Part shown: positions 1 to 64,000 of the stretch, piece after piece
How positions within the stretch are numbered: the stretch's first letter is position 1
Layout of the letters: each line of letters starts with the position of its first letter
Assembly: GCA_037318855.1 (NCBI GenBank)
Contig: CP134874.1
Span: 992,598 to 1,056,597, forward strand
Direction of reading: 5' to 3'
DNA from: Candidatus Sedimenticola sp. (ex Thyasira tokunagai)
Lineage (GTDB): Bacteria > Pseudomonadota > Gammaproteobacteria > Chromatiales > Chromatiaceae
Length of the DNA: 64,000 nt
Position numbers and translations under genes: made by a program
Notes under the pieces: model-generated
The model's database searches: none
The model's input: only the letters and a program-made list of their open reading frames with translations
What the model was told of the DNA's origin: nothing

Positions 1-450
1 ATGACCGCACGGGTTGAGGAGATCGATCGTCTACTGGGATTGGAGTTAGGTGCCGATGACTACATCTGCAAGCCCTACAGCCCCCGAGAGGTGGTGGCCA
101 GGGTCAAAGCCGTACTACGCCGAATAAATCCCACCAATAATCAGATGCATCATCAAGCTGGTGGGATTCATCTCGATGAAGCTTGTTTCATTGCTACAGT
201 AAACGATACGCAGCTGGAGCTTACCCCTGTCGAGTTTCGGCTACTTAAAGCATTCGTGACTCAGCCGGGCCGGGTATTCTCGCGTGGTCACCTCATGGAT
301 AGTCTCTATACCGATCAACGTGTGGTGAGTGATCGCACGGTGGACACCCACATCAAAAACCTACGTAAGAAGCTGCAACCCCTGCTGCCGGGCCAGGAGG
401 TGATTCACTCGGTCTATGGGGTGGGCTATAAGCTGGAGATTGAGTCATAG
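1..450 (+). CDS. OmpR/PhoB-family response regulator, BaeR-like, C-terminal part (cut by window start)
   Basis: This is the second half of a two-component response regulator that binds DNA as a transcription factor. Residues 1-42 are the end of the receiver domain, including the GADDYICKPYSPRE stretch with the conserved Lys-Pro near the phosphorylation pocket. Residues about 50-147 are a winged-helix output domain ending in the typical VYGVGYKL wing. The phospho-acceptor Asp lies outside the window. The stretch from TARVEEIDRLLGLE to VARVK closely resembles E. coli BaeR from memory, in which the first Met here is an internal position. The ATG at base 1 is therefore probably not the true start. 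The partner kinase, if adjacent, is upstream of the window. The gene converges with the EF-hand gene on the other strand, 9 bases away. Confidence 0.9.
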   Translation: MTARVEEIDRLLGLELGADDYICKPYSPREVVARVKAVLRRINPTNNQMHHQAGGIHLDEACFIATVNDTQLELTPVEFRLLKAFVTQPGRVFSRGHLMDSLYTDQRVVSDRTVDTHIKNLRKKLQPLLPGQEVIHSVYGVGYKLEIES

Positions 451-459
451 CCAGATAGT

Positions 460-1974
460 CTAATCTCCAATACGCCTTGGTGGCCTTCCACCACCGGGAG
501 GCGGTCCCTGAGGCGCCTCATCTTCAGTAAGGTAGCCGTCGTTGTTGCTGTCATGGAATCTGAAGCGCTCTTTGGGGCCGTCAAACTCTGGGCGGGAGAC
601 CTTGCCATCGCCATCTCTATCCAGCCGTTCGATAAATCCAGGTCTGCCAAATGGCGCTCTGGTCTCACTTCTTCGATCCCGGTTTCCACCTCCTTGTTGC
701 CATGACCCTCTATCAGAAGGTGGCCTGTACTCATCTAACCTGCTTGGATAGTTGATGGGCTCTCTACCGGATGCTGTGGTGCTGATTTTGACAGCCCCAC
801 CCCTGACCAGCCTGACATAGTTACGCACGCGCTGGGCATCTCCCTGAGGTCCATGCCAGTTGCCACCCCTTCCTGTTTTTGGGTCACTTCTCTGGGCGCC
901 GGCACCGTGAACATCCATAATCTTGCTACGCATCTTTCCCAGTGCCCTGCCAAAGGCGATATAGATGGCATTTGCTCCCGGCCTGGGGCCGTCGAGGTGG
1001 GTGGTGGATGTCCAGTAATAGGGGAAATCTTGCTTACCCACTTCATTGGTAATGGCGGTGGTGTGAAAGATCGGGTCAATGGCAGGTGAGTAGCTGGTAT
1101 CGGGGGAGCGGGAGTAGTCAACGATATACTGCAACTCCTTCGCGTTGGGCAGTCGCCAGTCATCTTGGCCCGCATAGTTCGATTTTTCAGCATAGCTGAG
1201 CGCCTCTTCCCAGTTCATCGCTTTGTTGCTGTCGCTCTGCATCCATGTCATCCCGTTCGACTGGTCGGTCACCGTCCCGTCGCCATTATCAACGAAATGG
1301 TTCTTACCGTAGCGGTTACCTCTGACGTAACGAACAAAGAACTTTTTCTCACCTCTCTGCCTACCTGGTCTTGAGAAGCCGTATCCCTTTATTCGGCCGT
1401 CTGCAAAGTTGACGCCGAACAGCGTCTCGGCGCCATTCATGGTGGTGCTCACATACTTCGTGCTTGAGAGCCACTGGGCATCGATATAGCGTTCCTGAGC
1501 ATCTGTATCACCATAGCGAAAGTCGAAGTAGTGGGTATTTATGAAGGGGATTGCATTTGAAGGCACTTCTCCAAACCTATTGCCCCGGCTAAAGCCGACA
1601 TAGCCTCTGAAATCGATCAGCGAGTAGAGCTCCTTGATGTTGGGGACCCGCCAGTCTGTGTGGCCGCCCAGAGTCATTTTTTGGGCTACTCTTTCCGCCT
1701 CCTTCAGGCCCACTTTTCTTTTATCAACCGCCTTTGACCACATCAAGCCGGTCTCCAGGGCGGTCACAGTGCCATCGCCCTCATCCCGGTAGGAGGGGGT
1801 GCCGCTCTTGTATTGGGCATCCTGACCGTAAAATGGTCTGCCTGGTTGTGGGCAAGTGATCTCGCCTGAGTTGCCATAACAGCGATTCTGCCCAGTATCC
1901 ACTGTGGATGCCGACACCGACTGGTTAATGCCTATAACCAAAGTGGTAAGGGAGAAGATAAGTGTAAGTTTCAT
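460..1974 (-). CDS. Secreted DUF1566 (Lcl C-terminal-like) protein with C-terminal EF-hands
   Basis: The 504-residue protein begins with a signal peptide (about residues 1-22, ending SVSA) and is predicted to be periplasmic or extracellular. It carries two DUF1566-type modules. Each opens with a D-x-GDGTVT segment followed by GLMW or GMTW, and each contains a W-R-(V/L)-PN-(I/A)-KEL motif (about residues 65-215 and 230-395). The C-terminus (about 450-490) has two EF-hand calcium loops, DRDGDGKVSRPEF and DSNNDGYLTEDE. A proline/glycine-rich tail follows. The start is supported by AAGGAGA upstream of the ATG at 1974. The small anchored-protein gene lies 13 bases upstream on the same strand, so the two may be co-transcribed. 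DUF1566 proteins are often surface or adhesion-related, but the role here is not known. Confidence 0.85.
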   Translation of the reverse strand: MKLTLIFSLTTLVIGINQSVSASTVDTGQNRCYGNSGEITCPQPGRPFYGQDAQYKSGTPSYRDEGDGTVTALETGLMWSKAVDKRKVGLKEAERVAQKMTLGGHTDWRVPNIKELYSLIDFRGYVGFSRGNRFGEVPSNAIPFINTHYFDFRYGDTDAQERYIDAQWLSSTKYVSTTMNGAETLFGVNFADGRIKGYGFSRPGRQRGEKKFFVRYVRGNRYGKNHFVDNGDGTVTDQSNGMTWMQSDSNKAMNWEEALSYAEKSNYAGQDDWRLPNAKELQYIVDYSRSPDTSYSPAIDPIFHTTAITNEVGKQDFPYYWTSTTHLDGPRPGANAIYIAFGRALGKMRSKIMDVHGAGAQRSDPKTGRGGNWHGPQGDAQRVRNYVRLVRGGAVKISTTASGREPINYPSRLDEYRPPSDRGSWQQGGGNRDRRSETRAPFGRPGFIERLDRDGDGKVSRPEFDGPKERFRFHDSNNDGYLTEDEAPQGPPPGGGRPPRRIGD

Positions 1975-1987
1975 ACGGATGGTCTCC

Positions 1988-2434
1988 TTACGAGTAGAGA
2001 TAACCGCTGGACCAGACCTTGTCGCTCCGTCGCCGTCCTTTTCCCTTTCTTCTAATCACTTTATCGGTCTCCAAACGGAGGTCAATACGCCGGTCGAACT
2101 CAATACGACGAGTGTAGTGGCGGCGGTCAAGAATTAATACCTTCTTACAGCTGCACAGCCCCTTGGTACAACTCTTGAGTGGCAGATTAACGATATCTTT
2201 GGAAGCGAAGGTGACATCCTTCAGCACTGATGCCGCCTGACAACAGTCACTATCAGTAGTAATAGAGAAGCCATGAAATCTGGCTATCTCTCTCTTCTCA
2301 CCACTGAATGTAACCCTTTTAGTCGGCCTGGTATTGCTCCTATTTTCCACATGAGAAAAACTGGCTCTTCTCATGTGCATGTAAATAGTGATAAGCACGC
2401 TGGTGATCAGTATGAGTACGGTAATTGGATGCAC
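1988..2434 (-). CDS. Small membrane-anchored cysteine-containing protein, unknown function
   Basis: The 148-residue product has one N-terminal membrane segment (about residues 3-19) followed by a basic soluble domain. A CCQAA element near residue 65 is followed by LPLKSCTKGLCSCKK and then DRRHYTRRIEFDRR. This Cys-rich plus Arg-rich layout recurs in small proteins of unknown function in gammaproteobacteria, as I recall it. The start is GTG at 2434 with AAGGAGA six bases upstream. It precedes the DUF1566/EF-hand gene by 13 bases on the same strand and probably shares its transcript. No catalytic motif was recognised. The cysteines could bind metal or form disulfides, which is inference only. 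Confidence 0.65.
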   Translation of the reverse strand: MHPITVLILITSVLITIYMHMRRASFSHVENRSNTRPTKRVTFSGEKREIARFHGFSITTDSDCCQAASVLKDVTFASKDIVNLPLKSCTKGLCSCKKVLILDRRHYTRRIEFDRRIDLRLETDKVIRRKGKGRRRSDKVWSSGYLYS

Positions 2435-2731
2435 AGTGCTTCTCCTTTTTAGCCGCCCCAGTGCGCTTGCAGTAATTGGCGACCCACTTTTTGTTTACTT
2501 GCTAAGAAGAGTAGTGGGTGAAAAAGGAGGAAAAATGGGGGAAAGATGAAGAAAATGTGGAGATTGAATATTTTCTGTGGGCTAAGGCGTTCTTTTACTC
2601 AAGCAGGGAATTGCAGCAATTCAAGTCACTGTTGTCCCTCTTATTTTGCTGTATGTGATTGGAAAGCCAAGCTCACGGTAGCTACAGAGTGCTTTGTTCT
2701 TTATGGGCATAAAAAATTAGATAAAAGTATT

Positions 2732-2825
2732 CCCTCTCCCTACGAGGGAGAGGGCTAGGGTGTATTAAATTTATGGGTTATTCATTAACTCCCCCTCACC
2801 CCAACCCTCTCCCGAGGGGAGAGGG
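2732..2825. repeat. Pair of inverted REP-like hairpins in a 595-bp gene-free stretch
   Basis: Bases 2435-3029 hold no convincing gene. Two hairpins lie inside. At 2732-2754 CCCTCTCCCT pairs with AGGGAGAGGG around ACG. At 2805-2825 CCCTCTCCC pairs with GGGGAGAGGG. Each carries a flanking CTAGGGTG or CACCCCAAC tag in opposite orientation, so the two units form an inverted pair, as REP/BIME-type repeats do. The rest is AT-rich, with CTCTGTG-type low-complexity sequence at about 2985-3020. Confidence 0.7.
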
Positions 2826-3029
2826 AGTAGTTTGGGGCGGCAGTGAATTCAAATATTAAAAATAATTGATTTAAGAGGAGTTGGCAGGAGTGCTATCGAA
2901 CTGGTATTTGTTCAGAAATCGAAAATAGGGGTACAGGAAACGCAGAGTGCGTAGAGATTATCTGATGAATTCAGAAGTTCTTCTCTGAGTTCTCTGTGCT
3001 TCTCTGTGCACTCTGTGTCCCGCTTTAGG

Positions 3030-3605
3030 TTACTTTCGTATGCCCTCAATAGAGAGCGTCATCTCCACCTCTTTGGAGGCGGGACCAAGATTGGCCTTGA
3101 TACCAAAGTCGGCCATTGTAAAAGTGGTCTTGCCAAGGAAACCGCGGCGATAGCCACCCCAGGGGTCTTTGCCGTGGCCGATATGCTCGATATCGATGGT
3201 GATATTTTTGGTCACTCCATGGAGTGTCAGATCCCCTTTCAGTATCGCTCTGCCGTTGCCGGTCTCTTTAAAGGAGGTGCCGACAAAACCGGCATCGGGG
3301 AATTCGGCTACATTAAGGAACTTCTTGCCGCGCAGGTGTTTGTCCCGTTCGGCATGGTTTGAATCGACACTGGCCGGGTCGATAGTGACCTCAACCTTCG
3401 AGGCGGAGGGGTTGTTCTCGTCATAGCTGAAGGTGCCGTCAAAGGTGTTGAAACGGCCATAGAGCCAGCTATAGCCGAGATGCTTTATCTGGAACTGGAT
3501 AAAGGCATGAGATCCCTTGGTGTCGATCAGGTACTCATCGGCATGGACAGTTGGGCCGCCCAGGGCCAGTAGGGTAAAGATCAGTGAAAGCAGCAGTTTT
3601 TTCAT
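3030..3605 (-). CDS. yceI: YceI family periplasmic protein
   Basis: YceI proteins are secreted lipocalin-like beta-barrels that bind long isoprenoid or other amphipathic molecules. The 191-residue protein has a signal peptide (residues 1-22, cut near VHA-DEY). The YceI signature then follows: a DTKGSHAFIQFQIKHLGYSWLYGRF-type opening, SVDSNHAERDKHLRGKKFLNV in the middle, and KGDLTLHGVTKNITIDI. Length matches the family. AAAGGAGAAAACC precedes the ATG at 3605. It is the last gene of an apparent pirin-cytochrome b561-YceI operon. Cytochrome b561 next to YceI is the arrangement of E. coli yceJ-yceI, which supports a joint membrane/periplasmic redox or quinone-related role. The true ligand is not visible from sequence. 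Confidence 0.92.
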   Translation of the reverse strand: MKKLLLSLIFTLLALGGPTVHADEYLIDTKGSHAFIQFQIKHLGYSWLYGRFNTFDGTFSYDENNPSASKVEVTIDPASVDSNHAERDKHLRGKKFLNVAEFPDAGFVGTSFKETGNGRAILKGDLTLHGVTKNITIDIEHIGHGKDPWGGYRRGFLGKTTFTMADFGIKANLGPASKEVEMTLSIEGIRK

Positions 3606-3635
3606 GGTTTTCTCCTTTGGTAAATCGATGTGAAG

Positions 3636-4193
3636 TTATAAATTGTTGGTCGGTTTGATCATCCGAGTTAGTGTACGGTCCTTGTCGATAACGTGATGTT
3701 TTAGTGCCCCCGCAGCGTGCAGAATCACCAGGCCAATCAGGCTGCAAGCCAGATAGAAATGGACTACGCCGGCCACCTCCTCCTGTTGAGGTATAGAGGT
3801 GATGGTCGCCGGTATGGAAAAGAGGCCAAAGATATCCACCCCTCGGCTGTCGGCGGTGGAGATGAGATAGCCGCTGAACATGATGGCAAACAGCAGCAGG
3901 TAGAGTAGGGCGTGGACCGTATGAGCCAGCCCTATTTCCCACCTTTGGTGGTTGGGCAGTGATTCCGGTGTCGGCCGGCTCTTGCGCCAAACCAGGCGCA
4001 GGGCGGTGAGGGTGAACAGTAGCACCCCGATGGCACGGTGCAGATCCGGACCCTTCTTGTACCACTCATCGTAGTAGGTCAGCTCCACCATCCACAGGCC
4101 GAGACCGAACAGGGTGAATACGGTGACTGCGGTGAGCCAGTGGATAAGTATGCTTGTCCAGCCCCAGCTATTTTTTGAGTTACTCCAAGCCAC
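3636..4193 (-). CDS. Cytochrome b561 family di-haem membrane protein
   Basis: This 185-residue inner-membrane protein has four predicted helices (about residues 16-34, 50-66, 92-112, 146-166). It has the histidines expected for two b-type haems, including the first-helix IHWLT, DLHRAIGV, and later LAHTVHALLY and VILHAAGALKHH. Proteins of this type move electrons between quinol and other carriers. The start is GTG at 4193, reading MAWSNSKNS, two bases after the pirin stop codon. A GAGGAGA ribosome site lies inside the end of the pirin gene. It is followed by yceI 30 bases downstream, so translation is probably coupled along the operon. The E. coli relative is yceJ. Confidence 0.9.
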   Translation of the reverse strand: MAWSNSKNSWGWTSILIHWLTAVTVFTLFGLGLWMVELTYYDEWYKKGPDLHRAIGVLLFTLTALRLVWRKSRPTPESLPNHQRWEIGLAHTVHALLYLLLFAIMFSGYLISTADSRGVDIFGLFSIPATITSIPQQEEVAGVVHFYLACSLIGLVILHAAGALKHHVIDKDRTLTRMIKPTNNL

Positions 4194-4195
4194 GC

Positions 4196-5074
4196 CTATT
4201 TCTCCTCGATAACCCCGAACTTGCCCGCACGGTAGTCTCTGAATGCCTGGCGAATCTCCTCTTCGCTGTTCATTACGAAGGGACCGCCTCTAGCCACCGG
4301 TTCGTTGACCGGGTAGCCTGCTACCAGCAGAAAGCGGCTCTCTTCAACGGCATTCAGTTGAAGGTAGTTGCCGGCATCAAGAACCGCAAGTTGTCCGGCT
4401 GAGATTCGGCTGTTACCGATGTTGACCTCACCCGCGATCAGATAGAGAAAGGCGTTGTGGCCGCTGGTCACAGATTCGATATACTCAATTCCGGCCGGGA
4501 CTGAGACATCAAAGTAACTTGGGTCTGTCTCCACTTCGGTTACCGGGCCTGATGTGCCCTGGCTGGTGGTGCCGGCGATCACCTTCAGTGTGACGCCATT
4601 GTCACGGGTCTCTGTGGGTACCTCTTCAGGCTCAATCTCCTGATAACGGGGAGGATCCATCTTTTTTGCCGCCGGTAGGTTGATCCAGAGCTGAAAACCG
4701 GACAGTTCGCCATCCTCCTGGAGCGGCATTTCCGAGTGCTCAATGCCACTTCCCGCGGTCATCCACTGTACACCGCCGCTACGCAGCAATCCCTCGTGGC
4801 CTGCGCTGTCTCTATGCTGCATCTTGCCCGCAAGCAGATAGGTAACGGTTTCAAAGCCACGGTGGGGGTGGGGGGGGAAGCCACCGATATAGTCATCAGG
4901 ATTATCTGAACTGAATGCATCCAGCAGCAGGAAGGGGTCGAGCATATCCAGTTCCGGCGAGGCGATGATACGGCGCATGTTGACCCCTGCGCCATCCGAG
5001 GTCTCCTGACCATGGACTATCTGGTGGACACCACGTGGGCGGTAATCTTCAGGGGAGAGTGTTGCGGCAGCCAT
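4196..5074 (-). CDS. Pirin family protein (bicupin)
   Basis: Pirins are two-domain cupin proteins. Some act as quercetin dioxygenases and others as transcriptional cofactors. The N-terminal cupin carries the metal-ligand region PPHPHRGFETVTYL and the WMTAGSGIEHSEMP motif, with LSGFQLWINLP after it, all diagnostic of the family. The C-terminal cupin (about 170-270) is less conserved, as usual. I place the start at ATG 5074 (MAAATLSPEDYRPRG) because TAGGAGCG lies eight bases upstream. An in-frame ATG at 5095 has no comparable site. It is the first gene of the pirin-b561-yceI operon and diverges from the LysR gene, a common layout for a regulator and its target operon. The substrate is unknown. 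Confidence 0.92.
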   Translation of the reverse strand: MAAATLSPEDYRPRGVHQIVHGQETSDGAGVNMRRIIASPELDMLDPFLLLDAFSSDNPDDYIGGFPPHPHRGFETVTYLLAGKMQHRDSAGHEGLLRSGGVQWMTAGSGIEHSEMPLQEDGELSGFQLWINLPAAKKMDPPRYQEIEPEEVPTETRDNGVTLKVIAGTTSQGTSGPVTEVETDPSYFDVSVPAGIEYIESVTSGHNAFLYLIAGEVNIGNSRISAGQLAVLDAGNYLQLNAVEESRFLLVAGYPVNEPVARGGPFVMNSEEEIRQAFRDYRAGKFGVIEEK

Positions 5075-5187
5075 CTTTACGCTCCTAAATACCAACTGTT
5101 TTAGTGAGATGTTAAGTAAGAGTATATAGTTGCGATTGAAAGAATAAAGATGATAATAAAGAAATCACTGTTCTTGAGATGTGAACA
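5075..5187. promoter_or_regulatory. Divergent promoter region between pirin operon and LysR gene
   Basis: This 113-bp AT-rich interval separates two divergent starts. LysR-type regulators typically bind T-N11-A sites in such intervals and control both themselves and the neighbouring operon. I could not assign the operator or -35/-10 boxes with confidence. Confidence 0.45.
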
Positions 5188-6081
5188 ATGGATCGATTTG
5201 AAGAGATGCATACCTTTGTGCAGGTAGTGGACTCGGGCAGTCTCAGTGCCGCCGCCGAGAAACTGTCTGTTGCCAAGTCGGCAGTCAGCCGGCGTCTTGC
5301 CGATCTGGAGGGAAGGCTGGGGGTTCAGCTGTTGAACCGCACTACCCGCAGGCTCAATCTTACCGAGTCTGGACGTAGCTACTATCAGCGTTGTCAACGT
5401 ATTCTGCTGGAACTCTCCGAGGCTGAGTTGGCGGTGAGCAGTGAACACAGGCAACTGCGTGGCACCATTCGTGTCGCCGCACCGCTCTCGTTTGGTATCG
5501 GTGACCTCTCACCTGTGCTGAATGGTTTCATGAAGGCACACCCGGAAGTGGTGTTGGACCTGGAACTGAATGATCGAACCGTTAATGTTATGCAAGAGGG
5601 GGTGGATCTTGCTATTCGAATCGGTTCTCTGGCCGACTCCACCTTGGTTGCGCGGAGGCTTTTTTCTGTCAACCGCATGTTCTGTGCCAGTCCGTCCTAC
5701 CTGCAGGAGTATGGAGAGCCTGAAACGCCGGAAGCGTTGGAGAGGCACTGTGGTTTGAGTTACAGCCTGATTCCCGACGAGCAAATCTGGTCATTTGGTC
5801 AAAACGATGGAAGTCGGCTCTCAGTCAATATCCCCATTCGTATGCGCGCCAACAATGGCGACATCCTCTTAAAGGCTGCTATTGATGGCTTAGGTATAGT
5901 TCCCAGCCCCGACTTTATCTGTAGAGATGCGGTGAAAAAGGGGCTGCTAACAGAGATATTGAGTGACTACCCAAGGGAGGAGATATCAGCCTACGCCATC
6001 TATCCGGCACAGCGTCACCTGCCCAGCAGGGTGCGGGAGCTGATTGATTACCTGGTGACTGCTTTCTCTGTCACCAAATAG
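5188..6081 (+). CDS. LysR family transcriptional regulator
   Basis: The 297-residue regulator has an N-terminal winged helix-turn-helix (about residues 3-60). It includes the hallmark AAAEKLSVAKSAVSRRLADLEGRLGVQLLNRTTRRLNLTESG. A two-lobed effector-binding domain follows (about 90-290). The helix resembles those of the AaeR/CrgA/DmlR group. It is transcribed away from the pirin-b561-yceI operon and is the likely regulator of that operon; the inducing ligand cannot be read from sequence. The ribosome site before ATG 5188 is weak. Length is normal and no motif appears damaged. Confidence 0.93.
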   Translation: MDRFEEMHTFVQVVDSGSLSAAAEKLSVAKSAVSRRLADLEGRLGVQLLNRTTRRLNLTESGRSYYQRCQRILLELSEAELAVSSEHRQLRGTIRVAAPLSFGIGDLSPVLNGFMKAHPEVVLDLELNDRTVNVMQEGVDLAIRIGSLADSTLVARRLFSVNRMFCASPSYLQEYGEPETPEALERHCGLSYSLIPDEQIWSFGQNDGSRLSVNIPIRMRANNGDILLKAAIDGLGIVPSPDFICRDAVKKGLLTEILSDYPREEISAYAIYPAQRHLPSRVRELIDYLVTAFSVTK

Positions 6082-6127
6082 TCGATGATCTTTAGGGGGA
6101 ATGAATTGGCGATATCAACAGGAAAAA

Positions 6128-6300
6128 GTAACTATTCAGTGCAACACTGAACGTCGTACTCATTATCAGGCAATTGCTCCAGGAATCGCATAAATTCATC
6201 CATGAAGCTTGCTTTGGCATCCCTGCCAAAGATATTCCTTCCGCAACTGCCTGATAATGAGTACTCAGTGCTGAGTGAACCAGGTGTGCTGAATAGTTAC
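6128..6300. mobile_element. 173-bp palindromic MITE-like element with 8-9 bp target duplication
   Basis: The ends are inverted copies of GTAACTATTCAG. The inner arms (about 6155-6175 and 6243-6263) contain GTACTCATTATCAGGCA and its complement, so nearly the whole element can fold on itself around a loop of about 65 bases. AGGAAAAA (or CAGGAAAAA) stands directly outside both ends, at 6119-6127 and 6300-6308, as expected of a target-site duplication. It contains no reading frame. The right duplication ends one base before the stop codon of the GGDEF gene at 6309. Confidence 0.75.
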
Positions 6301-6308
6301 AGGAAAAA

Positions 6309-7154
6309 TTAGTCATCCAGTTCTGTTGATTCATCATCGGCATCGAAGAACCGGATGGTATTGCGGCCATCCTCCTTTGCCTGATACATGGCACTATCAG
6401 CCTGCTTGATAATATCTGAAGGCGTTGCTTTATCATTGGGGTAGATTGCGATGCCGGTACTGATCGTGACCGAGAGAGTCAGTCCGTCAATTTCGTACGG
6501 TTCACAGAGTGCAGCATGGATCTTGTTTGCCACTTGTGTGGCTTGCTCGACCAGAGACAGAGACCCCTCTTCGAGCTCTTCCAGCAGTACCACAAACTCA
6601 TCGCCACTGAGACGTCCCCCTGAGTCGTCGGTGCGCAGTGTCGCTTTTAGCCTGCCTGCCACCTGTTTTAGAATCTCATCACCCACTGCGTGACCGTGGC
6701 TGTCATTTATCTCCTTGAAGCAGTCAAGATCAATAAACAGCAACGCCCCATGGTGCCCGTGACGCCTGGCGTGGGCGTCTGCCTGTGCCAGTCGTTCTGT
6801 AAAGGTGCGCCTGTTGGGTAGATCGGTCAGCGGATCGTAGTGTGCCTGGTGCTCTATGATGGCGGTCGCTTTCAGACGTTGAGTAATATCGCGCGCCAGC
6901 AACACAAAACCGATCAGTTCTTTATCCTGAGTCGTGATGCCGGAGATACGCACTTCGGCAGAGCGAGTGTCTGTCGTACCGGTGAGCTCCAGGGTATACA
7001 CATACTCACCTCTCTGGGAGATTTTGTGGCTTGCTTGCTCAAAGCGGAAAACATCAGCACAGCTTTGCGGTAACTGAGCTATCTGTTTGCCAACGCTGCC
7101 AGCCATGGAGAGCGAAGCGAGGGCTGGTAATCCCCGGTAGCCGTGAGGCCGCAC
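6309..7154 (-). CDS. Diguanylate cyclase (PAS end + GGDEF), C-terminal part of a split gene
   Basis: The product makes c-di-GMP from two GTP. The GGDEF domain spans about residues 110-275. It has HYDPLTDLPNRRTF, DLDCFKEINDSHGHAVGDE and an active-site loop RLSGDEF; SGDEF is a tolerated variant of GGDEF. Before it lies the second half of a PAS domain ending in GFVLLARDITQRLKA. Host-derived coding sequence begins only at about 7095. The first 20 residues of the open frame are translated from the inserted 283-bp element. The N-terminal half of the same ancestral gene is the fragment at 7377-8192. Compared with intact PAS-GGDEF proteins, about 30 PAS residues are missing at the junction. Whether this fragment is translated alone is unknown. 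Confidence 0.85.
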   Translation of the reverse strand: MRPHGYRGLPALASLSMAGSVGKQIAQLPQSCADVFRFEQASHKISQRGEYVYTLELTGTTDTRSAEVRISGITTQDKELIGFVLLARDITQRLKATAIIEHQAHYDPLTDLPNRRTFTERLAQADAHARRHGHHGALLFIDLDCFKEINDSHGHAVGDEILKQVAGRLKATLRTDDSGGRLSGDEFVVLLEELEEGSLSLVEQATQVANKIHAALCEPYEIDGLTLSVTISTGIAIYPNDKATPSDIIKQADSAMYQAKEDGRNTIRFFDADDESTELDD

Positions 7155-7378
7155 TGCTTACCCGTCGTGCGCGCAGCGCGCCAGAGGGGAAGCAAAGTAG
7201 GCATCCGAACACGGCGTCCAGTCAATGGGAACTGACTGCGAAGCGGTAACGAGCTTGCGATGTTATCGCGTAGCGGTTAGTGACCAGGACGGCCGGGGTA
7301 CTAATAGGCTGTCGAAGATTGAGTGCAAAAGGGGGACTTGGATGTCCCGTTTTGCATCACGAAATCGAAGACTCGCTT
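7096..7378 (-). mobile_element. 283-bp dispersed non-coding element, copy A
   Basis: In element orientation (minus strand) it begins AAGCGAGTCTTCGATTTCG and ends CTCCATGGCTGGCAG. It is nearly identical by eye to the copy at 10726-11008 and of the same length; a diverged third copy is at 56196-56479. An internal hairpin pairs GCAAAACGGGAC with GTCCCCCTTTTGC. There are no terminal inverted repeats, no transposase frame and no target duplication at this copy. It sits inside a sensor-PAS-GGDEF gene and creates the TAA stop that ends the upstream half. Confidence 0.75.
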
Positions 7379-8192
7379 AATCGGTGGATGAGTAGAGAAT
7401 ACTATCCAGATAGGCACCTTTCTCTGCCAGGGCGGATTCGGACAGGTGCAGTTTAGTGACTACGCCGATAATGCGAGAGGCACCAAGGCCTATGCCGGTC
7501 AATCCCAGAATCCAAAACAGGGCATGACCGGTAAGCAGTGATTTCTGGTGTCTGCCTGAAATCTCCAGTAAGTGTTGTATCGGTACGGAGACGCTGATGC
7601 CACCCCGAATGTCACCCTCCTCATAACCCTGTTTTTCATGGCATTTGAGGCAGGGTGACTCTGTCAACAGAGGGCGCATCAGGCGCATGTAACGTTTGCC
7701 GTTAATGGTTTCGAGTGAACTTATCTCTTCGTCACCCCGTTCAAAGGCGATTAGCGCCTCCCTCTCCCAGATATCTGGTTCATTTTCAGGTCGGATCGGT
7801 TTGCTGCTGGTGATATGCCCACGTAAGCCGAGCGTACGCTCCTGCAGCTCATGCACCTGGCGTGTCATGTAGGCGGGATTTACCAGGGTCAGCTTCCGTC
7901 CGGAGGGAGTTTCGATATTCTGTTCCGCCACCTCCAGATGGGGATTGGGCGGGGTCTCCTCGGTAATCGGGACGTATACGCCGCCATGGGAGGCGTTCCA
8001 GCGGCGGAACAGCAGATCTTTCTCGAAAGCGGCGCGGGCCTGGGCGCGGGCAATTTCGAGAAATCGCCGCTCCTCCTCCTGCAGCGCCCAGCCCAGAGAG
8101 ATTCCAACCACCAACGTCCAGAAGGTGACCAGTAGCCAGGCGTAGCCCTGTATGCGGGCTTCACTCGGTCGTTGTGGACGGTTGGTATCCAT
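7377..8192 (-). CDS. Haem-binding DUF3365 (Tll0287-like) sensor, N-terminal part of a split diguanylate cyclase
   Basis: The fragment has one membrane helix at about residues 18-37, a periplasmic DUF3365-type domain (about 40-215) and a second helix at about 223-242. The periplasmic domain carries a c-type haem motif, CLKCH, at 181-185. DUF3365 domains with CxxCH sense redox state or gas ligands. The cytoplasmic linker reads LSESALAEKGAYLDSILYSSTD, which normally leads straight into a PAS domain. Here the next codon is a TAA supplied by the 283-bp element. The remaining PAS and GGDEF sequence continues at 7095 and below. The intact ancestor was most likely a haem-sensing membrane diguanylate cyclase. 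In its present form the sensor is separated from its output. Confidence 0.82.
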   Translation of the reverse strand: MDTNRPQRPSEARIQGYAWLLVTFWTLVVGISLGWALQEEERRFLEIARAQARAAFEKDLLFRRWNASHGGVYVPITEETPPNPHLEVAEQNIETPSGRKLTLVNPAYMTRQVHELQERTLGLRGHITSSKPIRPENEPDIWEREALIAFERGDEEISSLETINGKRYMRLMRPLLTESPCLKCHEKQGYEEGDIRGGISVSVPIQHLLEISGRHQKSLLTGHALFWILGLTGIGLGASRIIGVVTKLHLSESALAEKGAYLDSILYSSTD

Positions 8193-8337
8193 GTTGGTCG
8201 GGCGCAGTTCTATCCATTAGTAGAGTCGAAAGCCTGACCACGATTATAGTACACCTGTCGATGAGCAAGTGTCGCAGACGTCTCTTGCTTGACTCTAATC
8301 ACCCCCCAGGAAAAGTCTATGAAATCATCATAGTAGC

Positions 8338-8997
8338 TTAATTACTACTGGGTATCACATAGAAGAGTACGGCAAAGAAATGGAAGGTACTGCCGGCCAA
8401 AACAAACAGATGCCAGACCGCATGATGATAGGCCAGAGACTTCCATACATAGAAGATTACACCCAGAGAGTAGCAGAGGCCGCCGATCAGCAGCAGAATC
8501 AAGCCGCCGGTAGCGACCGTCGATAGCATTGGCTCGATAGCAATCACCACCAGCCAGCCCAATCCAAGGTAGAGACCAATAGAGAGACGACGGTAGCGCT
8601 GTTGCAACACCAGTTCCAGTACAACGCCGGCAATCGCTATCCCCCAGACCAGACCAAACAGTGTCCATCCCCAGGTGCCCCGCAGATTGACCAGAGTGAA
8701 AGGTGTATAGGTGCCGGCAATAAGAATAAAAATAGCGGCATGATCAATCTGGCGCAGAATCCGCTTTGCATTGGGTAAGGGGATACCGTGATAGAGGGTC
8801 GAAGCGGTGTACAGAAGAATCAACGTTCCCCCATAGATACTACAGCTGGTGATATGCCAGGCATCACCATAAAGTGCTGAAAAGGCCACGAGTATCGCTA
8901 AACCGGCAATACTCAACAGCGCTCCCAGACCATGGGTGATGGTATGGGCGATCTCTTCGCCAAGGCTGTATCTCGCCGTACTTGAAGAAGCTTGCAT
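8338..8997 (-). CDS. Hemolysin III / YqfA family (PAQR-type) membrane protein
   Basis: The 219-residue protein has seven predicted membrane helices, as in the PAQR superfamily. Diagnostic motifs are EEIAHTITHGLGALLS near the start, LYTASTLYHGIP, a central RILRQIDHAAIFILIAGTYTPF, and a terminal YHHAVWHLFVLAGSTFHFFAV. The conserved histidines in these motifs form a metal site in better-studied relatives. The start is ATG 8997 with AGGGTAG upstream. The gene stands alone between the two split signalling genes. Bacterial members are named for hemolysin III of Bacillus cereus, but a cytolytic role is not established for most and should not be assumed here. Confidence 0.92.
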   Translation of the reverse strand: MQASSSTARYSLGEEIAHTITHGLGALLSIAGLAILVAFSALYGDAWHITSCSIYGGTLILLYTASTLYHGIPLPNAKRILRQIDHAAIFILIAGTYTPFTLVNLRGTWGWTLFGLVWGIAIAGVVLELVLQQRYRRLSIGLYLGLGWLVVIAIEPMLSTVATGGLILLLIGGLCYSLGVIFYVWKSLAYHHAVWHLFVLAGSTFHFFAVLFYVIPSSN

Positions 8998-9077
8998 TGG
9001 TCTACCCTGACTGGAGTTAATATATCTGATTCAGATGGTTATTAAGTCTCTGACAGATTTAATAAAATGTCCACTAG

Positions 9078-9235
9078 GGAGCCTCTGATTAAGTCTGGTT
9101 AGATTTAGGCTGAGATAAAATTGTTCCAATTTGTTTCGAAGTGAGTGGTAATAGCCACTCTATTGCTGCGATCTTCGAAGCGAATTGGGGCGATTTTAGC
9201 CAGCGTAAAGCAATCATGACTTGATCAGAGCCTCC
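9078..9235. mobile_element. MITE-like element with IS5-type ends, copy 1
   Basis: Inverted ends GGAGCCTCTGATTAAGTC and GACTTGATCAGAGCCTCC match with two differences and are each flanked by CTAG. A relative at 62263-62425 shares the ends and an internal GCTGCGATCTTCG block in the same orientation. End sequence and short TA-containing target resemble IS5-group elements as I recall them. There is no reading frame inside. It fills most of the 249-bp gap between the hemolysin III gene and the next gene. Confidence 0.65.
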
Positions 9236-9246
9236 CTAGAGGCTTC

Positions 9247-10824
9247 CTAGGAGTTTTTTGACAAAAAATGGCTTGCCTCTATTGCCGGGACGGGCCGGCT
9301 GTAGAGAAAGCCTTGTACATGCCGGCACCCTTCGTTAGCCAAAAATGCCTGCTGTCTCTCGGTTTCGACACCTTCTGCAATTACATCCAGATTGAGACTT
9401 TTCCCCAGTGCAATTACCGCCCTTGTGATCGCCATATCTTCTGGGTCATCCGGTATGTCACGGACAAAGGAGCCATCAATTTTCAGTCGGGTGATAGGAA
9501 AACGTTTCAGATAAGCCAGGGATGAGTAGCCGGTACCGAAATCATCAATCGCAAGATCGATTCCCAACCCTCTGATCTCCCCCATAATGTAAATTGACTG
9601 CTCCGGCTTCTTCATCAGATAGCCTTCGGTTACTTCAAGCTCAAGCCAAGTTGGATCGCACCCGGTCTCTTCCAGAATTTTATTAATACTGGAGAGTAAA
9701 TTTTCGTTACCAAGCTGCTTGGCTGAAAGGTTGACTGCCACCTTGACAGGATTAAACCCCTGTCGCTTCCACTCCACCATCTGCCTGCAAGCACTGCGCA
9801 GCATCCACTCCCCGATCTGGATAATCAGCCCGGTCTCTTCCGCCAAAGGTATAAAACGTGCCGGTACAACCAGTCCCAGTTCTGGATGTTGCCAGCGTAC
9901 CAACGCCTCCATGCCGATCAAGTTACCGTTACTGGAGTTGAATTGAGGTTGATAATAGATTGCCAGTTCGTCTTTCTTGAGGGCGTTACGCAGGCTGACC
10001 TCCATGAGGATGCGTTCGAATGCCTGTTCCGTCATATTCTCCGTGTAGTACTGGAAGGTGTTACGCCCCTCATCCTTCGCTTTGTACATTGCTGTGTCGG
10101 CATTCCGTAGCAGAGTATCTGCGCTATGGCCATCTTGAGGAAACAGGCTGATACCGATGCTCGCGGTTAGATAAAATTGGTGCTCATCGATGACAAAGGG
10201 GTGTTCCAGACTGTTGATCAGCTTTTGTGCCATCGCAGTGGCGTGCTGGGGGGTATGCAGCGCATCCATGATGATGGTGAATTCATCGCCTCCCAGGCGG
10301 GCTACCGTGTCATTTTTCCTGACGCACTGATTGAAACGTACCGCCACCTCTTCCAGCACACGATCACCGAAAGCATGTCCAAAACTATCGTTGATCTGCT
10401 TAAACTGGTCGAGGTCAATGAAGAAGATGGCTACCTGCTCATGGGCTCGCCTGGATTTGCTGATGGTTTGCTCCAGGCGATCGAGAAAGAGGACGCGATT
10501 GGGCAGGTTGGTCAATGAGTCATGGTGTGCCAAATGGTTGAGGTGATCCTTCTGTTGTCTCACCTCGTCGAGCAACTCCAGGTGGTCGGTGATATCACGT
10601 GAAACCTCGATTACCCCCTTTAGAGAGCCATCACTGCAATGTAGAGGCGAGGTCACCAGTTCCAACCTTCTGGGTGCGTCTTCATCATACATGTGGCCGT
10701 GGATCACAGAGGCCCGCTTGCCCGTAAGCGAGTCTTCGATTTCGTGATGCAAAACGGGACATCCAAGTCCCCCTTTTGCACTCAATCTTTGACAGCCTAT
10801 TAGTGCCCCGGCCGTCCTGGTCAC
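9247..10824 (-). CDS. GGDEF-EAL c-di-GMP turnover protein, C-terminal part of a split gene
   Basis: The fragment holds the end of a PAS/PAC domain (TGKRASVIHGHM to GVIEVSRDITDHLELL), a full GGDEF domain and a full EAL domain. The GGDEF domain has HHDSLTNLPNRVLF and active-site RLGGDEF. The EAL domain has GMEALVRWQHPELG, DDFGTGYSSLAYLKRFPI and GVETERQQ. Both catalytic signatures look intact, so it could make or degrade c-di-GMP. Host sequence starts at about 10725. The residues before it come from the inserted element. Its N-terminal half lies at 11009-13237. The joined sequence reads HPCPLKTALR then TGKRASV, which matches the usual PAS spacing and suggests no host sequence was lost. Translation of this half would need a start inside the element (ATG 10824) or downstream. 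Confidence 0.88.
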   Translation of the reverse strand: MTRTAGALIGCQRLSAKGGLGCPVLHHEIEDSLTGKRASVIHGHMYDEDAPRRLELVTSPLHCSDGSLKGVIEVSRDITDHLELLDEVRQQKDHLNHLAHHDSLTNLPNRVLFLDRLEQTISKSRRAHEQVAIFFIDLDQFKQINDSFGHAFGDRVLEEVAVRFNQCVRKNDTVARLGGDEFTIIMDALHTPQHATAMAQKLINSLEHPFVIDEHQFYLTASIGISLFPQDGHSADTLLRNADTAMYKAKDEGRNTFQYYTENMTEQAFERILMEVSLRNALKKDELAIYYQPQFNSSNGNLIGMEALVRWQHPELGLVVPARFIPLAEETGLIIQIGEWMLRSACRQMVEWKRQGFNPVKVAVNLSAKQLGNENLLSSINKILEETGCDPTWLELEVTEGYLMKKPEQSIYIMGEIRGLGIDLAIDDFGTGYSSLAYLKRFPITRLKIDGSFVRDIPDDPEDMAITRAVIALGKSLNLDVIAEGVETERQQAFLANEGCRHVQGFLYSRPVPAIEASHFLSKNS

Positions 10825-11008
10825 TGACCGCTACGCGATAACATCGCAAGCTCGTTACCGCTTCGCAGTCAGTTCCCAGTGACTGGACGCCGTGTTCGGA
10901 TGCCTACTTTGCTTCCCCTCTGGCGCGCTACGCGCACGACGGGTAAGCAGTGCGGCCTCACGGCTACCGGGGATTACCAGCCTTCGCTTCGCTCTCCATG
11001 GCTGGCAG
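10726..11008 (+). mobile_element. 283-bp dispersed non-coding element, copy B
   Basis: It has the same length and nearly the same sequence as copy A but lies in the opposite orientation. CGT flanks it on both sides (10723-10725 and 11009-11011). Removing the element plus one CGT restores an in-frame host sequence across the junction (ALR then TGK), the signature of a clean insertion. It contains the same internal hairpin and no transposase gene. Confidence 0.78.
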
Positions 11009-13237
11009 CGTTCGTAACGCCGTTTTTAATGGACAGGGGTGATCATCTCCTGAACAGGGTGCATTGAACTGGTAAGCGATCTCAAAGCATTTGGGATGGG
11101 CGGCATCTGAAGCAAAGCGTTTATCGTAAGACTCCCTAGCCGCATCATTCATCAACTGCACTTCATAGTTGGCATCGATAACCATGATCGAATCACCGAT
11201 ACCGTCAATCACATTTTGCAGAAAATCACTCTCATCCTTAAGCTCCTGCTCCATCTTAATGCGCTTCGTTACATCATGGGTTACGCCAAGAAGCCGAGTG
11301 ATTTTTCCCTCTGGGTCGCGAAAGGGCACAGCGTGTGTTTCAAGCCAGAGGGAACGCCCGCTCAAGCTCATAGCCTTAAAAATCAGGGTACCCGGTTTTC
11401 CTTCAAATACTCGTTGAGAGAAATCGGAAAACTCTTTCCGGTAAGCTTTGTCCACTAACTCTACGATGGGTGTGTTAGATATCTGATCGATTGATTGGGC
11501 ATCAAGCATAGCCAGTCCGGCCGTATTCATACTGATTAACCGTCCCGCCCTATCTACTGTCTTAACACATGCAGGCTCAGCATCGATCAGGGTACGCAGG
11601 TGTTTCTCACTTTCACGCAGCTTTATCTCAATCGCCTTTCTTTCGGTGATATCACGCACAAATGCCAGAGCCGACATCACCGAGTTATCAGGGTTATGGA
11701 GTGTTACTGCACTGAAATAGGTGGCAATATTGTGGCCATCTTTATGTTTGAGCGCGATTTCGTATGAACGGCGCTCTGTAGTCGATATTTTTGCCGTCTG
11801 CTCCAGAAAAATGGTTCGATTCTCCTGGTCGACAAAATCCATCGGTGTTTTTCCGAGCATCTCGCTCTCGCTATAACCGAGAATCCGGCTTAAACACTCA
11901 TTGATTCTTAGGGTTTTTCTATCTCTGTCAATCAGCCATATTCCCTCGGGAGCGGCATCAAAAACAGTACGGTATCTCTGTTCACTCTCCTCCAGCTCGA
12001 ATGTTTTTTGTGTGATTACACGCCGCATCTGTAGCAGGACCAGCAGTAGGATGGCGGTACACAGCATCACGGCACCAGCGGCAAAAACCAGCCAGTTTTT
12101 CTCTATCCAGAGTGCCCATCTTGGCGCCGGCTCATACTTCTCTTCATAGATAAGCCCGGCGATGGAGCTGTTCGGAGGGATAAAGCCCAGCTCCTCAAAT
12201 ATCTCCTTGATGTGCAGCCATCGGTCCGGGTGCATAAATCCGATAGGCACAAGAAGCGGCTGGATCAACTCCTGAGAGGTTCTCGCTTCATAGCTGAGAT
12301 GCTCCCAGCTCATCTTCTGGGTATTGTATCGGCCGCTGATCAGGTTAATCAGCTCGTTGGGATGTTTAAGCGCATACTCCCAGCCCTTTAGGCTGGCCTC
12401 TCTGAACGCTTTAACCCTTTCAGGGTGCTCACGTATCTCCTTCTCTGTAGTGACAAGCGTGTCACCATAGAAATCAACACCATGGTGTTTTGGAAGTAGG
12501 TGGTTGAACTGTACCCCCGCCTTCTGCAGTAGGTATGCCTGATCAGTGATATAGGCGTTGAAAGCGTCGGTGTCCCCTTTTATCAGGGATTGAACATCAA
12601 AACTGGTTTGTAGCCGGATCAGGTCTTCATCGTCTACGCCGGCACGCCGCAACAGTGCCTGTAGTGCGGCGTCCTGGACGCCTGAACCGATCATGACCCG
12701 GCGGCCGGCAAGATCTTCCGCACGTTCGATTCCAGATGCTTTGGACACAAGAAATGCGTAGGCACTGTGCTGGAAGATGGTGGCCAAAGCCACCACAGGT
12801 CTACCCTTGGCGCGCTCAATCACCACATCGGCGCCACTGACGGCATAATCTGCGCCGCCCTCAAGCATGACCTCTATTGGGGAGGCTTTGCCTTTGTGCT
12901 CAAGGATAGTGACATCCAGCCCTTTTTCACGAAAGTAGCCTTTGTCATGGGCGGCGTAGTAACCGGCAAACTGGAATGCATGACGCCATTTAAGCTGTAG
13001 CCTAACGGATGATTGTGTGGACGCAGACGGCTCCATGGCGCTTTGTGCGGCGGCATCGAAACAGGTCAATGGGGTGACTGCAAAGCCGTAGAGCAGCAGT
13101 GAGAAGAGGCGCAGGAGATCTTTTAATGTTTTATTGGTAAGGACAAAGAGATTCGACAATCTGTTTATACCTGTCCCGGTTATTGTCTCCCTCAAATTCC
13201 GGAACGCTATAGTTATCCGGGCATGGCGGGCAACCAT
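10964..13237 (-). CDS. NMT1/THI5-like ligand-binding, multi-PAS sensor; N-terminal part of a split GGDEF-EAL gene
   Basis: The fragment begins with a hydrophobic export segment (about residues 42-65, ending AAAQS). An NMT1/THI5-type periplasmic binding domain follows (about 78-335), opening LQLKWRHAFQFAGYYAAHDKGYFREKGLDV. One membrane helix follows near 388-407, then two complete PAS domains (about 425-540 and 550-665) and the start of a third. The binding domain belongs to the family that binds pyrimidine, taurine or nitrate-like ligands; the ligand here is not evident. The host frame ends at HPCPLKTALR. The final residues TLPAMESEAKAGNPR and the stop come from the 283-bp element. The GGDEF and EAL output domains continue at 10725 and below. 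The exact start is uncertain, with no clear ribosome site at 13237. Confidence 0.85.
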   Translation of the reverse strand: MVARHARITIAFRNLRETITGTGINRLSNLFVLTNKTLKDLLRLFSLLLYGFAVTPLTCFDAAAQSAMEPSASTQSSVRLQLKWRHAFQFAGYYAAHDKGYFREKGLDVTILEHKGKASPIEVMLEGGADYAVSGADVVIERAKGRPVVALATIFQHSAYAFLVSKASGIERAEDLAGRRVMIGSGVQDAALQALLRRAGVDDEDLIRLQTSFDVQSLIKGDTDAFNAYITDQAYLLQKAGVQFNHLLPKHHGVDFYGDTLVTTEKEIREHPERVKAFREASLKGWEYALKHPNELINLISGRYNTQKMSWEHLSYEARTSQELIQPLLVPIGFMHPDRWLHIKEIFEELGFIPPNSSIAGLIYEEKYEPAPRWALWIEKNWLVFAAGAVMLCTAILLLVLLQMRRVITQKTFELEESEQRYRTVFDAAPEGIWLIDRDRKTLRINECLSRILGYSESEMLGKTPMDFVDQENRTIFLEQTAKISTTERRSYEIALKHKDGHNIATYFSAVTLHNPDNSVMSALAFVRDITERKAIEIKLRESEKHLRTLIDAEPACVKTVDRAGRLISMNTAGLAMLDAQSIDQISNTPIVELVDKAYRKEFSDFSQRVFEGKPGTLIFKAMSLSGRSLWLETHAVPFRDPEGKITRLLGVTHDVTKRIKMEQELKDESDFLQNVIDGIGDSIMVIDANYEVQLMNDAARESYDKRFASDAAHPKCFEIAYQFNAPCSGDDHPCPLKTALRTLPAMESEAKAGNPR

Positions 13238-13320
13238 CCTCCCACTGCCGATCTACCAAGACTAGCAGAAAAATGAAGACCTTTACTTTCTATTTTTAGA
13301 TGGTGCTCTTTGGCCCAATT

Positions 13321-14079
13321 TTACCACCGAGGTGTAGCCGAGGTGCTGGATTGCCCGAAATGCCAAATGAAGCGGGTAAAGGCTCCGGTGGAGCTGGCGC
13401 TGTCATCGGTTACCCCGAGTTCGAATTCAAGGTTGTTGCTCGGATTCATTCGTACTCCCAGGGTGTGACCGCCTGTATCGGTACTGTTTTCATTGCTCCA
13501 CTCAAAACTCCTGAAACTGAGTCGTGCACTGGGTACGTAGGGTAGAGGGGCTTCCAGCTCCACATTCCAGCCATTAAGTACATTCTCGCTGGAGGAGCTG
13601 TTTAGGGGTGAAGAGGCCGCTTTCCAGCCGCTGATGGCGCTGTAGTAGTTACTACGCAGTGTGACATGTTCGCCGATCGCCTCAACTCCAAGACCAACAT
13701 GTTCCTGATCAAAATCAAAACTACTGTCATACCAGGCGTTTGCACCCAACAACCAGCGTTTGCCCGGTATCAGGTGGCGGTAACCCAGGCCGAGATTCAA
13801 GTTCTCATCGCTGCTGTTACTAAACTGCCCCTGAAAGAAGAAGCTGTCTCGATCCTTTGTGTAGATCGGCTGGAACCAGAGGATGGGTTCATCCTGCTGG
13901 GAGTTGAAGTCGAAATTGATATGGGTGCGGCGCAGCCAGGTTGGCATATCGGAAGAGCGCAACAGGTCGCCGCTCATGTCGGCGGACCGGCTCGATCCCG
14001 TCTGATCGCCGGTATATGCCGGGGCCGGTGCCAGTAGCAGCCAGACTGATGTGAAAGTTGCCCAACCTTTCAGGTTCAT
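13321..14079 (-). CDS. Inverse-autotransporter-type beta-barrel outer membrane protein without passenger
   Basis: The 252-residue protein has a signal peptide (about residues 1-22, ending PAYT). The rest resembles the beta domain of intimin/invasin-type inverse autotransporters. Visible motifs are FFQGQFSNSSDENLNLGLGYRHLIPGKRWLLGANAWYD, then HVGLGVEAIGEHVTLRSNYYSAISGWK, then NGWNVELEAPLPYVPSARLSF. It ends in aromatic FIWHFG plus a short tail. Length fits one barrel of about 12 strands. Intimins carry Ig-like passenger domains after the barrel; here nothing follows, so it is either a stand-alone barrel or a truncated adhesin. No neighbouring gene on the same strand looks functionally linked. 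Confidence 0.75.
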   Translation of the reverse strand: MNLKGWATFTSVWLLLAPAPAYTGDQTGSSRSADMSGDLLRSSDMPTWLRRTHINFDFNSQQDEPILWFQPIYTKDRDSFFFQGQFSNSSDENLNLGLGYRHLIPGKRWLLGANAWYDSSFDFDQEHVGLGVEAIGEHVTLRSNYYSAISGWKAASSPLNSSSSENVLNGWNVELEAPLPYVPSARLSFRSFEWSNENSTDTGGHTLGVRMNPSNNLEFELGVTDDSASSTGAFTRFIWHFGQSSTSATPRW

Positions 14080-14209
14080 TAAAGTATGCCGTGGAACAGT
14101 TAATCGGTAATCAAATCATAGACCAAAACTATTGCCTGCAAGTGTGCTGGTTGTTCAGGATGTGAGCACTGGAGCAATATGGCAGGACTTCGTTCACAGA
14201 GTGCGTTAT

Positions 14210-14478
14210 CTAGTGGGCCATGCGGAAAATTCGCTAACCCACAGCCAGTTCACAAGCCGGGTTGGCAAGGCGCACGAGTGCAGGACTGGCCGTAGCCAAT
14301 TCAAACGAGTGCAACACCGCCAACCCGGCTTGTGGACTGGCCCGGAGGGAGCCCCGCTAAGAGGCCAATGCTGCGTTGCGCACCTTGGAAAGGGCTTGCC
14401 ATTCCCTGCGGTACGCGCCTTACCTTGGCCTTTTAGCGGGGCTCTGTGAGTTACCGAACTTCCCGCATGGCCCACTAG
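14210..14478. mobile_element. 269-bp palindromic MITE-like element
   Basis: CTAG-TGGGCCATGCGG at the left end is matched by CCGCATGGCCCA-CTAG at the right. Two strong internal hairpins are present. One pairs CCAGTTCACAAGCC (14245-14266) with 14319-14340. The other pairs GCCCCGCTAAGAGGCCAA (14351-14368) with 14424-14443. The element fills most of the 422-bp gap between the barrel gene and the RND operon. The frames inside it are artefacts of the palindromes. Confidence 0.7.
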
Positions 14479-14501
14479 TGTGATGCGGTGAGCGATTGTT
14501 A

Positions 14502-17500
14502 TTAAATAGGTTGGGAAGGCGAGTGGTCGCGAGAAAATAGCCGATAGACGGAAGGCACCAACACCAGACTCACCATGGCCGAGAAGAGTAGGCCGGAGAC
14601 GATGGTAACCGCCAGGGGCTGCAGTAGCTCAGCGCCTTCACCCAGGGCCATGGCCAGAGGTGACATGCCAACGACAGTGGTGAGAGTGGTCATAAGGATA
14701 GGGCGCAGGCGCAACCGAGCGGCCTCGACAATGGCTTCCCTCAGAGGCAAGCCCTCATCCCGTTTAATCTCGATATACTCCACCAGCACGATGGCGTTGT
14801 TGACGACGATGCCGGCGAGCATGATCAGCCCCAGCCATACCGGCATGGAGAGGGGTAGTTGTGCCACCTCCAGGCCAATGGCGACGCCGATAACGGCGAA
14901 AGGGACGCTGAGGATGATCACCAGCGGATTGCGCAGAGATTCGTACTGCACCGCCATCACCACGAACACCAGGAAAAGTGCCAGCCCAAGCAGTTGTCGG
15001 CTAAGGTCTTTACCCTCTTTAAGTGTTTCCAGGTTACCGGCATCGTAACGGCTGTAGCCTCGGGGTATCTCCATATCCTGCAGGGCGATATCAGCGGCGG
15101 CGATCACCTCGGAGAGGGTTTTGTCGCCTGTGAGAGAGGCGCCGATCTCGACGAAGCGTTGTTGGCGGTCGCGCTGAATGGAGTCCGGTGTGGGGATGAT
15201 CTCCACCTTTGCCAGGTCGGAGAGGCGTACCGGCACCCGTGGGGTGCTCTTGCTAAAGAGCAGGATGCGCTCGATATCCGCCGGGCTTCGCAGTTCATCC
15301 CGTTTGAGGCGCAGCAGCACATCGATAGAGCGGTCTCTGCTGATAAAGTCGGTGACTCGGCTTCCCTGCAGGGCAAATCGGACCGCCTTGCCCACATCCT
15401 CGACACTCAGCCCATAACCGGCGGCACGATTGCGATCCACCTTGATCGACAGCTCCAGGTTTTTGCCCTCGGCGCTGTGATAGAGACCACGCAGCCCCTC
15501 GATGCCTTGCAGGCGCTCTTTCACCTCATCGGCAAGCTGCTCCAGTACGGACAGGTCTGCCCCCTTGATACGGATGGCAAAATCGTCATCACTGCGGTTA
15601 AAACGGATGCCGCGGATGCCGACGCTATAAATACGGATACGGGCACCCGCCAACTGTGCCTTGTTTACCTCTTTCTGTATCCGCTTGATCCACTTCTGGC
15701 TGCTGATGCCGCTACGTTGGTCACGGGGTTTGAGCTGCACTTTGATGCTGGTGCGGTTGGCTGACTCATGCTGGGAGCGGCCGAAAACATTACCGCCAAC
15801 GATGGTGAAAATACTCTCCACCTCCGGCTGGGTGGCAATGATCTTCTCCACCCGCTCTGTCAGTGCATTCATCTCGGCGACATTGATGCCGCGGTCGGCG
15901 CGAATTCTGACGCTCACCTGCCCCTCGTCCAGGGTCGGTAGAAAGATCTGGCTGCCACTGAAAAATGATGGTGCAGTGGTCGCCAGTCCACCAATGAAGA
16001 GGATTAGTGTGAGAAAGACCAGGGGTAGTTTGAGCAGGTATCCCAGCAGCCAGGCATAGCCGTTCTGCAGCATCTCCATCAGCCGGTTGATGCCGCGCCG
16101 CAACAGCCCTTCGTGCCCGGCGGGGATGCGTCCGCTGAGAGCCGGTACCAGGGTCAATGCCACCAGCATGGCGGCAAAGATGGCGGCGGAGATGGTGAAG
16201 ATCAACTCACGAAACAGCAAGCCTACAAGGCCGGTAATAAAGAGAAAGGGGAGTACCGCGGCCAGGTTGGTGGAGGTGGAGGCAACGATCGCGCTATTGA
16301 CCTCGTTGGCGGCATGAATCGAACTGTCACTGCCCGACTCTCCCAGCCGTTGATGGCGATAGATGTTCTCCAACATGACGATTGTGCTGTCCACCAGCAT
16401 ACCTATCCCCAGAGCAAGGCCGCCGAGGGTCATGATATTGAGGCTCAGCCCACCGATCGACATCACGATAAAGGTGACCAGAATGGCGATGGGAATGGCG
16501 CTGCCGATCACCAGGGTACGGCGCAGGCTGCCGAGAAAGATATAGACCACCAGCATTGCCAGTACCGCTCCGCTGACAGCGGCGGTGGTGGCGTTGTTGA
16601 GGGAGCGGCGAACGTAGCTCGCCTGATCGCTCACTGGATGGATTTCGATATCGTCCGGGATCAAGCCCTGCTGCTTGAACTCATTCAGCTGTTGGGTGAC
16701 CCGGTCTACCACGCTGACGGTATTGGCCTGGGGCTGTTTCTGTATTGAGAGTTTGATTCCGGGCAAGTCGTTGAGGCGGATGCGCAGACGCTCCTCCTCG
16801 GCACCATCAATGATCTCCGCCACTTCACTGAGGTGGAGGATGCGGGTGGGGCCGCTTTCGGGTGTGATAGGAATAGGTAGATTGATCAGCTCATTAAGGT
16901 CGGCAAAGCGGCCGGCGGTACGGCTGCTGATTTCACCCTGAGACATCAGTAAACGGCCGCCGGGTGTCTCGATATTGCCGCTCTCCAGCGCGGTGGCGAT
17001 ATCCAGCAGATCCAGCCCCAACCCGGCCAGCCGATCCTGATCTACCGACACCTGAATTTCCCGCTGCAGGCCGCCACCCACCTCGGCTGCCGCTACGCCG
17101 GGCAGGTTGAGCAGCCATTTGCCCAGATTGTAATCGACCCAGCCGCGCAGCTCTACCGGATCACGCAGAGTGGAGCTGATGACGTACTCGGCAACAGGGA
17201 TCTGTGATGGATCACGTTTGTAGATCACCGCCGGCTCAACAGTGTCCGGGAGAAAACGTTTGGCGCGGTCGAGTCGGGTACTGGCATCACGCAATGCAAG
17301 ATCGATATTCTTGCCGTATTCGAAGGAGAGAGAGACGGCGCTACGCCCCTCGGTGGTTTGAGACTCGATGTGGATCGCGTCCTCGGTGACCGCCAACTGT
17401 TCTTCAAGCTGACGGGTGATCTCGTCCTCCATGATAGTCGCCGGTACGCCGGGATCCATGATTCGTACCCGCACATCGGGGTAGATGATGTGGGGTAGCA

Positions 17501-17630
17501 GGTCGATATTAAGGCGTTCCAGGGCAAATACGCCGAGCACCATCACGGCCAGAGTGATCATCACCACACCGATGGGGTGGCGGATGGACCAACCGGCAAG
17601 TCCGATAGCGTGTCTGCCGGGCCGTTTCAT
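14502..17630 (-). CDS. RND-superfamily efflux transporter, inner-membrane permease
   Basis: This 1042-residue protein is an AcrB-type proton-driven exporter subunit with twelve predicted helices and two large periplasmic loops. The first helix spans about residues 17-36 (IGVVMITLAVMVLGVFAL). Helix 4 contains GIGMLVDSTIVMLENIYRH, which supplies the proton-relay acidic residue. The C-terminal half has the paired LAGIVVNNAIVLVEYI motif and RPILMTTLTTVVGMSPLA. Length is normal. It ends the operon S24-like protein, membrane-fusion lipoprotein, permease; the spacing to the fusion protein is two bases. No outer-membrane channel gene is adjacent, so a TolC-like partner must be encoded elsewhere. Substrate class cannot be assigned; heavy-metal signature residues were not recognised. 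Confidence 0.95.
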   Translation of the reverse strand: MKRPGRHAIGLAGWSIRHPIGVVMITLAVMVLGVFALERLNIDLLPHIIYPDVRVRIMDPGVPATIMEDEITRQLEEQLAVTEDAIHIESQTTEGRSAVSLSFEYGKNIDLALRDASTRLDRAKRFLPDTVEPAVIYKRDPSQIPVAEYVISSTLRDPVELRGWVDYNLGKWLLNLPGVAAAEVGGGLQREIQVSVDQDRLAGLGLDLLDIATALESGNIETPGGRLLMSQGEISSRTAGRFADLNELINLPIPITPESGPTRILHLSEVAEIIDGAEEERLRIRLNDLPGIKLSIQKQPQANTVSVVDRVTQQLNEFKQQGLIPDDIEIHPVSDQASYVRRSLNNATTAAVSGAVLAMLVVYIFLGSLRRTLVIGSAIPIAILVTFIVMSIGGLSLNIMTLGGLALGIGMLVDSTIVMLENIYRHQRLGESGSDSSIHAANEVNSAIVASTSTNLAAVLPFLFITGLVGLLFRELIFTISAAIFAAMLVALTLVPALSGRIPAGHEGLLRRGINRLMEMLQNGYAWLLGYLLKLPLVFLTLILFIGGLATTAPSFFSGSQIFLPTLDEGQVSVRIRADRGINVAEMNALTERVEKIIATQPEVESIFTIVGGNVFGRSQHESANRTSIKVQLKPRDQRSGISSQKWIKRIQKEVNKAQLAGARIRIYSVGIRGIRFNRSDDDFAIRIKGADLSVLEQLADEVKERLQGIEGLRGLYHSAEGKNLELSIKVDRNRAAGYGLSVEDVGKAVRFALQGSRVTDFISRDRSIDVLLRLKRDELRSPADIERILLFSKSTPRVPVRLSDLAKVEIIPTPDSIQRDRQQRFVEIGASLTGDKTLSEVIAAADIALQDMEIPRGYSRYDAGNLETLKEGKDLSRQLLGLALFLVFVVMAVQYESLRNPLVIILSVPFAVIGVAIGLEVAQLPLSMPVWLGLIMLAGIVVNNAIVLVEYIEIKRDEGLPLREAIVEAARLRLRPILMTTLTTVVGMSPLAMALGEGAELLQPLAVTIVSGLLFSAMVSLVLVPSVYRLFSRDHSPSQPI

Positions 17631-17632
17631 TG

Positions 17633-18715
17633 CTAGGGCCTGCCGGTCTTCTCTACTGCTTCGGGTCGGGAGCCGGCTACCTTAACCTTTTTTCCCTCCC
17701 TCAGGCCGAGAAAACCACGTTTGATAATACGCTCTCCAGGCTCGACACCATCGAGAATCTCGATTTTGTCGGCAATACGGATCCCGCTATGTACCGGCGT
17801 ACGTTTGACCTCTCCTTTGTTGTCCAGACGGTAGACAAATTCACCGGTGTTATCACGGCGGACAGCAGCAAACGGCAGCAGCATTCGCTCAACCTGGGCG
17901 CTGGTTAGTGTCACCCGGGCAAACTGTCCGGCACGGGCGCCGGTAGGTACCGGATCCAACGCCACCTCCACCTTGCCCTGTCGTGTCACCGCATCCAGCT
18001 CAGGATGAATGCGCTGGATACGGCCGGCGAAGCGCTTACTACCGAGGGCATCGATACGTACAGCCACAGAATCTTCCGCTTTCATGTGAGGCAACAGTAG
18101 CTCCGAGACATGGATCTCGGTGACCATGGATTGGGGGTCGGTAAGAGTGAGCAGATGGCTGTTTTTCGAAGCGATATCCCCCGGCTCCATGAGACGTTCT
18201 GTGACGACCCCGCTAAAGGGGGCGGTGATACGTGTGTAACCAACACGAATGTCGAGCATGCGTTGCTCGGCACGAGCGATATCCAGTGCAGTAGTGGCCC
18301 GACTCAGCTCATCCTTGGAGATGGCGCGTTTCTTGATCAGATCCTCAATTCGTTTCAGATCCAGTTTCGCTTGACGACTGGTGGCGTCGGCCTTGTCCAG
18401 CTGTGCACGCAACAGGGCATCTTCCAACAGTACCAGAGCCTCTCCCTTCTCTACCTTGTCACCTTCGTAGAAGGGAAGGGTGGTGATGCGCCCCTCCTCC
18501 TGATTATGAATGCGTACGCTACGGCGGCTGCGAAGGGTGCCGATACGTTCATGGGCGCTGCTGACCGGCTCTTTTGTCACCTTCACTACTTCCACCAAGT
18601 GGGGAGGCCGCTTGGGCTTCTGTTCCTTTGCCTCCTGGGTAGACGTGTCGTTGCAGCCGTTGAGCCCGAGGGCAGGCAGCAGAATCAACAGCGGAAGGAG
18701 GCGTGGCAGCTTCAT
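17633..18715 (-). CDS. RND efflux membrane-fusion protein (HlyD/AcrA-like lipoprotein)
   Basis: The 360-residue periplasmic adaptor has a lipoprotein signal with a lipobox ending LNGC at about residue 21. It has a biotinyl-lipoyl-like half motif (VRIHNQEEGRITTLPFYEGDKVEKGEALVLLED), an alpha-helical hairpin (about 105-165), the second lipoyl half (ITAPFSGVVTERLMEPGDIAS), and a C-terminal barrel domain. It bridges the permease encoded immediately downstream to an outer-membrane channel. Its ATG follows directly after the TAA of the S24-like gene, so translation of the two is tightly coupled. Confidence 0.93.
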   Translation of the reverse strand: MKLPRLLPLLILLPALGLNGCNDTSTQEAKEQKPKRPPHLVEVVKVTKEPVSSAHERIGTLRSRRSVRIHNQEEGRITTLPFYEGDKVEKGEALVLLEDALLRAQLDKADATSRQAKLDLKRIEDLIKKRAISKDELSRATTALDIARAEQRMLDIRVGYTRITAPFSGVVTERLMEPGDIASKNSHLLTLTDPQSMVTEIHVSELLLPHMKAEDSVAVRIDALGSKRFAGRIQRIHPELDAVTRQGKVEVALDPVPTGARAGQFARVTLTSAQVERMLLPFAAVRRDNTGEFVYRLDNKGEVKRTPVHSGIRIADKIEILDGVEPGERIIKRGFLGLREGKKVKVAGSRPEAVEKTGRP

Positions 18716-19060
18716 TTATTTAAGCTCAACGCCGTTATTGGGTTCATAGGGCTTGTAGTGCTTCACCTTGCGACCGATATTGCGCTGAACTATCACGCCA
18801 ACAATTTTGTACTCGCCTTCTTTCAGCTCGATGGGCGGGTAGTCACTATTGAGCGCCACCAGTTGCTCTCTGCCATCGTTATTGCGGATAAACTGGCGGA
18901 ACCAGCGATCCTCCTCGGCCTCGGCTACCACATAGGCGCCGTCGGCACAGGCCTCCGAGGGCTCAATGACGATCACACACTTCTCCGGGAATTCCGGCGC
19001 CATGCTGTCATCCAGCACCTGCAGGGGGTAGAGCTCGTTGTAACTACAATCTTGGGTCAT
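18716..19060 (-). CDS. Stand-alone S24 (LexA/UmuD-like) peptidase-fold protein, catalytic Lys apparently lost
   Basis: The 114-residue protein covers only the S24 fold. LQVLDDSMAPEF (Ser19) matches the nucleophile motif of LexA/UmuD, and GAYVVAEAEEDRWFRQFIR matches the strand that normally carries the general-base Lys. At that place I see Arg55 instead. No DNA-binding domain precedes it. The fold end, VALNSDYPPIELKEGEYKIVGVIVQ, is typical. It heads the RND efflux operon and its stop codon touches the start of the fusion-protein gene. With Lys replaced it is unlikely to self-cleave; it may be a ligand-binding or regulatory remnant of the family (inference). Confidence 0.75.
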   Translation of the reverse strand: MTQDCSYNELYPLQVLDDSMAPEFPEKCVIVIEPSEACADGAYVVAEAEEDRWFRQFIRNNDGREQLVALNSDYPPIELKEGEYKIVGVIVQRNIGRKVKHYKPYEPNNGVELK

Positions 19061-19473
19061 TTGAATCTCCGAAACTAATCCGCCGATTATATCGTAAAGA
19101 GATAGATTATGAGTAACCCGGTAAATTAGGAGGATAGACTACCTTACACTCACTTCTATTCCGGGGAATGCCCTGCAGGATTCTATTAGCCGGCGGCTGA
19201 CTGGCTGGGATAGGCTCGAGCTGCTGGTGAAGATAATAACAGCGAAATGGTGCCGATATTTCAGGTTTGGGCTGAAAACAGGGAAGTATTTTTCGGCAGG
19301 GGGTGAAATCCTGCTACTGAAAATGGAATCATCCACAGCTATTCAATCACCCAGTATGAATAGTTTCTGCAAACATGTCGGATGACACTTGTGCGAGGAT
19401 TTACTCGATACTATAAAGAATCCCACGAATCTGCCGACACAAAACTAATGTACCTTTCATAGATGGGGAAATA
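19061..19473. other. Intergenic stretch between divergent transcription units, no feature recognised
   Basis: The 413 bases separate the RND operon (leftward) from the hydrolase gene (rightward) and must contain both promoters. I found no convincing gene, hairpin array or mobile-element ends. AGGAGG at about 19129 leads into no open frame. Confidence 0.4.
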
Positions 19474-20352
19474 ATGGTGGGTTTGTCAGCAAGTCGTTTT
19501 CGTATGCTATATCTGGCAGGTTTTTTGTGGAACATCCTTATACTCCCAGAAGCTGCAGCCGAAGCTGTGGTGCTTGAGGTCTCCCCGGGTATTATGGCCA
19601 CTGCTGAATTCCAGCAAGGCGAGGCGGATTCGCCGGTCATCCTTATCCTTCATGGCTTTCTGCAGACCCGGGAGTTTCCAACGGTGGTTGCATTGGGGGA
19701 GTCGTTAGCCGAGTCCGGTATGACTGTACTTCGCCCTACACTCTCCCTGGGAATAAACCGGCGTGATAAGAGCCAGGCATGTGAGGCGATACACCTCCAC
19801 TCCATGGAGATGGATACCCGTGAAGTAGCTGCCTGGGTGGAGTGGCTGCATCAGCGAACCGGCAGGAATGTGACGTTGGTTGGGCATAGTGCCGGGAGCA
19901 CTCAGTTGCTCTCTTATCTTTCGACTGCCCAGGCGCCACCGGTAGATAGCGCAATTCTGATCAGCCTCTCCTATTTTGGTCCTGGCAGGGCGGCCAACGA
20001 GTCACCAGAACATGCTGCTCTTGCCGGCGAACGGCTCTCCAGGGGCGCGCTGGGACCGGCTGAATACGGTTTGGATTTCTGCCCCAATTACGTAACCTCT
20101 CCTGCTGAATACCTCTCATACTATGGCTGGGATAAGCAGCGAACACTGGTTTCTTTGGAGGGCTTGAGCATAGACACCACCGTCATTATCGGTGAGGCGG
20201 ATCAGCGTATTGATACGGGCTGGATCGGTATATTGAGAGAACGGGGGGTGAAGTTGGTCTCTGTGGAAGGTGCCAACCACTTTTTTGTTCAGCAGCATGA
20301 GTTTGATCTGTTGGATCTCGTTGAGAGGATACTTACGCAGGGCGAAGGGTGA
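19474..20352 (+). CDS. Exported alpha/beta hydrolase
   Basis: The 292-residue protein has an N-terminal hydrophobic export segment (about residues 11-31, ending AAAEA), followed by an alpha/beta hydrolase domain. ILILHGFLQTRE contributes the oxyanion region and LVGHSAGS carries the nucleophile Ser (G-H-S-A-G). VIIGEADQRID and EGANHFF supply the likely Asp and His of the triad. The fold is closest to the serine aminopeptidase/DUF3530-like group; the substrate is not identifiable. Its stop is 14 bases before the start of the CHASE4-like GGDEF-EAL gene, so the two are probably co-transcribed. Confidence 0.85.
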   Translation: MVGLSASRFRMLYLAGFLWNILILPEAAAEAVVLEVSPGIMATAEFQQGEADSPVILILHGFLQTREFPTVVALGESLAESGMTVLRPTLSLGINRRDKSQACEAIHLHSMEMDTREVAAWVEWLHQRTGRNVTLVGHSAGSTQLLSYLSTAQAPPVDSAILISLSYFGPGRAANESPEHAALAGERLSRGALGPAEYGLDFCPNYVTSPAEYLSYYGWDKQRTLVSLEGLSIDTTVIIGEADQRIDTGWIGILRERGVKLVSVEGANHFFVQQHEFDLLDLVERILTQGEG

Positions 20353-20365
20353 GGTAGGACGTCTC

Positions 20366-22618
20366 ATGATCAGCTTCAGCAAGCTTTCCATTCGGCACTA
20401 TGCTTTCCTTTTCGCCGGATTGACCCTGATGATGTTTATTGTATTTGGGCTGTTCACCTATCATGAAGTGGAGGCGTTTCGAGATGAAGTTGACACGACC
20501 AGCCGGGTAGCGGCACAGCGGGAGTTGCTAGAAGGTCTGGAGAAGGTGCTTGATCAAACCTATGCCATCAGCCGTCGGTTCGGTGATTGGGATGAGGTTC
20601 ATCAGCAGTTACAATATCCGGGCTATTACGCTTATTGGCAAAATCATCGAATGCGCAGTGCCAATGTGTTGCCGGAGGATGTACTGCATGCAGAGATTTA
20701 CCACCCCGATGGAAGCATGCTGTCCGTTACACCCAATGCGCTTTTACCCCATCATATTGACCCAGACGATCATGATCCCTATATCGACCTCAAGGATGGA
20801 AAATCTGCTCTGATACTGTTCGAGAGGATTAAAAGCAAGGAGGAGGGAAAAGCGACGATTGGCTTTGTCGGTTTGCGGATTACCTTTATGCCACTTCTGT
20901 TACAGTTGAATCAGTTCCAATATCTGGATAGCGATACCATTCAATTTGCACCCACTCCAGACGACCTGATCCTCGTAGAGGACTTTATAAAAACCATCAC
21001 CTTTGAACCCCGGAAGAATCCTGCTACCGATGCCGTAGAGACAGTATTGGACTCAGCTATCTTCAAACTGGGATTGGTAGTCGGCATTCTCTCATTGCTG
21101 TTTTATCCGATGTTGGTCTACCTGATAGGCAAGCCATTGCAACGGCTCTCTCAACATATTGATCATCTCAAGGGCAGCCCGGGTGGTGTGCTTCTCGATC
21201 AACTGAAGTATCACCTTCCAGTATGGGAGTTGGAGAAAGTGCGTCTCTCTCTCAACGAATACCAGACCCAGTTGGTCAATGTACATAACAGTCTTGATGA
21301 GAAGAACAGGGAGCTGTGGGACCAGGCACACCATGACCCATTGACAGGAGTACTGAACCGTCGTGCCTTCGACGACTTTTGGCATCAGATGAATGAAATG
21401 TTGGTGGATCGTCGCCTCTGCGTCTGCCTTATTCTATTTGATGTTAACCACTTCAAGGCGATCAATGACACCTATGGGCACCAGGTAGGTGATGAGGTAC
21501 TCAAGGGGATTGTCACTAGTATCAACGGCGTGCTGCGCAAGGGAGAGCACCTCTACCGCCTCGGAGGGGATGAGTTGGCGACCGTATTGATTGACAGTGA
21601 AAAGGAGTCTGCGCTTAAGCTGGCTAAACGTTGTGAAAAGGCCATCAGCAATTATCCCTTTTCCGATCTTGGCATTAAGGAACCGATTAAAGTCAGCGTC
21701 GGCCTGGCACTGGCGGATGCCTCCTCTGGAGATGAGTTGGGTAGCTTGCTGTGGAAGGCGGATATGGCAATGTATAACGCCAAGCGCCCAGGCCAGTCTC
21801 ATGTCATGTTTTTCTCTGAAGAGATGGCCAATGACGCGGGGAGTCTATTCTCCAGCTGGATCAATAATGCGGTTTTTGAAGCGATCAACGAGGGAACCGG
21901 GCTGACAATATTTTACCAGCCGATCGTCGACCTGAAGCATGATGTGGTCGCCTATTATGAGGCCTTGGTCAGGATTCACTACGAAGACGAGTGGATACTT
22001 CCCGGGAGCATTTTTCCTCTGGTCGAGGCGCGCCGGCTTGAAGCTGAGTTTGATCGGGCGGTATTGGCCAAGATCCTTCTGGATCTGGATGCGAACTGTA
22101 TCCCTGCCGGAAAAGGTATCTCCATCAACCTCTCTGGCCCCATGGTTATCAACGAGAAGATAATTGAGTGGTTAGCACCCTATCAGGCGTACATGGAGAA
22201 TTACCAGTTTACTCTGGAGGTTACCGAAACCACCCTGATCACCCAGCTGAGTAAGGCCACGGAACATCTGCTAGAGCTAAGGAAAATGGGTTTTGCCGTT
22301 GCGCTGGATGATTTTGGCAGTGGTTATTCGTCTGTGCGCTATCTTGCCAGTATGCCGGTGGATCTGGTGAAGTTTGATATCTCCCTTATTCGCTGCCTGG
22401 CCGATGAGGCGCAACGCTCTATTATTCAACATCTGGCGCAGATGATTATTGAATCTGGGTACCGTCTTGTAGCGGAGGGTATAGAGGCCGCCGAGTTACG
22501 TGAGCAGGTGATCGGGCTGGGTTTTCACTATGGGCAGGGGTATCTGTTCGGGAAGCCGGAACGGCTGCTATCAACTCCTTCCGGCAAGGGGAGGGTGAGG
22601 GGTATGGGGGGTTATTGA
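20366..22618 (+). CDS. Membrane CHASE4-like sensor with GGDEF and EAL domains
   Basis: The start at ATG 20366 (MISFSKLSIRHYAFLF) is supported by GAGG upstream. Longer in-frame starts overlap the hydrolase gene. The 750-residue protein has a first helix (about 10-32), a periplasmic CHASE4-type domain (about 35-220, with ISRRFGDWDEVHQQL), a second helix (about 225-250), a GGDEF domain (about 315-475) and an EAL domain (about 500-740). The GGDEF active-site loop reads RLGGDEL, so the final Phe is Leu, and cyclase activity may be reduced. The EAL domain begins YYEALVRIHYEDEW and keeps ALDDFGSGYSSVRYLASMPVDLVKFD; the EAL signature is present. It may act mainly as a phosphodiesterase (inference). 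Confidence 0.9.
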   Translation: MISFSKLSIRHYAFLFAGLTLMMFIVFGLFTYHEVEAFRDEVDTTSRVAAQRELLEGLEKVLDQTYAISRRFGDWDEVHQQLQYPGYYAYWQNHRMRSANVLPEDVLHAEIYHPDGSMLSVTPNALLPHHIDPDDHDPYIDLKDGKSALILFERIKSKEEGKATIGFVGLRITFMPLLLQLNQFQYLDSDTIQFAPTPDDLILVEDFIKTITFEPRKNPATDAVETVLDSAIFKLGLVVGILSLLFYPMLVYLIGKPLQRLSQHIDHLKGSPGGVLLDQLKYHLPVWELEKVRLSLNEYQTQLVNVHNSLDEKNRELWDQAHHDPLTGVLNRRAFDDFWHQMNEMLVDRRLCVCLILFDVNHFKAINDTYGHQVGDEVLKGIVTSINGVLRKGEHLYRLGGDELATVLIDSEKESALKLAKRCEKAISNYPFSDLGIKEPIKVSVGLALADASSGDELGSLLWKADMAMYNAKRPGQSHVMFFSEEMANDAGSLFSSWINNAVFEAINEGTGLTIFYQPIVDLKHDVVAYYEALVRIHYEDEWILPGSIFPLVEARRLEAEFDRAVLAKILLDLDANCIPAGKGISINLSGPMVINEKIIEWLAPYQAYMENYQFTLEVTETTLITQLSKATEHLLELRKMGFAVALDDFGSGYSSVRYLASMPVDLVKFDISLIRCLADEAQRSIIQHLAQMIIESGYRLVAEGIEAAELREQVIGLGFHYGQGYLFGKPERLLSTPSGKGRVRGMGGY

Positions 22619-22620
22619 TT

Positions 22621-22696
22621 TGTAGGATCGCTGCATAGATATTCCCCTGCCCCTGTTGTCAGCCACGGAGTCAATCACGAGCAGTTCGCTCCTACA
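22621..22696. repeat. REP-like inverted repeat of the GTAGGAGCGAA type
   Basis: TGTAGGATCGCTGC at 22621-22634 is an imperfect inverted match of GCAGTTCGCTCCTACA at 22681-22696. The same motif occurs in better form at 43879-43940. It lies between the CHASE4-like gene and the ABC transporter gene. Confidence 0.55.
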
Positions 22697-22845
22697 AGTG
22701 TACCCTGCTATTGGGAGTTCGGTGCAGGCACCTGGTAAGCACCTTTCAACTTTCCCCCTGTCTTGCACACCGTTTTTACTTCCACTGTTTGGGGTTACAC
22801 TCACTCCTTTATAATTTCCCGGTTTCCCCGGCACAGAAGCAGCCC

Positions 22846-24663
22846 ATGGCCCACAACCGTCAAGCCGAGTCCCGCCCCCACAGCGATCGTCGCGACTGGC
22901 ACAATCTGCACAAGATGCTCCCTTACCTGTGGGACTATCGTGGCCGTGCTCTGTTGGCTTTGGCCTGTCTGGTGATGGCAAAGCTGGCCAATGTCGGTAT
23001 TCCCCTGGTGCTCAAAGAGATTGTCGACCTGATGGAGCGTAACGGCGGGGTGGAGCTGGTGCTGCCGGTGGCTCTGCTGCTTGCTTACGGCGCCCTGCGC
23101 CTCAGCAGCACACTATTCAATGAGTTGCGCGATGTGGTGTTTGCCCGGGTGCGTTACCACGCCATGCGGCGGCTCTCCACCCAGGTACTGACCCATCTCC
23201 ATAATCTCTCCCTGCGTTTTCACCTGGAGCGCAAGACCGGTGCCATCAGCCGCGACCTGGAGCGAGGTACCCGCAGTGTCAGCTCCATCCTCAACTACAT
23301 GGTGTTCAGCATCATCCCCATGTTGGTGGAGTTTTCCATGGTGGCGGTGGTGCTGCTCTCCCAGTACGCGCTGGTTTTTACCCTGATCACCTTCGGTACG
23401 GTTGCTATATATATCGTCTTCACCCTGATGGTGACCGAGTGGCGCATGGACTACCGCCATACCATGAACCGGCTGGAGTCAGCCTCCAACGGCCAGTCTG
23501 TGGATAGTCTGATCAACTATGAGACGGTGAAATATTTTGGTAACGAGCGCCTGGAGCTGGAGAAATTTGACAGCACCTTAGGTGAGTGGGAAGGCTCTGC
23601 GGTGATGAGTCAGACATCCATGTCGCTACTCAACTTTGGCCAGGGGTTGATCATTGGTCTTGGTGTTACGGCGATCATGTTCTTTGCCGCCGACGGGGTG
23701 GTGGACGGCACCATGAGTATTGGCGATCTGGTGCTGGTTAACGCCTTCATGCTGCAGCTCTTTATCCCCCTCAACTTTCTCGGCATGGTCTACCGCCAGA
23801 TTAAATATTCACTGGCGGATATGGATCTGATCTTCAAGTTGCTGGAGACGGAGCCGGAGATCACTGATCGGACCGGAGCTGCGGCACTGAAGCTGGAAGG
23901 CGGAGAGATTCGCTTTGAACAGGTGACATTTTCCTATCAGCCAGACCGCGAGATTCTCCAGGGGGTTGATTTTACCGTACGTCCCGGAGAAAAGGTTGCC
24001 GTGGTGGGGCATAGTGGCGCCGGTAAATCGACTCTGTCGCGGCTACTGTTCCGCTTCTATGATGTCACCGGTGGGCGGGTGTTGGTGGATGGGCAGGATG
24101 TGCGGAAGGTGACCCAGGTGAGTCTGCGTGAGGCGATCAGTATAGTTCCTCAGGATACGGTGCTGTTTAACGATACCCTCTACTATAATCTTGCCTATGG
24201 TCGCCCTGATGCGAGTCGAGAAGAGATTGAGGAGGTAGCGGAGATGGCCTGTATCCGTGAGTTTATCGACTCTCTACCTCAGGGCTATGAGACGGTAGTC
24301 GGTGAGCGCGGCCTGAAACTCTCCGGTGGTGAGAAGCAGCGCGTTGCCATCGCCCGCGCCATGCTCAAACGGCCTCGTATTCTGGTCTTTGACGAGGCTA
24401 CCTCCTCTCTCGACAGCAAGACCGAACAGTCGATTCAGGAGACCCTGGGGCAGGTATCCCGGCACCATACTACTTTGGTGATTGCCCACCGCCTCTCCAC
24501 CGTGGTCGATGCGGATCGCATACTGGTAATGGAGAAGGGGCACATCGTTGAGCAGGGCGCGCACCGAGAACTGCTGGCGATGGGTGGTCTCTATCAGGAG
24601 ATGTGGAGATTGCAGCAGGAGGAGCGGGAACTACAACCACTACCACAGGGGGAAGAGGGATAG
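22846..24663 (+). CDS. ABC transporter, fused permease and ATPase, ATM1/HMT1-like
   Basis: The start ATG 22846 (MAHNRQAES) is preferred because the upstream extension is low-quality sequence. The 605-residue half-transporter has a six-helix exporter domain (about residues 25-335) and an ATPase domain (about 365-595). Walker A is GHSGAGKST, the signature LSGGEKQRV, and Walker B ILVFDEATSSLD. The region VDSLINYETVKYFGNERLE in the membrane domain is characteristic of the ATM1/HMT1 group, which exports glutathione- or sulfur-containing conjugates and heavy-metal complexes. The stop TAG shares one base with the GTG start of cca, so the genes are translationally coupled. Confidence 0.93.
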   Translation: MAHNRQAESRPHSDRRDWHNLHKMLPYLWDYRGRALLALACLVMAKLANVGIPLVLKEIVDLMERNGGVELVLPVALLLAYGALRLSSTLFNELRDVVFARVRYHAMRRLSTQVLTHLHNLSLRFHLERKTGAISRDLERGTRSVSSILNYMVFSIIPMLVEFSMVAVVLLSQYALVFTLITFGTVAIYIVFTLMVTEWRMDYRHTMNRLESASNGQSVDSLINYETVKYFGNERLELEKFDSTLGEWEGSAVMSQTSMSLLNFGQGLIIGLGVTAIMFFAADGVVDGTMSIGDLVLVNAFMLQLFIPLNFLGMVYRQIKYSLADMDLIFKLLETEPEITDRTGAAALKLEGGEIRFEQVTFSYQPDREILQGVDFTVRPGEKVAVVGHSGAGKSTLSRLLFRFYDVTGGRVLVDGQDVRKVTQVSLREAISIVPQDTVLFNDTLYYNLAYGRPDASREEIEEVAEMACIREFIDSLPQGYETVVGERGLKLSGGEKQRVAIARAMLKRPRILVFDEATSSLDSKTEQSIQETLGQVSRHHTTLVIAHRLSTVVDADRILVMEKGHIVEQGAHRELLAMGGLYQEMWRLQQEERELQPLPQGEEG

Positions 24664-25805
24664 TGAAAATTTACCTGGTAGGAGGTGCTCTGCGTGATCG
24701 ATTGCTCGACCTGCAGGTAAAGGACCGTGACTGGCTGGTGGTGGGGGCTACAACCGAGGAGATGTTAAAACTTGGTTACCGTCAGCTAGATGCCGATTTT
24801 CCTGTCTTTCTCCATCCGCAGAGCGGAGAAGAGTATGCCCTCGCCCGACGTGAGACTAAGAGCGGGACCGGCTACAAGGGCTTTGAGGTAGTATCCGACC
24901 CGGGGGTGACTCTGGAGCAGGACTTGCTGCGTCGTGACCTAACCATCAACGCCATGGCTGAGGATGAGCTCGGCAATATTATCGACCCCTTCAATGGCAG
25001 GGTAGACCTCGATGACGGTTTGTTGCGTCATGTTTCCCCCGCTTTTTCTGAAGACCCGGTGCGGCTGCTTCGTATCGCCCGCTTTGCCGCCAGGCTGGGG
25101 CGCTGGGGCTTTCGGGTCGCCCACTCCACCCACAAGTTGATGAAGCAGATGGCGACCTCAGATGACATTACTGCACTCAAGCCTGAAAGGATCTGGCAGG
25201 AGATGATAGGGGCGCTTGGTGAGGAGCAGCCCTGGCGCTTCTTTGAAGTACTGCATCGCTGCTCTGCACTGGAACGGATTCTACCTGAGTCGGCCCATGC
25301 TATGGGCAGTATGGATGGGCATCCCAAGGAGTGGGATTCCCCAGCGATTTCCGCACTCAAACGGGCCGCCAAACAGGGTGACAGCCGCATCAGTTTTGCA
25401 GCATTTTTCTATTATCCCGCCGTTGTGGATGAGGTAAGGAAAGCGTTGATGCAACGGTTTCGGGCAGAGCGAGACTATAGTGATCTATTGACGCTGATTT
25501 TAACTCTTGGCCCAACTTACCAAAGGCTGACCCAGGCAGATGCCTCGGACTTTATGAGACTCCTTCAGCAGGGTCGGGCGCTGCAGCAGCCGGAACGTTT
25601 TTGGCTCGGCATCGGTGCCTGCGAGGCGATCTGGCCGGAGCAGGCTGAATCGAATCGAAGTCTGATTGAGCGAGCACTTAACACCGCCGCGGCTATCACG
25701 GCAGTGGAACTTCAGGGTCAAGGATATCAAGGGGTGGCTCTGGGGGAGGCGCTGACCCAGCGCCGATTGCTGGCAATTGCCGCGATATTGCCCCATACCC
25801 ATTGA
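24663..25805 (+). CDS. cca: CCA tRNA nucleotidyltransferase, short form
   Basis: The enzyme adds or repairs the 3' CCA of tRNA using CTP and ATP. I use the GTG at 24663 (MKIYLVGGALRDRLL) because it matches the family N-terminus. The catalytic motif GGALRDRLL, then DRDWLVVGAT, is followed by RRETKSGTGYKGF, LRRDLTINAMA, and RLLRIARFAARLG with the neck region after it. The product is 380 residues, shorter than the E. coli enzyme of about 412. I do not see the HHx/HD phosphohydrolase signature of the C-terminal domain, so it may lack the 2',3'-phosphatase activities. It is coupled to the ABC transporter gene upstream. Confidence 0.93.
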   Translation: MKIYLVGGALRDRLLDLQVKDRDWLVVGATTEEMLKLGYRQLDADFPVFLHPQSGEEYALARRETKSGTGYKGFEVVSDPGVTLEQDLLRRDLTINAMAEDELGNIIDPFNGRVDLDDGLLRHVSPAFSEDPVRLLRIARFAARLGRWGFRVAHSTHKLMKQMATSDDITALKPERIWQEMIGALGEEQPWRFFEVLHRCSALERILPESAHAMGSMDGHPKEWDSPAISALKRAAKQGDSRISFAAFFYYPAVVDEVRKALMQRFRAERDYSDLLTLILTLGPTYQRLTQADASDFMRLLQQGRALQQPERFWLGIGACEAIWPEQAESNRSLIERALNTAAAITAVELQGQGYQGVALGEALTQRRLLAIAAILPHTH

Positions 25806-25942
25806 CAGGCTCCTGTCAGGTACAACCTACGCAGAGCACTATTGCAGTACCCCTCGCCCGGAAGAGGGAGATCATCAGGCGGCCCATGTCGTGCTACCAT
25901 TGAGGTCCTCATGAAGCCGATCCGGTCGTTGCAGCAAAAACC

Positions 25943-27571
25943 ATGATTGACGATGTCAAAACAGACAGCAAGGTGAAGGAATCCCCGGATTCTATAGCTG
26001 CCATGAAGGGTTCTTCATCGGCTCTTCGCCTGGCCTTGGCGGGACACCTGCTGGGACCATTGGGGCTACTTGCGGCTTCGATGGTATTTAATCTTGTGCT
26101 TGTATTGCTGCTGTTGGGCGGTATTGTCGATGAGGAGAGTTTCGCCGCTCTGCTTCTGCTGACCGTCCTTGTCTCACTTAGTTCGCTGTTGGTTGGTGTC
26201 GGGCGCCTGCGCAATCAGTTGTTAAGGCCATTGGCCCAGTTGGAGCAATCAGTAGCGGGTGTGAGCGATGGTGAACCCTGGTCAACGCTGCCCCTGGATC
26301 ATGTCGGGGTCCTGGGACCGGTGACTCGTGATCTCGATAATCTCAGTGGCGAGTTGATCGACCTCTACGATGATATGGACAATCGGGTTGCCTGGCAGAC
26401 GCGGCGCCTCTCCCATCAGACCTCTTCGCTAAAAATTCTCTATGATGTTGCCGCCAGTATCAACAAGTTTGATGATACCGATGAGTTGTTACTGCGTTAT
26501 CTTCGTGTATTCAAAGAGATGGTGCGGGGTATTGCGGCAACGGTTCAGTTGACCAATCCGGATGGCCGTGTACGGCTGGTAGGGAGTCTGGGGGCGAACG
26601 ATCATCTTCTTACCGAGGAGCAGCAGCTTCCGATCCCTCTCTGCCAGTGCGGCAGAACGCTCTCAAGCGGCGACTTGCTGTGCGAGCATGATGCTAAAGC
26701 CTGCTCAGCCCGCAATGGGCGGCGGATGTACGACACTGAAGAGATGGAGAGAATCGATATTCCTCTGGAGCACCATGGTGACCAGCTTGGCCTCTACCGT
26801 ATCTATGTGAAACGACCGGCACTGAAGGGGCGGGAAGATCTCCTTGATCTACTGCCCACCATCGGCAACCATTTCGGTTTTGCCATAGCCAAGCAGCGCT
26901 CGGATGAGGAGGCGCTTTGGTTATCGATCATCCAGGAGCGTACTACTCTGGCACACGAACTCCACGATTCGCTTGCCCAGACCTTGGCCAGCCTGCGTTT
27001 TCAGGTGCGGATGCTGGATGAGACCCTGGAGCTGGAGAAACCCTATCGCCATGCAAGGGATGAGTTGGAGCGTATTCGCAACGGCCTGGATGAAGCACAT
27101 ACCGAGCTGCGCGAACTGCTCAACAGCTTCCGTGCTCCGGTAGATCAACGGGGATTGGAGCCGGCATTGGAGAAATTAACTGAGCGCTTCAGCCAGGAGA
27201 CCGGAATCGCCACCTATTTCCAGCGCAGCTGTCGCCAGATTAATCTCGATACCAGTGAAGAGATGCAGTTGCTGCGTATCGTTCAAGAGTGCCTGACCAA
27301 CACCCGTAAACATGCCCAGGCACACAATGTCAGGGTGCTACTCAACTGCAAGCAGGGTGGTGAATACATACTGTTGGTAGAGGATGATGGTGTTGGCTTT
27401 GATAATATACAACCTCACGGTTTTCCTGGAGAGCACATAGGTTTGTCTATTATGGAGGAGCGGGCGCACCGACTTGGGGCGAATATTAAAATCGAGAGTG
27501 AGCCGGGAGAGGGTACCCGAGTGGAACTGGTGTACAGCAAAGGGGAATCATCTCCCCAGGGAAGTGGATAG
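25943..27571 (+). CDS. NarX/NreB-type membrane histidine kinase with cysteine cluster
   Basis: The 542-residue kinase has two helices near residues 38-60 and 66-88, a HAMP-like linker (90-150), and a GAF-like domain (about 160-320). The GAF-like domain contains Cys234, Cys236, Cys247 and Cys254 (PLCQCGR...CEHDAKAC). A HisKA_3 dimerisation domain follows with ERTTLAHELHDSLAQTL (phosphorylated His342), then an HATPase domain with VQECLTNTRKHAQA and DDGVGF. The periplasmic segment between the helices is too short to hold a nitrate sensor. The four cysteines could bind an iron-sulfur cluster or metal, so redox or oxygen sensing is a reasonable inference. The response regulator gene overlaps its stop by one base. 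Confidence 0.9.
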   Translation: MIDDVKTDSKVKESPDSIAAMKGSSSALRLALAGHLLGPLGLLAASMVFNLVLVLLLLGGIVDEESFAALLLLTVLVSLSSLLVGVGRLRNQLLRPLAQLEQSVAGVSDGEPWSTLPLDHVGVLGPVTRDLDNLSGELIDLYDDMDNRVAWQTRRLSHQTSSLKILYDVAASINKFDDTDELLLRYLRVFKEMVRGIAATVQLTNPDGRVRLVGSLGANDHLLTEEQQLPIPLCQCGRTLSSGDLLCEHDAKACSARNGRRMYDTEEMERIDIPLEHHGDQLGLYRIYVKRPALKGREDLLDLLPTIGNHFGFAIAKQRSDEEALWLSIIQERTTLAHELHDSLAQTLASLRFQVRMLDETLELEKPYRHARDELERIRNGLDEAHTELRELLNSFRAPVDQRGLEPALEKLTERFSQETGIATYFQRSCRQINLDTSEEMQLLRIVQECLTNTRKHAQAHNVRVLLNCKQGGEYILLVEDDGVGFDNIQPHGFPGEHIGLSIMEERAHRLGANIKIESEPGEGTRVELVYSKGESSPQGSG

Positions 27572-28218
27572 TGCGGGTACTACTGATTGATGATCACGCG
27601 CTCTTTCGGATTGGGCTGCAGGAGTTGCTGCAACGCCGTGGCATCAATGTGATTGGTGCTCTGGGGGATTGCCAGGCGGGAATAGCTCTGGCGGCTGCAG
27701 AGATACCGGATGTGGTGCTGCTGGATATGCGGATGCCGGAGATGAATGGAATCGAGGTGCTCAAGGAGTTGCGTTCAAGAAAGCTGTCGATGCCGATCGC
27801 CATGTTGACCACCAGCCGCGAGCAGTCTGATGTAATCAACTCTCTGCAGGAAGGGGCACAGGGCTACCTGTTGAAGGATATGGAACCCGATGACTTGATT
27901 GCTGCACTGGAGAGTATTGTCAACGGCACTACGATTGTCGCCAGCGAATTGACCAGCGTACTGGCCAAGGCGGTGCAGGGTGGAAATGAGGAGACATCGG
28001 CCAAGAGCGCTTTCTCAAACCTGACCCCCCGTGAACGTGAGATTCTCTGCCTCCTGGCAGACGGCCAGAGTAACAAGGTGATTGCGAGAAACCTGGGTAT
28101 CTCCGATGGCACGGTAAAACTCCACGTCAAGGCGATTCTGCGTAAGCTTGATGTCCACTCACGGGTGGAGGCGGCAGTTATCGCAGTAGAGCAGGATCTC
28201 TGTCAGAGAGATGGATAG
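27571..28218 (+). CDS. NarL/FixJ family response regulator
   Basis: The 215-residue regulator has a receiver domain (about residues 1-120) with acidic pocket DDH, phospho-acceptor Asp52 in LLDMRMPEMNG, and Lys in LLKDMEP. A LuxR-type helix-turn-helix (about 148-205) reads LTPREREILCLLADGQSNKVIARNLGISDGTVKLHV. Start is GTG 27571, sharing one base with the kinase stop, so it is the cognate partner of that kinase. Targets are not visible; nearby respiratory or sulfur genes are candidates only by proximity. Confidence 0.95.
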   Translation: MRVLLIDDHALFRIGLQELLQRRGINVIGALGDCQAGIALAAAEIPDVVLLDMRMPEMNGIEVLKELRSRKLSMPIAMLTTSREQSDVINSLQEGAQGYLLKDMEPDDLIAALESIVNGTTIVASELTSVLAKAVQGGNEETSAKSAFSNLTPREREILCLLADGQSNKVIARNLGISDGTVKLHVKAILRKLDVHSRVEAAVIAVEQDLCQRDG

Positions 28219-28258
28219 CCAATCCCCCCCTTTTAATTGATTTAGTTACACTCGCCTG

Positions 28259-29386
28259 CTATCTGTACTTTCGCAGATACCACCACTCAAAGAACCGTTT
28301 TATCCAGTGGAACGCACGCATTTGTGGTAGCACGATGTTGTGTTTCATGGTGCGCGCCACCAGGCCACCGGTGGTCTGGCTGTCGATGATGCAGAGCAGC
28401 TCTATCTTGAAGGTCTCAGTGGGTGTGCCGCCGTTGAGCTCGGTGATTAGATTGGCTGCCGCTGCGGTCGCCTGAAGGTCCGCCATATGGGCCTGTTTCG
28501 GCATCCACTCCGGTCCCGGAAAACTGCCTGAGTCACCGGCGACATAGACCCTCTCCATTCCCTCTACCCTGCACTCCTTATCGGCACGAATCAGTCCACC
28601 CTCTGAACGGGGCAGTTCAGTCTCATCGAACCATTTGTTGCCGGTCATGCCTGGCATAAATAGAGTCAGGTGGGCATCGAACTCACCCCCTTCGGTGACC
28701 ACTTTGTTTTCGGTGAATTTGACCAGCTTGTGCCCCAGGTGGGTTTCGATATCTCTCCTCTTCATCTCCTGCATCAGCCCTTTCACCGCCTTGGGGCCGA
28801 GACGATTGCCGGGGGCAGGAGCGGGAGTGAAGAAGATTAGTTTGAAACGGTCACGCCTGCCTTCCAGGCGCAATGTGCGGTCGATGCCAAAGAGAAACTC
28901 GAACATGGGCCCACCACGCATAGCGCTGGGCTCTTTCGGGTTACCGGCAAAGCCCATGGCGATGGTGCCGCTCTTCATCTGCTTCAATCGATCACGGATT
29001 TTTACCGTGGCGGAGATGCCTTCACAGGGGGTGATGGCGTGTTCAATACCGGGGAGCTTTTTAATGAACTGGCCGCCGGAGCAGATGATTAAGCCATCGT
29101 TGCTGACCTCTCCAGTGTCGGTGACCAGAGTGCGGCCACCATCCTTGAGGCCGGTGGCGGAGCCCTTATGATAGGTAACATTCATCCGTCGGAAGAAATT
29201 ATCCAGAGGAATCACAAGGTCTTCGGGTTGTCGTAGACCGGAGGGTATCCAGATAGTGCCGGGGAGGTAGATGAATTCAGGCCTGGGGGCAACCAGGGTA
29301 ATCTCCACGGTGCGGTCGGCTGCCCGTAGCTTTCTGACTGCGGTGAGGGCGGCAAACCCTGCCCCTACAATGGTTACTCTCTTCAT
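28259..29386 (-). CDS. Sulfide:quinone oxidoreductase-like FAD flavoprotein
   Basis: The start is ATG 29386 (MKRVTIVGAGFAAL), preceded by AGGAAA; longer frames have no support. The 375-residue protein has the FAD-binding GxGxxA motif at residues 7-12 and a second Rossmann region. VYVAGDSG closes the FAD site. Cysteines occur at three places comparable to SQR: ICSGGQF, TPCEG, and LLCIIDS in the C-terminal third. The C-terminus is amphipathic and aromatic (FHWIKRFFEWWYLRKYR), suited to membrane attachment. SQR oxidises sulfide and passes electrons to quinone. Alternative assignments within the FCSD/SQR/NDH-2 superfamily cannot be excluded. It converges on the NarL-type regulator and diverges from the ABC genes. 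Confidence 0.75.
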   Translation of the reverse strand: MKRVTIVGAGFAALTAVRKLRAADRTVEITLVAPRPEFIYLPGTIWIPSGLRQPEDLVIPLDNFFRRMNVTYHKGSATGLKDGGRTLVTDTGEVSNDGLIICSGGQFIKKLPGIEHAITPCEGISATVKIRDRLKQMKSGTIAMGFAGNPKEPSAMRGGPMFEFLFGIDRTLRLEGRRDRFKLIFFTPAPAPGNRLGPKAVKGLMQEMKRRDIETHLGHKLVKFTENKVVTEGGEFDAHLTLFMPGMTGNKWFDETELPRSEGGLIRADKECRVEGMERVYVAGDSGSFPGPEWMPKQAHMADLQATAAAANLITELNGGTPTETFKIELLCIIDSQTTGGLVARTMKHNIVLPQMRAFHWIKRFFEWWYLRKYR

Positions 29387-29537
29387 ATTACAGGTTTCCT
29401 GTCTCTGCTTGAGATGGAATGTTAGCTTATTGTCCGCGATGTGCCAAAGGATAGGGAATAGGTAGTGACCTCTTGTATACAGACTACCCGCCACCATATA
29501 GACGGAATATCACTACCCGCATCCAGATGTTACCAAT

Positions 29538-30467
29538 ATGAACGCACTCTCCATACGTGATCTGTACAAGCGCTACGGCACCGGCCTTGAGGCACTGAAG
29601 GGTATCGACCTCGATGTGCAGGAGGGGGATTTCTTTGCCCTGCTTGGTCCCAACGGGGCGGGAAAATCCACCGCTATCGGTATTATCAGCTCATTGGTGA
29701 ATAAGAGCCGTGGCAGGGTGGAGGTGTTTGGTTACGATCTCGACCGGGAGCCGGAGCGGGTGAAGGAGTCTATCGGGCTGGTTCCCCAGGAGTTCAATTT
29801 CAACGTATGGGAGCCGGTGGCGGAGATTGTGGTTAATCAGGCCGGTTATTACGGTATCTCACGCCCGGAGGCGTGGCGTCGTGCTGAGGAGAGCCTCCGT
29901 CAGCTCGATTTGTGGGATCGGCGTACTACGATGGCACGTAATCTCTCCGGTGGTATGAAACGTCGCCTGATGATTGCCCGGGCGTTGGTGCATCAGCCCA
30001 GGCTGCTGATTCTAGATGAGCCAACCGCCGGGGTGGATATAGAAATTCGTCACTCCATGTGGGAGTTTCTCAAAGAGCTCAACCGTCAGGGCACGACGAT
30101 TATTCTGACCACCCACTATCTGGAGGAGGCGGAGAGCCTCTGTCGCAATATTGCCATTATCAATCAGGGGCGGATAGCCGAGCATAACAGCATGGGCAAG
30201 CTGCTCGATCAGCTCCATACCGAGACCTTTGTGTTGAATCTGAAAGGTACCTTGGCGGAGCCGCCGGAGTTGGGTGGGTATGTGCTTGGTCGCCTTGATG
30301 ACTCTACCTTGGAGGTGGAGGTGAGTCGTGAGCAGGGGATCAACGGGCTGTTCGATGCCCTGTCACGTAACGGTATTGAGGTAATCAGTATGCGCAATAA
30401 ACAGAATCGTCTGGAACAGCTGTTTATTGACATGGTGGCCGCCAACCGTAATGGAGACAACAAGTGA
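29538..30467 (+). CDS. ABC-2 type transporter ATP-binding subunit (YadG-like)
   Basis: The 309-residue ATPase has Walker A GPNGAGKST, Q-loop LVPQEFNF, signature LSGGMKRRLMIARAL, Walker B LLILDEPTAGVD, and the switch His in ILTTHYLEEAE. It powers export through the membrane partner encoded by the next gene, with which it overlaps by four bases (GTGA). A C-terminal regulatory tail of about 90 residues is typical of this group. The pair resembles E. coli yadG-yadH, whose substrate is undefined. Confidence 0.92.
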   Translation: MNALSIRDLYKRYGTGLEALKGIDLDVQEGDFFALLGPNGAGKSTAIGIISSLVNKSRGRVEVFGYDLDREPERVKESIGLVPQEFNFNVWEPVAEIVVNQAGYYGISRPEAWRRAEESLRQLDLWDRRTTMARNLSGGMKRRLMIARALVHQPRLLILDEPTAGVDIEIRHSMWEFLKELNRQGTTIILTTHYLEEAESLCRNIAIINQGRIAEHNSMGKLLDQLHTETFVLNLKGTLAEPPELGGYVLGRLDDSTLEVEVSREQGINGLFDALSRNGIEVISMRNKQNRLEQLFIDMVAANRNGDNK

Positions 30468-31240
30468 GTCACTATAGCCGCTACTGGACCGCTTACCAGA
30501 CTATCGTCACCAAGGAGTTCCTCCGTTTTATACGCATCTGGCTACAGACGGTGTTGCCGCCGGTGATTACCACCTGTCTCTACTATCTGATTTTCGGTAC
30601 GCTGATTGGCGAGCGCATCGGTGAGATGGATGGTTTTTCCTACATCGACTTTATTGTGCCGGGGCTGATTCTGATGGCGGTGATCACCAACTCCTACGCC
30701 AATGTGGTCTCCTCTTTCTTCAGTAGCAAGTTTCAGCGTCATATCGAGGAGTTGCTGATTTCACCTGTGCCCAACTGGGTGATCCTGGCAGGCTATGTCT
30801 CTGGTGGTGTTGCCCGGGGTGTGGTGGTGGGAGTTGCCGTTACTGCAGTCTCCCTCTTTTTTACCGATCTGAGTATCTACAGCTATGGTTGGACCCTGGT
30901 GGTGTTTCTTCTCACCTCGGTGCTTTTTGCACTTGCCGGCTTTATCAACGCAGTCTATGCCAACACGTTTGACGACATATCCATTATTCCCACTTTTGTA
31001 TTGACCCCTCTCACCTACCTCGGCGGCGTCTTCTACTCGATTACTATGCTGCCGACCTTCTGGCAGAACGCCTCTCTGGCCAATCCGGTGCTCTATATGG
31101 TGAATGCCTTTCGCTACGGGCTGTTGGGGGTGTCGGATATTCCGATCAATATGGCTCTGGGGATTATCCTGCTGTTTATCTTCGGTCTTGCCGGCTACAG
31201 CCTTAACCTGCTGAAACGGGGCGTTGGCATCAAGAGTTGA
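30464..31240 (+). CDS. ABC-2 type transporter permease (YadH-like)
   Basis: The 258-residue permease has six predicted helices. The ABC2 signature is seen in FIVPGLILMAVITNSYANVVSSFFSSKFQRHIEELLISPV and in TFVLTPLTYLGGVFYSI. It starts at GTG 30464 inside the end of the ATPase gene and probably pairs with that subunit as a homodimer of each. Its last 11 bases overlap the end of the convergent GGDEF-EAL gene. The closest E. coli equivalent by layout is yadH. Confidence 0.92.
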   Translation: MSHYSRYWTAYQTIVTKEFLRFIRIWLQTVLPPVITTCLYYLIFGTLIGERIGEMDGFSYIDFIVPGLILMAVITNSYANVVSSFFSSKFQRHIEELLISPVPNWVILAGYVSGGVARGVVVGVAVTAVSLFFTDLSIYSYGWTLVVFLLTSVLFALAGFINAVYANTFDDISIIPTFVLTPLTYLGGVFYSITMLPTFWQNASLANPVLYMVNAFRYGLLGVSDIPINMALGIILLFIFGLAGYSLNLLKRGVGIKS

Positions 31241-33959
31241 GGTTTTTTGGGCCGAGGTGAGGCGCGGTATCGGTTTGAGTCTCTTCCTGGGTGACAGTGG
31301 CGAGTAGCGGCCGCTCTCCAGTCAGCATGGCTCTGAACACTTCTGCTGTTACCGGCGGGCTGAAGAGGTAGCCCTGTATCTGCGCCACCCCCCGCTCTTT
31401 CATGTAAGCCAGCTGCTGATGGTTCTCAACCCCCTCCGCCACTACCTGCAGGTTGAGGCTGTGTGCCATGGCGATGATGGCATCGACCAGGGTTTGGTTA
31501 TCACCTTTCTCAGACAAGTCGCTGACGAAACTACGGTCGATCTTGAGTATCTGCAGAGGGAATCGTTTCAGGTAACTGAGTGATGAGTAGCCTGTGCCGA
31601 AGTCATCGAGAGAGAGCCTGACACCACGCTCTTGTAGCTGGTTAAGAATTTCCAATGTCTTGGGTGCATCCTGAACCAGCAGGCTCTCGGTGATCTCTAT
31701 CTCAAGGGCGGCGGCGCTCAATCCACTGATGCGCAGGGCGCGCTCCATTGTGTCCAACAGGCGGTTACCGCGGAATTGACGGGATGAGACGTTGACCGCC
31801 ACATGCAGTGATCGATCACACAGTGCGTGCCAGCCTTTGGCCTCGGCGCAGGCCTCTTCCAGTACCCAGGCACCGATGCTCTCTATTAATCCCGAATCCT
31901 CGGCAATGGGAATAAACTGGTCAGGAGGTATAAATCCCAGGGCCTCACTGTTCCAGCGCAATAACGCTTCCGCCCCTAGTATTTGCCCATTGGTCGCATC
32001 TATCTTGGGTTGGTAGACAACCGAGAGTTCCCTGTGTTCCAGAGCACGATGGAGATGGGATTCAAGGGTCATGCGTCCTTCGGCGGCGGTACGCATCGCG
32101 CTGGTAAAAAATTGGTAGCCGTTGCGGTCGTTTGCCTTGACCTGATACATGGCGGTATCGGCGTACTGCAGCAGTTGATCGGCAGACTCGCTATCGCTGG
32201 GAAAGAGGCTGATGCCGATACTGACGCTGGTATAGATCTCCCGTGAATCGACGGTGTAGGGCTGTTTGAATGCACGGCTCAGCTTACGGGCGACTACACC
32301 TGCATCTTCATCCTGCTTCAGACCCTCTGCCATGACCAGGAACTCGTCACCACTCAACCTCGCTGCGGTATCAACTTCCCGCAGTCTGTTACAGATACGC
32401 CCCGCCGCCTGTTTCAATAGTTCGTCGCCGGCACGGTGCCCCATGGTGTCATTGATGTTTTTGAAGTGGTCCAGGTCGATATAGATCAGAGCCACTTTCT
32501 CCTGTTTCCGCTTGGCCCGGTTAAACGCCTCGGTGATCAGCAGCATCATATAGCTTTTGTTGGGCAGCCCGGTGAGTTCGTCGTAGTTGGCCTGACGTAT
32601 CAGCTCCCGTTCGTGCTCCTTACGCTCGGTGATATTTAGCGCAACGCCGATGGCGCCGATCAGGTGGCCATCCTCAATCTGTGGTGTGTAGCGAATCTCA
32701 TAAGCTGAATCATTGAGTTCCAGGTCAGAGCGAAAGCTTTCGCCTGCGAGAGCGCGGTGGGCTTCATTGACGATCTGGGGTGTGCCTGCATAGGTGGTAA
32801 AGATATTGTCGCCGGGTTTTGCCCGGATAAAGTTTCTCGGGTTTTGCGTGCTGCCGGCATCGGTGAAGGTGAAGTTACCCTGAGTATCCAGCGCCCACAG
32901 CACCACCGGTGCCGAGGAGAGGACCGAGTGGATCATCGCCTGCTTCTCTCGTACCGTACGCTCAGCCTTTTCGCGCTGGGTGAGGTCGAGCACCGTGACT
33001 ACGAAAACAGGGGGGTGCTCAAGCTCTGAGAGTTGTATCTGCGCCTCAACCGGGTAGGTGCTGCTGTCGCTACGTTGGTGGTAGCCACTGAGGGTGATGT
33101 ACTCCTGCTCCTGTGTAAGCAGTGGCTCCACCAGCTGTTTGAAATGGCTGGAACTTATCTCCACCAGGATATCCTGAATTCGCTTACCCTCAAGCTCAAG
33201 AGGGGAGTATCCCAGGTTTTGTGCAGCACCGGCATTGGCCTGGAGGCAGCAGAGGGAATCGGCATCAAAGATGTAGATTTCACTGGAGCTATTGTTGAGA
33301 ATGCGTCCAAGACGATTATCGAGGTGGTCCTTCTCTTCGGCCAATTGGGTTACCAGTGCCCGGTTCTCGTAGCGCAGCCTAAGTGAAGTGATGAACGATT
33401 CGCTGAGGTTCCTGGCCGCCCTCTGCAGAAAGGCCAGAAGGGCGATGACCAGCGTCCCCATGCCGACATGCAGAGTATCACCTTGCCACAGGGAGATGAG
33501 GGCTACAGGGAGCAGAGCAAATCCGGTATAGCCGAGAAAGGAGGGGAAGTCGGCTGCCAGCACCGTAATGGCCCCGGCCGCCAAGCCTGCCAGTACCAGC
33601 ACCGTGAACGTCTGGTAGGCGACCTGCTCACTTGGGTAGAAGAGCAGGCCGGCGAGCCCCCAGACTATTCCGGCTGACCAAACGCCGACACGGAATCGCC
33701 AGCGCCAGGCTTTATAGTCTGCGCCGGGTGAAACGTGGTGAAGGAAATAGTACCCTACACCGCCACGAATCAACATTACGATGGTGAGGGTCGCAAGCCA
33801 GCCGTAGAGTATTTTCGGGTGGTCATGGGAGCTGTGGATGTAGGTGAAAATCAGTGCTACCGCGAGGGTGACAAGCACCGATGTTCCAATCCCCTGGTAG
33901 AGCATCGATACCTGATCGGCTCGAATCTCTTGCTGGTGGCGGTGTCCCTCGCTTATCAC
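31230..33959 (-). CDS. Membrane-anchored PAS-GGDEF-EAL c-di-GMP turnover protein
   Basis: The 909-residue protein has an N-terminal integral membrane module of about six helices (residues 20-185), a short coiled linker (195-215), two PAS domains (about 215-330 and 335-450), a GGDEF domain (about 455-620) and an EAL domain (about 635-885). The GGDEF loop is RLSGDEF, a tolerated variant, with DLDHFKNINDTMGHRAGDE before it. The EAL domain has GAEALLRWNSEALG, LDDFGTGYSSLSYLKRFPLQILKIDRSFV and GVENHQQL, consistent with activity. The membrane module does not match a sensor name I can give with confidence. It is the third GGDEF-EAL gene of the window counting the split one. Confidence 0.92.
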   Translation of the reverse strand: MISEGHRHQQEIRADQVSMLYQGIGTSVLVTLAVALIFTYIHSSHDHPKILYGWLATLTIVMLIRGGVGYYFLHHVSPGADYKAWRWRFRVGVWSAGIVWGLAGLLFYPSEQVAYQTFTVLVLAGLAAGAITVLAADFPSFLGYTGFALLPVALISLWQGDTLHVGMGTLVIALLAFLQRAARNLSESFITSLRLRYENRALVTQLAEEKDHLDNRLGRILNNSSSEIYIFDADSLCCLQANAGAAQNLGYSPLELEGKRIQDILVEISSSHFKQLVEPLLTQEQEYITLSGYHQRSDSSTYPVEAQIQLSELEHPPVFVVTVLDLTQREKAERTVREKQAMIHSVLSSAPVVLWALDTQGNFTFTDAGSTQNPRNFIRAKPGDNIFTTYAGTPQIVNEAHRALAGESFRSDLELNDSAYEIRYTPQIEDGHLIGAIGVALNITERKEHERELIRQANYDELTGLPNKSYMMLLITEAFNRAKRKQEKVALIYIDLDHFKNINDTMGHRAGDELLKQAAGRICNRLREVDTAARLSGDEFLVMAEGLKQDEDAGVVARKLSRAFKQPYTVDSREIYTSVSIGISLFPSDSESADQLLQYADTAMYQVKANDRNGYQFFTSAMRTAAEGRMTLESHLHRALEHRELSVVYQPKIDATNGQILGAEALLRWNSEALGFIPPDQFIPIAEDSGLIESIGAWVLEEACAEAKGWHALCDRSLHVAVNVSSRQFRGNRLLDTMERALRISGLSAAALEIEITESLLVQDAPKTLEILNQLQERGVRLSLDDFGTGYSSLSYLKRFPLQILKIDRSFVSDLSEKGDNQTLVDAIIAMAHSLNLQVVAEGVENHQQLAYMKERGVAQIQGYLFSPPVTAEVFRAMLTGERPLLATVTQEETQTDTAPHLGPKNLNS

Positions 33960-34143
33960 GTTGTGACTTCCCTGATTTTCCGGTCCAATTAACAGCGCTC
34001 TGAGTTTCCCGCACCCTCATGCCCTTTGGCTTAGGTATCACCAGATATGCAGGTGGTCGTGGCAGGCACTACATATTGAATATAGCGGAAGATAGAAAAA
34101 AATCTTCAATAACTCCATGATTTGTAGCAGCTATTAGGTTAAA

Positions 34144-34429
34144 CCTAGAATCCTCAGTTGACCGCTCCATTCTACGGGCAAGGCATTGATTTTAATTACA
34201 TTGACTACGATTGCATCTTTCACTCTCCGGGTGAATAACGCTACAGGGCGGATAGCACACTTGGATTGGCGCATTACGGTGTTACAACTCCTTGGAATAG
34301 GCAGAAAATTGCTCCTGCATTTTCTGCATACCGTCCATCCATGGACATAAATGACTATTCCTCGTCGTTGTGCCTTGTACTACACCAACCCAAGCACACT
34401 CTCCACCCTGTCCAACTGAGGGTTCTAGG
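34144..34429 (+). mobile_element. CCTAGAATCC-ended MITE, copy 1 (286 bp, with central insertion)
   Basis: The ends are inverted copies of CCTAGAATCCTCAGTTG. TTAAA flanks both sides (34139-34143, 34430-34434). Compared with the other three copies, the five-base centre is replaced by about 54 bases (34301-34354) that hold two small hairpins. It is the first member of a tandem pair and shares its right TTAAA with copy 2. No reading frame is conserved. Confidence 0.85.
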
Positions 34430-34434
34430 TTAAA

Positions 34435-34671
34435 CCTAGAATCCTCAGTTAACCGCTCCATTCTACGAGCAACACATTGATTTTAATTACATTGACTGCG
34501 ATTGCCTATTTCACTATCCGGGTGAATTACGCTACAGGGCGAATAGCACACTTGCGGTGGCGCATTAGGTTGTTACAACTCCTTGGAATAGAACAACTAT
34601 TCCTCGTCGTTGTGCCTTGTACTGCACCACCGCAAGTGCACTCTCCACCCTGCCCAACTGAGGATTCTAGG
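34435..34671 (+). mobile_element. CCTAGAATCC-ended MITE, copy 2 (237 bp), tandem with copy 1
   Basis: This copy has the same inverted ends as copy 1 and is in the same orientation. TTAAA flanks it left (34430-34434) and right (34672-34676). The right TTAAA contains, on the minus strand, the TAA stop codon of the PDS kinase gene. Internal arms CTACAGGGCG...GCGGTGG and CCACCGC...CACCCTG fold into a long hairpin. Confidence 0.85.
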
Positions 34672-36786
34672 TTAAACAATAGTTGGAAAGGTAAGGGTGA
34701 AGCCGACCCCGGAGCCATCTGCCAGATTGTTGGCAGCCACCTTGCCTCCATGGAACTCGCAGATCAGTCGCACCAGATAGAGACCCAGGCCGAGGTGGGG
34801 CTCGGTTCCTTTTTCCGGGCGAAGGGAAACCATGGAATCAAACAGGTTTTGACTCAACTCAGAGGGGAGCAGTGGCCCCTGATTGTGGATCTCCAGTTGG
34901 ATCGCCTTCTGACCCTCTGTAAGTTGCAGTTCGATTGGAGTGTTTGGGCTATGGAAGTCGACCGCATTGCTGATCAGTTTGTCAAGTGCCTGGCTGATCA
35001 GGTCGGGTGCGCCTGTGAGCATTATCGGATGGGAGGGTGAATGGAACAGAAAGTGAGTGCCGGGGAAGGCTTGATGGTAGTTTTCCGATGCTATTTTGAT
35101 CAGGTTGGCCAGATCGAAAAGCTCAGTCTCTGTCTGCTGCATTAGCTGTTCGAGACGGGTGGCTTCACGCATACGGTAGAGGATCAGGCCGAGCCGTTCT
35201 GTTCCTTCTCTGGCACGGTCTATGTAGCGTTGCCGTGAGTTCCCACTGCTCTCCACCTCAAGGTTATCAAGAGAGCCTTTAACCACCACCAAGGGAGTAC
35301 GCAACTCATGCGCCAGCCTTGATGCCATCGCTTCCAGATACCGGTTGTACTCCTCAAGGCGATGGAAAACGTTGGAGAAGCTGCGCTCCAGATCGCCGAT
35401 CTCATCCTGTGAGGGGACTCCCTTCATAGTTCCAAGTATGCGGCCGTCTGGACTTACCGCTTCTTCCACCCGGTTGCGCAGGCGATGTATGCGGCCGGTC
35501 AACAGACTGGCAAAACCCAGCAGCGCCAGGCCGGTAAAGAGAAAAAAGGTGAGGGTGACGGCGAATAGTCGTTCAAGCGCCTCGTTTTGTAGACTCAATA
35601 TCTGATTGGTAGTCTGCTCCACCAACACTGTGCCGATGATTCCGTCAGGTGAGTGGATCGGCCAGGCGGCTGAGAGGACAACCGCCCGGCCATCGGCGGT
35701 TGAGCGGCGGCGTGCCTTCGCTTCCCCGGTCAGTGCCTGAGTTATTTCAGGGCCCTGTAGGCGGGAGCGACCACTGAACTCATCCTCAAATTGGTCAGTT
35801 GGCTGTACCAATATCAGTTGGAACAGCAGATGTAACAGGTTGCCGGGGATGGAGTTGGGTGTTGTCTCGTTAGTGGGCTGGTCCGGGGTTTTCAGCTGTC
35901 CACGTTGAGCAAGCACCCGTCGGTTGCGGTCGAGCACCCAGATGCGGGCATTTTCATGTTCCAGACCACCAATCAGCTGTTCAATCACCGGATTGGGACG
36001 AACCAGTTGTCCCAATGTGGCCAGTGTAGTCATGGGCGCTGTAGCAGTCTGTTGTACCAGGGCTCGGCTGATCGGATCATCGACATCGGCGATGCTGAAC
36101 GCAAGGCGGTCGCCTATCAGGTAGCGGGGTATTCTCAGCTCCAGGGTATAGCCCTCTCGGGACTCCTGCCACTCACCCTGGATACGCACCTCTGTGACTA
36201 CAGGGTAGACTGCCCGACGGTTTTCGGGCATCTGTTCGGCATTGACCCACCCTGGTGAGGTGGTGGTGATGCGGTAGCGCTTCAGCTCCCCTTCAGGAGA
36301 TTCCATGGCAAGCTCAACGTGATCACTATGGTCCATCCGCCGTTCCCCCGGGCGCTGATAGATAAGTCGATCATCACGTACTTGCAACAGCAGATAGATA
36401 TAGCCTCCCTGCTCTCCCATCAGGCTTTCAAATACCACCTCCCCCTGCTCCGGGTGGGATCTGATATTGCGCAGATGGCCTTGCCAGTCGTCAGTGTAGC
36501 CGTCAAGCTGGATGTCAGCGTTAAGGGGGTTAACGTAAAGGTGGGTGTCCGTTTTTTCAGATTCCTGGTCACCGGCGGCGGAGATAAACATCTCCTCGTG
36601 GTTGTGCAGAATTGCAGCCACCGCCTGAGCGGTTCCCAGCAGCATCGTCTCCTGACTGCGGCGCAGGAATATCTCGGTCTCCTGGATGTAGCGGTAGCCG
36701 GCCCAGGGGATCACCAGCAGGGTGAGGGAGACCAACGCCAGCTTGAAGCGGATGCTGTGAAAAAAGGGACGCCGGTATTCCTGCAT
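34672..36786 (-). CDS. pdsS: Proteobacterial dedicated sortase system histidine kinase
   Basis: The 704-residue kinase has an N-terminal helix (about residues 11-27), a large periplasmic domain, a second helix (about 405-425), HAMP (425-480), HisKA (about 487-550) and HATPase (560-700). The periplasmic part includes a carbohydrate-binding-like segment, NADIQLDGYTDDWQGHL to DHSDHVELAM. The HisKA H-box is RLAHELRTPL with His493; the HATPase has DKLISNAVDF and EPHLGLGLYLVRLI. Architecture and length match the kinase of the PDS system as I know that family. The response regulator gene is 6.3 kb away on the same strand, and the sortase genes about 22 kb away. Copies of the 237-bp MITE stand at both ends of the gene. 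Confidence 0.8.
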   Translation of the reverse strand: MQEYRRPFFHSIRFKLALVSLTLLVIPWAGYRYIQETEIFLRRSQETMLLGTAQAVAAILHNHEEMFISAAGDQESEKTDTHLYVNPLNADIQLDGYTDDWQGHLRNIRSHPEQGEVVFESLMGEQGGYIYLLLQVRDDRLIYQRPGERRMDHSDHVELAMESPEGELKRYRITTTSPGWVNAEQMPENRRAVYPVVTEVRIQGEWQESREGYTLELRIPRYLIGDRLAFSIADVDDPISRALVQQTATAPMTTLATLGQLVRPNPVIEQLIGGLEHENARIWVLDRNRRVLAQRGQLKTPDQPTNETTPNSIPGNLLHLLFQLILVQPTDQFEDEFSGRSRLQGPEITQALTGEAKARRRSTADGRAVVLSAAWPIHSPDGIIGTVLVEQTTNQILSLQNEALERLFAVTLTFFLFTGLALLGFASLLTGRIHRLRNRVEEAVSPDGRILGTMKGVPSQDEIGDLERSFSNVFHRLEEYNRYLEAMASRLAHELRTPLVVVKGSLDNLEVESSGNSRQRYIDRAREGTERLGLILYRMREATRLEQLMQQTETELFDLANLIKIASENYHQAFPGTHFLFHSPSHPIMLTGAPDLISQALDKLISNAVDFHSPNTPIELQLTEGQKAIQLEIHNQGPLLPSELSQNLFDSMVSLRPEKGTEPHLGLGLYLVRLICEFHGGKVAANNLADGSGVGFTLTFPTIV

Positions 36787-36865
36787 GATTTCTCAGTGGT
36801 GGTCGGATGATCGGTGGTCGGCTGTTTTTGAGGTGCTGTAATCGTAACGGTTCTGTATGAATAAT

Positions 36866-37101
36866 CCTAGAATCCTCAGTTGGACAGGGTGGAGAGTGCA
36901 CTTGCGGTGGTGCAGTACAAGGCACAACGACGCGGAATAGTTGTTCTATTCCAAGGAGTTGTAACGCCGTAATGCGCCGCTGCAAGTGTGCTATCCACCC
37001 TGTAGCGTAATTCACCCGGAGAGTGAATAGGCAATTGCAGGCAATGCAGTTAAAATAAATACGTTGCCCGTAGAATGGAGCGGTCAACTGAGGGTTCTAG
37101 G
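36866..37101 (-). mobile_element. CCTAGAATCC-ended MITE, copy 3 (236 bp)
   Basis: This copy has the same inverted ends as copies 1 and 2, in reverse orientation. ATAAT flanks both sides exactly (36861-36865 and 37102-37106), a 5-bp target duplication. With copies 1 and 2 it brackets the PDS kinase gene in inverted orientation. It lies between that gene and the divergent TPR/barrel gene, so it separates or alters their promoters. Confidence 0.87.
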
Positions 37102-37216
37102 ATAATCCAGCAAGTGCCGGTTGGAGGCAAATCAACGCTTCACTAATGGCTCAATTCTATTTAGCATTGTGTGATCTGTGTACCCTTTGATGTGGACAGC
37201 TGTAGAGGTATAGACA

Positions 37217-38494
37217 ATGGACACTATCCCACTTCGATTACACCTACGCCTGCCGGCCCTTCTGTCGGTGTTTCTCTGCTGCCTCTTTTCCACTCAGGTC
37301 GTCGCCGAGCAGCCGGCCGTGTCTGAGGGTAGTCGGCTGTTGAACGCGGGTGAGCCGGAACAGGCATACGACCTCTTGTGGGATGCGGTGATGTCCGATC
37401 CCGACAATATCAAAGCCAACTATCTTCTCGGCAGGGCGGCAATGGCGCTGAAGCTGTATGAGAATGCGGTGGCCGCCTATGAACGGATTCTGACCGCTGA
37501 TCCCAACCAACTTCAAGCGCGACTGAATCTGGGGATTGCCAACTACGCACTGGGTTCATACACGGCTGCTAAATATGAGCTTGAGCTACTACTGTCGGTG
37601 GATCCACCCCAGGGTATTCGGCACAAGGCGCAACGCTACCTGGAGCGGATTGAGGGGCGAAAAGGTGAAAGTCGACTACGTGCACGTCTCTCCGTCGGTT
37701 TGGTATACAACACCAATGTTGGCACTACGGCGACGGCCCGGGACGATTGGGGGGCAATGGTCAGCCTCGGCCTGAAGCATGACTGGGATGCAGGTTCCCG
37801 AGGTGGCTTTTTGTGGGGTACCACAGGTGTATTGCACAACGTCATTCATCAGGATGTCAGTGCCTATGATCTCAACTACCTCTCTCTGGAGACCGGCCCC
37901 GGTTATCTGCAGGCGCGGGAATATCACCTGATGTTTCCCCTTGCGTACGACACCACCCGCTACGACTCCAACGAGTACAGCAGCAGTTACGGTATTAAGC
38001 CCCGAGTTACCTTTTTTCACTCCCCCAACCTCTCCACCCAGCTCTCCGCCGCTTGGCAGTACCAGAATTTTAGCGACCAGGATGCACGTGACGGCAGCTA
38101 TGCCGGCTTGAGTGTCATGCCGAGAATCTTTTGGGGTAATGAACGTTACATGCTGCAGTGGCGTGCCGGCTATGAGTGGAAAAATGCGCGAGACAATATC
38201 AACGCCTATAGTGGACTCGCCACCCGGCTGCTGCTGCGCGTCGGCGCTGAGCGATCAATGCAGGGGCGCTTCTCCCTGGAGTACCGGCATCCTGTATACG
38301 ACGAGATCAATCCGTCGGATAGCGAAGTGAGGAAGGATGACTATTTTAAGGCAGCGGCCAAGTTCTATCTGCCCGCGCCATGGCGTGATACCAGAACGGT
38401 TGTGGGATTTGACTACAAACGCAACAACTCGAATATCAGCACCTTTGACTACAGCCGAAAACGGCTGATGGTCAATTTTGAGAAGGAGTTTTAA
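37217..38494 (+). CDS. TPR protein with C-terminal outer-membrane beta-barrel
   Basis: The 425-residue protein has a signal peptide (about 1-30, ending VVA), a TPR region (about 35-140), and a C-terminal region of alternating aromatic strands ending in Phe (VNFEKEF), typical of outer-membrane barrels. TPR signatures include NYLLGRAAMALKLYENAVAAYERILTADPN and ARLNLGIANYALGSYTAAKYELELLL. TPR plus barrel is the layout of SLAM-like surface-lipoprotein modifiers and of some exopolysaccharide exporters, but the match is only architectural. It leads a three-gene operon: FecR-domain gene two bases downstream, then the CHASE2 cyclase. Confidence 0.75.
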   Translation: MDTIPLRLHLRLPALLSVFLCCLFSTQVVAEQPAVSEGSRLLNAGEPEQAYDLLWDAVMSDPDNIKANYLLGRAAMALKLYENAVAAYERILTADPNQLQARLNLGIANYALGSYTAAKYELELLLSVDPPQGIRHKAQRYLERIEGRKGESRLRARLSVGLVYNTNVGTTATARDDWGAMVSLGLKHDWDAGSRGGFLWGTTGVLHNVIHQDVSAYDLNYLSLETGPGYLQAREYHLMFPLAYDTTRYDSNEYSSSYGIKPRVTFFHSPNLSTQLSAAWQYQNFSDQDARDGSYAGLSVMPRIFWGNERYMLQWRAGYEWKNARDNINAYSGLATRLLLRVGAERSMQGRFSLEYRHPVYDEINPSDSEVRKDDYFKAAAKFYLPAPWRDTRTVVGFDYKRNNSNISTFDYSRKRLMVNFEKEF

Positions 38495-38496
38495 TC

Positions 38497-39333
38497 ATGT
38501 ATCGGTCTGCATCCAGGATTATCTCAGCGATCTCTCTTCTCCTGCTTCTTACATTGATGTTTCCGCTCTCACTTCACGCGGCCTCCGCTATCGGCCGGGT
38601 GGCGGTACTTCAGGGTGAGGCCCGCTCTATTTTTACCGATGGCACCGCCCGTTCACTGCAGCTGCGATCAGAAGTGTTTATGAACGATAGCATCACCACT
38701 GGTGAGAAGAGTCGATTGCAGATCATCTTCAGCGATAAAACGACCCTCACTCTCGGCCCGTCCAGCACCATTGTGATCGATAAATATGTCTATCAGGCGG
38801 ATAAGAGTGCAGGTGAATTTGCCGCCACCGCCACCAAGGGCTTTTTCCGCATGATCACCGGCAATATCTCCCGTTTCTTCCCCGATAAGGTGAAGGTGAA
38901 AACACCGGCGGCGACTATTGGTATCCGCGGCTGTCTGCTGGCCTGGTCGGTTGGGACGGGGGAACAGCCGCTTGCGCTGCTCTATCTTGGCGGTCTCCAG
39001 GGCCTGGAACGTGGTATCTATGCTGAAAATGGTGCAGGGATGAGTGAGCTGTTCGATCCTGAGCACGGCGTCAGGGTGCCCACTCCAGGCAGCCCCCCGT
39101 CATTACCGACGCGCTGGTCTGAGGATCAGATGAGGGCTTTGTTGGGGCCGACGGTGCTTCATCTTCCGCCCAGTGGCACATCGCAGGGGCCTTCAGATGA
39201 ACCGGATTTTACGTTCGAGGCCGATATCGATGCGCCGGACGAACTCGACTTTGATGTTGACCCGGATGTCGAGCGTGAGGATGGGCGTGCCCGCGGCTCC
39301 GATCAAAGCTTTGGTAATGATTATCTCAACTAG
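38497..39333 (+). CDS. FecR-domain periplasmic/outer-membrane protein
   Basis: The 278-residue protein has a signal peptide (about 1-28) and a FecR domain (about 30-150). The domain contains VAVLQGEARSIFTDG, EVFMNDSITTGEKSRLQIIFSDKTTLTLGPSSTIVIDKYVY and TPAATIGIRG. The remaining C-terminus is acidic and low-complexity (DFTFEADIDAPDELDFDVDPDVERED). No sigma-factor gene is adjacent, so this is not the classical FecIR arrangement. FecR proteins next to CHASE2 cyclases and barrel proteins are a recurrent set whose joint role is undefined. Confidence 0.85.
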   Translation: MYRSASRIISAISLLLLLTLMFPLSLHAASAIGRVAVLQGEARSIFTDGTARSLQLRSEVFMNDSITTGEKSRLQIIFSDKTTLTLGPSSTIVIDKYVYQADKSAGEFAATATKGFFRMITGNISRFFPDKVKVKTPAATIGIRGCLLAWSVGTGEQPLALLYLGGLQGLERGIYAENGAGMSELFDPEHGVRVPTPGSPPSLPTRWSEDQMRALLGPTVLHLPPSGTSQGPSDEPDFTFEADIDAPDELDFDVDPDVEREDGRARGSDQSFGNDYLN

Positions 39334-39400
39334 TGATCTCCGGCCGGCAGCCCTGGGTTTCTCCAGAGATTCCGGGTAAGTTGCCAAGAGGGGACGATTG

Positions 39401-41584
39401 GTGATTTCAAAGATTGAGCGGCACAACATAGCCAGACTGGTGGGTATATTCGCCCTGCTACTGCTGTTCCTTCTGAGTTTCCTTGATCCTCTGTTTGTTC
39501 AGACGGTGAGACTCAAGACCAACGACCTCTTTCTCAAGCAGCACCTCAGTGAACAGGTTGAGACCCCTATCATCATCGTTGATATCGACGACCGAAGTCT
39601 GGGAGAGCTTGGCCAGTGGCCCTGGCCCCGCATACGTCTGGCAGAGATGATTGCTCATATCAGCAAGGGAGGCCCGAAAGCAATCGGGCTCGATATTGTC
39701 TTTGCAGAGGCAGATGGTTCTTCTCCCCGGCAGGTGGCGGCCGTCCTCGGTCCCGCCCGTCTTACTGAGCGTTGCCTGGCGGACCTAATCACTTTGCCGG
39801 ATCATGATCAGCTGTTTCAGGAAGCACTGGCAGGGGTGCCGGTGATCCTGGGTTTTCCATTCGGCTTTGATGGTAGTGATGTTCCCGGAAAATTGAGTTG
39901 CAGCCCGAGTCAGGCGGCCGTTATCGGCACACCGCCGGGGGAGTGGCTCTTTTCAGCAACATCCGCCGTGGAGAACCTTCAGCTCCTTCAGAAGGCCGCT
40001 GCAGGCAGCGGCTTTTTTAACGTACTTCCCGATGTCGATGGGGTGGTGCGCCGCCTACCGTTAATCCTCAGTCACGGGGATCAACTCTACAATTCTCTGG
40101 TTCTCGAGATGATCAGAGTGGGGGAGGGCGGCGCGATGATTCAGGTTCGAGCCACCGACAACGGTATGGAGTCGGTAAGGGTGGCGGAACATGCGATACC
40201 GACCGATGCCAATGGACAGATGCTGGTCCGCTATAACAGTCCTGAGAGGCCTTTTCGACGGGTCTCAGCAGTGGATGTGGTGACGGCCGGGGTTGATCCT
40301 GTGATCTTTCGGGGAGCTTACGTACTTATCGGCACTTCGGCCAAGGGCATTCAGGATTTTGTTGCCACGCCGGTCTCCGGTCACTATCCCGGGGTGGGGG
40401 TTCATGCCAACGCCGTTAATACAATTCTTTCAGATGAATTCCTGCAGCAGCCGGACTGGGCAAAAGGGGGGGAACTGATCTATCTGGTGTTGATGAGCTC
40501 GGTTCTTATTGCTCTGATCCCTGCTATAGGTGCGGTAAAAAGCGGACTACTGTTTATTATTACCACCACCTTGGTGAGCTATTTCTCATACTGGTTGTTC
40601 AATCGTTACGGCCTCTTTTTTGACCCCGTCTACCCTCTGCTCTTCTCTATTCTGATCTTCTTTGTGCTCACCTTTGTTAACTATATTCTTGAGGAAGGTG
40701 AGCGGCGTAACACGCGGAATGCCTTCTCCAAGTTTCTCTCCCCCGTGCTGGTCAATGAACTGCTGAAGTCACCGGAGGGTTTGACTCTCTCTGGCGAGGA
40801 GCGTGAGGTCACCGCGCTTTTCTCCGATATCCGCAGATTCACCTCCATCTCCGAGGATCTTCAACCCCAGGAGGTGTGTACCTTCCTCAACCAGTACTTC
40901 AGCGTCATGGCGCAAATTTTAATGGATCACCGGGCGACAGTGGATAAATTTATTGGTGATGCCGTCTATGCTTTCTGGAACGCGCCGTTAAGTGACGAAT
41001 ACCATACCCGTAATGCCATGGTTGCCGCTCTTAAGATGCGAGAGGGGCTGGAGAAGCTCAACGGTCAATGGAAGGTGGGGACACTGCCACAAGTGAAGGC
41101 GGGTATAGGCATCCACACCGGCTTGGCACAGGTGGGTAATATCGGTTCTGAAAATCATCTCAGCTATACCGCGATCGGTGATACAGTCAATCTGACATCG
41201 AGGTTGGAGAGTATTTCCAAGGTTTACGATGTAGTGATTATTGTCAGCGATGAGGCTATGCATGCCTGCCGCGATGACCGGTTTGCTTTCCGTAAGCTTG
41301 ACTTGATCAAGGTTGTGGGCCGGGAACAGCCGGTGCTTATTCATGAGTTGCTGGGTGAAAAGAGCCTTCTGTCCCAGACTCGTTTAGATGAGCTGGCCGG
41401 CTATCATTCTGCCCTTGATCACTATTTTGCCGCTGAATTCAGCGCTGCATTGGCACTTTTTAGGCAGCTCTCTGACAAGAGATATACCAAACTGCATCAA
41501 CTGTTCATTGATCGTTGCCTGCACTACATCGATCATCCTCCGGTCGAGGGCTGGGACGGAATCAGCCGTTACACATCAAAGTAA
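39401..41584 (+). CDS. CHASE2-domain class III adenylate cyclase
   Basis: The start is GTG 39401, eight bases after GGGG; a TTG at 39398 is the alternative. The 727-residue enzyme has an N-terminal helix (about 12-28), a periplasmic CHASE2 domain (about 40-355), three helices (about 360-430), and a class III cyclase domain (about 465-640). Metal-binding Asp residues are visible in ALFSDIRRFTS and KFIGDAVYAFW. The Lys of VDKFIGD and the Asp of AIGDTVNLTSRLE are the adenine-selecting pair, so the product is predicted to be cAMP. It ends the TPR/barrel-FecR operon and converges on the cNMP-binding HD-GYP gene. Confidence 0.92.
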   Translation: MISKIERHNIARLVGIFALLLLFLLSFLDPLFVQTVRLKTNDLFLKQHLSEQVETPIIIVDIDDRSLGELGQWPWPRIRLAEMIAHISKGGPKAIGLDIVFAEADGSSPRQVAAVLGPARLTERCLADLITLPDHDQLFQEALAGVPVILGFPFGFDGSDVPGKLSCSPSQAAVIGTPPGEWLFSATSAVENLQLLQKAAAGSGFFNVLPDVDGVVRRLPLILSHGDQLYNSLVLEMIRVGEGGAMIQVRATDNGMESVRVAEHAIPTDANGQMLVRYNSPERPFRRVSAVDVVTAGVDPVIFRGAYVLIGTSAKGIQDFVATPVSGHYPGVGVHANAVNTILSDEFLQQPDWAKGGELIYLVLMSSVLIALIPAIGAVKSGLLFIITTTLVSYFSYWLFNRYGLFFDPVYPLLFSILIFFVLTFVNYILEEGERRNTRNAFSKFLSPVLVNELLKSPEGLTLSGEEREVTALFSDIRRFTSISEDLQPQEVCTFLNQYFSVMAQILMDHRATVDKFIGDAVYAFWNAPLSDEYHTRNAMVAALKMREGLEKLNGQWKVGTLPQVKAGIGIHTGLAQVGNIGSENHLSYTAIGDTVNLTSRLESISKVYDVVIIVSDEAMHACRDDRFAFRKLDLIKVVGREQPVLIHELLGEKSLLSQTRLDELAGYHSALDHYFAAEFSAALALFRQLSDKRYTKLHQLFIDRCLHYIDHPPVEGWDGISRYTSK

Positions 41585-41595
41585 TTATCTTAAGT

Positions 41596-41854
41596 GGCGC
41601 TGTACTATCTTACTGTTCCACGCCTATGGTGCTCTGACTGCAGCTGATTCCGGGCAACGGTATAAATCCGGCGTCGTGCCATGTGGTAGAGAATGTGCAG
41701 CGTTCATCGCGGCGAGGGCGCCGCTCCCACAAGGGGGCACGGTCTTTCTGGATAAGTGCGTGTAGGAGCCCCGCCCTCGGGGCGATAGGGCGGGCACATT
41801 GCTCACTATCTGCGTATGAGTAAACTGCGTGGAACAGTAAGTTAGTGCAGAGCC
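41596..41854. mobile_element. Palindromic MITE-like element with internal REP hairpins
   Basis: Imperfect inverted ends of about 28 bp (41596-41623 and 41827-41854) share a perfect core, TTACTGTTCCACGC. Inside are two GC-rich hairpins: GCGAGGGCGCCGCTCC at about 41712 and GGAGCCCCGCCCTCGGGGCG at 41765-41784. It lies between two convergent signalling genes and may also end transcription. No target duplication could be fixed. Confidence 0.6.
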
Positions 41855-41861
41855 AAGAAAA

Positions 41862-42926
41862 CTAATTTCCAACATACTGACCGTATATCGCCTCAAACTC
41901 CTCGATATGCTCCAGCATCAGGTCGGTGAGTAGAGGATCAAACTGGGTACCCCTCCCTTCACGAATGATTTTGCAGGTCTCCTCCTGAGTAAAGGCAGGT
42001 TTGTAGACGCGCTTACTCAGCAGTGCATCGTAGACATCAGCCAGGGCCATTATTCTGGCTTCCAATGGGATTCTCTCTCCAGCCAGTTTGTCCGGATAGC
42101 CGTTGCCATCATAGCGTTCATGATGGTGCTGTGCGAGGTTTCGGCCCATCTCAAAGGTAGGGAATGCGATTTCGTCGAGTACCTTGGAGAAGATGTCGCC
42201 ACCAATCTTTGAGTGGGTCTGCATCACTGCAAACTCCTCCTTTGACAGCTTTCCTGGTTTTAATAATACCGCATCGGGGACACCCACTTTTCCAATGTCA
42301 TGCATCGGTGCGACGATGTGAATGCTTTCGATGAAGTGTCCACTGACTTGTTCACTGAACTTCTCGTGTGTAGAGAGCTTGGTGGCGAGGAGCCGGCAGT
42401 AGCCCTGAACACGGTGCAGATGGCCTCCGGTCTCATTGTCACGTGATTCGGCCAGACTCGAGAGGGAGAGCAGCAGTGACTTGTACGCTTGGAGAATATA
42501 GTGGTTGGCATTCTCCTCGGTGTTCTTGAGACGCTCAATAAGGGTGCGCAGGATCTGGCGCTCAACCTTTCGATACCTGTTGAGGATCTGGTTGAAGTTC
42601 TCTTTTGAGACCTCCAGGCACTCAGTAGCACAAGTTGCCTTGGCTGTTGCCGAGCGCTGGTCTTCGGTAAGAATTCCCATTTCGCCAAACATCTCTCCAG
42701 GAGAGAGGTGTTTGAGTTCTCGCTCACCCCCTCCCATGTGGCGATGAATGAGAATACTGCCGGAGACCAGGATATAGAGCCCTGTGACGGGATCGCCTTC
42801 ATTGAAGATCACGTCATTTGTCTCGAAAGTGATGCTGGTGAAGAGATCCCTAATCTCACCTATCTCCTCCTCACTCAATGAGGAGAAGAGTGAACTCTGC
42901 TTAATGAGTGTGATCAGCTCGGTCAT
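41862..42926 (-). CDS. Cyclic-nucleotide-binding HD-GYP phosphodiesterase
   Basis: The 354-residue cytosolic protein has an N-terminal cNMP-binding domain (about 1-130). Its phosphate-binding cassette, GEMFGEMGILTEDQRSATA, includes the Arg that contacts the cyclic phosphate. A linker helix (about 135-160) leads to an HD-GYP domain (about 165-350). HD-GYP motifs are MHDIGKVGVPD and HHERYDGNGYP with later ADVYDAL, all intact, so c-di-GMP hydrolysis is predicted. cAMP is the expected regulator of the N-terminal domain, and the adenylate cyclase gene faces it 277 bases away. That makes a cAMP-to-c-di-GMP link plausible. Confidence 0.9.
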   Translation of the reverse strand: MTELITLIKQSSLFSSLSEEEIGEIRDLFTSITFETNDVIFNEGDPVTGLYILVSGSILIHRHMGGGERELKHLSPGEMFGEMGILTEDQRSATAKATCATECLEVSKENFNQILNRYRKVERQILRTLIERLKNTEENANHYILQAYKSLLLSLSSLAESRDNETGGHLHRVQGYCRLLATKLSTHEKFSEQVSGHFIESIHIVAPMHDIGKVGVPDAVLLKPGKLSKEEFAVMQTHSKIGGDIFSKVLDEIAFPTFEMGRNLAQHHHERYDGNGYPDKLAGERIPLEARIMALADVYDALLSKRVYKPAFTQEETCKIIREGRGTQFDPLLTDLMLEHIEEFEAIYGQYVGN

Positions 42927-43063
42927 TTTTCCGCGCCTTCCATGTTGTGGGGTTAAGTTGTAGCACTCCCCAAGATTATAGGTTATTGACTGACTGTGGG
43001 TTGGGTCATCTTTTTCCTTTTATCCACTGAATTGTTGGGTGGCTACCCTGAACTAAGCAAGTA

Positions 43064-43756
43064 TTACTTTAACTTCCAGCGGTAACCCATGCCATAAACG
43101 GTTTCGATGGCATCAAACTCGTTGTCCACCACTTCAAATTTTCTCCGGGTACGCTTGATATGGGTGCTGATGCTGGTGCTGTCCACCAGGATGTTGGCTG
43201 CTTCCATCAACTGGTCACGGCTACGAACATGGCCAGGGTGGTTAGTGAGGGCGTGGACAAACCAGAACTCTGTCACTGTCAGCTCCACGGGTTCCCCCCG
43301 CCACTCCACCTGCAGACGATCCTGATCTAAAAGCAGGGGGCCACAGTGTAGAATACGCTCCTGCACCACCGGCTGCTTCAATGCATCCATACGACGGAAT
43401 AGTGCTGCAATACGGGCTGTGAGGTGAGCCAGACTGATATCCTTGGTCAGGTAGTCGTCGGCTCCCAGTCGTAAGCCGGAAACGGTGTCGAGATCACTAT
43501 CTCTGGCTGTGAGGAAAATGATCGGGAGGGTGGGTGAGAGGGCGCGTAACTCACGGCAGATTTCAAAACCGCCCTCCATGTCGTCACCCAGGCTGATATC
43601 AAGGATAGCAAGGTCGGGTAGTTGTTGGCGGAAGGAAGTGAGTGCCTCCAGACGATCGCCAAAGCCGCGCACCTCGTAGCCCTGACGCACCAGCACGTCG
43701 CTGTAGTTTTCCCGAATGGCGGCTTCATCCTCAACGATGGCTATCTGTCTGCCCAT
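43064..43756 (-). CDS. pdsR: Proteobacterial dedicated sortase system response regulator
   Basis: The start ATG 43756 (MGRQIAIVEDEAA) begins at the receiver domain itself; the upstream extension is not receiver-like. The 230-residue regulator has acidic pocket Glu-Asp-Glu at residues 9-11, phospho-acceptor Asp53 in LAILDISLGDD, a Thr in FLTARD, and Lys in LTKDIS. The winged-helix domain (about 125-228) ends with AIETVYGMGYRWKLK. The GDDMEGGFEICRELRAL insertion after the Asp is typical of the sortase-system regulators as I recall them. The kinase gene lies 6.3 kb away. It diverges from the MoxR-led operon, which it might regulate (inference). Confidence 0.75.
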   Translation of the reverse strand: MGRQIAIVEDEAAIRENYSDVLVRQGYEVRGFGDRLEALTSFRQQLPDLAILDISLGDDMEGGFEICRELRALSPTLPIIFLTARDSDLDTVSGLRLGADDYLTKDISLAHLTARIAALFRRMDALKQPVVQERILHCGPLLLDQDRLQVEWRGEPVELTVTEFWFVHALTNHPGHVRSRDQLMEAANILVDSTSISTHIKRTRRKFEVVDNEFDAIETVYGMGYRWKLK

Positions 43757-43878
43757 GGTGACTACTCTATAAAGCCCAGGCCTCGGAGTAAACAGCAGGT
43801 ACAATTGAACTTCATAAGCAGTCGGTGGACTAACAGGTGTTTCTTTTTAATTGTGCTGCAAAATCCAGTAACACGATA

Positions 43879-43940
43879 TAGGAGCGAGCTTGTTCCCGAT
43901 AAGCCCCGTGGCATATTCTTCGCGAACAAGTTCGCTCCTA
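43879..43940. repeat. REP-like palindrome GTAGGAGCGAACTTGTTC type
   Basis: TAGGAGCGAGCTTGTTC at 43879-43895 and GAACAAGTTCGCTCCTA at 43924-43940 form an inverted pair with one mismatch and a 28-base spacer. It lies in the 272-bp interval between the divergent pdsR and moxR genes, which must also hold their promoters. Confidence 0.7.
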
Positions 43941-44028
43941 CAATCGACTTCAGGACTATTGTGCAGAGCCATTTAGCCAATTTCTTTTTATACTACCCAG
44001 CTTACAACGGCTGAAAAGAACAATTGAA

Positions 44029-45003
44029 GTGGAAGAGATGACACATCAGGATTCGATAGATCAACTAAAAAGCCATATTGAACAACTTATTATCGGTCAG
44101 GAAGCTCTGGTCGATCGGCTACTTGTCACCCTGCTGGCGGATGGTCACCTGTTGGTGGAGGGCGCACCGGGACTAGCCAAGACGCGGGCGGTGAAAAGCC
44201 TCGCGTCGGGGTTGGAAGCGGATTTTCACCGAATCCAGTTCACTCCCGATCTACTGCCCGCCGATCTTACCGGTAGCGATGTCTACCGGCCCGAAGATGG
44301 CAGCTTCCGCTTTCAGCAGGGGCCACTGTTCCACAATATTCTATTGGCGGATGAGATCAACCGGGCACCGGCAAAGGTGCAGTCTGCGCTACTGGAGGCG
44401 ATGGGAGAGGGGCAGGTGACTGTCGGCGCTAAGAGCTATCCTTTGCCTGAACTGTTTCTGGTGATGGCGACCCAGAATCCGATTGAACAGGAGGGTACCT
44501 ACCCTCTGCCGGAGGCGCAGTTGGATCGCTTTATGTTGCATGTGATGGTGGATTACCCCGATCGTGAAGCGAGTCGTCGTATCCTGGCGCTGGCCCGTGA
44601 AGAAGCACTAGGCAACTCCCACCAGGGTGAAGCGTCACAGCGTCTTCTTCAGGAGAGTGTTTTTGCCGCCCGTCGTGAGGTGATGGAGCTCCACTTGGCG
44701 GAGACAATAGAGGAGTACATTATCGAACTGGTGGAGGCGACACGATCGCCTCAACACTATGGTAGTGATCTGGCAGGCTGGATTCGCTGGGGTGCCAGTC
44801 CCCGAGGCGCTATTGCTATAGAGCGAGGTGCGCGTGCACTGGCATGGCTTGCCGGTCGCGACTTCGTTACACCGGAAGATGTACAGCAAATCGCTCCGGA
44901 TGCCCTGCGACACCGGCTGTTGCTCGGTTTTGAGGCCGAGGCGGATGGTATTACTCCAGATTACTGTATAGAGCAACTTCTTAGTCGTGTCCCTTCGCCA
45001 TAG
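44029..45003 (+). CDS. MoxR family AAA+ ATPase
   Basis: The 324-residue ATPase has Walker A GAPGLAKT (about residue 45), Walker B ILLADEINRAPAKVQSALLEAMGE, sensor motif FLVMATQNPIEQEGTYPLPEAQLDRF, and a C-terminal lid helix region. Start may be GTG 44029 or ATG 44038. MoxR proteins act as chaperones that load metal or cofactors or mature partners containing VWA domains. It leads a gene series DUF58, DUF4381, VWA, VWA/TPR, BatD, the standard MoxR-Bat arrangement. A palindromic element and about 460 bases separate it from the DUF58 gene. Its stop codon shares a G with that element. Confidence 0.93.
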   Translation: MEEMTHQDSIDQLKSHIEQLIIGQEALVDRLLVTLLADGHLLVEGAPGLAKTRAVKSLASGLEADFHRIQFTPDLLPADLTGSDVYRPEDGSFRFQQGPLFHNILLADEINRAPAKVQSALLEAMGEGQVTVGAKSYPLPELFLVMATQNPIEQEGTYPLPEAQLDRFMLHVMVDYPDREASRRILALAREEALGNSHQGEASQRLLQESVFAARREVMELHLAETIEEYIIELVEATRSPQHYGSDLAGWIRWGASPRGAIAIERGARALAWLAGRDFVTPEDVQQIAPDALRHRLLLGFEAEADGITPDYCIEQLLSRVPSP

Positions 45004-45163
45004 GAGCCTGTCCGGGAATAGAAAACCTACTGCGGGAAAGCCCTTTTGGCCCATTTTCCCGCTCATTTTCGTTAAATAAGAGCGACTATTTGCCTCAAAT
45101 GATCAAAAAAATGGACTCAAAATGGTTTTCCCTCGCTACGGTTTCTATTCCCGGGCAGGCTCC
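45003..45163. mobile_element. 161-bp MITE-like element directly at the moxR stop codon
   Basis: Left end GGAGCCTGTCCGGGAATAG (45003-45021) is an inverted match of CTATTCCCGGGCAGGCTCC (45145-45163) with one difference. The similarity continues inward as GAAAACC/GGTTT. An inner hairpin GCGGGAAA...TTTCCCGC is at about 45032-45062. No clear target duplication was found. It is not similar to the other elements of the window. Confidence 0.7.
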
Positions 45164-45211
45164 CAGAGCAAACCAGTTATGCACAATTGCCCTGAAACAA
45201 GCCCGCTCCTT

Positions 45212-45489
45212 GTGTTGCCATACCTTATGAGCGGAACCATTTAAGATAATCTGATTACCCTCAATACTCAGCTACTGATAGAAGAAAATGAGTCAATATT
45301 GGCCGCAAATAGACGCGTATGAACGCAAATATATGAAATGCTCCCCCTATTGCAAAGCGCCTGAACATGCCCTTGGTGATTATTTAAGTACAACATCCAA
45401 CAATTTATCCGTGAAGAGCCATATTTGCGTGTGTTGCCGTACCTCTGGGCAGAGCCATTTAAGATAATGTCTGCCGTACACGTTAAGAT
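45212..45489 (+). repeat. Direct repeats in front of the DUF58 gene
   Basis: A block of about 40 bases occurs twice: TGTTGCCATACC...CCATTTAAGATAAT at about 45213-45251 and TGTTGCCGTACC...CCATTTAAGATAAT at about 45431-45470. Right after it a 24-bp unit, AAGATAATGTCTGCCGTACA plus four bases, is duplicated in tandem (about 45461-45508). This creates two in-frame ATG codons for the DUF58 gene. Between the blocks I see no gene. Confidence 0.6.
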
Positions 45490-46402
45490 AATGTCTGCCG
45501 TACACGCCACACTGGATGAATTGATCCGGCTACGGGGTAACTCCCGTGGTCTGGTACTGGGCGCCCAGCGCCGTTCACTCTCAGCTCAGTCCGGTGGCTA
45601 CCTCTCGGTCTACCGTGGCCGAGGCCTGGAGTTTGATGAAGTACGCGCCTATCAGCCGGGAGATGATGTTCGCACCATCGACTGGCGGGTGACGGCCCGC
45701 CGTGGCCGCACTCACACCAAGCTGTTTCGTGAAGAGCGTGAGCGGCCGGTACTGCTGCTGGCCGATTTTCACCCGGGGATGTACTTCGGTAGCCGACAGC
45801 AGTTCAAGTCGGTGTTGGCGGCCCGTGCTGCCGCCCTCGTTGCCTGGTCTGCCGTCCGTGCAGGTGATCGGGTCGGCGGTGTGGTCAGTGGTGTCGAAGG
45901 ACACAGTATTATCCCACCCCGTTCCCGCCAGAAGGGTATTTTGGCGCTGCTGAAGGTACTCGAACAGCAGCAACCGACAGCACCTGGCGAAGTCGTTGAC
46001 GGACGTCTTGATCAGGCCCTGGCGCAGCTTCGTCGGGTTGCTCATCCAGGCAGCATGGTACTACTGCTCAGTGACTTTTCAGAACTGGGTGAGGAGGGAG
46101 AGCATCACCTCTCTTCACTCTCTCGTCATTGCGATGTGTTACTCGGTTTTATCCATGATCCCCTGGAGCTGTTACCGCCTCGGGCCGGGCGTTATCGTCT
46201 AGGGACGCCGGGACATCAAATAGAGCTGAATACTGCGTCATCGGTAGTTGTTGATAGTTGGCGAAGTGGCTTTGAGCAGCGGCATCAGCGGTTACAGCTG
46301 CTGTCACGCCGCTATGGCCTACCGCTGATGGAGCTGTCCACAGCAGGGGAGACGGTGGATGCGTTGCGCCGGGGTATGGCGAAGCATGGAAGGTGGATAT
46401 GA
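45467..46402 (+). CDS. DUF58 domain protein (MoxR-associated)
   Basis: The protein of about 311 residues carries the DUF58 signature: GNSRGLVLGAQRRSLSAQSGGYLSVYRGRGLEFDEVRAYQPGDDVRTIDWRVTARRGRTHTKLFREERE. A degenerate VWA-like fold follows (VLLLADFHPGMYFGS, MVLLLSDFSELGEEG). The start is ambiguous because of a 24-bp tandem duplication. ATG 45467 and ATG 45491 are in frame, as is an upstream frame from 45425; the conserved part begins after 45491. It is the second gene of the Bat-type operon and overlaps the DUF4381 gene by four bases. DUF58 proteins are thought to work with MoxR on envelope VWA proteins. Confidence 0.88.
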   Translation: MSAVHVKIMSAVHATLDELIRLRGNSRGLVLGAQRRSLSAQSGGYLSVYRGRGLEFDEVRAYQPGDDVRTIDWRVTARRGRTHTKLFREERERPVLLLADFHPGMYFGSRQQFKSVLAARAAALVAWSAVRAGDRVGGVVSGVEGHSIIPPRSRQKGILALLKVLEQQQPTAPGEVVDGRLDQALAQLRRVAHPGSMVLLLSDFSELGEEGEHHLSSLSRHCDVLLGFIHDPLELLPPRAGRYRLGTPGHQIELNTASSVVVDSWRSGFEQRHQRLQLLSRRYGLPLMELSTAGETVDALRRGMAKHGRWI

Positions 46403-46863
46403 ACACCACTACCGACCCGCTACAGTCACTGCGCCCCCTGCATCTGCCCGATCCCATCTCCTGGTGGCCTCCGGCACCGGGCTGGTGGCTGGTCGCCCTG
46501 CTGGTGATTCTGCTGATCTTTTTGATCGCTTACTGGTGGCGGCGAAATATTGTTCGACGTGCCGCCTTGAGGGAATTACGTCAACTGCAACGCGGTGTTA
46601 GAGATCCTCAGCAACGGCTCTCATCGCTGGCGCTGCTGTTGCGCCGCTACGCCATCGCCTCCCATCCCGATAAGGGTGTGGCGGGTCTGGTAGGGGAGGC
46701 GTGGCTTGAGTTTCTTGATAGCCACGGGGGTGGCGGAGAGTTCAAGCGTGGAGCCGGACGCTGCCTCCTTGATGCTCCTTTCAAAAGTGACGGCAATATC
46801 GATGACAAGGGGTTGCAAACCCTTGTCGCCCGTTGGATCCGTGAAAACAAGGTGGCCCGATGA
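46399..46863 (+). CDS. DUF4381 small membrane protein
   Basis: The start ATG 46399 overlaps the upstream stop as ATGA and has AAGGTGG upstream. The product has about 154 residues, with one helix (about 30-48, PGWWLVALLVILLIFLIAYWW) after the motif LPDPISWWPPAPGWW, which typifies DUF4381. A soluble helical domain follows. These proteins occur between DUF58 and VWA genes in MoxR-Bat operons, probably as membrane partners of the complex. The stop overlaps the next start by four bases. Confidence 0.88.
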   Translation: MNTTTDPLQSLRPLHLPDPISWWPPAPGWWLVALLVILLIFLIAYWWRRNIVRRAALRELRQLQRGVRDPQQRLSSLALLLRRYAIASHPDKGVAGLVGEAWLEFLDSHGGGGEFKRGAGRCLLDAPFKSDGNIDDKGLQTLVARWIRENKVAR

Positions 46864-47861
46864 TCCACCTTGCCTGGCCCTGGATCTTCCTGCTGATACC
46901 ACTGCCCTGGCTGGTGCGCTACTGGATGCCGACAGCAACACCTACCAGCGGTGGCGTACTCTATGCCCCCTTTGCTCCGGCGTTGGAGGCGGCGGCTGAG
47001 AGTGCTTCTGACCGCTCGTCTCCGGTGCGTACGTCTGTTCTGCTACTGATTTGGCTGCTGCTGCTTACCGCCGCAGCCCGCCCCCAATGGCTGGGAGAGC
47101 CAACAGAGCTGCCCGAGACCGGTCGCAATCTGATGCTGGCGGCGGATCTCTCAGGCAGTATGGAGAGCCCTGACCTCGATATTGGAGGTGAGCAGGCGAC
47201 CCGTCTTGATGTAGTCAAAAAGGTGGCGGGAGCATTTATCGAACGGCGGCAGGGGGATCGTGTCGGTCTCATCCTCTTTGGTAGTCAAGCCTACCTTCAA
47301 GCCCCCCTCACATTTGACCGTACCACTGTGCGTCACCTACTCGACCAGGCGATGATCGGTATTGCCGGCCGGGAGACCGCCATTGGTGATGCCATTGGGT
47401 TGGCGATCAAACGTCTGCGCCGGGCTCCGGAGGGGGTGGCGGTACTGATTCTGTTGACCGACGGAGCCAATACAGCCGGTCGGGTACCGCCCCGCCAGGC
47501 TGCGGATTTGGCGGCCCAAGCCGGACTGAAGATCTATACCATCGGTATTGGTGCAGAGAGGATGCGGGTGCGGGGGCTGTTTGGCAGTCGTACCGTCAAT
47601 CCCTCCGCCGACCTGGATGAGGAGATGCTCACCTATATCGCTGATACCACCGGCGGGTATTACTTCCGCGCCCGTGACCTGAAGGCGCTGCAGGCGGTCT
47701 ACCGACAGATCGACGCTCTGGAACCTGCTGCGGGGGGCAGTCGGGTAGTGCGCCCGATTACCTCCCTCTACCCCTGGCCCCTGGGCGCTGCCCTGTTGCT
47801 GAGCATGATTTTTACTCTCGCCACTTTGCGATCGTCGCTACAACAGGGGGCGGCTCAGTGA
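46860..47861 (+). CDS. batA: BatA-like VWA domain membrane protein
   Basis: The 333-residue protein has helices near residues 5-21 and 58-76, a VWA domain (about 88-290), and a terminal helix (about 308-325). The metal-ion-dependent adhesion site is complete: DLSGSM near residue 93, a Thr at TFDRTTV, and LTDGAN. Proteins of this type face the periplasm and form a complex with BatB-BatD. The gene overlaps its neighbours on both sides by four bases, so the operon is tightly coupled. The Bat system is associated with envelope stress and aerotolerance in other bacteria; the role here is inferred. Confidence 0.9.
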   Translation: MIHLAWPWIFLLIPLPWLVRYWMPTATPTSGGVLYAPFAPALEAAAESASDRSSPVRTSVLLLIWLLLLTAAARPQWLGEPTELPETGRNLMLAADLSGSMESPDLDIGGEQATRLDVVKKVAGAFIERRQGDRVGLILFGSQAYLQAPLTFDRTTVRHLLDQAMIGIAGRETAIGDAIGLAIKRLRRAPEGVAVLILLTDGANTAGRVPPRQAADLAAQAGLKIYTIGIGAERMRVRGLFGSRTVNPSADLDEEMLTYIADTTGGYYFRARDLKALQAVYRQIDALEPAAGGSRVVRPITSLYPWPLGAALLLSMIFTLATLRSSLQQGAAQ

Positions 47862-49732
47862 TCTCTTTGGCTGATTTCCACTTCCTCCGACCCTGGTGGT
47901 TTCTGGCGCTGCTTCCGGCGCTCACACTGCTGATCATCCTGTGGAGGCGACGTAGTGAAGGCGGCTCTTGGCGGGAGGTTTGCGATTCAGAGCTACTGCC
48001 CCACCTCCTGCTGGAGGCTGGCGGCAGACCCCACCGATTACCCCTCTTGTTGCTGGCGATTGGCTGGCTGCTGGCGGTGACGGCACTTAGCGGTCCGGTA
48101 TGGGAGCGTCAGCCACAGCCGCTGTTCCAGATGGCACTCTCCCGTGTTGTGTTACTCGATCTGTCGCCATCAATGAATGCCCAGGACCTCAAACCGAGCC
48201 GTCTTGAGCGAGCGCGCTTCAAGCTCCAGGATATACTTGAGAAGAGTCGTGAGGGGCGCGCTGCTCTGGTGGTTTTTGCCGGTGAGCCTCATCTGGTGAC
48301 ACCGTTGACTGACGATACTGAAACTATTGCTGCTATGGTGCCGGTGTTGTCGGTGGATATAGTTCCCGCCGAGGGGGACAGCTTGTTGCCGGCTCTGACG
48401 TTGGCCGAAGAGCTACTTGCCCGGGGTGGTGGCGGTGGCGAGATACTGCTGATAAGTGATGGTGTCTCTGATCTTGCCGGCAGTCTGCCCCTGGCGGCTC
48501 AGATGCGCGACCGTGGAGTGCGTCTATCGGTGTTGGGAGTGGGCACCGCTGAAGGTGCCCCTGTACCCGGCTCATACAGTGATGACAGGCCTGAGATTGC
48601 CCGTCTGGATAGATCAGGGTTAAACGGTCTCGCCGGGGCTGGGGGTGGGGTATTCACCCCAATTACCGCCGATGGCAGGGATCTGGAGCTTCTTCTTGCG
48701 ACGGATGCCAACCGTTCTGTGGATGAAGCGGAGCGGCAGCAGAGTGGTATAGAAAGATGGCTGGAGCAGGGGCCATGGCTGCTGTTACCACTGTTGCTGC
48801 TGGTATCGGCAGGTTTTCGTCGGGGTTGGCTCACTCTTTTTTTTGTCACAGTAATGTTGCCTCCAGTTCCAGCCCACGCCCTTGAGTGGAGTGACCTGTG
48901 GAGTCGACCTGATCAAAAAGCCGCCGCTGCTTTGGCTGCCGGTGACGCGGCTACCGCCGCCACTCTTTTTCAACAACCGGATTGGCGGGCGGCTGCACAC
49001 TACCAGGCGGGTGACTATGCGGGAGCGGCTGAAGCCTTGGCTGCCGCCCGGAGTGGTGACGCCCTCTACAACCGTGGCAATGCTTTGGCTAAAAGCGGTG
49101 CACTTGAACAGGCGCTGGAGAGTTACGATGCCGCCTTGAAAGTACAGCCGGGAAATAAAGATGCACTCTTCAACAAGCAGTTGCTGGAGGAGCTGTTGCG
49201 ACAGCAGCAGAAAAAAGAGCAGGGTGAAGGTGCGGGTGGCTCACGGGATGAGAATGGTGAACGGCCACAGCAGGATAAGCAGGGAGAGCATGGCGAAGGG
49301 GAGCAGAACGAAAGCAAGGAACAAAGTTCACCTGCCGACTCATCAACCGGGGAAAAGGAGAAGACGAATGCCTCTCAGAGCGATGAGGGGAGTAATGAAA
49401 ATAGTGCCGATGGTAAACAGCACTCCCAAGAGGAGGATGAGAGTGCAGCTCAGGAACATGGAAATGCTGATTCTCCCGATTCGTTAGGGCGGGAAGAGCA
49501 GAATGAAACATCTCGGGATTCAGCTGCGGCTGCACGCAGAGATGTTGAACCGTCAAAGGAGAGGGGGAAGCCGACCGAAAAACGGCATGGTATTGCGGGT
49601 GACCAGTCTCCATTGAAGGAGCGTGATCTCGCACTCGAGCAGTGGTTGCGGCAGGTGCCGGATGACCCTGCAGGACTGTTGCGGCGGAAATTTATGTTGG
49701 AGCACCTACAGCGACAGCGGGGTGAAGAGTGA
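47858..49732 (+). CDS. BatB-BatC-like fusion: VWA domain plus TPR and acidic tail
   Basis: The 624-residue protein begins like BatB: helices near 13-29 and 60-78, a VWA domain (about 90-275) with DLSPSM as metal site, and a third helix near 305-330. It then continues with a TPR region (about 350-440, DALYNRGNALAKSGALEQALESYDAALKVQPGNKDAL). Then comes a long low-complexity Glu/Gln/Ser-rich stretch (about 445-600) and a short conserved end, LEQWLRQVPDDPAGLLRRKFMLEH. TPR plus this ending is BatC-like, so the two functions are joined in one chain. It overlaps batA and the BatD gene by four bases each. Confidence 0.9.
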   Translation: MISLADFHFLRPWWFLALLPALTLLIILWRRRSEGGSWREVCDSELLPHLLLEAGGRPHRLPLLLLAIGWLLAVTALSGPVWERQPQPLFQMALSRVVLLDLSPSMNAQDLKPSRLERARFKLQDILEKSREGRAALVVFAGEPHLVTPLTDDTETIAAMVPVLSVDIVPAEGDSLLPALTLAEELLARGGGGGEILLISDGVSDLAGSLPLAAQMRDRGVRLSVLGVGTAEGAPVPGSYSDDRPEIARLDRSGLNGLAGAGGGVFTPITADGRDLELLLATDANRSVDEAERQQSGIERWLEQGPWLLLPLLLLVSAGFRRGWLTLFFVTVMLPPVPAHALEWSDLWSRPDQKAAAALAAGDAATAATLFQQPDWRAAAHYQAGDYAGAAEALAAARSGDALYNRGNALAKSGALEQALESYDAALKVQPGNKDALFNKQLLEELLRQQQKKEQGEGAGGSRDENGERPQQDKQGEHGEGEQNESKEQSSPADSSTGEKEKTNASQSDEGSNENSADGKQHSQEEDESAAQEHGNADSPDSLGREEQNETSRDSAAAARRDVEPSKERGKPTEKRHGIAGDQSPLKERDLALEQWLRQVPDDPAGLLRRKFMLEHLQRQRGEE

Positions 49733-51492
49733 TGAGAAGAGGTCAGTTCCTATTATTTGTCGGGCTGCTGCTTATTCTGCTAACGATGGCCCTGAGTACT
49801 GCTCAGGCTGCCGTGGATGCCTCTCTTGATCGTCAGGTGATAAGAGAGGGTGAGACAGTGCAACTTACTCTGGAAGTGGAGGGTCAGAGCAACAGCCAAC
49901 CCGATACCTCACCACTGGAAAGGGACTTTGATCTGCTCGGCACCAGCAGCAGTAGCCAGCTGAGTATAGTCAATGGCCGTGCCGATGCCCGTACTCGCTG
50001 GGCAATTACGCTTAGCCCAAAACGGATGGGTGAGCTGGAGATCCCTCCTCTGCCGATCGGTTCTCAGCAAAGCCCTGCCCTGAAGTTGAAAGTTGAGAAG
50101 GCTTCAGCCCCCGCACTGGGTGACCATGCAGATATATTTATCGAGAGTGAGGCGCTGTCGACAAACCCTTATGTGCAGGCACAGCTGCTGTTACGGGTTC
50201 GGCTTTTTCATGGTGTCGATATCAACGAGGGTTCACTTAGCGATCCATCGGCCGAGCAGGTGCTGGTGCAACGTATCGGCAAAGACCGTCGCTTCACTAC
50301 CTATCGGGGTGGGCGTAAATATCAGGTATTTGAGCGCCTCTATGCACTCTTTCCTCAATCCAGTGGTCAGATGGAGATTGCAGCGCCGGTGTTCGACGGT
50401 CAAGTACCTGATCGTCGTCGACAGCGTTCACGTTCAGGGCGTATCTTTGGTAACGACCCCTTTGGTGACCTCTTTCCCACTACCAAGAAGGTGAGGGTGC
50501 GAGGTAAATCGCTGGCGATAGAGGTGCGGCCTCAGCCTGAGGCTGCAAGCGGAAAATATTGGCTACCGGCGACAGCGGTTGAGATGAGTGAGAGTTGGAG
50601 TGATGAGGGGGATGAAATTCGGGTGGGTGATCCTTTGACCCGAACTCTGTCGTTGACGGTGCGGGGGCTGACAGCGGCGCAACTACCTGATCTGACAGAG
50701 ATATTACCGGCAGGGGTCAATAGCTATCCGGATAAGGCTGAGCTGACAACCGAAACTGAGGGTGACAAGGGAGTTATCGGGCGGCGGCAGCAGAAAATTG
50801 CCTATATTCCCACCCGCCCGGGTTCCCTGGAGTTGCCTGGGGTGGTGGTGGAGTGGTGGGACGTCGAAAATGACCGGCTGGAACGGCGTGTTCTGCCCGC
50901 TCGTCGTCTGCAGGTGGTGCCGGCTACTGATACGCCGATAGCGGCCGAGCCACCCGCCGACGAATCAGTAACCTCTGGATCGTTGCCGCTATCGGTATCC
51001 TCATCATCACCTGCCGGTTTGAGTACAGTGGTGTCTGGGGCAGCTCCCGGCTACTGGCCCTGGATCGCTGCTCTCTTTGCTCTGGCCTGGCTGATTACAC
51101 TGTTGCTATGGTGGCGGAGTGGCTCATCCGACGATCAAAGTATCGAATCTGATAGTCTGCCGGCAGTGGATAGTGCGGCTGCTCGCAAGCGCTTCAGAAC
51201 AGCCTGTGGTCGCAATGACCCTGGTGGCGCACGTGCTGCTTTGATCGCCTGGGGGAGGGCGGAGTGGTCTAAAGCCCTGCCTTCCGGGCTCGGTGATGTA
51301 GCGGAGCGGTTTGAAGATGTGGAGGTGCGAGAGCTTATTCTGCAGCTTGATCGCCACCTCTACGGAGGAGATGGTAGCTGGGATGGCACGAGGCTGTTAT
51401 CAGCTGTAAAAAAACTACCGCCTGCTAAGCCGCATGTAGTTGATGATTCAAGCAGACTTCCACCGCTCTATCCGAAGAAAAGTCACCTCTGA
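49729..51492 (+). CDS. batD: BatD-like oxygen-tolerance/envelope protein
   Basis: The 587-residue protein has a signal peptide (about 1-26, ending AQA). Beta-rich BatD modules follow (about 28-410), including VIREGETVQLTLEVEG and LERDFDLLGTSSSSQLSIVNG. One helix lies near 440-460 (YWPWIAALFALAWLITLLLWW), and a C-terminal cytoplasmic tail of about 125 residues has a small helical domain. It ends the MoxR-Bat operon. BatD has no known enzymatic motif and is thought to hold the VWA subunits at the membrane. Confidence 0.9.
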   Translation: MMRRGQFLLFVGLLLILLTMALSTAQAAVDASLDRQVIREGETVQLTLEVEGQSNSQPDTSPLERDFDLLGTSSSSQLSIVNGRADARTRWAITLSPKRMGELEIPPLPIGSQQSPALKLKVEKASAPALGDHADIFIESEALSTNPYVQAQLLLRVRLFHGVDINEGSLSDPSAEQVLVQRIGKDRRFTTYRGGRKYQVFERLYALFPQSSGQMEIAAPVFDGQVPDRRRQRSRSGRIFGNDPFGDLFPTTKKVRVRGKSLAIEVRPQPEAASGKYWLPATAVEMSESWSDEGDEIRVGDPLTRTLSLTVRGLTAAQLPDLTEILPAGVNSYPDKAELTTETEGDKGVIGRRQQKIAYIPTRPGSLELPGVVVEWWDVENDRLERRVLPARRLQVVPATDTPIAAEPPADESVTSGSLPLSVSSSSPAGLSTVVSGAAPGYWPWIAALFALAWLITLLLWWRSGSSDDQSIESDSLPAVDSAAARKRFRTACGRNDPGGARAALIAWGRAEWSKALPSGLGDVAERFEDVEVRELILQLDRHLYGGDGSWDGTRLLSAVKKLPPAKPHVVDDSSRLPPLYPKKSHL

Positions 51493-51913
51493 GCGGAACT
51501 GCTCTGGTGTACATGCGATAGTCTGAAGACAGAATATAGGGGATGGGAGAGCATATTCGGTAGATGGATGCCTCGAGTGCCGGCTGTGGTAACCCCGTGG
51601 AACAAAGAGATCACAGGCATGGGCGGCATTGCCGCGCCTTATAAATATATCTCTTCAAACCTCTGAAAAATCAGTTGGTTACTTCCTTATCCATCAGAAA
51701 AATATTAATTAATCATACGCTATAGTTTATTGATTGCCATCTGACGGCGGGCTATGATCGGAAGCGTATAGTGGAAAACCATAGTATGTGTGACAGCTTT
51801 CCGCTATTGGTTTGGCCGTGCGGTTTCTCTTGTGCCTGAAGTGCCGGAGATGGAAGTAGGCATATGCAAGTCGTGTCAAATCACTTGAGGCTGTGCGCCA
51901 TAGCTAGCGGGAA

Positions 51914-52150
51914 TTAATCATGATGCTGCTGTGTAGAGATATTAGAGCCGACTTTCAGACGGTTGCCGTGTAGACCTTTCAACTTGTTGTTCCAGTTGAG
52001 GAAAGTGCTCATTTTGACATAGCTCATATCGTCAGTTGTGTCAGGGCGGCTAGGATAGCCTAAGATAGTCAGGTCCGACTCGCCAACCACATTGGTGTTT
52101 ACCTGCAGGGGACGTAATGCTGAATCCCGGTGATATGGGGTGGCATTAAA
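51914..52150 (-). pseudogene. Open frame without start, possible gene remnant
   Basis: The 683-bp gap before the nine-haem gene holds no listed gene. On the minus strand one frame is open for 78 codons, ending at TAA 51914. It is closed upstream by TGA, with no ATG before residue 40. Parts read coding-like: PYHRDSALRPLQVNTNVVG and GYPSRPDTTDDMSYVKMSTF. A GTG at 52090 would give 58 residues. I do not recognise it; it could be the tail of a decayed gene or chance. The rest of the gap must hold the promoter of the cytochrome gene. Confidence 0.3.
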
Positions 52151-52175
52151 TCAGAAATAGTAAAGAGGTTGCGGA

Positions 52176-54140
52176 ATGAGAAGAATAATCAAAGCCATGA
52201 CAGTGATGCTGATTATTATGTTTGCGCTGGGGATTGGCACAGTACATGCGAACATTGATAAGGCATCAGTGACCGCAGAAAAAACGTCCGTCAAGAAGAT
52301 TCCGAATAAAAAATGCAATAAGTGCCACGCCGATGATGATGAGGATGAGCAGGTCTGGGAGTATGACGATGGCACGACCAAGTTTATCTACGTCGACCCT
52401 GAACTGTTCGAGCACAGTGTGCATGGCAAGGAGAATTGTAACGGTTGCCACACCAATGTCAGCCTGAGAAAAGGTGAGCATGACGAAAAGATACCAGTTG
52501 TCGTCAGCTGTGTGCGTTGCCATCAGGAGACGGCGGAAGAGGAAAAAGATAGTCAGGACCCCAAGCATAAACGATTGGATACCGTGCTGGAGCAGGTTGA
52601 AAGCTATATGCATTCGGTTCATGCCCGTCCCAGTCTCGATGATCAATCCAAAACCAACGCGACCTGCTACGACTGCCATGATGCCCCCCACAATATCGGC
52701 ACGCTGGGTAGCAAGCAGCGTGCTGAACATCGCCTGAGGAATCCGGAGGTTTGTGGCAAATGCCATGAAGAGCAGAAGAATGCCTACATGACCTCTATCC
52801 ACGGTAAAGAGGTGATGGATAAAAAGAACGGTGAAGCTGCTGTCTGTTCAGATTGTCACTCCACCCACAATATTGAATCAACGGAAGAAGATTCAATGAA
52901 GCTCGCTATCACACAAAATTGCGGCGGCTGTCACGAAGATTCACTGAATACCTATATGTCTTCATACCATGGTCAGGTTAACCGGCTGGGCTACACTCAT
53001 ACCGCAAAATGTTACGATTGCCATGGTGGTCACGAACTGAAAAAGATTGATGATCCAACCTCAACCGTACACCTGGATAATAGGCTGGAGACCTGCCAGA
53101 AGTGTCATGAGGATGCACCGCAAGGATTTCTTGGCTTTCATGCCCATGGCAACGCCGATGATTTCGATCGTTACCCTGGTATATGGATAACTACAAAATT
53201 CATGCAGGCCTTGATAGTCGTGGTGTTCCTGTTCTTCTGGACCCATGTCATGTTCTGGTTCTACAGAGAGTATCAGGATCGTAAGCAAGGCAAAGGCTAT
53301 ACTCCTCCAGTGGGTGTAGAGGAGACGGTCTATGTCCGACGCTTCACTGTTGCCTGGCGTATCATTCACCTGCTGTTTGCGCTAAGCACCATGACACTGG
53401 TCTTGACCGGCTCCACCCTGCTGTTCTCTCATACGGATTGGGCGCCGGTTGTTATCAACTTGTTGGGCGGTCCCCAGATCGAAGCGATTATTCACCGCAC
53501 AGCGGCGACCATCTGGTTGAGTGTGTTTGCGGCACATGTCCTCATTGCCGGCTACAACGTCTTCGTTGTCAACCGAAAGAGTTTCCGCTGGTTTGGTCCG
53601 ACATCGCTGATACCTAATTGGCAGGATTGGGATGATCTCAAAGCGATGTTCCGCTGGTTCATTGGCAAGGCTGAACGTCCCAGCTTCGACCGTTGGTCCT
53701 ATTGGCAGAAGTTTGACTACTGGGCCCCCTTCTGGGGTGCGGCAGTTATTGGTTTCAGCGGGTTGATGCTTTTCTTCCCGACGAAAACAGCTATTGTTTT
53801 GCCTGGATTTGTCTTCAATATAGCGACAATCATCCATGCGGAAGAGGCCCTGTTGGCCACCATATTCCTGTTCACCGTGCATTTCTTCAATGCTCACTTC
53901 CGTCCGGACAAGTTCCCGATGAGTACGACTATATTCACGGGTGCCGTGCCGCTTGAGGAGTTCAAGCACGAGCATAAGTTGGAATACGAGCGCCTGGAAA
54001 AGAGTGGAGAGCTTGAGAAGTATTTGGTGAGTAAACCATCAAAGAGAATGCGGAGCGGTTCAAATATCCTCGCCGTAATCTTGATCATCTTCGGCATAAC
54101 ACTGTTGACACTGGTGTCGATTGGTTTCCTCAGCTCTTAA
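52176..54140 (+). CDS. Nine-haem cytochrome c fused to a cytochrome b-type membrane module
   Basis: The 654-residue protein has a signal or anchor segment (about 6-25) and a periplasmic multihaem domain (about 45-325) with nine CxxCH motifs. Their first Cys residues are near 47, 88, 112, 164, 193, 224, 249, 279 and 307. A membrane part (about 343-654) with about six helices follows. Its middle resembles the cytochrome b subunits of formate dehydrogenase, thiosulfate reductase or hydrogenase, with histidines in WRIIHLLFALS, IEAIIHRTAATIW, FAAHVLIAG and TIIHAEEALLATIFLFTVHFFNAHF. It may carry electrons between the quinone pool and periplasmic acceptors or donors within one chain. Substrate and direction are unknown. 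A c4-type cytochrome gene follows. Confidence 0.85.
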   Translation: MRRIIKAMTVMLIIMFALGIGTVHANIDKASVTAEKTSVKKIPNKKCNKCHADDDEDEQVWEYDDGTTKFIYVDPELFEHSVHGKENCNGCHTNVSLRKGEHDEKIPVVVSCVRCHQETAEEEKDSQDPKHKRLDTVLEQVESYMHSVHARPSLDDQSKTNATCYDCHDAPHNIGTLGSKQRAEHRLRNPEVCGKCHEEQKNAYMTSIHGKEVMDKKNGEAAVCSDCHSTHNIESTEEDSMKLAITQNCGGCHEDSLNTYMSSYHGQVNRLGYTHTAKCYDCHGGHELKKIDDPTSTVHLDNRLETCQKCHEDAPQGFLGFHAHGNADDFDRYPGIWITTKFMQALIVVVFLFFWTHVMFWFYREYQDRKQGKGYTPPVGVEETVYVRRFTVAWRIIHLLFALSTMTLVLTGSTLLFSHTDWAPVVINLLGGPQIEAIIHRTAATIWLSVFAAHVLIAGYNVFVVNRKSFRWFGPTSLIPNWQDWDDLKAMFRWFIGKAERPSFDRWSYWQKFDYWAPFWGAAVIGFSGLMLFFPTKTAIVLPGFVFNIATIIHAEEALLATIFLFTVHFFNAHFRPDKFPMSTTIFTGAVPLEEFKHEHKLEYERLEKSGELEKYLVSKPSKRMRSGSNILAVILIIFGITLLTLVSIGFLSS

Positions 54141-54161
54141 AGTAGTTCATCGAAATTATTT

Positions 54162-54181
54162 GGACGGGGCATGCCCCGTCC
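54162..54181. terminator. Perfect 20-base palindrome after the nine-haem gene
   Basis: GGACGGGGCA and TGCCCCGTCC are exact inverted copies with no loop, 21 bases after the stop codon. A GC-rich hairpin here could end transcription, but no T-run follows on the plus strand. Confidence 0.5.
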
Positions 54182-54313
54182 ATAAGTGTATAGAAGTGTG
54201 GTCAGCCAGTAGTCGCTTCTTACTGATAGCACCTGAGCAAGTTATTCAATCAGGTGTAGAGTAGTTATATGTATAGATTATTGATTATCTATTATTACTA
54301 GCCGCTAACTAAA

Positions 54314-55060
54314 GTGAAGCCTATGTATCGTTTAACAATAACATTCAGTTTATGTCTGATTTTTTCTGCTGCTTGCAACGCAGACGCTGAAGTAAAACAA
54401 AAGAGGGTAGATGAGGCAGCCGAGCAGGCAATCAATGCCGTGCCTGATCTTGAAAACGGAAGAAGGTTATATCGTAATTGTGCGGTATGTCATACCCCAG
54501 AGGGTTGGGGATCACCTTCGGGGCACTACCCTCAAATTGCGGGCCAGCATCGCAGCGTGATTGTGAAGCAACTGGCCGATATCCACAAAGGTAACCGTGA
54601 TAATCCCACCATGATGCCTTTTACAACACCTCTGTTTAGGAAAGGCACCCAGGCTCTGGCTGATATATCCGCCTATATAGAACAGCTACCGATGGTTCCC
54701 AATAATAGTATCGGTAATGGTATGCAGCTGGAGAAAGGTAAGCAGCTATACAACGACAACTGCAAGAAGTGTCATGGCGAAAATGGAGAGGGCGATGCCA
54801 AGGAGTTTTACCCGCGACTTCACGGCCAGCATTTTAATTACCTTTTGCGGCAAATGCAGTGGGTGAAATCAGGAAAGCGGAGAAATGCTGACAAAAAAAT
54901 GATGGAGCAATATCAGAGATTTAGCCAAAATGATTTGTCAATTATTGCTGACTACACTTCACGATTAAAACCGGATAAATCGTTGGTTGCAGACCACCCG
55001 GACTGGAGAAACCCTGATTTCAGGTCAAATTTTAGGTCGGCCCCAAGGAGACGATATTAA
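54314..55060 (+). CDS. Di-haem c4-type cytochrome
   Basis: The 248-residue protein (245 from ATG 54323) has an export signal of about 20 residues and two cytochrome c folds. Haem motifs are CAVCH (near 56) and CKKCH (near 154). Each fold ends in a methionine-containing segment (NPTMMPF and KKMMEQYQ) that could supply the sixth ligand. The motif GWGSPSGHYPQIAGQH is typical of c4/c553-like proteins. It lies after the nine-haem gene and is a clear paralogue of the cytochrome at 60915. Cytochromes c4 carry electrons to terminal oxidases or receive them from sulfide-oxidising enzymes. Confidence 0.9.
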   Translation: MKPMYRLTITFSLCLIFSAACNADAEVKQKRVDEAAEQAINAVPDLENGRRLYRNCAVCHTPEGWGSPSGHYPQIAGQHRSVIVKQLADIHKGNRDNPTMMPFTTPLFRKGTQALADISAYIEQLPMVPNNSIGNGMQLEKGKQLYNDNCKKCHGENGEGDAKEFYPRLHGQHFNYLLRQMQWVKSGKRRNADKKMMEQYQRFSQNDLSIIADYTSRLKPDKSLVADHPDWRNPDFRSNFRSAPRRRY

Positions 55061-55205
55061 AAATCACGGGAGTGAAAGCTATTTATTGATTAGTACCGAT
55101 ACAACACGAATTAAAGAACAGGCCGGTAGACATTTTTCATTTTTGACTAATTACCGGCTACGATCTGCATTGATATGCGTGTAATGAAATATATGGGGCA
55201 CTAAC

Positions 55206-56147
55206 ATGCTTGGTCATACAAAACTTTTGGCAGTATTTGTTTTGAATCTATACATATGCTCAACAGCATGGGCGAACGGCTCACTTGAGCAACAGCTTCG
55301 TGATATTGCAGCAGGTGGTAGTGTTGAGCAGCTTGATGCATTGATTGCCAAAGGTGCAAATATTGATGCTCCGGGGAAATTTGGAAAACGGCCGCTAATG
55401 ATTGCCTCAGAATCTGGAAGCACGGATATAGTTGCCAGCCTGCTGTCACATGGTGTGGAGGTCAATGCCAGAACCAAATTGGGTGAGACAGCACTGATAA
55501 TGGCTGTTGAAAACAACCACCCTCAAATAGCCGCTTTACTTATCGAGTTGGGAGCCAATGTTCACGATCGAACAAGAAAAGGGCTTGATTCATTGATGAT
55601 TGCTGCAAAAAATGGGAATGACATCATCGTCGCCCAGTTGTTGGCCTTTGGTGCCGATGTTCGATCATCTGACCGTAGCGGCAACTCAGCTCTGATGCAT
55701 GCCGTTATGCTGGGACATACAGCGGTGGTAAAAACCCTGTTCAGGTATGGCAACATGGTTAGCCCAGGCTTACCTAATAATGCAGGTCTGACGCCATTGA
55801 TGGTGGCAATCAATAGGGATCGGGAGGAGAGTGTCGACGTACTGTTGCCAAAAACAAGGAATCTCAATTTTCAGGATAACTTCGGTGCCGGTACTATTCA
55901 CTACGCAGCCGAAAAAAATAATCTTAAAGTGATTAACTATCTTGTTGAGAACAGAGCTGATATCAATTTGCAGGATGCAGAGCAGTCTACGCCCCTTATG
56001 TATGCGGTAAGGGCCGGCAGTATCGAAGCTGTCAAATATCTACTGGCGAATGGCGCGGATAAAACGATTAAAAACGATGCAGGTCAAACAGCTCAGCAAC
56101 TTTCGATTGAAACAAAAAAGCAAACAATTATCGATCTTTTTAAATAA
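55206..56147 (+). CDS. Exported ankyrin-repeat protein
   Basis: The 313-residue protein has a signal peptide (about 1-23, ending AWA) and roughly eight ankyrin repeats filling the rest. Repeats are visible as GKRPLMIASESGSTDIVASLLSHGVEVNAR, GETALIMAVENNHPQIAALLIELGANVHDR, GNSALMHAVMLGHTAVVKTL and QSTPLMYAVRAGSIEAVKYLLANGADK. The likely place is the periplasm. Ankyrin proteins bind other proteins; bacterial periplasmic ones (for example AnkB near catalase genes) protect or scaffold partners. Its position directly after the c4 cytochrome and before the PDS genes may be meaningful, but no partner can be named. Confidence 0.92.
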   Translation: MLGHTKLLAVFVLNLYICSTAWANGSLEQQLRDIAAGGSVEQLDALIAKGANIDAPGKFGKRPLMIASESGSTDIVASLLSHGVEVNARTKLGETALIMAVENNHPQIAALLIELGANVHDRTRKGLDSLMIAAKNGNDIIVAQLLAFGADVRSSDRSGNSALMHAVMLGHTAVVKTLFRYGNMVSPGLPNNAGLTPLMVAINRDREESVDVLLPKTRNLNFQDNFGAGTIHYAAEKNNLKVINYLVENRADINLQDAEQSTPLMYAVRAGSIEAVKYLLANGADKTIKNDAGQTAQQLSIETKKQTIIDLFK

Positions 56148-56195
56148 GGGTCTAGTGGGTCTGCTCTTAGGTGTGGTATCGGTCTAAACATGGAT

Positions 56196-56479
56196 AAGCG
56201 AGTCTTCGATTTCGTGATGCAAAACGGGACATCCAAGTCCCCCTTTTGAACTCAATCTTCGACAGCCTATTATTGCCCCGGCCGTCCCGGTCTCCAGCAC
56301 TACGCAATAACATCGCAAGCTCGTTACTGCTTCGTCGCTGGCTCCCGAGATGACTTGACGTCGCGTTCGTATGCGATCTTTGGATTCCCTCTGGCGCTAT
56401 GCGCACGCCGGGCATCCAGTATCGCCTCGCGACTACCGGGGACTAACCGCCTCGGCTTTCAGCCTTCCTTGGCGGTCAG
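56196..56479 (+). mobile_element. 283-bp dispersed element, copy C (diverged)
   Basis: It starts with the same AAGCGAGTCTTCGATTTCG as copies A and B and keeps the internal hairpin (AAAACGGGAC/GTCCCCCTTTT), but differs at many positions downstream of about 56290. The length is about the same. Here it is intergenic and no gene is visibly disrupted. No target duplication was found. Confidence 0.7.
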
Positions 56480-56500
56480 CGAATGTTGGCACTGTATCCC

Positions 56501-56632
56501 TGGGTTTCGCAGGCTCAACCCAAGCTACCAATTTAGGTCATGGATAAATCTGTACGGTGGCCTAAGCGCATCTTTATACCCGTATCCTGACTTTCAGTCC
56601 CTATTTTCAGCTCACCAGCTTTAGCTGGTGAG
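56501..56632. repeat. Two hairpins in the 760-bp gap before pdsO
   Basis: TGGGTT and AACCCA (56501-56522) form a short stem of the common GGGTTTCGC...AACCCA repeat type. CTCACCAGCT and AGCTGGTGAG (56611-56632) form a ten-base stem followed by TTGTTG, which could act as a terminator on the plus strand. The rest of 56480-56906 shows no gene I can support and should contain the pdsO promoter. Confidence 0.5.
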
Positions 56633-56906
56633 TTGTTGCGTGTTCTCCCTTCTCGAAGCCTCGAATCAGTGGCGTCGGTTCACTTAGATTCATTAGATTA
56701 CACCCTTTCTTCTAGCCCGCTATTTATCGTCATCGGCGCACCGCCACAGTTCTGCCTCTTTCTGCCACCACTTTGCCCTATTGTCGCAAGGGGTATGCCA
56801 CCCCGCTCCGCTTTAATTCCTTTACATACAACGAGCACCCGGCGCCGGCAGGTAAGCCTTTTTCACCATGGAGGGTGCGCTGGTCCAATGATGATAAGGA
56901 GAAGAG

Positions 56907-57653
56907 ATGAAAAAATTACTGGCAGTTTCCGCATTGGCGGGTTTGGTTCTGGTCTCCCCGGTAGGGGCAGTGGAGAACGGGTCTGACTCTTTGAAAGAGG
57001 TGGAACAACAGGAGTTGCAGGGGATGGGTGCAGGTGCCTTGGCGGGTGGCGTGATTGCTGGTCCTGCCGGGATTGTGATCGGTGCTATCGGTGGAGCTCT
57101 GGTGGGTCGTAGTAATGGGCTTGAGGAGGAGCTTGGTAAGGCACAGCAGAAGCTGGCGCAATTGGAGATGGAGTTGAGTCTTGGTGAACGGCGTCACCAG
57201 GAGTTGAAGATGCGGCTGGAGGATAACGAATCACAGCTGGGCGGACTCGATAAGGCGCTGAGCAAGAGTCGACAACAGCACTCAGACCAGCTCAATGCAA
57301 TCACCGAAGGTTTTGTTCTGGCAATACATTTCCGCACAGGTAGCGCAGAACTAGAAGCGGGATATGGCGAACAGCTTGGCCGCCTCGCCACGGCGCTCAG
57401 GCATCTACCTGAATTGGATGCCCATATCGACGGCTATGCCGATATGCGTGGGCAGGGTGATCTCAACCTCTCACTCTCAAAGCAACGGGTCGAGGTGGTG
57501 AAACGGCGGTTGTTGGCTCATGGGCTTGGCTCTGGTCACCTGATCGAGCGTACCTATGGTGAGAGCAAGGCCAGGTATGCGGTAGAAGATCTGGAGGGTC
57601 TTGGTCTCGATCGCCGGGTAGTGATTCACTTCTGTCGGCGGAGTGGGACATGA
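56907..57653 (+). CDS. pdsO: Sortase-system OmpA family protein
   Basis: The 248-residue protein has a signal peptide (about 1-22, ending GAVEN), a glycine-zipper segment (about 35-62, GAGALAGGVIAGPAGIVIGAIGGALVG), a coiled coil (about 68-130), and an OmpA-like peptidoglycan-binding domain (about 135-245). The domain includes FRTGSAELEAGYGEQLGRLA and DGYADMRGQGDLNLSLSKQRVEVVKRRLLAHG. AAGGAGA precedes the ATG. This domain order, directly upstream of a VIT/VWA target and a sortase, is what the PDS OmpA protein shows in the system as described. It probably anchors the complex to the cell wall or outer membrane. Confidence 0.85.
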   Translation: MKKLLAVSALAGLVLVSPVGAVENGSDSLKEVEQQELQGMGAGALAGGVIAGPAGIVIGAIGGALVGRSNGLEEELGKAQQKLAQLEMELSLGERRHQELKMRLEDNESQLGGLDKALSKSRQQHSDQLNAITEGFVLAIHFRTGSAELEAGYGEQLGRLATALRHLPELDAHIDGYADMRGQGDLNLSLSKQRVEVVKRRLLAHGLGSGHLIERTYGESKARYAVEDLEGLGLDRRVVIHFCRRSGT

Positions 57654-57805
57654 GCAAAATCATCCAACCGTTGAGTGAGACGTTTCTTTACGGGTCACCT
57701 GAGCGAGTAAGTCGTTCAAGCTACCGTTTGGTAGCGGCGTGGAAGAGTTCACAGGGAAAAAAGAGAGATAGGAGGGCTTACTATGTCCCAAGCAAGAAGC
57801 GTTGA
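57650..57805 (+). CDS. Possible 51-residue protein bridging pdsO and the sortase target
   Basis: An ATG overlaps the pdsO stop as ATGA and opens a 51-codon frame that runs 23 bases into the target gene in another frame. The product is basic and ends KKRDRRAYYVPSKKR. It may be a real coupled peptide or only a translational bridge to the ATG at 57783. I recognise no relative. Confidence 0.3.
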   Translation: MSKIIQPLSETFLYGSPERVSRSSYRLVAAWKSSQGKKRDRRAYYVPSKKR

Positions 57806-59939
57806 TACTTTAATGAAAGATATGCTGATAACTCTCGTTGCATCTATCTCTGTTGGACTGCTGGTAGCGCTGTTTTCAGCTTTTGTCATGCTGGTGATCA
57901 GTTTGCCGGTTCAGGCGGGGGTGAGTGAGCCGTTGAGTGTTACACAGCCCATCGCTATAGATGAGGTACAGCGCGGCAGTCTGCTATTGAAACTTGCGAG
58001 CGGTGGAGTGAGCATCGATGCACCCCAGCTGAGTACTGATGTGGTGATGAATATCAGTGGTATGTCGGCTCGCGTTAAAGTGAAGCAGCGCTTTCGCAAT
58101 CCCGGTTCCGGTTGGGTGGAAGGGGTGTACGTTTTTCCACTACCGGAAAATGCGGCGGTTGATCGGATGAGGTTGCGTATCGGTGAACGGCTTATCGAAG
58201 GAGAAATCCAGGAGAGAATGAAAGCTGAGAAGATCTATCGGCAGGCCAAGCTGGCGGGTAAAAAGGCGAGTCTGCTGAGTCAGGAAAGGCCCAATATTTT
58301 TACCACGGCGGTAGCCAATATCGCGGCAGGTGAAGAGGTGACAGTTGAAATCGAGTACCAGCAGACATTGCGTTATGATCAGGGACGATTTTCCATTCGC
58401 TACCCATTAGTGGTGGCACCACGCTATATTCCCGGCATCCCAGTGGGGAAGTCAGCGGTTGAAGGTTTTAGCGACAGTGGCTGGGCGGACAATACGGATC
58501 AGGTGACTGATGCTTCTCGTATTACACCATCGGTTGCTGATCCGTCTGAAGGCAAAATCAATCCGCTAACCATTCAAGTCAACTTGGCGGCAGGTTTGCC
58601 GTTGGCTCGTCTCGAGAGTACCTACCACAGCATAGAAACAGTGCGGGATAGTGGAGAGATCCATCGCATCAAGTTGAAGGAAGGTACTGTTCCGGCAGAT
58701 CGTGATTTTGAACTGACCTGGGTGCCGCAATCTGGAAGAGCGCCATCGGCGGCACTGTTTACAGAGGAGTGGCGGCAGCAACAGTACGCTCTTTTGATGT
58801 TAATGCCGCCGCTAAAAAGTGATCTGTCGGCAGTGCGCCCGGACCGGGAAGTGATCTTTGTTATCGATACTTCCGGCTCTATGCACGGAGACTCCATAGC
58901 TCAGGCAAAAGGGGCGCTGAAACTTGCGCTGCAGCGACTGACAGTGACGGATCGCTTCAATATCATCAGCTTCAACCACCAGACACATGCGCTATTTGGC
59001 CAGGCTGTAGCAGCAAAAGATGGAAATCTGCACCATGCCATACGTTATGTTGATGGACTTGAAGCCGATGGCGGTACTGAGATGCTGCCGGCCCTGGAGC
59101 AAGCTCTCGCCGGCAAGCCCTCAGAAAACACTCTGCGTCAGGTAGTGTTCCTCACCGATGGCAGTGTCGGTAACGAAGAAGCGCTATTTTCTGTGATTCA
59201 GCGGCGTCTGGGAGAGAGTCGCCTTTTTACCATTGGTATAGGGTCAGCACCCAACAGCCACTTTATGATACGTGCTGCCGAGTTCGGTCGTGGTGCCTTC
59301 ACCTATATAGGCAAGGTGGGAGAGGTGAAAGAGAAGATGAGTGCTCTCTTTGCCAAACTTGAATCACCGGTACTGACCGATATCAACCTATCTTGGTCGG
59401 ATACCTCGATCGAGATATGGCCACAACGTATTCCCGATCTCTACCTGGGGGAGCCGGTGGTAGTGGCGGTCAGACTCGATGGTGAGGTTAAGAGCGTGGA
59501 GGTCAGCGGTAGATTCGGCGGAAAACCCTGGCATCAGCGGATTGCCATGGATGGTGGTGGAAAGAGCGGTGGCATCCATCTGCTATGGGCGCGTAGCAAG
59601 ATTGCCGATCTGATGGCACAACGTAGTCGCGGCAGAGAGGAGTCGGAGGTACGCGACGCTGTACTCGATGTCGCGCTGGAACATCAGCTGGTGAGCCGAT
59701 ACACCAGCCTAGTAGCAGTGGAGAGGAGACCCGTGCGGCCACAGAGTGAGGATTGGTCGGAAAAAGAGGTGCCTACCAACCTTCCCCAAGGATGGAGTGC
59801 CGGAAAGGTATTTGGTCAACTCCCTCAGACCGCTACACCGGCGGCACTGAAACAGTTACTCGGTCTATTGTTGCTGCTGATGGCAGGTGGAATTTGGTGG
59901 CTCACAGTGACAGCCAAGCACCGGAGGTTGGCAGCATGA
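57783..59939 (+). CDS. VIT/VWA-domain sortase target protein of the PDS system
   Basis: The 718-residue protein has an N-terminal export segment (about 15-46), a VIT domain (about 60-180, including VKQRFRNPGSGWVEGVYVFPLPENAAVDRMRLRIG), and a VWA domain (about 355-530). The VWA metal site is FVIDTSGSMHGDS, and FLTDGSVGN is visible. A C-terminal sorting signal completes it: LPQTA at residues 680-684, a hydrophobic helix (about 690-711), and the basic tail KHRR. LPQTA is a variant of LPxTG. The sortase start overlaps this stop as ATGA, so enzyme and substrate are made together. It is the presumed sole substrate, anchored or processed at the cell surface. Confidence 0.9.
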   Translation: MSQARSVDTLMKDMLITLVASISVGLLVALFSAFVMLVISLPVQAGVSEPLSVTQPIAIDEVQRGSLLLKLASGGVSIDAPQLSTDVVMNISGMSARVKVKQRFRNPGSGWVEGVYVFPLPENAAVDRMRLRIGERLIEGEIQERMKAEKIYRQAKLAGKKASLLSQERPNIFTTAVANIAAGEEVTVEIEYQQTLRYDQGRFSIRYPLVVAPRYIPGIPVGKSAVEGFSDSGWADNTDQVTDASRITPSVADPSEGKINPLTIQVNLAAGLPLARLESTYHSIETVRDSGEIHRIKLKEGTVPADRDFELTWVPQSGRAPSAALFTEEWRQQQYALLMLMPPLKSDLSAVRPDREVIFVIDTSGSMHGDSIAQAKGALKLALQRLTVTDRFNIISFNHQTHALFGQAVAAKDGNLHHAIRYVDGLEADGGTEMLPALEQALAGKPSENTLRQVVFLTDGSVGNEEALFSVIQRRLGESRLFTIGIGSAPNSHFMIRAAEFGRGAFTYIGKVGEVKEKMSALFAKLESPVLTDINLSWSDTSIEIWPQRIPDLYLGEPVVVAVRLDGEVKSVEVSGRFGGKPWHQRIAMDGGGKSGGIHLLWARSKIADLMAQRSRGREESEVRDAVLDVALEHQLVSRYTSLVAVERRPVRPQSEDWSEKEVPTNLPQGWSAGKVFGQLPQTATPAALKQLLGLLLLLMAGGIWWLTVTAKHRRLAA

Positions 59940-60505
59940 AACCACTGCGGTCACTGCTGGTGGGTGCATTCCTCGTTGCCGGCTCCTGGCTATTGGCTGA
60001 TGGAATCTATATTGAGGCCAAGGCGTGGCTTGCCCAACTGCTGTTACAGGATGCCTGGTTAGAGACCCGCTCAGGGGCTGAGCGGGTACGTCCCTGGCCT
60101 TGGGCCGACACCTGGCCGGTGGCGCGGCTTCAGGTTGAGCGGTTGGGTGTGGATCAGGTGGTGCTGTCAGGCGCAAGTGGACGTACATTGGCTTTTGCCC
60201 CAGGACATATTGATGGAACCGCCACACCGGGCCGTGGCGGCAACAGCGTCATCAGCGGCCATCGTGATACCCACTTTCACTTCCTACGGTCACTACGGCG
60301 AGGCGATATTATAGATTTAACCCTGCCGGATGGGCGTGGACTGCGTTATGCGGTTATCCGTCACTCTATCCATGATGAGCGGGATACCTGGCTGCTTGAT
60401 CAGTCACTGTCAAGGCTGACACTGATCACCTGTTTTCCTTTCGATGCACTGGTTCCAGGTGGAGAGAAGCGTTACGTAGTGATTGCCAAGCCTGTGCTGA
60501 TCTGA
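59936..60505 (+). CDS. Class GN sortase (PDS sortase)
   Basis: The start ATG 59936 overlaps the target stop; GGAGG lies nine bases upstream. The 189-residue transpeptidase has one N-terminal helix (about 6-24) and a sortase domain with His109 in SVISGHRDTHFHF, Cys166 in LTLITCFPF, and Arg179 in GGEKRYVVIA. These are the three catalytic residues in the expected order. It should cleave the Thr-Ala bond of LPQTA in the upstream target. In Gram-negative bacteria such sortases form a one-enzyme, one-substrate system of unknown purpose. Confidence 0.92.
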   Translation: MKPLRSLLVGAFLVAGSWLLADGIYIEAKAWLAQLLLQDAWLETRSGAERVRPWPWADTWPVARLQVERLGVDQVVLSGASGRTLAFAPGHIDGTATPGRGGNSVISGHRDTHFHFLRSLRRGDIIDLTLPDGRGLRYAVIRHSIHDERDTWLLDQSLSRLTLITCFPFDALVPGGEKRYVVIAKPVLI

Positions 60506-60914
60506 TTTTTACAGTTGTTAGTGGACTATGAATAATTCATAAGTTTCTAATGTACTATGGATATAAGGTTTTTGGCGTATTTTTGTGAAATATTTGATAG
60601 AGTTTGGTCAGGTAGCAGATTCATATCTCTGGCGGCAGCTAAATGCTGATAGTCAGGTGTCTGGTAAGATATGAATAGGCATAGATAAACTCCCTAGCTT
60701 GCCGGTGTTGAGACAAGGCGTATCTTTGGATGATCTGTTGGTGGGGGTGCCCACTGCGTTTGTACAGAGATCCCCTGGTTGCCCCATCTGTTGGAGTGGC
60801 GAGAAGAGTAAATGTAAATAAGGTGCGATAGACTCCGAAGCAGGGTTCCAGTCGATGCGACTAATTAAATAGTAATCGTATGGCTAAATAAGGTTGAAAA
60901 AGAGAGGATGGAAC
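60506..60914 (+). other. Gene-free stretch before the second c4 cytochrome
   Basis: The 409 bases are AT-rich near the sortase stop and near the cytochrome start, with a more GC-rich middle (about 60690-60800). No gene, tRNA or clear hairpin was recognised. GAGAGGATGGAAC just before 60915 is the likely ribosome site. The cytochrome promoter should lie here. Confidence 0.4.
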
Positions 60915-61715
60915 GTGTTGTATAGAAACTCTTTCAATAAATTTTTTGCCCTGGCGTTTGTGCTGGGGTGTAGCCCGGTTTTTGCCACCAGCCCTGTCCA
61001 GCCTGGTGGAGAGTACGAACAGGCCCTCAACTTGACTCCCAACCAGGAGAACGGAAAAAAAGCCTATTTGATGTGCACCGTCTGTCATCGACCCGAAGGG
61101 TGGGGTAGTGAAGATGGTAGATATCCACAGATTGCCGGGCAACTGGCCACCGTAACCATCAAGCAGTTGGCGGATATACGGGCGCGTAACCGCGACAATC
61201 CCACTATGAGGCCATTTGCCTCCAGTCGCCTCCTTGGTGGTGTTCAGGAGATTGCTGATGTGGCTGCTTATATAGAGCAGTTACCGATGGCTCCAGTCAA
61301 CGGCGTAGGCCCAGGCAATGATCTGGTGTATGGAGAGACAATATACAAGAAAGAGTGTGACAATTGCCATGGTGAACAGGGTGAGGGTGATCTGGTAGAT
61401 CACATTCCAGCAATACGAGGACAGCATTATCGTTATCTGGTGCGTCAGTTCGAGTGGATTCGCCATGGTAAACGACGCAATGCCGATCCTCAGATGGTGA
61501 AACAGATTCAGCGTTTTACTGCGCGGGATGTGATGGCCGTTATGGATTATGCCTCGAGGATAAAACCTCCGGCGGAGAAGGTCGCAACACCGGGCTGGCA
61601 GAATCCCGACTACCCTAAGTATGCCCGTCAACCCATGCCATACACTCCGCATTTCCAGCGGCCGACTCCTCCACAACGGCCTGTTCCTCCACAACGCCCT
61701 GTACAGAGTAACTGA
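60915..61715 (+). CDS. Di-haem c4-type cytochrome with proline-rich tail
   Basis: I choose GTG 60915 (MLYRNSFNKFFALAF) because GAGAGGA precedes it; TTG 60918 is also possible. The 266-residue protein has a signal peptide (about 1-25, ending VFA) and two cytochrome c folds with CTVCH and CDNCH. Methionine segments NPTMRPF and DPQMVKQ are present. The C-terminal 25 residues repeat PPQRPVPPQRPV. It shares GWGSEDGRYPQIAGQ and the KQLADIRARNRDNPTMRPF segment with the cytochrome at 54314, so the two are paralogues. It lies between the sortase and the sulfide dehydrogenase genes and could accept electrons from FccAB (inference). Confidence 0.9.
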   Translation: MLYRNSFNKFFALAFVLGCSPVFATSPVQPGGEYEQALNLTPNQENGKKAYLMCTVCHRPEGWGSEDGRYPQIAGQLATVTIKQLADIRARNRDNPTMRPFASSRLLGGVQEIADVAAYIEQLPMAPVNGVGPGNDLVYGETIYKKECDNCHGEQGEGDLVDHIPAIRGQHYRYLVRQFEWIRHGKRRNADPQMVKQIQRFTARDVMAVMDYASRIKPPAEKVATPGWQNPDYPKYARQPMPYTPHFQRPTPPQRPVPPQRPVQSN

Positions 61716-61952
61716 TTCTGAGTTATCTGATTCCCACGGTTCTCCGTGGGAATTCAGGCCCAGCCTAAAAACGACGGTTGCTGCTCTCCAGTCTTTCGGA
61801 GAGCGTGGCCGTGATCCCCGCATAGCGATCTTCTGATAGAAGCCAGTCAGGTATCTGTTTCCATACTGAAGTCCGGGTGGGATGAGATTTCATCCCCTGT
61901 AACCGCAGCAGCCCAGGCTGCGTTGGGCAACGCAGTGGCCCAACTGAATTAT

Positions 61953-62189
61953 CCTAGAATCCTCAGTTGGGCAGGGTGGAGAGTGCACTTGCGATGGTGC
62001 AGTACAAGGCACAACGACGAGGAATAGTTGTTCTATTCCAAGGAGTTGTAACGCCGTAATGCGCCACCGCAAGTGTGCTATCCGCCCTGCTGCGTGATTC
62101 ACCCTGAGAGTGAAATAGGCGATCGCAGTCAATGCAATTAAAATCAATGTGTTGCTCGTAGAATGAAGCGGCCAACTGAGGATTCTAGG
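61953..62189 (-). mobile_element. CCTAGAATCC-ended MITE, copy 4 (237 bp)
   Basis: The inverted ends are CCTAGAATCCTCAGTTG and CAACTGAGGATTCTAGG. ATTAT flanks both sides (61948-61952 and 62190-62194), a 5-bp target duplication. Orientation equals copy 3. It stands between the second c4 cytochrome gene and the fcc terminator. Confidence 0.88.
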
Positions 62190-62208
62190 ATTATATCAAG
62201 GCAAATAA

Positions 62209-62232
62209 AAACGGGACCCGAAGGCCCCGTTT
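62209..62232 (-). terminator. Rho-independent terminator of the fccAB operon
   Basis: Read on the minus strand, AAACGGGGCC and GGTCCCGTTT form a ten-base stem around a TTCG tetraloop, followed by TTATTT. The hairpin lies about 200 bases after the fccB stop. The element at 62263-62425 occupies most of the intervening sequence. Confidence 0.8.
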
Positions 62233-62262
62233 CTATTGCAGTTCAGACTAAAGAGTCTTTTA

Positions 62263-62425
62263 GGAGTATCTGAACAAGTCATGGTCGATTGCCTTGCACT
62301 CAGGCGATGTAAACTCTACGTTGAAAATCTTGCTAATAGCCTGCTATCAGCTGCGATCTTCGCCTTGATTTTTCATCTCCTGAGCACAATTCAATTCGCC
62401 CAGACTTATTCAGATCAGAGGCTCC
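62263..62425. mobile_element. MITE-like element with IS5-type ends, copy 2
   Basis: Ends GGAGTATCTGAACAAGTC and GACTTATTCAGATCAGAGGC are related inverted repeats (the second continues to CTCC at 62425). TTA flanks both ends. The internal GCTGCGATCTTCG block and the TAATAGCC...CTAT segment match the element at 9078-9235 in the same orientation. It begins eight bases from the fccB stop and ends before the fcc terminator. Confidence 0.65.
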
Positions 62426-62433
62426 TTAACAAA

Positions 62434-63723
62434 TCAGCCGAAGCAGTCATCGACGATGTTGTTGAACCAGCTGTGGGCATAAGCCACTTCACGCTTGAAC
62501 TGCTCTGCGCTTGCATCTCCCGGAGTCAGACCACCGGATACCTTGGTGATCTTGGAGCCATTCTCAGCCAGACGGTAGACCGCGGCCACAGAGAAGGCGT
62601 AGTCCCTACCGGCGATTGAGTAGCAGGTGTTGACGTAGGAAGGTGTACCGGGCTCCTGTCCATTGAGCATGGCTATCACAGCCGCGGCGCAAACCTTGGC
62701 TTGTGAGTTGGCCGCGTAGCCGGACTTCGGCATACCGGTAGCAACACTGGCGTCACCAATGACGTGGATGTTGGGGTGAATCGTGGACTCAAACGTGGCC
62801 AGATTAACCGGGCACCAGCCCTTGTCATTGGTAAGACCGGCGGCAAAGCCGATATGGCCCGCTTTCTGAGCAGGGATCACGTTCAGCACGTCAGCCTTGT
62901 GGGTGTCACCGAAAGCGGTCGTCATTGAGTTGTTGGCAACATCAACACTCTCTACACCGGACTCCTCAGAAGCACCATGCCACTCGATCATTGAGTTATC
63001 GGTTCCGTAGCCGTACATCTTCTTCCAGGCACCGGTGAAGAGGCCCATCTTGGAGAATTTAGGCTTGGGATCAAAGATAAGCACCTTTGATTTTGGCTTC
63101 TGCTCTTTCAGATACATGGCGATCTGGCTGGCACGCTCGTAAGGCCCAGGAGGACAACGGAAGGGATTAGGGGGTGGTGCGATAACCACGGTACCACCAT
63201 CCTTCATCGCCTCAAGCTGCTTACGCAGAGTGGCGGTCTGAGGACCAGCCTTCCAGGCGTGGGTGACCTTGTGTGAACCGGCTTCATCGTAACCTTCGAT
63301 AGCGTCCCATTTGAAGTCGACACCTGGAGCTACGATACAACGGTCATAGTTGAAGCTCTGACCACCGGCGGTTTTAACCGTACGGCCTTTGGCATCGATA
63401 CCGGTCACTTTATCGTGAACGACTTTGACGCCGTGCTTGGCAAGACCGGCATAACCGAACTTGATGCTGTCCATGGAACGGTCACCACTCAGCACTTCGT
63501 TACTCAGGTAACAGGTGTAGTAGTGCTTGTTGGCTTCGATCAATGTGACATTGGCTGAAGGATCAGCCATACGTACGTACTTGGCAGCAGTTGCACCGGC
63601 GGTACCACCACCGACAACAACCACGTTTTTGCTGGCGCCCAATGCGATGTAGGGAACACCAACCATGCCGGCTGCAGTTGCAACACCTGCAGTCTGTATA
63701 AATCCTCGACGAGTAATTTTCAT
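62434..63723 (-). CDS. fccB: Flavocytochrome c sulfide dehydrogenase, flavoprotein subunit
   Basis: The 429-residue subunit oxidises sulfide in the periplasm using covalently bound FAD and passes electrons to the haem subunit FccA. It has a twin-arginine signal ([17 protein letters not shown], about residues 3-20). The FAD GxGxxG-type motif [16 protein letters not shown] (about 34-49) follows. The segment [16 protein letters not shown] includes a Cys near residue 71 that suits the FAD linkage. [23 protein letters not shown] and a C-terminal domain with Cys residues complete the family pattern. AGGAGAG lies ten bases before the ATG. The gene for the cytochrome subunit is immediately upstream (18 bases). 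Confidence 0.93.
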
Positions 63724-63741
63724 GTTGATATCTCTCCTACC

Positions 63742-64000
63742 TTATTTCTGCTGGCTAGCGTAGTAGTTAAGCAGGGCGCTGATACCTTTGCTGCCCTCTT
63801 TCGCTACCAGTTTCTTCAGCTTCTTTTTCATTTTTTTGCCACCATCCCGTTTACCGGCATTAAAGTCTGCCAGCGACCAGTTCAGGTAAGTTGTCCACTG
63901 ACCGGCCAGAGCAGCGCCATCTTCAGTGTTGACGCCACCGTCAGCGTGGCACTTTTCACAGTATTTATCATGTAGCTTGGCGCCTTTTTTAACCTGTGCG
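63742..64000 (-). CDS. fccA: Flavocytochrome c sulfide dehydrogenase, cytochrome subunit (C-terminal part, cut by window end)
   Basis: The last 86 codons of a c-type cytochrome are visible, reading out of the window. One haem motif, CEKCH, lies 13 residues in (KLHDKYCEKCHADGG). A short fold with WTTYLNWSLADFNAG follows, ending LLNYYASQQK and TAA at 63742. This is consistent with the second haem domain of a di-haem FccA and with the usual fccA-fccB order. The identity rests on adjacency to fccB and on the single visible domain. Confidence 0.8.
   Translation of the reverse strand, partial: AQVKKGAKLHDKYCEKCHADGGVNTEDGAALAGQWTTYLNWSLADFNAGKRDGGKKMKKKLKKLVAKEGSKGISALLNYYASQQK

Follow-up and report, generated by a model that had tools for sequence, protein, structure and literature searches.

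The window, a stretch of 64,000 nucleotides (positions 992598–1056597 of contig C1 in G000, a single-contig genome of 4,564,458 bp, or 4.56 Mb), contains four copies of a MITE, here called A to D (Table 1). All four had been predicted from the sequence with the same boundaries. The 17-bp end occurred eight times within the window with at most one mismatch; the chance expectation with three mismatches allowed was 0.2. Copies A and B lie head to tail at 34139–34676 in the order TTAAA-MITE-TTAAA-MITE-TTAAA, and one of them inserted into the duplication left by the other. The outer duplication of copy B overlaps the end of a minus-strand gene (34672–36786), whose stop codon TAA is the TTA at 34672–34674.

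Table 1. Positions of the MITE copies, their parts and their flanking duplications in the window
Feature	Position	Strand	Basis or remark
TTAAA, left target duplication of copy A	34139–34143	none	
MITE copy A, 286-bp class	34144–34429	minus (the structured strand)	sequence, end scan, end pairing
Subterminal box of copy A (TCACTCTCCGGGTGA)	34220–34234	minus	starts at base 77 from the element end; motif analysis
49-bp apical cassette of copy A (TATGTCCATGGATGGACGGTATGCAGAAAATGCAGGAGCAATTTTCTGC)	34301–34349	minus	comparison of cassette-bearing elements
TTAAA, common to copies A and B	34430–34434	none	
MITE copy B, 237-bp class	34435–34671	minus	sequence, end scan, end pairing
Subterminal box of copy B	34511–34525	minus	read in the sequence; motif analysis
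TTAAA, outer duplication of copy B	34672–34676	none	sequence, gene calls
ATAAT, left duplication of copy C	36861–36865	none	sequence, end pairing
MITE copy C, 236 bp	36866–37101	plus	sequence, end scan, end pairing
Conserved internal hairpin of copy C	36884–37003	plus	alignment, fold, covariation
Subterminal box of copy C	37012–37026	plus	read in the sequence; motif analysis
ATAAT, right duplication of copy C	37102–37106	none	sequence, end pairing
ATTAT, left duplication of copy D	61948–61952	none	sequence, end pairing
MITE copy D, 237 bp, perfect 17-bp ends	61953–62189	plus	sequence, end scan, blastn, end pairing
Conserved internal hairpin of copy D (alignment columns 19–140)	61971–62090	plus	alignment, fold, covariation
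Subterminal box of copy D	62099–62113	plus	77 bp from the right end; motif analysis
ATTAT, right duplication of copy D	62190–62194	none	sequence, end pairing

Perfect 17-bp ends had been proposed for all four copies; this was correct for copy D, and the other three were one base off. The proposed length of about 237 bp applied to copies B, C and D (236–237 bp), and copy A was longer because of its 49-bp cassette. The flanking duplications were exact at every copy, as claimed.

Across the genome, a blastn search with copy D recovered at least 41 copies that were complete or nearly so, 17 of which reached 97–100% identity, and with other end variants included the family comprised at least about 70 elements. 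The 17-bp end was found 158 times with up to two mismatches to its G variant. Pairing of ends at the fetched loci yielded 66 acceptable elements, with five dubious pairs set aside; their lengths ranged from 68 to 287 bp, mostly 236–241 bp. Exact 5-bp duplications flanked 54 of the 66, distributed as ATTAT (12), ATAAT (9), TTAAA (8), TTTAA (7), TTCAA (4), ATGAT (4), TTGAA (3), ATCAT (3) and four single cases. All 54 followed the pattern NTNAN, and the outer bases were complementary in 52. The original prediction had named missing duplications at other genomic copies as the outcome that would speak against it; duplications were present there.

At the one locus examined for an empty site, between a gene pair which, from its translation, we take to be gpmI and an EnvC-like gene, the element was absent from the orthologous positions in related genomes. 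The identification as MITEs was upheld: the elements are short, numerous and without a transposase gene, show inverted ends and target duplications, and have their ends in common with an autonomous relative outside this genome. An autonomous relative in the same genome, usual for MITEs and not obligatory, was absent from the single-contig chromosome. Recent movement, also predicted, is supported by the 97–100% identical copies at separate loci with their duplications intact.

Three other sets of matches were set aside. Unpaired ends, considered as hidden autonomous copies, were mostly truncated MITEs; weak PF13701 matches, considered for the same reason, had no matching ends near the transposases; and pattern matches in viral contigs were partnerless ends in unrelated contexts. 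A search of plasmids with the full element gave no match, and a search of the accessible literature for the end sequences returned nothing relevant. Among 370 sampled gammaproteobacterial genomes, exact ends were present in 23 (20 of 273 genera). Two 110-bp elements (genome positions 385778–385887 and 1402908–1403017) apparently arose by separate deletions, each running from a GAGAGTG repeat in one arm to that in the other.

With respect to genes, 54 of the 66 insertions lay outside called genes, and the other 12 were close to a called gene boundary (up to about 90 bp from a start or 35 bp from a stop), in places where start calls are uncertain. Ten insertions fell exactly on a stop codon, copy B being one of them. 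Compared with intergenic sites that carry this motif, the excess is approximately fivefold (Fisher p = 4e-4), as estimated from home-made gene calls and ten events. One of the two strands of the target core TNA always reads TAA or TGA; the stop is therefore preserved by the duplication, and insertion into a stop codon leaves the gene intact. The orientation of the elements showed no bias towards genes (21 of 45) or towards replication.

The autonomous relatives are insertion sequences (ISs) of 1.63–1.70 kb in Beta- and Gammaproteobacteria that encode a divergent IS1380-like DDE transposase. Their 17-bp ends agree with those of the MITEs at up to 17/17 positions, and both have NTNAN duplications and, in a subterminal position, a TCACC-N5-GGTGA box; little sequence is common to them beyond the ends and box. 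A composite-end query matched a Polaromonas plasmid carrying a 1630-bp IS with a 510-aa transposase, TTAAA duplications and the ends CCTATTTTCGGCAGTTA and CCTAGAAACGGCAGTTA; a 234-bp MITE of the window family lies 357 bp downstream of it. Its transposase scored 86.5 bits against Pfam DDE_Tnp_1_4 (gathering score 34.7), and its best NCBIfam model was IS1380. The two parent proteins scored reached 155.5 (Polaromonas) and 121.6 bits, under the cut-off of 180 for NF033539 IS1380, which was still the best-matching model. Members of the IS1380 family have ends starting with CC and a 4–5-bp duplication, and both features were found in the parents. The Y-(2)-R-(3)-E-(6)-K signature and the candidate DDE residues were invariant in the parent-clade alignment. 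The earlier hint at IS1380, drawn from the initial CCTAGA, was thus right in kind.

One scan of genome contigs returned 73 loci, mainly in Burkholderiales; full loci were mostly 1630–1645 bp with ends of the CCTA..GCAGTT type. About 40 further copies were examined, most of which had 5-bp NTNAN duplications. G024, a genome of the same family as the window genome, carried at least 12 intact parent copies, and those examined were 1688 bp long, mostly with exact 5-bp duplications. Copies of 1703 bp with ends CCTAGAAACCGCAGTTA / CCTAGAAACCGCAGTTG were found in G081 and G203, and their right end, CCTAGAAACCGCAGTTG, was identical (17/17) to that of one MITE subfamily of the window genome. In G369, decayed remnants of parent-clade transposases were observed at three loci (L232, L239 and L242), and the ends of the MITEs of that genome are exactly those of the window, CCTAGAATCCTCAGTTG.

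A transposase gene flanked by the same ends, for which the original prediction had proposed a search, exists in ISs of other genomes, and none was found in the window's own contig. There, a parent-clade profile gave only weak matches, to other IS1380 copies with different ends and target duplications (TSDs). Since the parent-clade transposase is absent, the family is an orphan within this contig; a plasmid missing from the assembly could carry the parent. A clear parent-clade transposase was detected in only a minority of the genomes bearing ends or elements, most of those assemblies being fragmented.

The subterminal box was present in 47 of 50 full-length MITEs of the window genome, compared with 40 of 492 background tiles (130 bp, any position), with one mismatch allowed in TCACC-N5-GGTGA. 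In the full-length betaproteobacterial parents tested, it starts at base 76–77 from the left end, the aberrant L145 excepted, and overlaps the transposase start codon. Counted from the right end, the box of most MITEs starts at base 76–78, and the start codon no longer remains. This common position speaks for a derivation of the right arm of the MITE from the left arm of the IS. In the parents of G024, G022, G081 and G203 and in two distant parents, the box starts at base 87–89, about one helical turn further. The box is a candidate protein-binding site, and a two-part recognition site may be proposed, composed of the end and a box at base 77 or about one helical turn further.

Taken as a whole, the sequence comparisons make mobilisation in trans by a divergent IS1380-type transposase most likely: with a probability of about 0.88, these are non-autonomous MITEs of a divergent IS1380-like IS clade, moved by a DDE transposase of about 510 aa at NTNAN targets. 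The transposase supplied in trans would bind the 17-bp ends (CCTAGAWWCSKCAGTTG), probably aided by the subterminal box, and would cut the element out or copy it. The element would then enter WTNAW sites with complementary outer bases, giving rise to the 5-bp duplication; the core TNA always being a stop codon or its complement, an insertion there would duplicate the stop and be harmless to the gene. The source of the enzyme may have been an IS that was later lost, or a plasmid absent from the assembly. The family is new and of a known kind, with a conserved hairpin and a tip cassette as two unusual structural traits, and an orphan bacterial MITE family is now tied to a definite transposase clade.

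Among the closest described systems, ISEcp1 of the IS1380 family has the IRL CCTAGATTCTACGT and a reported 5-bp direct repeat (PMC7864471). The resemblance lies in the initial CCTAGA and in the parent transposase, closest to NCBIfam IS1380, whereas the window family differs in its 17-bp ends with a CAGTTG inner half, its strict NTNAN target and its subterminal box. The parent transposase (510–525 aa) moreover scores below the family cut-off, and no gene is present in the MITE. The TIMEs, miniature elements derived from Tn3 (262 bp upwards, with 5- or 6-bp duplications; PMC4133298), are likewise non-autonomous and duplicate AT-rich targets, but have Tn3-family rather than IS1380-type ends; Tn3 ends start with GGGG (PMC7864471). 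A Tn3-derived TIME was rejected, as the window MITEs lack 38-bp ends with this start. Correia/NEMIS, ERIC and QMITE1/2 are similarly palindromic, largely intergenic MITEs of 100–400 bp with a stable predicted RNA and, in part, size classes; they differ in their ends and duplications (TA termini for several; 7–11 bp in QMITE2), and neither a box in common with a parent IS nor cross-class covariation was reported for them (PMC2229807, PMC5896051). The hupL and dsrA MITEs of Thiomargarita are also gammaproteobacterial and without a known parent, but have 10-bp direct and 19-bp inverted repeats, or TATAG termini (PMC4853749).

The arms had been predicted to fold into one hairpin. Instead, a three-way junction was obtained: the ends pair over about 17 bp, a long hairpin comes next, and the right arm is separate from it. 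In eight genomes besides that of the window, beta- and gammaproteobacterial, the elements measured 234–238 bp save one shortened copy, and the loop positions were conserved as well as the length. Covariation was evaluated in an alignment of 28 sequences over 46 internal pairs. The outer helix was excluded, since a single transposase has to recognise both ends, which would make them covary in any case. Internal stem cells were 95.3% paired, and 34 of the 46 pairs showed two-sided compensatory changes across genera. The covariation score was 0.554, compared with 0.224 for shuffled and 0.09–0.12 for slid controls. Having been obtained from this very alignment, the structure has an advantage over the slid versions, and the weight lies on how large the difference is.

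The structured strand folded better than its complement in all 28 elements, by a mean of 20 kcal/mol (mean z −2.9, dinucleotide shuffles), and the consensus fold energies were −102.8 and −52.6 kcal/mol, respectively. G-U cells outnumbered A-C cells by 71:13, and by 32:12 on pairs predicted from both strands. From this strand asymmetry and G-U excess, we infer that the hairpin is conserved as one single strand that must fold, as RNA or single-stranded DNA. The MITE interior is not decayed filler and looks to be under structural selection, of which it would be a natural case. For transposition, the full hairpin does not seem essential, since a 145-bp class that lost most of it at a common junction occupies three loci, two with exact TSDs.

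What the hairpin and the cassette do, we infer from these patterns. The conserved strand may act as an RNA made from the element, for example a stabiliser, an RNase III site or a small RNA, to the benefit of element or host, a tentative reading whose chances we put somewhat short of even. The strand-specific covariation favours it, and Correia/NEMIS, ERIC and QMITE elements act or are processed as RNA (PMC2229807, PMC5896051). However, the lack of orientation bias relative to flanking genes speaks against it, as does the parent tnp promoter: its side is the counterpart of the MITE right end, so that the other strand would be expected to be transcribed. No sigma-70-like promoter above chance was found in the region scanned, no Rfam family exceeded its gathering score in the whole window, and the 145-bp class persists without most of the hairpin.

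The nearly invariant 49-bp cassette carried by the 286-bp class was found in 12 elements of the genome, copy A and 11 others, always at the same position in the hairpin tip and in the same orientation. It was not found outside these hairpins in the window genome or, searched by its first 23 bases with three mismatches, in 11 other genomes; plasmids, phages and viral contigs gave only partial, chance-like matches. Mean identity was 99.3% for the cassette and 81.6% for the flanking stems, and between the two main backbone types 99.0% and 74.9%, respectively. On a tree built from the backbones of ten cassette-bearing elements and of the 237-bp copies, its presence needs 9 changes, compared with a random-label mean of 9.45; the cassette backbones are polyphyletic.

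Independent insertions are our preferred reading of this distribution. The main rival is spread among existing MITEs by gene conversion, which is a real possibility although not the favoured one: precise conversion would explain the identical sequence and position, and the backbones have short identical flanks in common. Yet subfamily-specific bases (CGTAATAG...CTATTGC) persist about 5–15 bp from the cassette on both sides, which leaves almost no room for conversion tracts. If the cassette does insert by itself, it would be among the smallest mobile modules known to us. A still bolder combination is rather unlikely in our estimate: a selected, strand-specific fold kept across two bacterial classes, with its tip as the specific landing site of a mobile 49-bp cassette that inserted about nine times independently in one genome, so that one mobile element would reside inside the hairpin of a second and be specialised for it.

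Mutation bias alone, through hairpin-templated quasi-palindrome repair with no selection for the fold, is an improbable source of the conserved hairpin. Long inverted arms are known substrates of template switching, and the orientation of the elements follows neither genes nor replication; correction between arms, however, has no strand preference, which is at odds with the G-U excess and with the better folding of one strand throughout, and the element length and loop positions are conserved too.

The window genome also contains 11 intact IS1380 copies with 443-aa frames, many identical, which form a second IS1380 group that underwent a recent burst; ten of them (L031–L040) were equal in score, accompanied by many fragments. 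That these elements moved the MITEs is very improbable, because despite the same Pfam family (DDE_Tnp_1_4), the same genome and the intact frames, their ends (CCCCAATATTTC...CATGCGGG) and 4-bp YTNR duplications (CTAA, CTAG, TTAG, TTCA) differ from the CCTAGA ends and 5-bp NTNAN duplications of the MITEs, for which they were rejected as parent, and one copy treats a MITE end as its insertion target. That copy (L016/L032, about 785.4–787.3 kb) is inserted 5 bp into the MITE end with the duplication CTAG, and the composite is still flanked by the MITE's own ATCAT duplication.
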